Assembly (NCBI GenBank): GCA_027604505.1
Contig: JADIIX010000152.1
Location: 1 to 47,707 of the forward strand
Direction of reading: 5' to 3'
Length of the DNA: 47,707 nt
Source of the DNA: Gonapodya sp. JEL0774
Taxonomy: Eukaryota > Monoblepharomycota > Monoblepharidomycetes > Monoblepharidales > Gonapodyaceae
The notes below the pieces were generated by a model that was not told where the DNA came from, ran no database searches, and saw only the letters and a program-made list of their open reading frames with translations. Position 1 is the stretch's first letter. Each line of letters starts with the position of its first letter. The position numbers and the translations under genes were made by a program. Below are positions 1 to 47,707 of the stretch, in pieces.

Positions 1-1238
1 GAGGGTCCGGACCGTGGATCCGGTGCGACAAGAATCGAAAAAACACCCACGATGCAGTTCACGGTGACACCTCGCCTGTTGCGTACACGCGCACACACAT
101 GCCCCAGCACGAGAAAAGAACAGAACCGACCCATTGCCCAAATCAGCCGTGCCCCGGTCAGTCACCGTCCAGTCCACTCAAATCCCACTCCGACTCCCGC
201 ACCCACTTCGCAAACATCATGCACAAAACCCTCGTCAAGTGCATCACCGCCGCCTTGCTTGTCGGGTAACTCGGCACCACGGTGCCCTCCTGGCCCAGCG
301 AGTTACCTTCTTCGACCATGACGCCGGCGAGGGAGGCGACGTTGATGACGCGGCTGGGGCTGGGGGGGAGTGTGGTGACCGGGGGAGTTGGAAAACGAGG
401 GCGCGCAAAGGGAAGAGGGCAGAGCTATGGGACGGTACATACTCTGCGTTGCCGTTGGAGGCCTTTTGGAGCATTGGGAGACAGGCGACAGAGAGGTAGT
501 AGATGCTGAAGGTTTGTTTTGCATTGTGGCGGGTGGTGGTTCAGTGTGCATCCTTGCACACGGGGCCACAGATGTAATTACGCACCATTTCACGTTCAGT
601 GCCAACAAGTCATCCTGACAGTGCAGAGACGGAACGATGAATGAGCGTTGTGGGGTCACGGTGGTTTGCCACCGGAGAAGGTCGTTACGTCACTCACCCA
701 CCCCTGCTTCTCGGGGAAGTTGTCCATCGGGGCACCCCACGTTATACCAGCGTTGTTCACTGACGGGCAGTTCCAAGGTGAGATGTGCCACGCGACCTCT
801 ATTCTGTCGAATCGAGTCGAGTCCGGAGACCGACCCCCGCCGCACTCACCCAAAACGTGCAACTTCCCCTCGGGTTCCCTCTCCGCCACAGCCTTTGCCA
901 GTGCATCGCAATCCGCCTTGTTCTTGAGCCCCATCGTGATCGGAATGCATTTCCCCCCTCCACCTCCTCGCCCGTACGCTGCGTTAATCTCCTCCGCCGC
1001 GGCCTCGATGACCGAGGCCTTGCGGGACGCGATGTACACCCGGGCACCGTTGCGGACGAGTGCCGCGGCGTACATTTTGCCGATACCAGTTCCTTAGGAG
1101 GGGGGGGGAGTGGAGAGAGTGGAGCTTGGAGAAACGAGAAACAACAACGACGACGAGCTCACCGCCTCCAGTGACCAGACAAACTTTTCCACTGACATCG
1201 AACAGAGATTTGACCTTGAGGTCTGCGGTGTTGGTCAT
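1..1238 (-). CDS. Short-chain dehydrogenase/reductase (SDR), 3' end beyond window
   Basis: NAD(P)-dependent oxidoreductase of the classical SDR fold. Exons on the minus strand: 1238-1163, 1092-850, 759-698, 614-586, 505-443, 359-207 and 75 to the window edge. The spliced protein shows the cofactor loop TGGGTGIG at residues 23-30, NNAG at 108-111, the catalytic serine in NVASLAG (about 167) and the catalytic YPTSK at 189-193, followed by KRGVTVNCI, the usual strand after the active site. The ATG at 1238 was chosen because SLFDVSGKV follows shortly, as in relatives; the frame extends upstream only without an ATG. It resembles fungal proteins annotated as RhlG-like 3-oxoacyl-ACP reductases, but the substrate cannot be read from sequence. 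The C-terminal part (roughly 50 residues or more) lies outside the window. It is divergent from the hydroxyacyl-CoA dehydrogenase at 1376. Confidence 0.88.
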
Positions 1239-1375
1239 GGTTGCTCTTCGGAATCGGGTAATGGACGAGGCGAGCCGACGTATGCTGACTTCACCATTCC
1301 CACAGCCAGACTTGGAATTATCCAGCAATCATCCCATCGAACGACTCCGCATCATCAAGCGTGATAAATACATCG
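1239..1375. promoter_or_regulatory. Compact bidirectional promoter between SDR and hydroxyacyl-CoA dehydrogenase genes
   Basis: Only 137 bp separate the two divergent start codons (1238 minus, 1376 plus), so both promoters and both 5' leaders must lie here or overlap the coding regions. I see no convincing TATA box. Confidence 0.5.
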
Positions 1376-2831
1376 ATGCAAAGACTACAAAGAGGAGTCC
1401 AAGCCAATTTCCGAATAACCGCCACCTCGAAATCGCGAGTTCCCTACCACCGATGCCTTTCCACCACTCATCCTGTACCCATGAAGGCCGCTCACCCATC
1501 TGCCGAGGCGCTGAACGTGAAAACCATTGCAGTTTATGGCTCAGGTAGCAGGTAGCGCCCTCGCTGCACTTTTGTAGGAACGACAAGTGACGGCGTTCGT
1601 CGGCCCTCCACCTGTATGTACGTACATACTCACACAGGTCTCATGGGAAGCGGTATCGTCCAAGCGGCGGCTTCTTCGGGATTTAAAGTGGTCATGTGCG
1701 ATGTTTCGGACGCTGCATTGGTGAACGGGCACAACTCCATCGCGGCTTCGCTCAAGAGGTTGGCCAGGCGGGCACATCCGACAGACGAGCCCTCGCAGAA
1801 TGAGTATGTCGCCTCGGCAATGTCGAATATCCAGAGCACGACCGATCCTCTTCTTGCCGTGGAGAGTGCGGACCTCGTGGTGGAAGCTGTCGTGGAAAAC
1901 CTGCGAGTGAAACAGGACCTGTTCCAAGCGCTCGACACCGTGGCAAAGGAGTCCAGTATCTTTACATCCAACACGTCGAGTTTGTTGATCTCGGAGATCG
2001 CCGCGATGCTTCCCAAAGCCAGGAGGGAGAGGTTCGCGGGTTGGCATTTTTTCAACCCGGTCGCGCAAATGAAACTCGTCGAGGTGAGATATATCCTGTT
2101 TGCGGCTGGGAGATGACACTTTAGTGGGCAACATTGGCGGAACTGATCTTTTGTCGACAAGGTCTCCCGTACAGCGGACACGTCATCCGCTGTGATCGAG
2201 TCTATCCTCGCCGTCACAAGGGCCATGGGCAAAACTCCTGTTGCTTGCAAGGATACGCCTGGGTGGGCTGCTCCCAACTTTGTTGGGCCGAGTGCGCTGG
2301 TGCTCTAAGTCGTTGCTTTTCCGTTGCACAGATTCGTGGTGAATCGATTGTTGGTTCCATTCTTGATGGAGGCTATCCGACTCGTTGAAAGAGGGGACGC
2401 TGATATCTTGGATGTAGATGTGGCCATGCAATTGGGTGCCGGGGTGAGTCTCGGTGCTCGACTTGCTTATGGAGCGTTCTAAATTGCTTTCTTCATTTCA
2501 GCATCCCATGGGACCTTTGACATTGGCAGACTACATTGGCTTAGATACTCTGAAATTCATTGTTGATGGTACTCTTGCGTGCTTTGTTGTGGTGACAGTT
2601 CGAGAGACTCAAGAATGTTTCGTCATCACTCAAGGGTGGCACAAAACCTCCCTTAAGGATGCATCCGCCTCTTCAACTTCTTTAGAATCGCTCTCACGGC
2701 CTTCTTTGCTTCTAAACGCGATGATTGAAAAGGGTTGGCTCGGCCGAAAAGGTGGTGTGGGGTTCTATCGGTATCACGGCGGAGGGGAGGCAAAGCCGAA
2801 TTGGGAGCTAGAGGAATTCATTCGGAGATGA
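1376..2831 (+). CDS. 3-hydroxyacyl-CoA (3-hydroxybutyryl-CoA) dehydrogenase, probably mitochondrial
   Basis: Oxidises 3-hydroxyacyl-CoA to 3-ketoacyl-CoA with NAD+, a beta-oxidation or butyrate-pathway step. Exons 1376-1544, 1638-2083, 2162-2262, 2332-2443, 2502-2568 and 2635-2831 give 363 residues. The N-terminus ([14 protein letters not shown], then a run rich in Arg/Ser/Thr to about residue 35) looks like a mitochondrial presequence. The NAD loop YGSGLMGSG sits at 54-62 across the first splice junction, and HFFNPV carries the catalytic histidine. The C-terminal domain contains [19 protein letters not shown] and the [12 protein letters not shown] ending typical of the family. The last intron (2569-2634) is a multiple of three and open, so an unspliced reading would insert 22 foreign residues before WHKTS. 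It is divergent from an SDR gene, which may act in the same lipid pathway (inference). Confidence 0.93.
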
Positions 2832-3151
2832 GAATTCAAGATTTGTGCGCTTTTTGTCCTGGGGCTATAACTGGTTACGTAATGCAAAGTCTAAGTTGAG
2901 GAATACACGGATTTTACGAGCATTAGTAACACAAGCGACGCATTCTTCCTTGCTAGAGATTTAATTTTTGTATGCATTTTCGTATGGACGTCGTTTTACA
3001 ATATGCGCGTACAAACAGAAATGAGTTCGGGGGAACGACTGAACCCCAGTTACTTGTGTGTCAGAGTGATTGAGACCGAATCTTTCACCCATCCTCGCGA
3101 CCGGGACTTTCTCCCTGTGCGCTGGAGCAACATTCAGTGCACGTTTCAGAA
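2832..3151. other. Intergenic region: 3' flank of dehydrogenase and calcineurin promoter
   Basis: 320 bp between two same-strand genes. It begins with AT-rich sequence after the dehydrogenase stop and should hold its poly(A) site and the calcineurin promoter. No further gene or repeat was recognised. Confidence 0.5.
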
Positions 3152-6100
3152 ATGTCTCAACGGTACCCTGTGGCAGTCGCGCCCCCTAACCCTTCCTCGA
3201 GCGCACCCGAAATCAAACACATCCCGCCGTCGGTTATCGGTTCCCGAGAATCACTGAATGGTGACACGTGGGGTGGTAATGCTGGAAAGGGAAACGGCGG
3301 TGCTCCGGGAACCGGAATGGAAAGAGGAAGCGTGGGTGGAGGGGCTGCAGGGGCTTCACCGCCCGGTATTCGTCACAGCGTGGCGGCGAACGTAATAGCC
3401 AAGATTAATGACGCGGGAAAGACCAAGATTGACCATCAAGATTTGTCCGTCGTCGCTATGCCTGGCACTGGCGAAAAGGTTTCGACGAGAGAGCGCGTTG
3501 TGAAAGGTGAGTAGTTTCGGGTGAACCCCCAACTGGTCATTCATGGGATTGAGACGCTGGAATTCGGACGGTCAAGCAATCTGATGTTGTGTCAACCGGG
3601 CAGAGATTGGTTTGTTTTGTGGAGTGCCACCCTTGGTTTGCCGTCATGCTGCCAGCAATGATGTTGGGTTCCAAATCAGAATCAATTAGGAGCATCACAT
3701 TAACGGAGTTCTCCTTATGTCGCTTTCTCGCTATTTGTGCACGGATTCAGGAATGATTTCGATAATGTGCAGTCGAAGGCTTCTGCAGTGTTTGCGGACA
3801 TCCAAGAAGTGTTCTCACACGTTCATTGAAAGTGCGAGGCACTGCCTATGCAATTAAATTTGCCCTGTGTCGAGCGAGTCATGTCTGCATCGTGTGAAGC
3901 CCGCACTTACCCGTGTCCTGTCATACCGTTCATTCAGATGTTCCACCTCCAGCCACCTTGATCCCCACGGACGCTCAGTTCTGGTCTAAAAAGGACCCCA
4001 ATAAACCCGATTCTGACTTTCTGAAACAACATTTCTATCGAGAAGGGCGTCTTTCTGAGGACCAAGCAATGTGGATCCTCCAGAAAGGAACGGAGATGTT
4101 GCGAAGGGAACAGAACGTGCTGGATGTCGAAGCTCCCATAACAGGTGGGCACACAAAGCGAGCGAGAGAATACTCATATCGGAGTTGGAAGTCCCTTGGT
4201 AGGAGGAGCTGGTTGTACCGCATTACTGCGTTCTATTTTGGACGTCGTCCAGACATCATTCAGGTGGAAACGGAGGCTGACCGTTGCTCTGAAGCATTAC
4301 ATGATCAAGCCATCTTTGAAAGAGTTGGAGCCTTCTCATTGAGACTGGCTACCCAACACGGTCAAACGTTGGCAGTGGAGTTTGGAACACTCGAAACTAC
4401 CACCAGATCTACGGGAGATCTAACTTTCGCCTCATCCTAGTATGCGGTGATGTACACGGCCAATACTACGACCTCATGAAGCTGCTCGAGGTAGGAGGAA
4501 ACCCCGCCACCACAAGGTACCTGTTCTTGGGGGACTACGTGGACCGGGGATACTTCAGCATTGAGGTGGGAATTGGCAACTCAAATTATGTGGTCTCCAC
4601 CCTGACTTTTGGACTTGAATCTGCGCTGACCGCCACCCACCACGTGCAGTGCTATCTGTACCTCCTCACTCTCAAAATTTGGTATCCTAACACCATGGCC
4701 ATGCTGCGGGGTAATCACGAGTGTCGTCACCTCACGGACTACTTCACATTTAAGATAGAGTGTAAGTTTTCCCTCCTGGCCCCGGTCATAATGCCCTTGT
4801 GGAAACGGACACGCCATGGTTTCGCATTTACTACGTGATTGTCACATTACAGGCAAGCACAAGTACTCTGAGCGAGTCTATGAAGCGTGCCTTGAATCGT
4901 TTTGCGCCCTCCCCCTCGCCGCCATTCTCAACAAGCAATTCCTTTGTATCCATGGTGGACTTAGTCCTGAGATGACCAGTGTGCAGGACATTAGAAATGT
5001 GAGTTTTCAAAGTAACGCACAGATTTCCACCTGAAAACAGCTGTGTCTTCAACGTGTTGTGGGCAATCCCTATGATCAACTCCAATTTTGTTTCGTGTGC
5101 GAATCCCAGCTCAACCGTTTTCGTGAACCTCCCACTCATGGGCTTATGTGTGACCTTCTGTGGGCGGATCCCATCGAGGACTTTGGTCAAGAAAAGAACG
5201 CCGACTTTTACTCTCATAATCACGTGCGCGGCTGTTCTTATTTTTTCTCGTAAGTGAATCTCTTATGAGACGTGGTGTTATTCACGTGAACATCCACCAT
5301 CTCGTACATCACATAAACGTTCTCATTTAGTTACAACGCCGCTTGCACCTTTCTCGAGAACAATAACCTTCTCTCCCTCATTCGTGCACACGAGGCACAA
5401 GATGCAGGTTATCGGATGTACCGGAAGACTAAGACCACTGGGTTCCCTTCAGTCATCACAATTTTTTCGGCTCCCAATTATCTCGACGTGTACAACAACA
5501 AAGGTGAATTGAGGAGTATCATGCTGTACCCTTTTTGAACAATTGCAGATTCTTTTCGGATGAATTTCGTTCCTATCATATCCTCGTGGCAGCCGCTGTT
5601 CTCAAGTACGAGAACAATGTCATGAATATTCGACAGTTCAATTGGTAAGATCAGTGACATTTCTTGTTCAAACCAGATGCTCTTGTATCTTGAATGATTG
5701 GATTTGTTCATCACCAGTACTCCCCACCCATACTGGCTTCCAAATTTCATGGACGTTTTCACCTGGTCGCTTCCTTTCGTCGGGGAGAAGATCACCGACA
5801 TGTTACTCGGCATACTGAACATCTGCACGAAAGAGGAACTAGAGTCAGACGAGCCTTTGGAGGAGAAAACCAGCAGCGCACCTAAACGTAAGCTTCACTC
5901 GACGTGATTTTTTGCGCGTCTTCCGTTCCTTATGTTCTTGTCACATGTCATGATCTTCAGCTGACGCCGAGCAACGGAGAATCATCATTAAGAACAAAGT
6001 TCTTGCCGTTGGACGGATGGCAAGAGCTTTCAACACTCTCCGCGAGGAATCTGAAAATATTGCAGAGCTCAAGGCAGTAATGGGAGTGTCGGCTCTGCCC

Positions 6101-6712
6101 GCTGGAACCTTGGCGTTAGGAGCAGAGGGAATCAAGAAGGGTCTGTTTCCCCAATTATTCAAACATCATTTTGCCGTTGACCCATGGCGCTAACCGCGTT
6201 GATATTTGTCAGCTATCCAAACTTTCGAGGAAGCGAAGGACGCTGACCAGGACAACGAACGTTTACCACCTATGGGTGGGAATGAGCACTCAACTGGCTC
6301 GCTGGGTCGCAAGCAAGCGAAGGATGCGGCTCGCCGTAGCTCCGGAGCTTACTCGGATAGTGGATCTCCTCCCCCGAAATCACCATCCCCTGCCTCGGGA
6401 GCCTCCACCTCTGTCCCAGCATCACCTGTCTCAGTAATGTCCGCATCCTCGGGAGCGACACGACGGAGTGCGGAACCCACGGCCGGAATGTTGCCAAAGA
6501 GAGTATCGGAGGACGGAGTACCTGGAATTGCAGCGCCGCTGCCGCGTTTTGCCGGCCCAGACTCTCAGGGTGCTTACGCGAAAGAATCACGTAGTAGTGA
6601 CCCCTATAGCAGGGGGGGCGAGAGTGCACCTGTTCCTCCTCCTAGACGGACAATCGCAGACGTTTTGACAGGGGTTAAGGATGGGAAGAGCGCTCGAAAC
6701 GGCAAGAGGTAG
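3152..6712 (+). CDS. CNA1: Calcineurin A: Ca2+/calmodulin-dependent protein phosphatase 2B catalytic subunit
   Basis: Ser/Thr phosphatase activated by Ca2+-calmodulin with calcineurin B. Exons 3152-3506, 3938-4144, 4441-4565, 4650-4761, 4853-4998, 5110-5249, 5331-5503, 5593-5644, 5718-5887, 5961-6140 and 6213-6712 encode 719 residues. All PPP metal motifs are present: GDVHGQY, GDYVDRG, RGNHE and CIHGG, followed by [11 protein letters not shown]. The calcineurin-B helix region ([17 protein letters not shown]) precedes a calmodulin-binding segment ([20 protein letters not shown]) and an autoinhibitory-type region ([23 protein letters not shown]). Compared with animal enzymes it has a Gly-rich N-terminal extension of about 110 residues and a Ser/Pro-rich C-terminal tail of about 150 residues. 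The first two introns (431 and 296 nt) are long for this window. Its stop lies 118 bp from the converging end of a cation ATPase gene. Confidence 0.97.
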
Positions 6713-6830
6713 AAGTACTTTGGACTGACATGATGCTATTGTTTGCTATATTAACAGTAATAGGAAAATTCAATCAATTTGTGATGCAGAAGGCAATTGC
6801 ACCATGCGAGTGTGTGTCAATTCTAAACAT

Positions 6831-9800
6831 TCATGTCCGTTTCAGCAAAGGGAACTCATCCATGGAAAGTCTGTCCTCTTCATCATGGGACTCGGTTCGA
6901 GTGTTTTGTGGTTTCATCCAAACGCCCGCGAATTTCAAAAGCTCCCCAGGCAATAAAATAATCGCAACAGACGCTAACCATAGGAGCCCGATTGAATCCC
7001 AAGCTAGTGCTGGGAGTCCCAGTACATCGTTCAAACCTGGGATGAAGGTGACGGCGATTCCAGTTCCAAACGCCGCGAGCGCCCACAAGATAAATGCCAC
7101 ATTCGAGAAGAACCCGTGGTGAAACAGAGGCGTATTTCGTGTGCGGAGCTCAAGACCCAGCACGACGTGTCCGATCAGCCAAGCCATGAAGGCAAGCGAC
7201 ATTGGGATCCGCGAGTCAGCGGACGGGTCGGATGGAAGAAGGTAGAAATGCCCCACGAAGAAGGCACCAGCCACCACGACAAACAACGATATGCCAGAGA
7301 AAAATATGGCGAGGAGCGTTGACCTGCCGAACACCTCCTCCGCGGACTTGGAAGGTCGGCGATCCATGATTCTGCCTTCAGCCTTTTCAAGGGTGTATGT
7401 AGCAGAAGCTCCTGTCACACACAAATGGGGACGACAAATGAGTCTACATCATAACGCAAAACGCACCACAAATTCACGCACCCAGGTCCATGAACATTTC
7501 GAGTACAATTACGTGCACGGGATTCAAAGGGAGGGCCCCAAACGCTGCGAGGGAAACAACAAATAGGGAAACGAGCTTCATAGCAAGAGAAGGTTACGAG
7601 GAAGGGTTGTTGATTTAAGTGTGTCCAGAGACAAACTTGTGGTCGGCATGTACTCACCGCAAGCTTGCATGCCAAGTAGAACACAATCGTCTTCCTCACA
7701 TTGTCGTGCATTCTACGACCTTCACGAATACATTCAATGAGGCCCGAAATGCCGCCCTCGGGCGAAAGGAGAACGAGTGATGCGGAGTCCATGGCAACGT
7801 CCTGAACCATGACGCCATTGCCATGGTGACCACGGAGGGGAACGATTGGACAGTTGACGTTCCGTTGGTCCGAGGTAAACATGTTGGACTGAAGGGCACT
7901 CACAGTTCTGTTCATCGCTCCACCGACAGCGATACCAACGTCGGCTTTCGCGAGTGCGGGTCCGTCATTGGCGCCGTCTCCAATCATGGCCACCACATGC
8001 CCATCCTTTTGCAGCGCCTCCACAAACTTGAGTTTATCCACTGGCGTCATCCGGGACAGAACCCGAAGTCCCGTCGACTCAGCATCGGTCTTGTCCATGA
8101 GCGGTTTCATTTCGATCCCGGATACTGAGGTTCCTTGTGTTGCGGGACCGAGCAGGATTCCCACGTCCTTGGCTACCGCCACTGCCGTAGCCTCCGAATC
8201 ACCCGTTACCATCACGATGTGAATGCCCGCATTCTGAAGTTGTCGAACGGTCTCGGCAGAGGATGGGTGGATGGGATCGTGGAAAGCGAGAGCACCCACG
8301 AACGAAAAGTCCTCCGAGTCGAGAATATCAACCCCCGCTCCCATCGATACAGATTCAGCCAATCGAATCGCAAACGCGATCAAGCGATCCGTTCCGGACT
8401 TCTCAGCTAGCTGATTCGGGAGCACATGTCTATCGATGGGAGCGTGGTGGGCTGCACCGGTCATGACCTTGACCATTGACTCCTCCAAGGTAGCACTTGA
8501 GGACACCAGAGCAGACGAGCACCGCGCAATGACTTTCTCGGGAGCGCCCTTGAGGACGACCACACGCCTGGCATTGGGGGAGGACTCTGCAGGGGCTGAT
8601 GACCTGGATCGGCCAGATATCTTTGTGGTGGGATCAAAGGACACTTCCCCGTCCGTGTGAGGGAACGAAGTGATAATGCGTTCCATTGTTGTAATGGGTA
8701 CGGCTGTTTGACCAACCTCACCCTTCAAAAAGTCCAACACCGCGCTATCAAAGTAGTCCAGCTCCGACGCACCCGCAGGCTCCTTCATGTCCTCGATGCC
8801 AGTGGAGAGCACCCAAGCAGACAAGAGGGGAGCCATGATGTCGAGGGTCGCGCCACCCGACGCATGAACGGGAGGACTTCGCAGCTCGGTGGACACTGCC
8901 TTGAGACCGATACCCCTCAAAGAAGGGTCATACGATTCCACGACAATGGCGCCCCGCAGAACCATGCCTGTGCCTCTCGTCAAGGTTCCCGTCTTGTCAG
9001 TGCACAGAATGTTGATGGACCCCATTGCATCCGCAGCCTTGAGTTTCCTCACGAGCATACCCCCAGCGGCGAGCCGTCTGGCACCCACGGCCAGTACGGC
9101 TTTGATGATGAGAGGTAGCTCCTCGGGAATGGTTGCGAACGCGAGGGACATGGCGGTGAGGAGCGCAATGTGCCAGGGGCGTCCGACATACATGACGAGC
9201 AGGAAGACCGCAAAGGAGACGAGGATGGCGAGATAGGTGAGAGATAAGGCGGCGGCTTTGAGGAGTTTCTGGATGGGTGTTTTGCCCTCTTTCGCGTGTT
9301 TGCGGGAAAGGGAGCGGAATCGGGCGTATTGGGTTGAGAGGCCGATGGCGGTGGCGACAAATGTGCCTAGTTGGAGAGGGAGGACGAGACGACGTTTTTA
9401 CGGTTGGATTAGATTGAGACGCCCTAAGTTCGGCACGTACACATGGAATTAGTCTGATATGTGCGGGGCAAACAGCTCACCTCGGCCTGAAGTAACGTTC
9501 GTCATCGCATATGCCCTGGTTGTGGTGAGATCCGATTGCTTCGGAGAGGAGGAGGGGGAAAAGGGGGCGGAGGAGGAGGAGGAGTTGGGAAGGGCAGCCT
9601 TAGAGACCGGCACGGCCTCGCCCGACAGCATGCTCTCGTCAATGCTGAGTCCAACAGCCTCCACGATGAGGGCATCACAAGGGACTTTTTGGCCTCGAGA
9701 CAGAAAAAAAACGTCGCCTGATACGCCAAGAATGTGGTGGATGGGGTTGGGAGGGAGACTTGAGTACAAGTTCGGGACGGAATGATGCATTGGTGCCCAG

Positions 9801-10328
9801 GGTACCAACCGGGGACCAGGAACTCGGAATTCAGCACAGTAGGCTGCCCGTCACGTAGTACGCGAACATTGTAGGATATAGAACCTTGCAATCGATCCAG
9901 AGAGGTTTTGGCTGTGTACTCGGTGTGCACCTCGACGCCAACGACGAGGAAAATGGTGATGAAGATGGTGACTATATAGGCAACCGAGTGTCAATATCAC
10001 AGTTAATCCGCCGATTGTGAATGGAGAAAGACCATTTCCTCCAAGCTCTCCCTTACCGGTATCCAGTAGGTCTCCCCAAATGGAATACAGGACGCCCACC
10101 GCAAAGAGCAGGAGTATCTGCGGCTCGCGAATCTCTTCCCAAGCAACAGAAACAAAACTCCTAGAGACTTTGGGATCATCGAGCTGATTTCGACCTGAAT
10201 CGAGACGCAATCGGGTTTTGCCAATGACGTGTGCGTAAGAAGGACGGAACGCAGCACTCACCGCACGAGTCCCGGAGTCTGTCCGCTTCCAAGGAAGAAA
10301 GACCCGAAGTCTTTACGACCGCGTCCAT
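6831..10328 (-). CDS. P-type cation-transporting ATPase, P2-like
   Basis: ATP-driven cation pump. Exons (minus): 10328-10262, 10194-10057, 9971-9810, 9717-9481, 9366-7904, 7801-7658, 7575-7482 and 7411-6831, giving 961 residues. The N-terminal cation-ATPase domain reads GLSSLEADRLRDSCGRNQLD. The actuator loop has SGEA in place of the common TGES and is followed by a Ser-rich insert. M4 carries PEELP, the phosphorylation motif DKTGT is near residue 324, the nucleotide domain has VLKGAPEK, and the hinge is MIGDGANDGPAL. The M6 region reads LEMFMDLG where SERCA and PMR1 have an Asn. PEEL plus an LE-x3-D pattern recalls bacterial P2-like ATPases more than SERCA or PMR1 (from memory of the families), so the ion is uncertain; Ca2+ is a guess. 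It converges on calcineurin A. Confidence 0.92.
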
Positions 10329-10545
10329 GTAAAAATTAAGACGAATTTCAGCGGCAGCGTTGGCAGGGTTTATTTTGGGAAAGAAGGTTTTGGCCCTCTG
10401 GTGCGTATGTGTGGCACCTCCCTGTGTGATCTCCCCTCAGATTGTCCTCCGGTGTTCAGCACAAGGTGGGTTCAACGCTGCCGCTCCTCCCAACCAAAAA
10501 CTGAACACACAAAACGAAAAGAACGCTGTTTTCTGAAGAAACTCA
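10329..10545. promoter_or_regulatory. Shared upstream region of ATPase (minus) and MFS transporter (plus)
   Basis: 217 bp between divergent start codons at 10328 and 10546. It must contain both promoters. No clear TATA element was seen. Confidence 0.45.
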
Positions 10546-12623
10546 ATGGATCATCAATCATCGTACAGAGCGTCTCTTGACAGCTCGCCACCGTTGCTGG
10601 TTGCAAGCGGTCAACTGGCAGGCATCAACAACAAACGCCCGCGACGTTTGGCTGCACCCAACTCGCTTCTGGGATCCTGGATATGGCGATTCCTCGAAAT
10701 CACTGGGCTAACAGTCGTCACTTCAATCTCCCGCGATGCCGCCATTCTTTTGGTAACCCGATGCATGAGGTTGTTTGCCCACGGCTTGATTTCCGTCCCT
10801 CTGGGTCTGTATCTCCAAGAGTTGGGCTTTTCTGACCAGAAAATCGGACTTCTCCTCACACTCATTTTTGTGGTGAGTTTGTGCGATCCATCATCATGGA
10901 TGTGCCGTCAAATACGAGTTGAGTGTTGAGGGTTCGCTCATCACTACCACCAACGTCCCCTCACTGCACATAGGGTGATGCTCTCTTTTCTCTTTTCGTC
11001 ACCTATAATGCAGACCGGTTCGGCCGACGTCGAATCCTCGTTTTAGAGGTGATTATATTTCTCCGGCGTGGCCTAGGTGTGCACACCACATATCCAGATC
11101 CAAACAACTCGCCCATTCTTTCTCCCTAACAGACTTCCCTCATGATACTCGGTGGACTCGTCTACGCATGGGCACCATTTGAAGCTGACTATCGCTTTGC
11201 TGTGCTCGCGGCAGCTGGTGTCTTTGGTGCGTCCATTCTCTCTCATTGCATATCCATCTCCCTTCAACACTCTTTGCGCACACTCACGTGTTGTTTTATT
11301 TTCGTTTCTTGCTCCCACCGATCACACTTTCAGGCGTCTTAAACCCTCTCGGCATGGAAGCACTCGAACAAAGCGCTATCAGCGGCTGTGTTGAGCCCGC
11401 CCAACGCACCATGGTCTTCTCTTGGAGCCAGGCATTCGCCTACGTCTTCTCCGCCCTGGGCGCCGTCTCATCAGGTCTCATTACCAACGCCGTGGATTCA
11501 TCCGTTTCGAAACTCGACGGGTACCGCATCGTCATGGCAACCTACGCGGCTATTGGATTGGTTCTGGGACTCACATTCTGCACTCTCTCAAAGGAAGTTG
11601 AGGTTTTCGGTGACGACGAAAAGGATGCGAAGGCCACCACCACCAGCGCCGACCTGGAAGCTACCTCTTCGGATGCGCCCCCTTCTTATACCCCTACCGA
11701 ACCACTCTCCACCGAACCCCTTCCCCGCGAGCTCCGCCGCACCATCTTCCACCTGTGCCTTCTTTTCTCCATCGACGCCTTTGCTGGCTCCCTGGTCCGC
11801 GAGTCCATGCTCGCCCTGTGGTTCCACGAGCGATACGGAATGAGCTTGGGCACCTTGGCGCCGATATTGGGTGTTGCGCAGATCTTGGCGGGAGCGAGTA
11901 CGCTGCTTTCACCGCACTTTGCGTCGTGGTTGGGGTTGGTGAGGACAAGTGAGTGGTGCCGATTTTCTCGGGGGTCATGCGCCAGTTTCGCTCACTGGTC
12001 GGATGCCTATTGTTCCCTGCATCTAGTCGCATTCACGGATCTTCCCTCGAGCATCCTTGTCGCCCTCCTCCCCATGACCGTCCCCAACCTCTCCGCCACC
12101 ACAGCATTCCTGTTCATTCGCTCCTCCATCTCGGAAATGGTGCGCGAGCTTTCTTCATATTCTTGCCGAACGTTTCCCTCGTTTATCACTCACTCTACTT
12201 GACTTTTCACACATCCTTCTTCCCATGTCAGGACGTAGCCCCGCGCACAGCCTACGTCACGTCCATCGTGCCTCCGCAGTCTCGCACGGCCATCCTCGGT
12301 ATCACCAGCATCGTGCGCTCCCTCGCAAGGGCCATGGGACCCAGCGTGACTGGGTACCTGAGTACCAACGGAATGTTTGACACGGCCTTTATCTTGTGTG
12401 GAGGGTTGAAGATCGCGTACGGTGAGTAGAGACATCGCGAACCAAGGATCGCGCGTTCTGGTCGTCGCCTGACCATCACACCTCAAATTGCCTAGATGTG
12501 CTCCTCCTCTGGTCGTTCGACTCAGTAAAGCCACCTCAGGAAATCGTCCGGGTCTCTGCTGCCCCTGCCGCGGAGATTTCAGAGGAGCAGGCTGTGGACG
12601 AGCGGACGCCGTTGTTGGCGTGA
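10546..12623 (+). CDS. Major facilitator superfamily (MFS) transporter
   Basis: Twelve-helix-type secondary transporter of the plasma or organelle membrane; substrate unknown. Exons 10546-10872, 10974-11048, 11133-11226, 11334-11948, 12027-12139, 12232-12421 and 12496-12623 give 513 residues. The first half has FVGDALFSLFVTYNADRFGRRR, matching the MFS loop 2-3 signature (D-R-x-G-R-R). An acidic, Thr/Pro-rich central loop (about residues 255-300) separates the halves and contains PPSY at 281-284, a PPxY match. The second half has PRTAYVTSIVPPQSRTAILG and RAMGPSVTGYLS. The tail ends ERTPLLA, resembling dileucine-like ends seen in fungal MFS proteins. It is divergent from the P-type ATPase. Confidence 0.9.
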
Positions 12624-13297
12624 AGGGACTTGAAAAAATACGAATCCCTGGCCAGGGATGGACGTGCGGTTTCAGTCACTTTGTTGGATTTTTTGTTTGA
12701 TGCATGTGGTGGTGGTCCATAGTTGGGACCCTGGTAGGTCTGGGAGAGATGGTTGACGTGGCGGAAGAGTCATGTGGATCGTCATGTGCGTTCGGTGTGT
12801 TGTGTATTGTTCAATTCTCACGAGGGCTGGGTTCACAAGTGTGTTTGGATAATCAATGTCAATTGTAGAATATCTATTATATCAATGTCAAGAGTGTGAG
12901 TCATTATTACATGACAGTCTAATGTTGAGACAAGCCTCAATGCTGAATCCGAAATGCTGGAGGTGTGCATGAACGATGTCCGTTGACAGTAAAAAGAACA
13001 CCGGTACAGTGAGCACGTGGTACGTCTGGTTTGTGCTTTGATACGATTATGGAGGTCGAAGTTCTGCATGATCCCACTTCCGCCCTGTTGACTACTCAAT
13101 TCCGCATCCTGCGGCTGGCGCCTACCCTCCACCACCACATCCTCACGTCCGACCATTTCATCTCGCACACTCCTTGCGCACCGCGCGTCCCCATGAGCAC
13201 TCAAGATTCTAGAGTCAAAGGAATGGGAGGAGAAGGATTTGCAATACCCCGTTAAGCGCGATGCAGTACGCCCGCCGGTAGTAGATGTATTTAAAAC
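12624..13297. other. Intergenic region between converging MFS and BLOC1S2 genes
   Basis: 674 bp between two converging 3' ends, AT-rich from about 12800 to 12920. Only short open frames without recognisable features are present; nothing else supported. Confidence 0.5.
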
Positions 13298-13946
13298 CTA
13301 TCTGGACTTTTTAGCGTAGGCTTCTGCACGACAGGTTGGGGTGGTTTGAGACATCAGAACATGTGGTCCTTGCTTTCTTTCACATTGTAAGTGAGAACCC
13401 ACCAACATGTCGCGTGTAGTCCTCCAGGTCCTTTGCGACCTCTTCTAGGAAAGTGATTTCGGCGTCGAGGGCGGCGACGCGATCGAGGAGAGCGGGGAGG
13501 CGGGCGTCTGATTGAACAGATGGCCGTGTGAGTGTCGGATGACGCCATAGGCGCCCACAAAAACGAATCATCCAAAGTACCACGGGCGGCGCATGTGATC
13601 GCATGTACATTATATATAGGAGGGAAGATGGGTCCGGAGGAAATCACTCCAAAGGACACTCACATGATTGCTGCAACTGAGCAGTCTGCGCGATAAGTCC
13701 CTGGGCCTTTTCGGAAAACGCCACGCACTTGTCCTTGACTGAAATATTCATTGCCTCGAGCGTTCTGTAATCCTGGGTTGTTGAAGCCAATTCGGCATTG
13801 ATGTAACGAGATAAGGAAGCCGTAGCGGAGTCGAACGACGCGAGAGCGGCAGCACCGTCGATCCGGGAAGCGTGCAAAAGTCGTGTAGAAGCATCGGAAG
13901 ATGGATTGGCAGGCGAGGTAGCCGTTGGTGTGGTTGGTGTCGACAT
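13298..13946 (-). CDS. BLOC1S2: BLOC-1 subunit 2 (BLOS2) homologue
   Basis: Small coiled-coil subunit of BLOC-1 (also shared with BORC in animals), acting in endosome/lysosome-related trafficking. Exons (minus): 13946-13664, 13507-13403 and 13323-13298, giving 137 residues. The core pattern matches the family: YINAELASTTQDY, EAMN, then a heptad-rich stretch LPALLDRVAALDAEI and FLEEVAKDLEDYTRHVE, ending EAYAKKSR. The last exon is only 26 nt and completes the conserved end. The family is usually 95-145 residues. An in-frame ATG at 14021 would add 25 residues; the 13946 start was preferred because it gives a typical Ser/Thr/Pro-rich N-terminus and length. It is divergent from the unknown gene at 14322. 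Confidence 0.85.
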
Positions 13947-14321
13947 GATGATATTCGTCAGAACGTTTGGCAGTTTGCAACCACTTCGCACAAATTGAAA
14001 TCTGTCCTGCCCACTTTGCATGTACAGCGCATTCTATAAATATTGGAGAAGAGCAAACTACATTACTCCTGAAGGCGTCGCGTTCCGCCATCCGGGCGTT
14101 CTTTGGGCAATTTGAAGGCATTATTAGTAATCAGTTGTGGTTGCAGTTGGAAGTAAGTTACATGCACAGCGCACTCATTATTATATCAAAGCAACTACTG
14201 CAGAACGAGTACATGAAATTAATTAATTGCCGGTTTGGACGCTGTGGCCCCTCCACCACAATCATTGTGTTTACCGTGATCCCGTTTGTCCCGAACGTTC
14301 TTTGCTTGTTCCACTCCGGCC
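13947..14321. promoter_or_regulatory. Bidirectional upstream region of BLOC1S2 and the unknown gene
   Basis: 375 bp between divergent starts. A TATAAATA match lies at about 14036-14043, 90 bp upstream of the BLOC1S2 start and 280 bp upstream of the plus-strand start; which promoter it serves cannot be told. An AT-rich block (TTAATTAATT) follows at about 14218. Confidence 0.4.
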
Positions 14322-16647
14322 ATGTCACCGCCCACAGACGCGCCCGCCCGCAAGGCTGAATATGGAATCGTGTTCCCTGTTCAGCCTGGAACTCCAACTC
14401 CCAAAAATGGCGCTCCACGATCGTCCACTTGGGCAAACCAAGAGGTTTTAGCCAAGGCAGTCGAGAATCACGATGCACCACTAGCCGCACAGATTAGAAA
14501 GGAAAAGAACTGGAGGAAGAATTACAAGGGATACTATGTCCGAATGGTAGACCTTTCACTCAAGAGTCCAGAAACGGTACGGACTTGACATTGTCTTGGT
14601 TTGTTTGACATTTACTCGGTTTTGAGTCAGGAGAGACGAACGATCGCAAAAGAATATGTACATATATGGTCACTCAGTGGACAATGTTGCTCATTCCCAG
14701 TGTGACTGGACATGAATTCGGATGTGTGATGTCGGCCTGTGTCGGGCACCTCGACGCCGCACATGCGAAAGTCAAGGCGGGATTTCTCGAGTATTCAAAG
14801 GTCGTCGATTTGTTTTATTCTCAACTAAAATTATAACATCTTTTCCATCTCTTTTCGAATGCTCCCAATGTTGTCTCTCCCCAGGCACTCTCTATCGCCC
14901 GTTCCGCCCTCACCTTCTGCCACTCCTCATTCCAATACCTTCGCCCTAACCAATCGCCCGTCTCAATCCAAGAAGCTTTCTCTCAACCTTGCTCCCACTC
15001 GTTTGAGACTCGGACTATTACTGGAAAGGGCACCAGGGAGGAACAGTACACGATTCCGTATGGAGGGAGAAATTTGAAGGGTGAGGAGTTGTTGAAGGCA
15101 TTGGATGCGTGGGTCGAGAAGGGAACAATCGAGGTGAGCAGTCCCCAATAATGTCACTCAGCTCACTACACAAACAACCCCTCCATTCTTGACTCAACGC
15201 ACGAATTTTTCATGAAACCTGCAATAAGCCCGATGCTCGGACCGCCGTCGCCCGCGTTGTTGCAAACACCAACGGGTTCCTCGATCTCTCCAAAAGCTCC
15301 TTTACTTTCGTCCTCTTTGGTGCGGGCGCGGCTATGGGTAGTCTTGCTGAGCTCTTGGCACTTGGTGCCAGAGTTGTGGCGGTGGATGTGGATGTGGAGA
15401 GAGTGTGGAAGAAGATTGCCGGATTGGTGGAGGTGAGTTTTCAACAGTTCCGAGTTTTGTTGAGTGGTGGAAAGGTTCCCCTCATCCGATGCTCGCAAAT
15501 CTGACCCCTTGTCCAGTCCAGTGCTGGCACCGTTATATTCCCTGTCCGCCGCACTTCCGCCCCCTCCTGGAAAGCGCATGGCTGGTCCGCAGGTTCTTTC
15601 GAAGGCGCCGGTTGCAACCTCATCACCGAAGGTCCTGAAATCAAGGAATGGCTCCTTTCCGTCCTCCCCCGTGACTCAAGTCCGGTGCTCTGCAACTACG
15701 CGTACCTCGACGGGCCGGCGCACGTGCGAGTCTCGCTGGCCATGGACGCCATATGTACTGCGGTGGCGCTCGCTCGACCAAACACCACATTGGCGTACCT
15801 GTGCACTCCCACTGACTGCCATGTGATACCACGTGATGCTATGCGCCAGGCGCAAAGGAATTGGGATGAGCTGTGGATGTCGTGGGCGGTTGGCCAGGCG
15901 GGCAAGGTGTTTGGGAAAATTCAGGTGAATGTGAGGGATTTGGTAAAAAGTGATGCCGGAGATGAATTTGCGGTGGTGGATTCGATCATGACGAGACAAG
16001 GTAAGGTGGCCCGTTTCAATCGTGCTGGCAAGCCGCGAGCTATCCTGACCTGAGTTTCGCCCTTTAAGGTCCCAATTACGCCTTTGCCAAACGCATCCAA
16101 CACTGGCGAGCCATAGTTGCTCGCCACGATTGGGGTATTCGCGTGTCCTCCAACGTCGCGCCCATGACGCGTGAGTCACTTCATCAATGTTGTGGGAACG
16201 ATTCGAAGATGGTCTCGACTGATGATGCTCCTTTTAATATTTGACCAAAAAAGGAACATTCAGTGTGACACATAACTTGTTGTTTCGATTTGCATACGGT
16301 GGTGCACACCACTTCGTGCCGGTCGGTGAGTATCACATTCTCCACCAAATGCTCATGTGCAGCTCTAACCAGTACCCGTTCTCTCACGCGCATAAGAAAT
16401 TTTCGAGCCATCCACCTCCACATCTCTCATGTGTGCACTCCTGCTCAACGACCTCCTCCCAGGCTCCGCAGCTCAGCCGTGGTTTCCTTTGCGCAACCCA
16501 CTCGAGCTCATGACACAGACAGCGGCGCACGGTGGCGTGTGGAGAGCATCGGTGGCCGTTGATAGTGTCGGTGAATACGCTGCGGTCATGTATCTATCTG
16601 ACCCGAGGAATTGGGTTGGGGAGCTGAAGCGGGCAGCCAAGCTTTGA
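14322..16647 (+). CDS. Conserved-looking protein of unknown function with Rossmann-like glycine motif
   Basis: I do not recognise a named family. Exons 14322-14576, 14678-14800, 14885-15133, 15229-15432, 15517-16000, 16069-16170, 16254-16325 and 16463-16647 give 557 residues in a continuous frame. The second acceptor (14677) was chosen over one at 14700 because only it keeps the frame. Visible features: a basic, helix-prone N-terminus, VTGHEFGCVMSACVGHLDAA, then FTFVLFGAGAAMGSLAELLA (about residues 234-249) running into ARVVAVDVD. That is the beta-Gly-rich loop-alpha-beta-Asp pattern of a nucleotide- or SAM-binding Rossmann fold. Further on are NYAYLDGPAHVRVSLAMDA, a probable helix rich in Trp, QGPNYAFAKRIQHWRA and SVTHNLLFRFAYGGAHHF. 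No signal peptide or clear membrane span. The donor at 14801 (GTCGTC) is atypical. A dehydrogenase- or transferase-like enzyme is possible but unproven. Confidence 0.8.
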
Positions 16648-16813
16648 GTGAACTTCTCTATGTATACTCCACAGGGCAAGAAAAATTTAATACAATATAG
16701 CCCACTAATTTCATTGGTACAACAGACATTTTCGGGCAAAGATAAGTAAGGTTAGCTAAGGAATCAAAACAACGTCCACACTCGGTACCCAGAAGTCCTT
16801 TTCCGTCGATCAC

Positions 16814-18622
16814 CTACAGCACTGACATCTTACCGGGCTCCCCATTGCTCTCCAGGAGCGGAGCACGGCTAGGCGGAACGTGAATCTTGGCCCGCGTCTT
16901 CTCGTAGATTTTCCTACCAACTTTGACGTTGAGTCCCCACACATAGCCCACAATGACAATTAAAAGGCACCCAACGAGCCAGCCCGTTACCGCAAGTGCA
17001 TCACGGAGAAGAAGGTGTGACTGGGAGCCGAAGTAGATCGCGCGGGCGCCGTGGACTGCGTAGTAACTGGGCAGGCCGTAACCGAGTCGGAAGAAGCGGT
17101 GCGAGACTGTGATAACGATAATGGAAGACGACGTGCACAGTGAAAGGTAGAGGAAAAATGTCGCCAGCTAATCAATGAGGAGATTGGAGAGTGAGCATGT
17201 CGACCTCGCGCTTTCACAACGGAACGACACAGGAGCTCACCGCCTGCCCCATCATCCGCCCCAACAACATATAGAACATGCTCACAAACGCGAGCTGTTG
17301 CATTCCAACGAGCATCCACCATGCCCATGCTGACAGGAGTGACCCCTGCGAATCCGGCAAGCACCACGGAACGATCGCCACCACGGTGACCTGGCAGATC
17401 ATGTAGATGAAAGCAGAGACCAGGCGGCCAACGCCTTGGCGAATTGGGTGGTGTGGATCGTGGATACGACTCGTCATCGTGATCGTTAAAATTGCGGCCA
17501 CGTACTGGATGCACAACAAAAACGTAAGGTTCCTTCAATACCACTGCGTCGAAACTCCCAAGAAAAGGTTGATCTCACCAGCACGACAAAGGCAATAAAC
17601 GAATGGAGGTTCTGGGCGGATTTGTTCACAGGGTGCAAATCATTGTTGATCAAGTTCACGGGCCCTTGAATCCAGAAGGACGAGGCAGCCGGCGTTTTTC
17701 CAGTCAATTGAGTTGCTTGAGACGCAAGTGAGACACCAACTGACGCCCGGTAGGATCGGAAGAAAGTGACAAATGCTTGGTAAAAGCTTGTTTCGGAGGT
17801 GTAGTGTTTGGCTGTATGTGTGTCGTGTCAAGGTTTTGAGCAGCGCAATCACGAGCTCAGATCAAGTTTCAGCGAATCACACACCCGAATCATGCATGAG
17901 CTCGATTGATGCCGGTTGAGATCCGTTCACCCCCAATAAGCCCGCCACGAGAGATCTGGCATAGGTTTCGTCGATCCAAATCACACTCCAGACGCGTTCC
18001 CCTTCATCAGCTGTCTTTAATGCTACGTCCCGGGTAGTGATGTCAGTAAGATATTCCAGACCAAAGCGTCCTGCCAGAAAGCCCGCAAGAGGTTGCAGGA
18101 AGGTGGAATTTATGAGGGCGGCTGGTGGAGGCAACGCTGCTTGAACAGCCGCGGGGAAAATGGAGTAGTCAAGCTGCGGATTCGAAAACAATCTCAGCAT
18201 AAGCAACGACCTGGAATTGAATGTCCGAAGAAACTTCTCCCGTTACCTGAGGAGCAATAGCAACGCCGTACGTAATTTGGGTGGTGTCGATGTTCCAAGC
18301 CGAGCCGACATAGAGCCAAATGAAGGTGGCAGCAAGTCCAGTGACCAAAATGCCGTTGAAAACGACTTGAGCGAGGAATTTCCCCCAATTGTGGTCTGCA
18401 GCGATTATCGGTGGTGGACCAACTTCCAACTTGATGGGGTGATTCAGTAAACCGGCAAATGAAATCAACGGATTCAACACCTGTGAGTTCGGAGTGATTG
18501 AGGTCACTCACCATCTCTTCATCGGCGATTTCCAAATAAGCGCCTTCGGGCTCCCCTTCCCGCTGTTGCGCGCGCTGATGCGCGGCCCCTTCGAGTTTTT
18601 GCAGTCTGTGTATGTCCGTCAT
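16814..18622 (-). CDS. SNG1/DUF3533-family membrane protein, copy A
   Basis: Polytopic membrane protein of the family that includes yeast Sng1 (nitrosoguanidine resistance, membrane asymmetry and drug tolerance); molecular role poorly defined. Exons (minus): 18622-18512, 18429-18247, 18173-17885, 17811-17579, 17504-17241 and 17167-16814, giving 477 residues. A short cytosolic N-terminus leads to one membrane span (near LAATFIWLYVGSAWN). A large extracytosolic domain follows, with ITYGVAIAPQ, LPPPAALINSTFLQPL, VIWIDETYARSL and FWIQGPVNLI. A C-terminal block of hydrophobic helices contains IYMICQVTVVAIVPWCLP and FYMLLGRMMGQA. The tail is charged. All five introns lie at the same positions as in copy B at 19574-21456. 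Confidence 0.9.
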
Positions 18623-19573
18623 TTCGATGCCGGATGTTCAGGTGGGATAAAGGTTTGTTGTTGTTCTTGCTCGATTGAATAAAGCCTTGATGCGGTGGAA
18701 TCGTTTTGCTTCGGTTGAAGGGTTTATATAGAAAGAAGAGCGTGCTTTCCGATATTGGAACAGAAAAACGATGATCAGGTAGCGGGGCTGAGGACACAAA
18801 CATTGGATGTGGGTGGGGTGAACCTCCGATATGATGAACTCAGAAATTCGATTTGCACTCGGCTCCCGCAACCCCAACACCAGACAGGAACTGGGACCAT
18901 CTAATCCACATTTATTCATGTTCCACCACATTTATGGTGTTCTTTGGCTTGGAAAAATAGTTCAGCGCGCCACATGTGTACATATGCTGCCCACCCCTCA
19001 GTCCGGCATTTCGGCGGGGGCGGTGCAGCATCCACGGCCAAACATGCAACTCAAACTGTTCCAGGTCTGTTCTCGCACTCACCCCAGTCATCCATTTAAT
19101 ATTAGTTTTGCTGCGTTCCCGTTAGTATATGGACCACACAAGATACACTCAAGTAGTCCTGCCACCAGAAACGCTTCGAAGGGATTCCCCTGTTCAGTCG
19201 CACCGTCCAGTGTCTCACCCCACACCCCCCACACCGAAGCCCTTCTTCTTCACACGTGTTCTACATTTCATGAACATTAATCTTTTTGCCCACCCTCCTG
19301 CCTGTGAGTTCCCTCGGCGCTCCCTCAGGGGCGTCTCTAGAAGGCCGGGGAATTATGCTTCAAGAAAACTGCTCGTACCCGCTGCTCTATTTTCTACAAG
19401 TCTATGTAGAGTGGTGTTTTGTACATGGCTTCGTGGAATGGGACTCACAATACAATCTATGATACATAATTCAGTAGCGACTCCGTCTCTCACCTATATG
19501 AGCAGGTTCTAGCAGGAAAAATTGTGCACAAAAAGGCCAGTACAACAAGGTCCTTCGATGGAAAGACTCCGTC
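18623..19573. other. Intergenic region between tandem SNG1-like genes
   Basis: 951 bp holding the promoter of copy A and the 3' flank of copy B. A 149-codon plus-strand open frame (18831-19280) has no recognisable domain and was not called. No repeat or RNA gene seen. Confidence 0.5.
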
Positions 19574-21456
19574 TTAAGCCTTCTCCAGGTCTGGTCCATC
19601 TTCCGCCAATCTCCCGTTACTTTCTCCTGACCCTCCTTTTACCGCGTCGTGTCCACGCTTTGGTGGAATTACAATCTTTGCTCTCGACTTCTCGTAGATT
19701 TTTTGGCCAATCCTGACATTGAGACCACGTGCATAACCCACTCCAACAACCAAAGCACACCCAACCAGCCACGCCATCACGACGAGTCCGTCGCGGTACA
19801 AAAGGTGTGTCTGCGATCCAAAGTAGATGGCACGTGCACCGTGCACGGCGTAGAAGCTGGGGAGACCGTAGCCGAGTCGGAAGAACCGGGGCGAGATGAT
19901 GAGGGCAACAATGGACGAGGAGGTGCAGAGCGATAGGTAAAGGAAGAACGTGGCGAACTTGAAGATCAGGAAAAAGAAACAGTGGTGAGTGAGTGCATCT
20001 CCTCGCGCCAAGATCGATCCAGCAAGCAAGCAACTCACGGCCTGCCCCATCATCCGGCCCAACAACATATAGAACATGCTCACAAATGCGAGTTGCTGCA
20101 TTCCGACAAGAAGCCACCACGCCCATGCGGCCGCCAAGGACCCCTGTGCGTCGGGGAGGCACCACGGCACGACCGCGACGACCGTGACTTGGCAGATCAT
20201 GTAGACGAAAGATGCAGCGAGACGGATCAGGCCTTGGCGGATTGGGTGGTATGGGTCGTGAATGCGGCTCGTCATGGTGATTGTGAGAATCGCGGCGACG
20301 TACTGGTGTCGGTCGGATACGAGTGGTGAAAATTTCTCGTCAATCCAGAGGGCGCAGGTATTTTTGAGCTCAGAGCTACACTCACGAGCACAACAAAGGT
20401 AATGAACGAATGAAGGCTCTGGGCGGATTTAGTCACGGGGTGCAAATCGTTGCTGACCAAGTTCACAGGCCCTTGAATCCAGTAGGTCGTGGCAGCCGGA
20501 AGTTTTCCAGTTAGTTGTGCGGCTTGAGATGCGAGTGAGACTCCGACCGAGGCACGGTAGGATCGGAAAAAGGCGAGGAAGGCTTGGTAAAAGCTTGTTT
20601 CGGATGTGTAGTGTTTGGCTACCGATTGAGGTGGGATTATGAGTACTGCCATCCCCGAGTCGACCAGATTTTACCGCGTACCACCAACCTGAATCATGCA
20701 TAAGCTCAATTAAAGCCGGTTGCGACCCGTTCACCCCTAACAAGCCCGCTGCAATGGATCTGGAATAGTTCTCGTCGATCCAAATGACGCTCCACACCCT
20801 GTCCCCTTCGTCCGCCGTTTGCACCGCGGCATCTCGTGAAGTGATGTCACCGAGGTATTCCAGGCCAAAGCGTCCTGCCATGAAGCCAGCGAGAGGTTGG
20901 AGGAACGTGGAGTTGATGAGGGCGGCTGGTGGAGGGAGCGCGGCTTGTGCGGACGCTGGGAAGACAGAGTAGTCGAGCTGCGGATACGAAGAGAGTTTCA
21001 GGTGTGAGCGATGGTTCCCGTACACAGAGAAAGTGCCAAAGAGAAATAACGCTTGTTTTCAATTATACCTGAGGAGCAATCGCCACCCCATATGTAACCT
21101 GGGTGGTATCTACATTCCATGCCGCGCCCACATACAGCCAAATGAAAGTAGCGGCGAGAAGTACCACAACGAACCCGTTGGCAAGGACTTTAATGAGGAA
21201 CTGCCGCCAGTGTGTGCGAAGTAACGTGATGGGCGCGTGAGCGACTTCCAACTGGTTCAGGCGATCGAGCAAACGCGATAGTAACGTCAGTGGATCGATA
21301 GTCATGAACGAAGCCAGTTTGTTTGAACCAGCATCTCACAATTTCATCATCTGCGACGTCCAAGAACACGCCTGCCCCACCATCCACCACTGCAACCGTA
21401 TTTGGTTCCGTTTCTGGGCTGGTCCCTTCCAGTGTTGTTTTCTGATTATCCGACAT
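19574..21456 (-). CDS. SNG1/DUF3533-family membrane protein, copy B
   Basis: Paralogue of copy A with the same architecture: N-terminal membrane span, large extracytosolic domain, C-terminal helix block. Exons (minus): 21456-21340, 21251-21069, 20977-20689, 20618-20386, 20302-20039 and 19957-19574, giving 489 residues. Shared landmarks are VTYGVAIAPQ, LPPPAALINSTFLQPLAGF, VIWIDENYSRSIAAGLLGVN, YWIQGPVNLVSNDLHPV and FYMLLGRMMGQA. The four internal exons are 183, 289, 233 and 264 nt in both copies; only the first and last exons differ, where the cytosolic tails diverge. The start at 21456 is the first ATG in frame; the upstream frame opens without one. It is divergent from the bZIP gene across 886 bp. 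Confidence 0.9.
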
Positions 21457-22342
21457 TTCAGTGACCCTGTTATGAAGCGAGATGGCAGCTTTTATGATGA
21501 ACAACGGGTGGTCGGTTGAAATCGGGTGATTTTCTGGGGACCGCCAAGACGCGAAGTGCCAGCCCTGACTCAATCAGCTGATTTCATAGTGTACATATGT
21601 AACGGTTTGTTCGTCCTTTCCAAAACCTTCTCCCATATTTAACAGCCCCCCGCAGGAGCAGTCATTGCCCTTTTCTCGTCTCTTATTATCTTGTCGTTCT
21701 AATACTTTGAACTAGAGCAACCTCCAATTGCCGCTCCAAATTCCCATCCGTATTTCATTCAACTTATCAAGCTTGAACATTATCGGAGCATACATAAAAG
21801 ATGTTTAATACGACAGTATGGCGACATGAGAGAGCTCAGCGAATTGCGGGGTCACGGGCGGAATCGGGAATTCTTCGGGCTTGACGGCTGAACCCGAATC
21901 AAATCGTATGCGGTACAAGACATGTGACCGACCATTGCAGCTCATTATTCTCATATATCACTCGCTAACAACGCTCAGTCTAGCCACCTGCAATCATTCA
22001 TATGTATATCGAAGCGTAGTACCTTTGGAGAATCCCATACCTTGGTCCAACATCCTTGGCGGTTCTTCATTTGATAGCAATGTTATTGGTACCCCTTCTG
22101 CTGCTCCTTCCCCCACTACGTATAGTGTCTCTTATGACCTTTCACGTGTAACTGTCTTGTCACAATGTGTATTCTTCCTTCTCCTTGGCTCATCAGTTGA
22201 TACACAGTTGATCCGAACTATGTGCGGTACATGTGTGTCCCCCGTGCCACAGTGAAATGCGAGGCCAACCATTTCGAAACCACCACGTAAGACAAGTAAC
22301 GATTCCTGAGAACTCACAGACGCTTTCGCGGAGTGACTTGAA
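21457..22342. promoter_or_regulatory. Long divergent upstream region of SNG1-like copy B and bZIP gene
   Basis: 886 bp, among the longer intergenic regions here, between the start of SNG1-like copy B (minus) and the bZIP start (plus). It has AT-rich stretches around 21690-21810. A 124-codon open frame (21881-22255) has no recognisable features and was not called. I did not find a clear Yap-type TTACTAA or TGACTCA site by eye. Confidence 0.4.
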
Positions 22343-24115
22343 ATGTCAGCTATTCGTCAAAAGCTCACTGTGCCCGACGGATCCAGCAAACCATATAAGA
22401 AGGGCCGGTCAGTGGAGCAGCGAGAGCGAAACAAGGAAGCTCAAAAGGTACGTAGTTTCTTTCTCAGCGATCTAGAAAGCTTGACGTATTCATGGTGACT
22501 TGAATATTCGAATGTGTGAAGCTATGGCGCCTTCGAAAACATCAGGAGCTGGTCGACTTGCAAACAGAAGTGGATGAACGAAGAGAACGCACCTCCAAAT
22601 TGGAAGTGGAGAATCAGACACTGAAATCACAACTAGTGCAACTCAGAGAACAAGTGATTTTGCTGCAGAATATCGTAGCTGCAAGTGGCTCAAAGCGGAG
22701 TGGAACGCTTGCGTCAGGGGCAACTGTCACAGGAGGAACCGAGACAGCTGCCGCCCCAGTCTCTTCCACACTCTCCCACCTTTCGTCACTTTCATCTGAA
22801 TCCTCATCGCTCGAGCAAGATCGAAGATCCTCCGTGGCAACCACCACCTTCTCGCCAGACGACATGGTCACACCCCTAGGGGCGGTCCAGTTGAACTCGG
22901 TCGATCCGGTCCTCACTATCCCCGCGCCTATGTCCCCTATCCGCCTATTTTCCAAACCCCCTTCCACCTCCGGACTGTCTCCGTCGGCCGAGACGTGGAT
23001 GGGCGGCTCGGACAACGGCGCTAACGGAGATTCAGACGTCGAAACCGTGTTGGACGCAACTCAATTGATGGACCCTCAGTTCCCACCTCCAGAGGAGAGG
23101 ATTTACGATCTCGAGCCGCTAATCAAAGATGTGAGCGACCTAAAGGGTCTTGAATGACGTCTTCCTTAATGCAATAACAGCAAACATTGACACCTTCACC
23201 AGATGGATGATGCAGACTTGGCGCAACGTGTCACAAATGTTATGGGGCAGAATTTTCATAATTTTAACCCTTACACCATGCGCAGTACCGGTACGCTGAC
23301 TACGCACAACATCCGTTCCTTCACTCTTTAACCCCCATTTATTCTCGAAGTCGACCCCGATTGGTTCCCTGAGTGGAACCAGTATGACCCCGATACTCTT
23401 CAGGCCATGGATATCTTACTCAACCAGATTGTCGAGCCGACGGCACTGGATGACACCCTGGGCAGCGTTCTGCAAACGGAGAACCCTCCAACGCAACACG
23501 AATCCTACCCAAGCACTGCACCCACCACAGACCAGCAAGGACCGTCCACCCGGACTGAAGAAATGCCTCCACCCGACGTGTACAGCGTGATGCTTGCGAC
23601 ACCTACGCAATCCTACTCCGACATGCCCCTACCTTTCATGAAAAAGTTCATGGAGTATACAAAGGAGCTGTCTCCAAAGACGGTGCCATGTCATCTCATT
23701 AGGGCCAAGCTGAGACAGACCAGAAGGTGCGGTTTCCTCTTTGCGACTAGGTCATGTTCATTTTGAATCTCGTTGACATGAGAGCACCCATCTTTTGCAG
23801 GTACATGGAAATGTACACAAACTTGCTCTCTGGAGTGCCGGCAGGAAGCCCTATCTTTCAGAACCCGAAGTTGATTGAAGTGATGGGAGTATTCGAGACT
23901 TTATCTGTCGAGTGAGTTATTGCCTCACGATTCCTCCAACATCGTATCCTTAACCGCACATGATCATTCGTAACAGAGAGAAACAGGCAGTTTGTGATGT
24001 GATTCGAACATCTTTGCCGTCGGAGTTGCTTGATTCAGGCCCCGGTGCGGAGTTCTTGGAGACCCTCACGAAGAGCGTAATCGATGCCATGAAGGCACAA
24101 GGATATCAATGTTGA
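22343..24115 (+). CDS. bZIP transcription factor, Yap/AP-1-like
   Basis: Nuclear DNA-binding regulator. Exons 22343-22447, 22522-23130, 23203-23290, 23351-23726, 23801-23911 and 23977-24115 give 475 residues. The basic region starts KKGRSVEQRERNKEAQK in exon 1 and continues WRLRK in exon 2. It keeps the N-x7-R spacing and the NxxAQxx(F/W)R arrangement of fungal Yap factors, with Trp where Phe is usual. A leucine-zipper coiled coil follows (about residues 46-88). The middle is Ser/Thr- and acid-rich, a likely activation region. A conserved-looking C-terminal block has HLIRAKLRQTRRYMEMYTN. The cysteines are few and do not form the clustered redox domains of Yap1/Pap1, so oxidative regulation of that kind is not evident. 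It lies head-to-head with an SNG1-like gene. Confidence 0.88.
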
Positions 24116-24251
24116 TGAAATTTCTTTTGTGTTCTCGTAGATTCTGTTAGATGAATGTAATATTTTGGGGGTTGGGCCCTTGTTTGACATGTGATTGGTT
24201 TGTCCGGACAATATTTCATTGTTGTGAACCCACCCAACCCCAAAACGCTGA

Positions 24252-25960
24252 ATGTCCACTTTACACTCGAGAATGGACCTGGACACGGAGATCCCCGTCT
24301 CGCACTCGACAACACTGTCGCCATCCGAGGTCCAGCCTGGCCAGAATCGTCCTGTAAAGAGCTCTAAAAAATCAAAGGGAGCACGAGCAGGAAAGAACAC
24401 ACATCCGAGCAATCACCGAGCCGCGATGGAAGGGGAAGACGACGAGCACATCGTGAAGAATGATGTGGACATGACGCATGAACAGGTCGAAGATGGAGAC
24501 GAGTTTCCTGTGACGAACCACTCGGCGGTTTCTCCGACAGATGTAGATGTCATTCGACCTGAACCCCGCCGACCATCACTATCCAAACAACGGCGTGTTT
24601 CAACCTCGCACACTAATGGAAATGCTGCTGCGGCTTCCGCTGTCTCGGTGGGGACGTTGGCCAGCTCCGTTCAGTCTGGCACTGTTCCTTCCGCCGCTGT
24701 TGCCTCAAGCTCCGACGTTCCCGTCACGGAAGAAATGCCCTTGCCTATTTTACCACCAGGATCTCGACCACCGCCAACAGACCGGCCGGTCCGGGTGTAT
24801 TGTGACGGGATATGGGACATGTTCCATTTCGGGTGAGTTTCCGCCTCACGATGGGGGTTGAACTTTCGTCGTTTCACCTTTTCCGACTTGCAGCCATGCA
24901 CGTCTTTTGGAGCAGGCGAAGAAGACCTTCCCAAATACCACCCTCGTGGTGGGTGTCAACACCGACGAAGACACGCACCGCTTCAAAGGCAGGACAGTCA
25001 TGACAGAACGCGAGAGGATTGAAAGTGTAAAGCACTGTAAATGGGTGGACGAGGTCGTCGAGAATCCGCCCTGGATTATTACGGAAGAGTTCTTGGATCA
25101 GTATCAACTGGATTATGTGGCGCATGGTGAGTTCTGACATTTCAAAAACAGCAATCTGTGTGTCATTCTCAACCACCACCTCGCAGATGACATCCCTTAC
25201 ACGTCCGCGGGCTCTAGCGATGTCTACGGCCTTATGAAATCCCTCGGTCGGTTCGTTCCCACCAGACGAACAGGAGGTATTTCTACTTCGGACCTGATCA
25301 CCCGGATCGTTCGAGACTACGACATGTACATTCGACGCAACTTAGAGCGGGGTGTGTCCCCAAGGGAGCTCCGCATCAGCTTTTTGCGGGAGCAGCAATG
25401 GTACATGCGGAAAAGTTGGGCGATGTTCAAGCGGACAGTTGGAGGTTTGGAGCGAGTTCTTCCTCCTTGGATGAGAGTGTGGGAGGAGCGGGCGGAAGAC
25501 ATGCTCAAGGGCTTTGTTGGGATGTGAGTGATCATGTCAAACAATTGCCGCGATTGCACCATCGCCTACTAGAGAGCGATACGCAACTCCCAGGTACGAA
25601 CGCGTCTTCCGGAGGCCAGTCTCCCGTCTTGGGTCCAAAAGCACCTCCAAAAGTACGTCGGGTGCCAGTACACCTAGCAGGAGCCCCACGTCCCCCACCA
25701 CCAAGAACCTGTTCACTTGGTGGACGGGGCGAATGACTCCAGTAAACGGGTGGTTTCCTGGATCCCGCAAGCGACGTGCAGCGTCAAACGGGGAAAACGG
25801 TGACGATGCGGATGGGGAGGACGATTCGTCCGATGGGGAACAGTGGGGTGGCGCAATGAGTGACGGAGATATTGGTGAACAAAAGGAAGTGGTAGATCGG
25901 GGTTCTCGAAGTGACGATGACGATATGAGGAGGGCTGCGAAGAGGTCCAGGTTTGCGTAG
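24252..25960 (+). CDS. PCT1: Choline-phosphate cytidylyltransferase
   Basis: Makes CDP-choline from phosphocholine and CTP, the rate-limiting step of the Kennedy route to phosphatidylcholine; membrane- and nucleus-associated. Exons 24252-24832, 24894-25126, 25187-25523 and 25594-25960 give 505 residues. The catalytic domain begins with [20 protein letters not shown]: the HxGH motif is H192-F-G-H195, split by the first intron. It continues with [33 protein letters not shown] and DDIPYTS, and ends with the RTxGxSTS-type signature ([16 protein letters not shown]). An amphipathic lipid-binding region is expected after that. The N-terminal about 180 residues and the acidic/basic C-terminal tail ([20 protein letters not shown]) look disordered. 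It is longer than the yeast enzyme (about 424 residues). Confidence 0.96.
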
Positions 25961-27036
25961 ATGGAGTATTTTGAGGAATCTCACAGGAAGTAAATGGACA
26001 AACATATGGCAATAGTAGTTACATTTGTTCATGAGATTTACATAATGGTCTTAAGAGTGCTTGAATGTATTTTGTGACTCTGCTTACATGCATTCACTCC
26101 CACAATTTATTGCCTTGGGAACGAAAAGGAATGAGACCAGGAAGGGAAACAAATGCCGAACGACCCAGACGAAAAATTGGACCGATGACTGCTTCTCACA
26201 CTACTGTTGATGCTCACAAGTAGAAACAGATAGCCGTGCCCCAAATCAGTTAGAGACACGAATGAATGCTTAAGCTAGCAACGGTGACGGTTACGTATTA
26301 TGTACATATCAAATTCTTTGAACCAGCGATAAAGGAAACTTACAAACCTTCACAGCCCAAAGACCATCAAAATCCTCTAGAAGCTATAGATGCACAGTTC
26401 GATTGTCAGTGGATGGCGGTCACGAATGCACACGCTCGAGGATACGTGGGGCAAATGCAATGTCACACAATGCATAAATAATTAAACAATTAATTCAGTT
26501 GCTGCTACCAACACCCCAAGCAGGCCCAAATAGCATATCTGCTTGGATCATGTGGCAATACCAGTGAGAATGCTTGTGAAGAGGGCACGGCAGAGTATGG
26601 AAGTACTTCCAAAGAATTTTTGGATCTATTATAAATGCTCCAATAAACAACAGAAATGCAATCAGCTGGAAATCGAGTAGAAATTAGGAGAGAAGTTCCT
26701 ATCGGAGTGGAGAGGATAATTTGCGTCAGTACTCACTGATTTGGGAAACGGGTTATCACTATCCCATATACTACTATCACATGCCTCACTGGCCTTTGTT
26801 GCTCATCGGAGCCTCTTTTATGTCCACGAACTGTCACCTACCCAGTGAGGGGCTCCGAAGCTTTACCGTGCCGCACATATCACTGTAGCCCCTGCGCGTA
26901 TTCTTCATTGCTACTGTCTGACATTGCTGTATTTCAGTTTTGCATTCGCACAGGTTCGTACTGCTGTGTTCACGCCACTTGACGCTCCACGTTCTACCCT
27001 CCACACCAGCTAATCATCATATATTTGGATCATAGC
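25961..27036. other. Intergenic region upstream of the radical SAM gene
   Basis: 1.08 kb, AT-rich from about 25980 to 26660. It holds the cytidylyltransferase 3' flank and the radical SAM promoter. Short open frames only; no repeat, tRNA or other gene recognised. Confidence 0.5.
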
Positions 27037-28549
27037 ATGTTCCCATTAAAAGGTTTTCAGATCAGCGGCATGATCACCTCGTTCGTCTACTACCGACACT
27101 TGGCAACTAGCGTGCGAACATCCACCTCCTTACCAATTCTCCTCCTCCAACCACCCGGAGCTTGCTCGTCTTTCACTCGGAGTGGATCTCTTTACCCACC
27201 ACTCGGTTTGTACCAGCTAGCTGCTACGGTAGCTGCAACTGAATGCGAAGTTCTTGATGCTGATGGGTGGAAGTTTTCTGTCGAGGAAACACTTCAAAGA
27301 GTGCAAGAGAAGCGTCCTCGAGCAGTTGGGTTCACAGTTACGAGTAAAACATGCTCACTTGTCGAAGAATGGGCGTCCGAAATTAAGAAGGTGGCGGAAG
27401 GGCTTCCTCCGGTGGTCATTGCCGGGGGCCCACATGCGGGGTTTAGCCCACAAGAAGTGTTTAAAAAATGCCCGTCGGTGGATGTGGTGGTGAGGGGTGA
27501 AGGAGAGCCAGTCTTTCCCGGAATCGTGGAAGTCCTTTCTTCTGCTCCTCCTCCCAATATTCTCGATCTGCTCGCAGAATTCGATGGGGTTCTTGTTCGA
27601 GACAAGCCTCGGGAGAATGATCGCAAAATACTTCGCGTCGAACACGAACACTTCTCCACACTTGCCTTTCCACGATTGGACTTAACAGCTCCGATCAAAA
27701 ACTGTACGTCCGATCATTCTTGCATTTGCCCTTTCCAATCTGGCAATCTCGTACGTTCTTCCCGTGATAGACTGGGCTCCCGACTCGCGCCGCACACCGA
27801 TGGTGACCTTCATGACACAGCGAGGATGCCCCTTCAAGTGCGGATTCTGTTCTTCCCCCAACCTTCATGGAAATCAAGTAAGTTCGGTTTCAAAGTGACG
27901 GATGTGTCACTCACTATGTTCCTTGAATGTCAAGGTTCGTGGATTCCCAGTTGAGAGGGTAATCGACGAGCTGGAAAGACTCAGTAAAGATCACGGGGTC
28001 CAGGAAGTTTCCTTCGTCGACGACGTATTCACAGTGAAACCATCCCGGCTCTTGGCGCTGTGCCAAGGTATCTCCGCCCGAAAGTTACATTTGAGCTGGT
28101 ACTGCAATGCTCGTGCGGATCAGGTTTCAACCAGACTTGCTGAAGCAATGGCGGCGAGTGGAGCTCATCAAGTGTTCCTCGGGTTTGAATCGGGCTGTGA
28201 TGATATGCTTAAGAGGATTTCCAAGGGAGCAACTGTTGCGCAGCTCGAGCGTGGAGCCCAAATCTTGAAAGATGCGGGGATAGACAGGTCGGTGGGGTTT
28301 GTGATTGGATTGCCAGGAGAGACAGACGACTCCGTGACCAAAACAATCGAGCTATTTCACCGCGTCAAGCCAGAGAGGAGGCAATTCACAAGGTGGACTC
28401 CCCTAGCAGGATCACCACTTGTTATGGCTGGACACGGAGTAGTGGGAGCTGATGCGAGGACTGGCTTCCATGACCAACGACAAGATGACAAGGTCGGGCA
28501 GTGGATTCAACGATGCTACGACGAGTGTCCAGGGAACCCATCAGTTTAG
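27037..28549 (+). CDS. B12-binding-domain radical SAM protein, possibly mitochondrial
   Basis: Belongs to the class of radical SAM enzymes with an N-terminal cobalamin-binding domain (methyltransferase- or cyclase-like; substrate unknown). Exons 27037-27703, 27771-27877 and 27935-28549 give 462 residues. The first 35 residues contain YYRHLATSVRTS, a presequence-like stretch. A Rossmann-type B12 domain spans about 35-175 (PPLGLYQLAATVAA, VLDADGW, VIAGGPHAGFSPQEV, VVVRGEGEPVF). The 4Fe-4S motif CPFKCGFC is at 242-249, after VTFMTQRG. The SAM TIM barrel shows FVDDVFT, LSWYCNARAD, VFLGFESG and FVIGLPGETDDS. The first intron is 67 nt with a canonical GTACGT donor and TAG acceptor at 27770. Such proteins are overwhelmingly prokaryotic. 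The stop lies in the first unit of a 65-bp tandem repeat. Confidence 0.88.
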
Positions 28550-28616
28550 GAGATAAGGTTAGGCAGTGGATTCAATGATGCTACGACGAGTGTCCATTGA
28601 ACCCAACACTTTGGAA
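28487..28616. repeat. Two-copy 65-bp tandem repeat across the radical SAM stop codon
   Basis: Units 28487-28551 and 28552-28616 match at about 55 of 65 positions, sharing for example GATGCTACGACGAGTGTCCA. Unit 1 is coding and contains the TAG at 28547; unit 2 is downstream and non-coding in that frame. Confidence 0.8.
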
Positions 28617-28866
28617 GTGTGGAACTGCTTTCATTGTCGGCGTCTCATTAGTGGTTGGGTTCAGCTTTGCGAGTCCGGCATATCTGTACTACGTAGTGTG
28701 TAGCATATCTTTGGTATTTTCTTCAGGGGAAGGATGGAGTCGCTTATCGTTGCACAAATAGCTCAGGATATCCCCCACAAAGTTTCGAGCACGGGGTGTG
28801 GGAGGATCCTGAGGCCTTTGCCCTAACCACAAGCGATTTTCTCTTTACAAGAACGACTTCGATACC
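28550..28866. other. Intergenic region with second repeat unit and RRP5 promoter
   Basis: 317 bp. The first 67 bp are the second copy of the tandem repeat; the rest should be the RRP5 promoter and leader. No other feature seen. Confidence 0.45.
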
Positions 28867-31800
28867 ATGGCGCCGCCGAGAGCTCGACCATCGAAAATGA
28901 GCAAATCCAAACACATCAATGATGCTCCCTCACCTAAACCATCTGGAAAGTCTGCTAAGGTGGAAGCAACTGTTGGTGCTCGGCCGGTACCTGCTCCAAC
29001 CGAACCTCAGTCACTACTAGCCAACACAGCCTTCGCAGAAGAAGTGGAATTTCCACGCGGAGGAACAGGGGCTCTGTCTTCCTCGATCAATTCTGTCACC
29101 GGTGGTACAAAGTCTTCCAAGCGATCACGGGAGGGTGAAACGGAAGAGTCAGACCTGTTTGCCGACGATGGAGGTATTCATAGTGAAGATGAATCCAACG
29201 AGGACGTGCAGAAACCAGCGAAGCGAGCGAAAGTCGGGAATGGCAAAAGCGTGGGAAAAGCTTCTGGCAAGCGAAAGGACGGAGAGAAAACTAAATCCGC
29301 TCCAGCACACTTCGCACTCTCTGTCGGTCATCTCCCCACTGGTTTGCGAGTGATTGGTGTCGTGAAGGACATCAATGACATAGATGTTGTCGTTTCGTTG
29401 CCAAACAATATCACTGCTTACTTGCCAATCACGAATGTCTCAGAAGCAGTCTCCAAGAAAGCCGAGGAAGTCGCAAATATACTTGAGAAAGAAGAAGATG
29501 CTGTTAGTGAGGATGAAGATGAGCTTGCGGCGGGTAGTGATGAAAATGCTGCCTCGGAGAATGAAGGTAGCGAGAATGGGCAAGACGGAGACGCTGTAGA
29601 GGACGACACCGAATTGGATGATGAAAAATCGGAAGACCAGGATTCGATAATGGAACTGGATGAGGTTCGTGACGTTCTGGCATCTCCAACCGTGCTGTTC
29701 AACAACCACTAAAACCACCATATCTGCAAACGTATCCACGTTCAGCCGACTCTTCCTATTCTCCGAAACCTTTTTCATATCGGTCAGCTCCTTTCTTGTC
29801 GGGTCACAGAAGTAGAAACTGCCACCAAATCATTGGTAAAACCTGGCACCAGCCCCGGTGCAGTGCGGCAGGCGAAACGTGTGGAAGTTACGGTGGATCC
29901 TAGAAGCGTTAATGAGGCTGTAGAAGTGGTTGAAGGAATGGTAAGTTGATCCTCGCGTGGTGAGCGAGGAGGCATGTGAAGTTCAACGTTCGTTTGTTCG
30001 TGAAAAAACAATAGATTCTTCCTTGTGTCCTACTTTCCCACGAAGACACTGGCCTCCTTCTTGAGCCTCACGTCGCACCATTTCGCTCTGCATTTTGCCC
30101 ATTGAGCTCAGCGCGCAAGTATATTGCTCATGTGAATAGTTGTCGTGGCTTATCAGTGGATGCAGAACTCGAGCCGGGACAAATCGTTATGTGTGTTTTG
30201 AGCACTATCGACCGGGATCGTGGATTAATCACGGTAACGCTCGACACCGAGTTCATGGTGTCCGCGTTGGTTGGTGTTCCTGAGACCACCAAGGTCAAAG
30301 TCAAAGGCGGTAGCAAACCAAAGACGAAGTCGACCCCGGCGTCATTCGATTCCCTCACCCCCCTTTCTGCGACAAAAGTCACCGTTACCCGCCACGTCCG
30401 TGACTCGGCGGGTGCGGTTGTTGCGGTGGGAGTGAAGCTTGGAGAAATAGAAGGTATTCTTGGTGGTGTACACATGGGATTGGAAGGCGCTGGTGACGAT
30501 GGGTGGGACAGTGAGGCTTCCGAGGAGCTGCCCGTAGGCAAGCAAGTGAGCTTTGGTATTTGAGATTGTGCCATGTTCTGTGCATTTCATTCACGTCATG
30601 TACTGTTCTCCATTCATTCATCAGGTCCAAGTGCGCACACTTTATTCTGATCCAGCATCTCGTAGGGTAGTGTTCACTCGTCAACCATCACTCCTATCGC
30701 TCACGGATACACCCCTCGTAACTCCCCCTGCGCTCGGAATCACACCAATTTCTGAAAAACTGGATATTGGCAGCTATGTTACTTTCAGGTCCGCAGTTGT
30801 GGATAAGAATGGCATTTTTGGAAAGGTCGTCACCGTGGGGAAAGATGGACAATCAAAAGTCGGGGTCGACTCGTGGGCTTACATTCATGTATGTTATGCT
30901 GTTACATGTTTCCGCTCTTTGAGCCTCCAATTCATGCAGCTCTTCTCATTCTTGTCGATGAATTCTTAGATATCACGGTTGTCTGACACACACACGGCGC
31001 CCACGATCCAAACCGATGCCCGGTATGCAACGGGTACAATCCACCAGGCACGCATTGTGGGGGTGGATATGTGTGACAGGATTTGGCAGTGCAGTAGTCA
31101 AAAGAGTGTAATGGAGACAAAATTTTTGCGGATTGCAGACGTAATGGTTGGAGAAGTTGTCAAGGTGCGGTTGTATAAGGTCTTGATGGTCCTTCAACTT
31201 CTTAATAGCCGAAACTTAGGCGAAAGTACTCAAGCATGGGTCTTTCGGCATGGTTGTGGGTCTTACAGACTCAATAACAGGCCTCGTCCAAGCGTCCCAC
31301 GTGTCGGACGTTCGACTAAAGAACCCAGAGAAATTGCACAAAGTTGGGTCTACCGTGAAGTGTAGAGTAAGTTTAACGTCGAGTCAGATCATTCAATTGA
31401 ATTCACAACTCTTACAAAACGAATATTTGAAGGTTCTTTTGGTGGACGCGCAATCTAAGAAGATCCAGCTCACTTGCCGGAAATCGCTAGTTGGGATGGC
31501 ATTCCCACCACTGAAGTCATATGACGAAGCGATCCCTGGCGCGGTCCACTTTGGAGTTGTGACTGCAGTCAAAGAATATGGGTGCCTCGTGACGTTTTTC
31601 GGAGGTGTGCGGGCTTTGGTACCAATACCTGAGATGAGGTGAATTGAGTTACTGTTTCGAATGAGTCAAGAAGCAAAATCTTGAGGTTCAAGTTTAACGC
31701 CTCTTTATCGCCAACTTTAGTGATGGGTTTATTGAGAAGGCTTCCAGCATCGCTAGTGTTGGCCAAGTTGTCAAGTGCAGGATCTTGACAGTTGACGCTG

Positions 31801-34800
31801 CTTCCGAGAAGTTGAGATGTAGTTTCAAGGTGGGTATGGTATTATAAAGTCCGTCAAAATGATTTTCTGATAACCGAGTTCCTCATTTTAGATGGCTGAA
31901 CGGGTGGGAAACGTTCTGGGAACAGTGGACGTTGGACAGGTATGCGTTTACAAGAATTGTACGCAACAACCACTGGGCCCGCCTGACTGTCTTCATATTT
32001 GAGATTGTTGATGGTCGTGTAGTATCTGTTACTGCCGATGGTGTTCTTGTCCATCTTCTGTCCGCATCAGAAGACTCGACTCCTACCAAGGCCTTCATAC
32101 CGACTTTCCACCTATCGGACTATCCTACCCTTGCACAAAGATTGTCCGATAAACTGCGAGATGGTGCACTTCTGCGGAATCTGGTTGTTGTCTCAAAGGA
32201 CGATGTGAAGGGCAAAGTCGTTGCGAGCAAGAAGTTCCTATTGAGGGAGTATTTAAACAAGAACCTGCTACCTATCCGCGCGGAAGAATTCGAAACGAAT
32301 CGGTTGGTACCCGGCTGGGTCAAGAATGTGACGGAGATGGGAGTTTTTGTGGGTTTCCTTGGTGGAACAGTTGGCTTGGCAAGAAAACACGTGAGTTTTA
32401 TTCACGACTTTCATGTAGTGATGAACGTGCTGACCTGCGTGCTTAGGATCTTGCTGACCATTTTGTGACCGAAATCAAAGACCAATTCCGAATTGGTCAA
32501 ACAGTACTTGCTCGCGTTACTGAAGTGGACATCGAACGCCGCCGTTTCTTCGTCACCCTCAAAGCGTCTCTCTGTCTTAGTGCAGAAGAGCAGTTCCCTC
32601 TGACAAAAGACAACTACGTGAAATCGAGTGCTCAAAGTTTCCCGTTCGCGTATTTAAGCACATACTTTGATGAAAAGGACGAGCTCGATTTTGGGAAATT
32701 CGGCGCTGAAGGTGTCGTCGTTGACTCGGATGCCAAATGGAGGGATGCGTTCCGCATTGGCCAAGTCGTTGATGGTACGATCAAGCAGATCAAGCCACAT
32801 GGCGTGATTGTTAAGTTAACCGAGAGGGTGGGCGGAGTGATTGCCGGCGATCTTCTGAAGGGTAAGGTTCGTCTTCCTCATTGATTTACGCCGGTGACCC
32901 TAAATCGCGATCACAGGCAGGAAATTAAAGAGTGGGGATTCAATTAAATGCAAAGTTCTCGATATTGACGGTAAGGAATTTGTGATTAATGACACCGTAA
33001 CTAGAAGAACTCATCAAGAAATTGGAACAGGCGAAAAACGAACGCTCGACTTATCACTGTCAGAGGAGGCCACCATCCCACAGTCCAAGGTAAATTGCTT
33101 CGACACTTGCCACTTGAGAATCAACCATATGATAAAAATTTCTCTTACAGGAACCAGAACTGACTAGACTCTACGATGCGGCCATTGAAATTGTGAAGCA
33201 AGAGTACTGTGTTGTTCGAGTCCCAGCTTTGGGGGATCAGATCACATTTGCTGCTGTTCGTCACTACAATTCTGGTGCTGGAGTTCATCCTAAATATCGT
33301 TCAGGGCAAGCTTTGCAAGTGCAGTTCATCAATGATCTATCCGACAATCGAATTCTGTCTGCGAATAGACGCGTTGGTGTCATCGTGGCTGACAACAAGA
33401 AGAAATCCCCCTCTCCGGCAGAGAGACCTGTGAAATTGACACGAGAGGTCAAAGAACCGATTGACAAAAAGATACAAACACTGGATGACTTCAAAATTGG
33501 GATGTTGACCCGAGCTCGAGTCAAATCTGTCAAAAGTACACAGGTCGACCTCATTCTCGCTGCCAACCTGAAAGGACGATTGCACTGCACAGAGATATTT
33601 GGATCATACGAAGAGGTTGCCGACCCAAAACATCCTTTCTCTACCTTCAAACCCGGTGATGATATTGAGTGCAAAGTCGTAGGTGTTAACAACAGCAAAA
33701 ATCAAAAGTGAGTAACCTCGTGTTGCATTCTGGGCTAGTTACATCAATCTTATTCACGAAATCCTGCCCATGAACATGAAAGAAATCTATCAATGACCCA
33801 CAAAACTCCGACGTCGCAGCCGATAATTGAAATGACAGTGCGCAAAGCCGATCTCGCATGTGGAGATGGCGAACTGGGCAGTACTCGTCCCTACTTGAGC
33901 GTTTCAGATACTCCCGTGGGCGCGAAGTGTCTGGGTTTTGTTCAGAGGATAGACAAAGACGCCATTTTGGTTCTCATTAGTTCCGCTGTCCTAGGTAGAA
34001 TCACATCTCTGGAAGCTTCCGACAACCTCGAAGTCATTAAAGATCTTGCGAAGTATTTTGTGGTTGGGATGGCCGTTAATTGCTGGGTCACCCACAAAGA
34101 TGATGAAAAAGGGACTGTCGAACTGAGCTTGAAAGGGCCTCCTGGAAACCTGGTTAATACGGCCACCGTGGGGCGAGTGCTATCTGTCGAAGAGAACAAA
34201 TACGTCAACGTTGTGCTCGGTGTTGGTAAAAGGCTCCTTGGGCGGGCCGCGATCACGGATCTCTCTGACAGTTACGAGAGCAATCCTACCAAGAAGTTCG
34301 CAGTAGGTGAATACGTGAGATGTCACATTTTGGGCCTACACGAAAGGGACGGGCGAACTCTTGTTAACGTCAGTCTCCGAGAATCTCGTGTAAGTCCTCG
34401 CATGGGACAGGTGGTTCGTGATGCGGAACTTGAAAGTACTGCAGACCTCTCTGTGGGAATGGTTGTTCGAGGCTACGTCAAAAACATCGCCGACGGCGGA
34501 TGCTTTGTGTCCCTCGGGCGTACTCTCACTGGGCGAGTTCAGATCAAGGAGCTCTCGGACGACTATGTTAAAGATTGGAAGGTCGGTCTTTCTAGCATCA
34601 CGGTTTCGTTTGTTCAGCGCGTAATATTTATGTCCTCCGTCAGTCCCTCGTCAAAATAGGACAACTCGTACAAGTCGAAGTTATCGGGTTCGTGCATTGT
34701 GTGGTTTCAATACGGGCATCGCCACAAAGATTGTGCTGATGACTCTTTTTTTGTTAGGGTGGATGCTGCCCGAAACCATGTCGAGCTTACGATGAAGCAA

Positions 34801-36680
34801 TCTGTGGTGGACCCTGAGGCCTACAAAAAGTCCAAACGGCGCCTTGATTTCGAGGACTTGACCAAGGGGATGAAACTCGATGGGACTATCCGAAGGGTAG
34901 AATCCTTCGGAGTCTTCATCAACATCACCGGGACGACTCTAAGCGGACTGTGTCACATCAGTGAGGTTTCTGACAAACCCCCCAAAGACCTGTCCTCCTT
35001 GTACAACATTGGAGACCCGGTGAAAGTCATTGTGCTCAAAGTCAATCAGGAAAACAAAAAGCTCTCTCTTGGGCTCAAGCCTTCATATTTCGACGCGGAG
35101 GACTTTGAGACACCACCAGAGGCATCCTTGCAGGCTAAGGTACGGTTTCTCGGCGTTGGCGTTCTTTTTTCCTCTTGTGTCTCCTTTTTTTTGCAGCTAA
35201 TATGTAGACTGTAATGCAGGAGCAAACGAACGATCAGAGTTCATCCATTGTCCGCTCCACACATCATGTGAATGATGTCGAAATGGAAGATGCCCCAAGC
35301 AACCCAGCGACACTACTGCCAGCAAAAGGAATTTCCGTCAATCCCATCTGGGACCCAGCAGCAGCTCTTGCAACTATTGGCGCTGGAGCAGGATATGGGA
35401 GTGATGATGAAAGCAGTGATGGTGAAGATGGTGCTACTCCAGTGGAAAAAACGAAGAAATCTCGCAAGCAGCGCCTTCAAGAGAGAAAGGAGGAAGAAAA
35501 GCGCATAGATCAACGTGAGAAATCGTTGTTAGATCCCTCGACAGCTCCACAAGTGGCCGCGGACTTTGAAAGATTGCTCCTCGAGTCGCCCAACGACTCT
35601 TTGATTTGGATCAAGTATATGGCCTTTCATATGCAAATGGCAGAGATTGATCGTGCCCGACAAACAGCGGAGAGGGCTATTCGAACAATTAACTACCGGG
35701 AGGAGCACGAGAAGCTGAACGTGTGGATTGCGTTGATGAACTTGGAGAGCGCGTTTGGAACCGCCGAATCACTGAAAGCCGTCTTCGAACGAGCTGTTCA
35801 GTACAACGACCCACTCAAAGTATACAAGCAAATGGTGCAGATTTACCAAAAGAGTGGCAAGAAAGATGTGAGACATCATTTGGTACCTCATTTTGCTCCG
35901 AGCTCATTGATTCTGCTCACGGCTCCGTAAGATGGTTGAATCCACCTACCAAGCTATGGTCAAAAAGTTCAGTACGAATGCGAAGGTTTGGCAAGCTTTC
36001 GGACAGTTTTACCTTCAAAACGGAGAACCCGAAAAAGCCCGTGAACTGCTTCAACGGAGTCAAAAATCACTACCCAAGAGAGATCGTGAGTCATCACCAC
36101 CGATTGCATTGTTGGGGGCCCTTTAATGTTTCATGTACGATAGACGTCGACAACATTGCCGCCTTTGGGCAACTGGAGTTCAAGTTTGGGGAACCCGAAC
36201 GAGGTCGAACGATATTCGAAGGGGTGCTTGGAAATTATCCGAAGCGAGTGGATCTATGGAGCGTCTATCTTGACATGGAAATATCCCGTGTGGGCGATGT
36301 GGACACCATCAGGTGGGTGGTTGCCTGAGTGTCTTGCAAACATGATACATGATGGCAGGTGAAATGCCGCATTTCCTTTTTGACAAATCAGACGACTGTT
36401 TGAACGTGTGATACACATGAAATTCTCATCTAAGAAGATGAAATTCTTGTTTACGCGTTACTTGGACTTTGAGAAGAAGCATGGTACTGAGGAGACAGTC
36501 CAACACGTAAAGGGGGAAGGTGAGCAGGTGATAGAACAAAGTTGGATGTTCTTCTTTTGACCTCCTCGCCATCATTCCAATAACATAGCGATGCGTTACG
36601 TCGAAAGCATCACTCCTGAGGGTCCAGCTGGAACGCCAACAGATCAGCATGAAGGCGAGGGGGACGACGAAGAAGAGTAG
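28867..36680 (+). CDS. RRP5: RRP5/PDCD11, S1- and HAT-repeat rRNA biogenesis factor
   Basis: Nucleolar RNA-binding scaffold needed for pre-rRNA cleavages of both subunits. Exons: 28867-29664, 29746-29940, 30015-30545, 30625-30888, 30970-31164, 31220-31366, 31433-31638, 31721-31829, 31892-31939, 32004-32390, 32447-32861, 32917-32970, 33031-33089, 33151-33707, 33783-34581, 34644-34687, 34758-35139, 35220-35867, 35932-36085, 36144-36312, 36392-36519 and 36589-36680. They give 2126 residues (yeast about 1729). The N-terminus is basic/Ser-rich with PAKRAKV-type nuclear signals. Then come many S1 domains, for example [52 protein letters not shown] and [21 protein letters not shown] repeats occupy about 1820-2096 ([39 protein letters not shown]). 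S1 domain 1 carries a long acidic insert. One acceptor (31219) was picked to avoid a stop codon. Confidence 0.96.
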
Positions 36681-36784
36681 AGGAAGAGACATTTGGGGGC
36701 ATACCATCGCAGCTCTTTCTGGCATATACCCTTCCGGCATCGCATCATAATAATTTTAGCTTGATTTACACACGACAGCCGTTA

Positions 36785-37905
36785 TTAATCTATCAAGTCT
36801 TTGATGTCGAACAAATTCCTAAGTATATCAAGCTCTATCGTTCGTCTAGCTGTAACAGGATCTGCTGCACCCAAGATTTCGTCCTTTAGGTTTCGCGTCG
36901 TCCGTGTGTTTGTTGCAAAATCGTGCACTGTGAGTTCGTCATCCATGAGACTGGTGCGACGGATTTTAGGCACCTTGGACCCAGGTTCGAGGTTTTGTGT
37001 CCTCACTACCATCAGTCCCGCCACAAATCTCGATGCAGGGTGTGTTGCGACAAAATGATTTGAAATGACAAAGTCAGCATCCTTCGAAACAGAGCGATGC
37101 CGGAAAATTCATCAGCTCAGCAATCAATCAGCCTGCGCAAGGACGAAAATTGACCCCATACCGCAACGTGGCTTCTGTGTTGCACAAAATAACAGTCACT
37201 CCACCCATGCTTGTCCCCATGCCATGCTTGCACGTAAACACCTTCCTCCGCCTCGACATTCCGTGTCTCCGCATCCTCGGTCAGGCCCAGGTAACCCGTC
37301 CTCAACCTCCATCCCAGGCTCGTCCCTTCCAGCCATGCTGGCTCGAATGGACCCTTCCACGGGTCCTCGCCTGTACCTAGGGGAATGGGTACGAGGGGAC
37401 TGGCTCCGAAGCCCATATCGACAATCCAGTGCTTGGATTGTCCGCCAGAATCATCGGGCAAATTTTTCACGAGCACGATCCGGTGCGTGAGTTTTGTCAG
37501 CGCGACAGTTTTGGTGGACTGATCGGTAAATCGTGCGATGCGTCCAATGAGGTTTGAAGTTTGGAATCCAACAGCTTGAAGAACGCGTTTGAAGAGGCCA
37601 TTCATATTGAAGCAGTAACCACCCCTTCCCTGATTCACGACCCAATCATAAAAGTCATCAGGATCGAACTTGATTGGGAGCCATGGCAAGCCATCTGAGA
37701 TTGCTTTCTCTTTTCGGACACGCTCTCCCGCAGTTTGATATTGGATGTTAACGCTTTCCCAATTGATGTGCGTGATGTGATGGAAAACGAGAGTTTTGAG
37801 AGTGTCCAAAGTCGGTTCCAGCTTGGTGGAGGAAAGACCAATACGGTTATAGTACCGAGAAAGCTCTTCAGTAGTCAAAGGTGGCCATTCCATTAGAAAC
37901 GCCAT
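36785..37905 (-). CDS. Arylamine N-acetyltransferase
   Basis: Cytosolic acyl-CoA-dependent N-acetyltransferase of the NAT family; fungal members detoxify arylamines and plant benzoxazolinone products. Exons (minus) 37905-37162 and 37081-36785 give 346 residues. The full Cys-His-Asp triad is visible: C98 in RGGYCFNMN, H141 in LTHRIVLV and D163 in IVDMGFG. The N-terminus TTEELSRYYNRIGL matches the family start. The second exon begins DADFVISNHFVATHPASRFV, as in other NATs. The start at 37905 is the first ATG in a frame that opens further upstream; 37893 is an alternative. It converges on RRP5 with 104 bp between stops and sits downstream of, and on the same strand as, the PheRS gene. Confidence 0.92.
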
Positions 37906-38157
37906 CAGGATATGGGTGGGAATCAGCACTCTGGTGGAGTCCGAGAACCCCGTCGGAGGTGTGCGGGAGAGCGCGGGTTGAGTCGGACCAATACAAAAAT
38001 CATGCGCGGCTAGAGCCGCCGTCAAGGTCCACAGCACATTGTGGTCACGATCCCCAAGAAAAGGGAAAGAGGTAGAATGGGGAGAGAAGCGAGCGTGATG
38101 GAACAGAATACTTGTTCCGGTAGAAAGTCAATATAAGTTTTTCGTACTAGACCCAGG

Positions 38158-41100
38158 CTACAGGAACGGTTCTAGTTGAATCTCCAAAGCGGACACTGCA
38201 TACGGGAGCCCAAAGTTCTTCCCTACGTCTGGGTGCAGCACACCAACGTTACCAATGACCTTCCCACCATGCACGACATCAGCTGCCCGACCAGGAAAGT
38301 ATGTGGGATCTATGTTTAAGTGGAAGTGAAAGTGGTGCAAGCATCGGGTTCGTTGAGGGATTGCAAACTGAAGACCAATCCTCGGGTGGAGAGAATATAG
38401 GGACCTGACTTACGTTGGGATTCCTTGATGTAATAGGTGTTTGGGGCGCCTGTAGATTCGTACTTGACGCCGAGTACTCGCATCAAGCGATCCAAAAGTC
38501 CGTGAACAAACTTGACAATGACACAAACGTGTTTTATGTCCGGTCATTCACTCCCGGTATCCGATCGCTCTCTCACGAAACACATACCTCGAAGCCACTC
38601 GACTTGCTGACATACAGAGCTGCTACCCTCCTCTCATTTCTCGCTCGCCTCTCGACCGAGTCGTCCTTGAAAGCTACATCCGAAACCTCAAAGATCTTGA
38701 TGGGCAGTGACGAATTGAGATTCGAGGCTACCGTCTTGAGTAGGCCGGGGAGCAAGGAGGTTCGCACGACTTGGTACTCGATGGTTTTGGGGTTCGCCAA
38801 CTTCACGGCAGTGGTGTTGTCATCCACTAGGTTGAGGAAGTTGAAGTTTTCCTCGATGGAACACTGATACCGGGTGCATGAGTGAACGGTGAGATAGATT
38901 CCTGAGCAACGAGATTGTTCTTCCTTGCGACTCTCCCCAGAACTCACCAGAATCAAGGGCAACGCCTCAGTCCAACCCGCCAGCGCCACCTCCCTCCTCA
39001 CCGCATCCGACAACTTGCTGATACTCAGCGCCCCACCAATCGTGGCCACCCTCCCCGTCACCTTGGCCAGATTGTTGAACCCGTATGCGATCCCCACGTC
39101 TTCCATCACGTCGCACGGATGCAAAACGTCGGCTCGTGTGGGCCCAACGCTCACCTCGACCATGTCCTCGCCCAGGGGTTTCGTGGGGAGACACATTCGG
39201 TTGAGAAGGTGGGATATTTCGGAGGGGGAAAGGGAGAGTCCTAAGCAAGAGTTGATGTACGAGGTGTGGACGGGAACATGGCGGACAGAGAGGGATGGGG
39301 TGGTCACCGTGCGAGTGGGATAAATAATCTCTACCGGCTCAATACTGGAGAGTGGTTTGAAGGCGGACAGAGGCAGTTTCATGGTGGCGAGGATGTGAGG
39401 AGAACGCAATCACGCGCCGGTGCCTCACCCCAAGTACCTACTTGTACGGCTCCTTGCAATATTGACTGAACATTGCGCAGAACACATTCAACACGATCTC
39501 CGCTTTGTTCTCGTCCGTTGCAGTAATCTCCACCAGAACATTCTTGGTCCCCATGTGGATCTTGGTGTGGTCTCCGTTGATGATCGGAGGAAGGGAGAGA
39601 ACGGTGGATGCTTTATTGCGGGTACGGACCAGGGGATACACGGGCTTGTCGCGGATGATGTGTAGGAAGCGGCCGATGTGACGGTCGTTCTAGGACGCAT
39701 AGGTGAAGATGGATGTCAGACATTTGCTCTTTGTCAACCGATGTGTTCAACGGATCCAGAGCGCGGCACAAACCGTGTAGTGCTCCATCAACTCATTCCC
39801 GTCCATTTCCTTCGTTTGATTCAACGGCTTGAACCTCATCGCCTCAGGCTTCACCCCCACGTATTCGAACGGTCCCTGCACCGTGTCCAGATCGTGCGTC
39901 CCGATACTGGCCAGAGTACGCTTTCGCGCAAGAGTGCCGTGGAGTTTTTCTTGCAGGTCAATGAAGGATTTGTACGAAGCTTGGGTGAAGGTAATGTTGC
40001 GGAGAATTGCGGCGACGAGGACCGGTCGGACGGGAAGGACCTGCACAGGGGTTAAGTGGGTCATACATGGAAACAAGTGATTTCACTTGGGTGGCTCGAG
40101 TGGGCGAGAGCTCAAGGGGGTTCTGGTTTAGAAAGCGTGGTTTTCTCCCCTCGTCCTGAAGCTCACACTCTCCAGGACACTCCCTAAATCGGCAAGCCAC
40201 CACCAATTACCCATACGACTTTCCTTCTTGATCCCCAGCAACTCCACGTGGTCCCACGAGCTCTATAAGATCCCGAGAGGTGCCTAGCGCGATTCCTACC
40301 CACCGATTCGGACACATATATCTTCTCCCTCTTTCCACTTGCTGGCTCTTTCACAATGTAGATGGGGTTTTCCCCGGTGCCAATGAATACGCGGAGAGCA
40401 CGAGCAAGCCCCTCGGCGCAAAGCATGTCATATCTGTTCCCAGCGGGGAGAGGTGGGATTTTACGTTTAGAAAGGACAATGTCAGTCGCGAGTCGCACAC
40501 CATCTACACGAGGCCAATCCTTTATGGAAATCTGTTCCTCCATATGTACATCCCAAGCGATTCCACTGCAATACTTCATGCTCACACATACCACCCACGA
40601 TCAACACCAGAGACGCACAGAGCCGGCGATCCCCATATAAGGGCACGCTCTTGTTACCCCTTCTGCAACACCGCACAAACGCACCTATTGGCCGGAATAT
40701 CAATCTTGAATATCTTCCTATCCGATAATTTATCCAACTTGTCCTTTTCATGCACTCCCTCCTCAATGGCCGAGTCCCTCTCACTAGTTTCTTCTTCAAG
40801 TTCGATGCCGAAGTCGAAGCAGAGGTCGAAGAAGTCGTCGTAGGCTGCAGTAGTGAGGAACGGGGGGGGAGGGGGGAGGGGGATGGAGGAGAAGCGAAGG
40901 AGGGAACAGGGAAGAGTGGAACATTGATGAGAGTCGTGTGGTTTAAAGATGTCCGTTTTCTTCAGGAATCGATGAGATTCCCTTTGTCCCAGTTTGGTGT
41001 GATCCTGGAATCAACCTGCCAACCAAACGATCCCGAAAAAATGCCGCCACATCTCGAAGAATTCCATTCGTCCACCAATACATTCAGGTTCTCCTAAACG

Positions 41101-41404
41101 TAAACCTTTGCTCAAGTGCGTCTCTGCCTGCTTCTGTGCGCTGTCATCCAGTGATGCAGGTTTCTCGACTCCCTCCCACAGCAACTGTTGCGACCGGTTC
41201 CAATGAATCAATCAAAAGAGTGTAGAGCGATTGAAAAAGCAGGCTGTTCCTGGGCCCTTTATCCGCCCCAGTGTAAACCCGACAGTATCAGGAGCACAAG
41301 AGAAAACACCGTTCCCTTTGCAGGTCGATTCGAAACGAGCACGCACAGTATTCCTTGCCGATTGCGGCGTACAGGTCGAGTTTATCGACGTTGATGGACG
41401 GCAT
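38158..41404 (-). CDS. FRS1: Phenylalanyl-tRNA synthetase beta subunit, cytosolic
   Basis: Beta chain of the (alpha-beta)2 enzyme charging tRNA-Phe. Exons (minus): 41404-41347, 40844-40685, 40433-40304, 40040-39774, 39689-39442, 39344-38948, 38863-38588, 38510-38414 and 38309-38158, giving 594 residues, close to the human 589. Landmarks in order: [19 protein letters not shown] in a 58-nt first exon, [83 protein letters not shown], the catalytic-like domain with [20 protein letters not shown], then FPGRAADVV and VLHPDVG, ending in LEPFL. The first intron is 502 nt, long for this window, and the second is 251 nt. Confidence 0.96.
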
Positions 41405-41931
41405 AGCCGGATGCGAAGCGGAAGGACAGTGGAAGAATGGAGTAAGGGCGAGGTGAAGATTAGAGGAGGGCACAGTCGGGTTTTATCGTGGAATATGGCA
41501 GCACACGAAGATCCATGTGCTCCACCTCCACCACCAAAAACCCGCTTCGAAATTGGAAACGTATACATTCCAATCTCGACTGTCAGGAACCACATCGAAA
41601 ATTTCGCTCCCGCTATCGGGGCTCTTGCAAACGGTACGAATGTTGCGAAACGATGGATTTCTCGCCATGGACACCACCATTCTGCGCATCGTGCATGAAC
41701 AAATGACAGAAATGTTCCGTTGCCCGTTGAATAGTATAGATCTCTCCTTTGCACTCACGTGTTTCCTGATCAAATACATAATTCATGTATGATAACACTG
41801 TGGTGTGATGTCATTTGGGGCCAGTCAGTCCGCCTCCGCTTTGGTGACTTGATCGGCATTCCCACGCCGAACCGCTCGCTTTCCATACATATCGGAAGTC
41901 AATCGACGAAACCCATCAGAATCCACGCAGA
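41405..41931. promoter_or_regulatory. Divergent upstream region of PheRS beta and FATP-like genes
   Basis: 527 bp between the PheRS start (minus) and the FATP-like start (plus). Overlapping open frames on both strands (for example 41231-41698 plus and 41212-41754 minus) show no domain and cover the PheRS first exon, so they were not called. Confidence 0.4.
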
Positions 41932-42733
41932 ATGCAAGCGCTACTCAAATTGGGCGTGGCTGCGGGGGCAGCTTAGTGAGTCCTCGTGTCAGGACAGAGT
42001 CTTTTGCCTCCGAGTTCACACTCCTCTTCCCTGCCATCCCTTGTTCTGTAACGCTCAAACCAGCACCTTGGACTCGAATCTCGGTTTCTCACGTGATCTT
42101 TTTTCAATCAATGCGGGAAGACAGACTCTCAACTTGTAAGTCCCATCATGGTTGTTCCTTTCGACATTCCAACAACTATTAATACTCCAAAAATATATAA
42201 GCATCACTTCTGAGCTTGCCGCCCGCCGTTTTTCTCAAATAGACAGATTTCTTCTGCAAGCGGCCAAAAAGCCACACGAGCCCTTTCTCGTGTATCAGGA
42301 AGAGCCCGGTTCCGGAGTCGATAAAGTCAAGACGTACACTTGGAGTGAGGTGGATGCAGAGTCAAATAAGATTGGTGAGCTGCATGCCGAATTTGGAGGT
42401 GGTTCTCGTGGCTTGGGCAGACATACGATAGGAGCGTGAGTGAAGGAGGTGGGAGACACGATCAGGCATATTTTGCCATTCCAATGCAGTTCCCCAAACA
42501 TGCTGTCACGAAAAATCCACATAACTTTGCGAGATATTCATGGAAAACAGAGAGAAGTAATCGTGGACCGTCACGGAAACGGCTGTCCGCCCCTTTTTTA
42601 ATCACTGAGCTTCAACACGCGAACTCACCAACCCAACCGACCCCCAGCCCACCTGCTCCTCTCTCTTGGTGTCCGACCGGGCGATATGCTAGCACTCATG
42701 TACCAAAACTCTCCCGAATTTATCTTCATCATG
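41932..42733 (+). pseudogene. Fatty-acid transport protein/very-long-chain acyl-CoA synthetase, 5' part only
   Basis: Exons 41932-41975, 42064-42135, 42202-42374 and 42648-42733 splice in frame to 125 residues matching the N-terminus of the FATP/Fat1 family. These proteins activate long-chain fatty acids and assist import. Visible: a hydrophobic start (MQALLKLGVAAGAAY), LDSNLGFSRDLFSINAGRQ, FSQIDRFLLQAAKKPHEPF, TYTWSEVDAESNKIAHLLL and GVRPGDMLALMYQNSPEF. The next conserved segments, including the AMP-binding YTSGTTGLPK-type motif, were not found. The sequence turns into G-rich and C/T-rich tracts, and only about 1 kb remains before the opposing CHR gene ends, too little for the missing about 500 residues. 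I read it as a truncated gene. Sequence error or a poorly conserved, strongly rear-spliced remainder is possible; a faint RTYT/WWD echo near 43570-43750 is not enough to call. Confidence 0.65.
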
Positions 42734-42800
42734 GTGGGTTGTGTGTCTACCTCCCCGGATTCGGAACGCAGCTAGCCGAAACCCGATGGCGCATCAAACC

Positions 42801-42886
42801 GCGGCGGCGGGGGGGGGCGGGGCGCGGGGGCTGGCGATGGGAGGGGATGGGGCGAGCGGGAGCCACATGGGGGGCGCCATGCGAGC
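42801..42886 (+). repeat. G-rich low-complexity tract (G-quadruplex-like)
   Basis: Several runs of three to nine Gs separated by one to six bases on the plus strand, meeting the usual G3+ N1-7 quadruplex pattern. Confidence 0.6.
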
Positions 42887-43026
42887 TATTAGGAGTGTGC
42901 TCGCTCGAGTAAGGCGATCACAGCGGGGGTTCACGAGCGCAGCCTACCGATGATACCCCGTCGGGCGGAGCGTCTCGTCCAACAGATGAATGCAGAGGAC
43001 CCGGTCTCGGTATTACCCAACCAACA

Positions 43027-43090
43027 CCCTCCTCTCCTCCTCTCCTCCCCCTTTCCCTTTCCCCTTCACCCCCTTCCCCAGTCCCTCCTC
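43027..43090 (+). repeat. C/T-rich polypyrimidine tract
   Basis: About 64 bases that are almost entirely C and T on the plus strand, between the two G-rich tracts. Confidence 0.65.
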
Positions 43091-43173
43091 AAATCCCTCG
43101 GCTTCGACGACCTCCCGGGCGTCGTCGTGGCCGAGGCCACCGTCGCCGCGCCTGTGGTGCCCGGCGCGTCGTT

Positions 43174-43270
43174 TGGCGGGGGGAGGGGGAGGGGCAGGCG
43201 GGAGTAGAGTGGTAGATGGGGGGCGGATGAGGGTTAGGGGGGGTGGATGGGGTTGTAGGGTCGATTGGGG
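43174..43270 (+). repeat. Second G-rich low-complexity tract
   Basis: Repeated runs of three to seven Gs over nearly 100 bases on the plus strand. A single GGGTTAGGGG is present but not repeated. Confidence 0.6.
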
Positions 43271-43762
43271 AGATTTGAACGGTGTATGGGCGCGGGTGAA
43301 GACGGGATAATACATTGCACGCATCATTCTTCTACACGTGGTTTTTCGCCGCGTCGCTCTACTTCGCCACCAAACCCTCCACCCCCCCGGCATGCACATG
43401 GTCCGAACCTAGGGTCCTTTTCAAACACCGTCACCATCTTCTGCACACCATGGTGACCGCCGTGACCGCCGTGAGAGCGCAGAGAACGGATTCTCACCTA
43501 GAAGAAGCTGGCACCGGACTATAACCGGTACTTGTGCACCGACTTACTTTCACACTCCCACAGCCCATGGACCACGTACGTATACTGCACGACACCCTCT
43601 GACTTTCAGGGCTCAGAAGCACTGTGGCACTCGCACACGAGGCACGCACCAGCACAACCTGACACCTATAATGTTTTTCGTTGGGCGTTCTCCTCCCCTG
43701 CCCTGGTTATCAGATTAAGGTATCGTCTCGATCCACATGGTGGGACAACAAACTCCCTCCCT

Positions 43763-46292
43763 TCATCTCCCAACACCATACTCTACTGCACCTACAATCC
43801 CACCAACAACCACTGCAACTGGACTGGGAACACCCAGGTATCCCACACTCACAAATGCCACAGCCGCCAGTGCGACATGAATCTGATGGTCCCCCACACT
43901 TGTGCTCACACACTGTGGTGACGTAGTGGTTGGCACATCATGGGACAAGGGAGAAACACCCTTTTGCCACAGTCCATAAAAAGCTGAGAAAAGTAACCCT
44001 ACAGCAGCTGCATTAAGCCCTGCGAAAATGGGGCGGGAGAGTGGGTGGGAGCGAAGGCTGGACCAGAGGGGAAGCATCCCAGTGATGAGAACTGGGTTTG
44101 CAAAGTTGTAAGGGTGGATGAGAACAAGAACAGAATGAGTTGGGCTGCACAGAGAGCGGTCAATGTCTGAGTGAACATGGGGACTGCACTTACTTAGTCC
44201 TGGAGCAAACATTCCAATCCAACTCAAGATCGCGGAGACAAACATGGTTGGTGCTCCCTTCATGGCAAGAGCACCAAAGTAACCTATACAATTTGATTGC
44301 ATCTACGTGTGCACATGTGACATGTATGTTGGCAATAATCACCCACCTGCAAAATTAAACACTGGCCCAGGTACCGCATTGGTCACTGCAACACCAACCA
44401 CAAAGTCACTTTCCTTCATGAAGGGTTCTCCGGTTACGCTCTTTCCTGTCAGCCACGTCTGCAACAGTGGAACAACCACGGCAAGTCCACCGAAAGCAAC
44501 ACTGCCGGTGAACCAGAAGATGGAGAGGAGAAGAAGAGGTGCTGGAAGCGAGGGGTGAAGGATTGCAAAGGGGGCGGAGCAGGCAAGGAGAGTAACCCAG
44601 AGAAGGGCTAGCATGGTGCCTGACGAGTCAAGAAATTGTTGCACAGGCATGAACGTGGAAAGTCTAAATAGCCACATCCTCACCTTGCCGAGCAGTGAGT
44701 GGAATAAATGGTTGGTCGGTCGGTTGCAATTGATCAAGTGGTGGTGACGGCAATCCAGTTCCAGGCACGTGCGGTTTGTCATCCCATGATGAAGATGGAC
44801 GTGGATCTGCTTGTTCTCGATCCAGTTCGCAGTCTCTACCACTGGCACGTCTTTGGCGTGTTGATGGTACTGAGATCCTAGGCAAGTGAGAATTGGGGTT
44901 CTCCACTGGTGAAAGTAAGTGATCGACATCTGGGACGATCTGGAGTTCAGTACCGTATCCATTGTCGTTATGGTGCAAGAAACTGTGCACATTAATATCC
45001 TTGGACTGCTGAGCAAGTCCATGCGTCGATTGTTCGGATAAGCTCTCTTCCACACAGGCGACATCGATGTGTGATCTTGGACGAGCTGCACCGCGTGTCG
45101 GTGCCAGAATGCTCCGTTGCTCCGCTGAAGCCCGCGCAACTCCACCGTTGGTGATCGTCTCAATGTCTGGGCTCGTTCCAACACCCTCATCTCCACCACT
45201 CCCACGCTTGAGCCGCTCCATGATTCGCCTTCCCCGTGCACTCCCTGCCGCCCAGACTTTCCCACGCTCCCATGCCACCGTGACTGTCGCACTCGCGACC
45301 ATGATCACAGGAAATACGTACGGCGCCGAAAGATTGATTCCGATGCTGAATGCTGCGAGTGCGAGTGTGCGGGAGAGTGGGGCGGTGAGGATGGTTCGCG
45401 AGAGACGGTAGGCGGCGAGCGCGAGGAGGCCGAGGGCAGCAGAGACTGTTCATGGGAGAACGAAATAATATTGCGGCACCACGTGGTGTGGGGAGCAGGG
45501 TGGTTATAGCGCATTCCAAACGTCCAATTCATGCTCAACTCACTGATTCCGTTTTCAATGGCGACAATCCAGGACGGTAAACCGTTTCCACTGGAGCCTA
45601 CTACGGCTCCCAAAACAGTAAGAGTGAGGAATCCGGGGAGACACCACACGAGAAACCCTGCAATGGCAGGGAGTATGCCGGCTCTGGTTCGTGCAAAGTC
45701 AGGTTTGATATGCAAATACGGATTATTTTTGAGAGACATAATCCATTGAGTCTCATGTGTTCATTGAATGCGGAAAGCGGAGACTCTGTACCTTGTTACA
45801 GCTATGCTGTACACAAGCATGGCATTTCCGGGTCCGGGAAAGGCCTAAAATGATGTCAGTCAATACCAGTGCAGGGACCAAAGCGATAGCACAGAAGTGG
45901 ACCTGCGATATGGCAAACAACTCTGCAAAGACAGTGTCAGAAACCCTTCGCGAAACGGAAAACGAAAAGGATGAGGACACGGGATCCGCTCAATCATTGT
46001 GACACTTCGGTTGAACGACCCACCATTTTCGTTTGATCACGAATATTTCGTGGTAGACAGCGACCTTCCACCGGAAAATGACACGTTAGTTGTGAAGAAA
46101 GGGATTCCGCAATGTCGAGGAACCAGCTGCAGGTTGATGCCCTTTGAATCGGCCTGCATTATACCGTCCATTTCGACGTCTCACCTGAGCCGCCCCCCCA
46201 AACGATATAAACGCCAAAGGAAAGTAAACGGAAACGATCTCCCAGAGACGGGAGCGCAGTGTGCGAGCGGATGCAGATGCCGAAGAGGACAT
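43763..46292 (-). CDS. CHR-family chromate ion transporter, bidomain
   Basis: Membrane transporter of the chromate ion transporter family; fungal and bacterial members export or import chromate, but the physiological substrate is often unknown. Exons (minus): 46292-46185, 46064-46024, 45945-45903, 45844-45792, 45683-45544, 45445-44684, 44619-44347, 44283-44194 and 44091-43763, giving 612 residues. Both halves show the family signatures. The N-half has FISFGGAAQVAVYHEIFV, KRKWVSDTVFAELFAISQ and AFPGPGNAML. The C-half has TGSVAFGGLAVVVPLLQTWL, VGVAVTNAVPGPVFNFAG and YFGALAMKG. A polar linker of about 150 residues between them (rich in Ser, Arg, Glu) is likely cytosolic. The ATG at 46292 gives the usual short N-terminus; an in-frame ATG at 46412 would add 40 residues. 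Confidence 0.93.
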
Positions 46293-46500
46293 CAATGGGA
46301 AACCTAGAGTATGGTTTCTCCACTTTGACCAAAGTCTGAATACACCGAAACCGGAACCAGCCTTCAAACAAACCCAACCCATAATACTGAGCACAAACAT
46401 CAACATGGACATGCCATTGTCTCATTGTTTTGCAAGGGCGTGAGGAGAGTACACGACCTCTGCATTTGCTCTATGTGAATATTATTCTCACTCTCCTCGG
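46293..46500. other. Region between CHR start and permease relic
   Basis: 208 bp upstream of the CHR start, directly abutting the permease relic. The CHR promoter must lie here or inside the relic. Confidence 0.4.
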
Positions 46501-46900
46501 ATGCCATTCTCAGCAATCCACTTGGGTCCGTTCTCCCTCCTTGTAAATTACATTGCGATTGTCTGGGTCTGCTTCTTCTTTGTATTGCTCTGCCTTCCGT
46601 CGTTCTATCCTGTCACGGCAACGAACTTGAAATGTGGGTCTTCATGGTTGTCTCATTATCTATATGAGGTTAAGATTAGTATCGTCCATTTGGATCAGAT
46701 TTCATAGATGCTCCGATCACGGTGGGCTTCACGATAACCTTTCTGACTCTATACTGGGTCCTTGTACTTTCTCTAGGATTCTGTTTCTATTCGTTGGAGT
46801 GCTGTCTGCTGATACCGATGGTGTTACTTACTCCGCGCGAAAATGGTTCGTTGGCCCCATTACTCAAGTGACCGATGAAGAAATTACCGCTCTTGACGGT
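46501..46900 (+). pseudogene. C-terminal relic of an amino acid/choline-type permease
   Basis: Only the last part of an APC-superfamily fungal permease (GABA/choline permease type) is present. An open stretch 46501-46633 encodes LVNYIAIVWVCFFFVLLCLP and SFYPVTATNLK. It splices (intron 46634-46707) to YAPITVGFTITFLTLYW, the last two membrane spans. The frame then continues only to a stop at 46869-46871. The expected end of the family, SARKWFVGPITQVTDEE, is in another frame at 46832-46899, with no GT-AG intron that reconciles the two. The upstream 90% of the protein is absent: the CHR gene begins immediately on the other strand. An intact paralogue starts at 47174 on the same strand, so this looks like the leftover of a tandem duplication. 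Confidence 0.75.
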
Positions 46901-47173
46901 TGCCCAAATTTAGCTGTGCAGTTACTTGCACAAACATTGAGCGGGCCGAAGGGCAGAGAATTTCGCAAATGTGCAGATCCATACCTTGTGTATAGTTCAT
47001 GTCATGACGGACCATTTCCCATCGCCCCGAGTGCGCGTCATTGGACAGAGGTTGATGATCGGCGATCGTCGGGCTGTGGCGGGTGCTATCGGTTCCGGCC
47101 CCGCACGTCCATTCAGATACCATTTCATACATCAAGCTTCAAGTAAGCGCCCAGCATCTTCCAAACTGACATC
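46901..47173. promoter_or_regulatory. Upstream region of the intact permease
   Basis: 273 bp between the relic and the permease start. Presumed promoter; open frames here have no recognisable features. Confidence 0.4.
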
Positions 47174-47707
47174 ATGGCTCCGGGCTTCGAATCCAACGCA
47201 GATGAGGTTCGCCTCGCGAAAATGGGCTACAAACAGGAATTCAATCGAGGGTTCTCCCTGATCCATGTGAGGATGACTTCCTTCGGCGACCCGATCCTCC
47301 ACCCAATCATCCTGAAACTCCCGGTTTCATTCGTTACTATAGAATTTTGGTGTTTCCTTTTCTCACATATCGATCATCATCGGAGTAGGCACTCTTCTTT
47401 CATACGCGCTACTATGTGGTGGTCCCGCAGGTGCCGTGATGGGATGGATCGTGGTGTCCTTTCTGTCGCTTATGGTGGCATTGTCGTAAGTTGGTTACAT
47501 GGTTGGGTGTGCGGTTTGATTGCGAAGATCCTGTGATCCGATCCCCATTTCATAGCATGGGGGAAATCTGCTCTGCGTACCCAACCGCCGGTGGTTTATA
47601 GTGAGTCGTGGCGATCGGGCACCCTGCCGCATTCGATTCTCTCTCAACTAGTATCAACTGGTCCAACGCAGCTACTGGTGTGCAAAACTGGGAGGTGACA
47701 AGTGGGG
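47174..47707 (+). CDS. Amino acid/choline-type permease (APC superfamily), N-terminal part
   Basis: Plasma-membrane permease of the fungal GABA/choline/amino-acid group, cut by the right window edge. Exons 47174-47266, 47343-47485, 47556-47600 and 47652 onward. The protein starts with an acidic N-terminus, then DEVRLAKMGYKQEFNRGFSL, the standard lead into helix 1. Helix 1-2 follow (NFGVSFSHISIIIGVGTLLS, CGGPAGAVMGWIVVSFLSL), then the family signature MGEICSAYPTAGGLYY and YWCAKLGGDKWG. Introns are 76, 70 and 51 nt. The substrate cannot be assigned from this part. A C-terminal relic of a related permease lies 270 bp upstream. Confidence 0.92.

Follow-up and report, generated by a model that had tools for sequence, protein, structure and literature searches.

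A probable cobalamin-dependent radical SAM enzyme in the early-diverging fungus Gonapodya and its relatives fused to CblD

Results and discussion

Gonapodya sp. JEL0774, an early-diverging fungus of the Monoblepharidomycetes, probably carries a native gene whose product is a radical SAM enzyme of the cobalamin-dependent (class B) type. Its most likely role is that of a C-methylase loaded with its cofactor by CblD (MMADHC). The fold places the protein, with nothing unusual about it, in a known class of enzymes, but the family to which it belongs is uncharacterised. It is very likely a working cobalamin enzyme, and methylation is the reaction that we moderately favour for it. An initial annotation had proposed a cobalamin-binding radical SAM enzyme in a fungal genome, and both the domain composition and the predicted fold described below bear this out.

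Gene structure and genomic setting

The gene lies at positions 27037 to 28549 on the forward strand of the window, i.e., the whole stretch of 47,707 nucleotides analysed, which corresponds to contig C152 of a 25.0-Mb assembly. Exon 1 (27037..27703) encodes the Met1 start, an N-terminal extension, the B12-binding domain and a linker; exon 2 (27771..27877) bears the radical SAM cluster motif; and exon 3 (27935..28549) encodes the remaining radical SAM domain and the family C-terminal FH..W...Y segment, followed by the stop codon. Joined, the three exons yield a single open frame of 462 amino acids. The two introns that had been predicted from the sequence are ordinary GT..AG introns of 67 nt (27704..27770, GTACGT..TAG) and 57 nt (27878..27934, GTAAGT..AAG), also on the forward strand. 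Splice sites were tried over a limited range, which gave 11 open combinations, and the chosen exon set was preferred over the 10 others because homologues and a public record support it. The relatives P0002 and P0003 read across the first junction and are colinear with the model over both (compared by eye, P0003 also by alignment), and the public protein HDU93_002033 (Gonapodya sp. JEL0774, 451 amino acids) is identical to our model from Met12, the second Met (position 27070), at which the NCBI model starts. Among 10 open reading frames scanned on the same contig were ones encoding RRP5 S1 domains, the phenylalanyl-tRNA synthetase beta chain, HAT repeats, an arylamine N-acetyltransferase and a P-type ATPase, and the contig is therefore nuclear. 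Directly after the gene (window 28487-28616), its last 63 nt plus two bases are tandemly repeated as a 65-nt unit with 85% identity, which makes this unit a degraded copy of the C-terminal codons.

Domain composition and cobalamin site

As the initial annotation had read it, an N-terminal B12-type domain is followed by CPFKCGFC and a radical SAM domain. The B12-binding domain (PF02310, E-value 3.5e-17) covers residues 49-163 (27181..27525, forward strand), with the same coordinates recovered in the genome search, and the Radical_SAM domain (PF04055, E-value 2.9e-23) covers residues 238-398 (27815..28354, forward strand, mapped by hand) and is split by intron 2; both exceed the curated Pfam cut-offs. 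CPFKCGFC, the CX3CX2C motif for the [4Fe-4S] cluster and SAM, is encoded at 27827..27850 (forward strand). The predicted structure is confident (pLDDT 92.9) and shows a full-length B12/radical SAM fold, with the fold match spanning residues 19-448 of the 451-residue model.

B12 domains can carry a His ligand to cobalt in the motif DxHxxG. In this family, the pattern occurs anywhere in just two of 153 relatives. Thr102 (Thr91 in the 451-residue model; codon at 27340..27342, forward strand) aligns with Asn186 of OxsB and, weakly, with Arg69 of TsrM, which are the residues near the lower face of the cobalt in those enzymes; W76 of TokK aligns two residues later. The column holds Thr in 78 of 84 rows, with positions counted by hand. 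Thus, the B12 domain lacks the His ligand motif, and a different residue, from the loop that follows strand 3, would lie beneath the cobalt; that this residue is the Thr is less sure.

Family distribution and phylogeny

Relatives were collected in three protein searches, in each of which ~8,000 candidates were scored: one with the Gonapodya protein (best 120 of 320 matches), one with the CblD-fused relative P0115 (best 120 of 232) and one with P0036 (best 120 of 653). Together they gave at least 153 distinct proteins, 142 of these with at least 390 residues. Within the best 120 of 320 matches, P0002 (67%) and P0003 from EukProt (62%) are the most similar to the Gonapodya protein, and the other 117 listed, bacterial and eukaryotic included, are 43-54% identical; the closest named bacterium among the matches listed is P0017 at 53%. 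In the listed proteins of at least 390 residues, CX3CX2C is kept in 142/142, GGP in 140, G[ED][GAP]E in 141 and the family's own motif [FY]T[RK][SN]xS in 138, and PF02310 was precomputed for most of the matches listed. Close relatives, bacterial ones included, thus keep the B12 domain. The outcome that had been named as counting against a cobalamin enzyme, best matches confined to eukaryotic proteins that lack this domain, was not observed. The EukProt relatives P0003, P0036 and P0121 carry labels that look like those of assembled transcripts.

The family is rare and patchy in bacteria. Two samples of 395 genomes, one from the class of a Flavobacteriales member and one from the phylum of a Myxococcota member (at most four candidates scored per genome in both), gave a family-level score from the centre genome alone. 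Much weaker matches in seven and six other genomes of the two samples, respectively, are probably other B12 radical SAM proteins. The Gonapodya protein is thus akin to a bacterial and archaeal family and to other eukaryotic members of it. A viral origin was rejected, the 10 relatives on viral contigs each being at most 29% identical, and a search with P0073 at an E-value limit of 1e-40 gave no plasmid-borne relative with annotated neighbours.

A quick tree was built from 93 rows, comprising 81 of the 142 longer proteins (72% identity filter and a keep-list), six loci and six outgroups. Here, P0001, P0002, P0003, P0053, P0088 and P0136 join a 14-row group containing a diatom in a 20-row clade (SH-aLRT 99). 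A more careful tree of 60 of the 93 rows retained a 14-row version of this main clade (100/98), within which the Gonapodya protein pairs with P0002 (99/90). Five of the 14 rows have a stated eukaryotic source (Gonapodya and the four EukProt records P0003, P0015, P0036 and P0053, of which P0015 is from the diatom Nitzschia sp. Nitz4), and no row inside the clade they share is known to be prokaryotic. The other nine were labelled eukaryotic by their place in the quick tree; among the 43 rows given a prokaryotic label, a prokaryotic source is named for 13. The three CblD-fused proteins P0104, P0115 and P0121 group together (100/100) and nest with the gammaproteobacterial MAG protein P0117, a Poseidonia locus and three other proteins (100/98). 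Records with a stated eukaryotic source therefore sit at two places in the family tree. A single origin of all eukaryotic members was rejected: forcing the 17 labelled rows into one clade worsened the tree by 54.7 log units, with an AU p of 0.016 that serves only as a guide, as the groups were named after the first tree was seen. This suggests at least two entries of the family into eukaryotes.

CblD fusion and cobalamin genes

In P0104, P0115 and P0121, the radical SAM part is followed by a CblD domain (PF10229; 43.4, 84.1 and 33.2 bits, respectively, for a cut-off of 27). Residues 580-708 of P0115 match human CblD at 7.9e-16 (chain 5cuz) and 5.7e-14 (residues 160-284 of the full-length 9mrs), and the fused protein was modelled with a pLDDT of 77.7 and a pTM of 0.65. 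A misassembly is unlikely, because three diverged sequences share the domain order. All three keep a GCC motif that, by counting along the chains, corresponds to Cys261/Cys262 of human CblD. In the available text of a 2026 paper, human MMADHC uses these two cysteines to bind cobalamin and to charge human methionine synthase with it, and a heading there describes the binding of MMADHC to MTR as direct (PMC13376404); the accessible part of another report gives Cys261 as the sulfur ligand of MMACHC-bound cobalamin (PMC7847965). The simplest inference for organisms with the fusion is that CblD would charge the radical SAM enzyme. In Gonapodya, CblD is separate from the enzyme polypeptide, and the same charging would be an extension, by analogy, across two branches of the family. 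Two points count against this route: the fusion occurs in a different branch from that of Gonapodya, and a eukaryotic source is stated for just one of the fused proteins (P0121, from EukProt).

The genome was searched for cobalamin genes, among them the handling genes that had been suggested as a check. Methylmalonyl-CoA mutase (five pieces, C8), MMAB (three pieces, C33) and MMAA (two pieces, C3) were all found, and PF02310 matches the genome at just two places, one next to the mutase pieces and the other within the B12 radical SAM gene. MetH (PF02965) gave no match in the genome in a search that matched 7/14 controls; MMACHC, and MMADHC at a limit of 1e-3, gave none in searches that matched 0 controls. 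The missing MetH and MMACHC matches weigh against the proposed reading. Raising the MMADHC limit to 10 revealed two weak places, on C55 (E-value 0.002, 21.6 bits) and C45 (E-value 0.049). The former was set aside, since no frame of its locus (L077) showed a motif of those looked for and tblastn gave only short chance-like matches. At the latter (L078, G000:C45:48450-48548), the one open frame read gives VQVGCCACLVHPQWGA and carries the GCC motif; the locus scores 21.4 bits against PF10229 (cut-off 27; E-value 2.3e-4) and matches the fused CblD domain over 47 residues by tblastn (1.85e-6 in a two-locus database). This exon likely encodes a divergent CblD. As it was missed at the default limit, CblD may be under-counted in fungi. 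Besides the mutase, the assembly thus has MMAA and MMAB of the genes proposed for the check, and probably MMADHC in divergent form, but MetH was not found. A genome lacking every cobalamin-handling gene, which had been named as part of a second outcome that would count against the proposal, was therefore not observed. In the accessible part of a survey of early fungi, six of eight cobalamin proteins are reported for Chytridiales and Monoblepharidiales jointly (PMC8085122).

N-terminal extension

The N-terminus had been called mitochondrial-like. The Gonapodya extension of 19 residues has two Arg/Lys and no acidic residue, but its hydrophobic moment is at most 0.30, and the near relative P0003, like P0053, has almost no N-terminal extension. 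Of 21 members of the main clade or the fused group, six of them of stated eukaryotic source, 19 start their domain after 19-123 residues; each of these 19 extensions has more Arg/Lys than Asp/Glu, and several resemble mitochondrial presequences by eye. Among 12 other members, 11 have 0-8 residues there and P0017 has 19. These features weakly suggest a mitochondrial site for the Gonapodya protein.

Gene neighbourhood in prokaryotes

In Bacteroidota, the gene follows cmk in 3/3 loci (L013 9373-11999, L014 9409-12621 and L015 2192-4077), overlapping it by mechanical ORF ends, and in the 2/2 loci that reach far enough (L013, L014) a MiaB/RimO-like radical SAM gene comes next downstream, with six cluster-type cysteines kept and scores below its NCBIfam cut-offs. 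Neither neighbour was seen among the ORFs compared in the other three loci, L016, L017 (downstream side) and L018, and no MiaB-like partner was found in the Gonapodya genome in a search run without a control. With these partners not seen in the second set of three loci, the idea of a nucleotide-linked or RNA substrate is no more than a lead, and assigning the substrate from gene context was rejected.

Reaction type and alternative explanations

In the proposed mechanism, CblD would deliver cobalamin, as part of the same polypeptide in the second eukaryotic lineage, and the enzyme would bind it base-off and His-off, with the Thr near the lower face of the cobalt. One SAM would methylate cob(I)alamin, and a second would be cut at the [4Fe-4S] cluster to give a 5'-deoxyadenosyl radical. 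This radical would take a hydrogen from an unactivated substrate carbon, and the resulting substrate radical would receive the methyl group from methylcobalamin.

The comparison with characterised enzymes does not point to one reaction. Membership in a characterised NCBIfam family was rejected, since among the best 25 of 29 matches by E-value PhpK, HpnJ, BchE, MgmA, HpnR and the others are all below their cut-offs. The best E-value belongs to the PhpK P-methyltransferases (TIGR04479; 1.5e-40), at 139 of the 600 bits needed. With the class 1 (Rossmann-fold) enzymes OxsB, TokK, TsrM and CysS, the Gonapodya protein shares the B12-binding Rossmann domain and CX3CX2C; it differs from them in being short (a core of ~420 amino acids), without a long C-terminal domain, in the residue near the lower cobalt face (Thr, by alignment) and in being encoded by a eukaryotic nuclear gene. 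In structure, AprD4 is the top match, MgmA is second and OxsB is among the best full-length matches. Against the methylase reading, AprD4 is a dehydratase, and BchE, near in score, is a cyclase. A cobalamin-dependent but non-methylating enzyme, performing a ring closure, ring contraction or rearrangement like BchE or OxsB, is accordingly an alternative that we regard as unlikely, while taking it seriously: BchE and HpnJ score better than most NCBIfam families matched, OxsB is structurally close, and a large C-terminal substrate domain is absent. On the other side stand PhpK, with the best E-value, and the methylase MgmA, second in structure, neither being decisive for the chemistry. MgmA, the methyl-coenzyme M reductase glutamine C-methyltransferase (TIGR04014; 94 bits versus 360 needed), is itself a methanogen enzyme with a protein substrate.

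AprD4, a radical SAM diol dehydratase, is not known to need cobalamin, and its place at the top of the structure matches raises the question of whether the Rossmann domain of the Gonapodya protein might likewise be structural only. We find this improbable. Identity to AprD4 is ~20%, its NCBIfam family (NF033070) gives 97.4 bits against a curated 500, and, by sequence, the profile of the family aligns to the B12 halves of MgmA, OxsB and TokK but leaves the N-terminal half of AprD4 unmatched; the CblD fusions in relatives and the cobalamin genes in the same genome also speak against it. Contamination from bacteria, or a recently transferred gene without function, could be suspected, as most of the class is prokaryotic and even in prokaryotes the family is patchy, with only the centre genome scoring in each 395-genome sample. 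Contamination is excluded, as the initial annotation had argued, because of the two introns and the nuclear neighbours on the same contig; moreover, no named bacterium is close among the matches listed, and the protein falls in a supported clade with four EukProt records, so that this explanation as a whole is highly improbable. The preferred reading is still that of a native cobalamin enzyme, with methylation as its favoured reaction.

A possible fourth kind of B12 enzyme in eukaryotes

In the available text of the survey of early fungi, eukaryotic B12 metabolism comprises three main systems, and MetH, methylmalonyl-CoA mutase and class II RNR are the cobalamin enzymes named; of the eight families covered, none is radical SAM, and its main text has zero occurrences of "radical SAM" or "Gonapodya" (PMC8085122). 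Those three are, like the enzyme proposed here, cobalamin enzymes of eukaryotes, with other catalytic domains. No report of the cobalamin radical SAM class in eukaryotes was found among the matches listed from the open-licence literature, and the accessible parts of three articles (PMC10151467, PMC8065906 and PMC10147059) contain no eukaryotic case. The Gonapodya gene and its relatives in single-celled eukaryotes, some of them fused to CblD, suggest that eukaryotes may put vitamin B12 to one use beyond those commonly counted, and the Gonapodya protein is a candidate for a fourth kind of eukaryotic B12 enzyme. The broader picture can be put forward only tentatively: the class would be long resident in several eukaryotic lineages, probably organellar, and would take cobalamin directly from CblD. 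In fungi without detectable MetH, like Gonapodya, it would then provide a reason besides the mutase to retain CblD and the uptake of cobalamin. The fusion to CblD offers a strong hint that can be tested, and this natural fusion makes the handover of cobalamin from CblD to other enzymes, too, directly testable. If the picture is true, the enzyme of the fungus, the diatom and further protists would extend eukaryotic B12 metabolism by radical methylation or a similar reaction; it would also be an added reason for vitamin dependence, and CblD would gain a new client.
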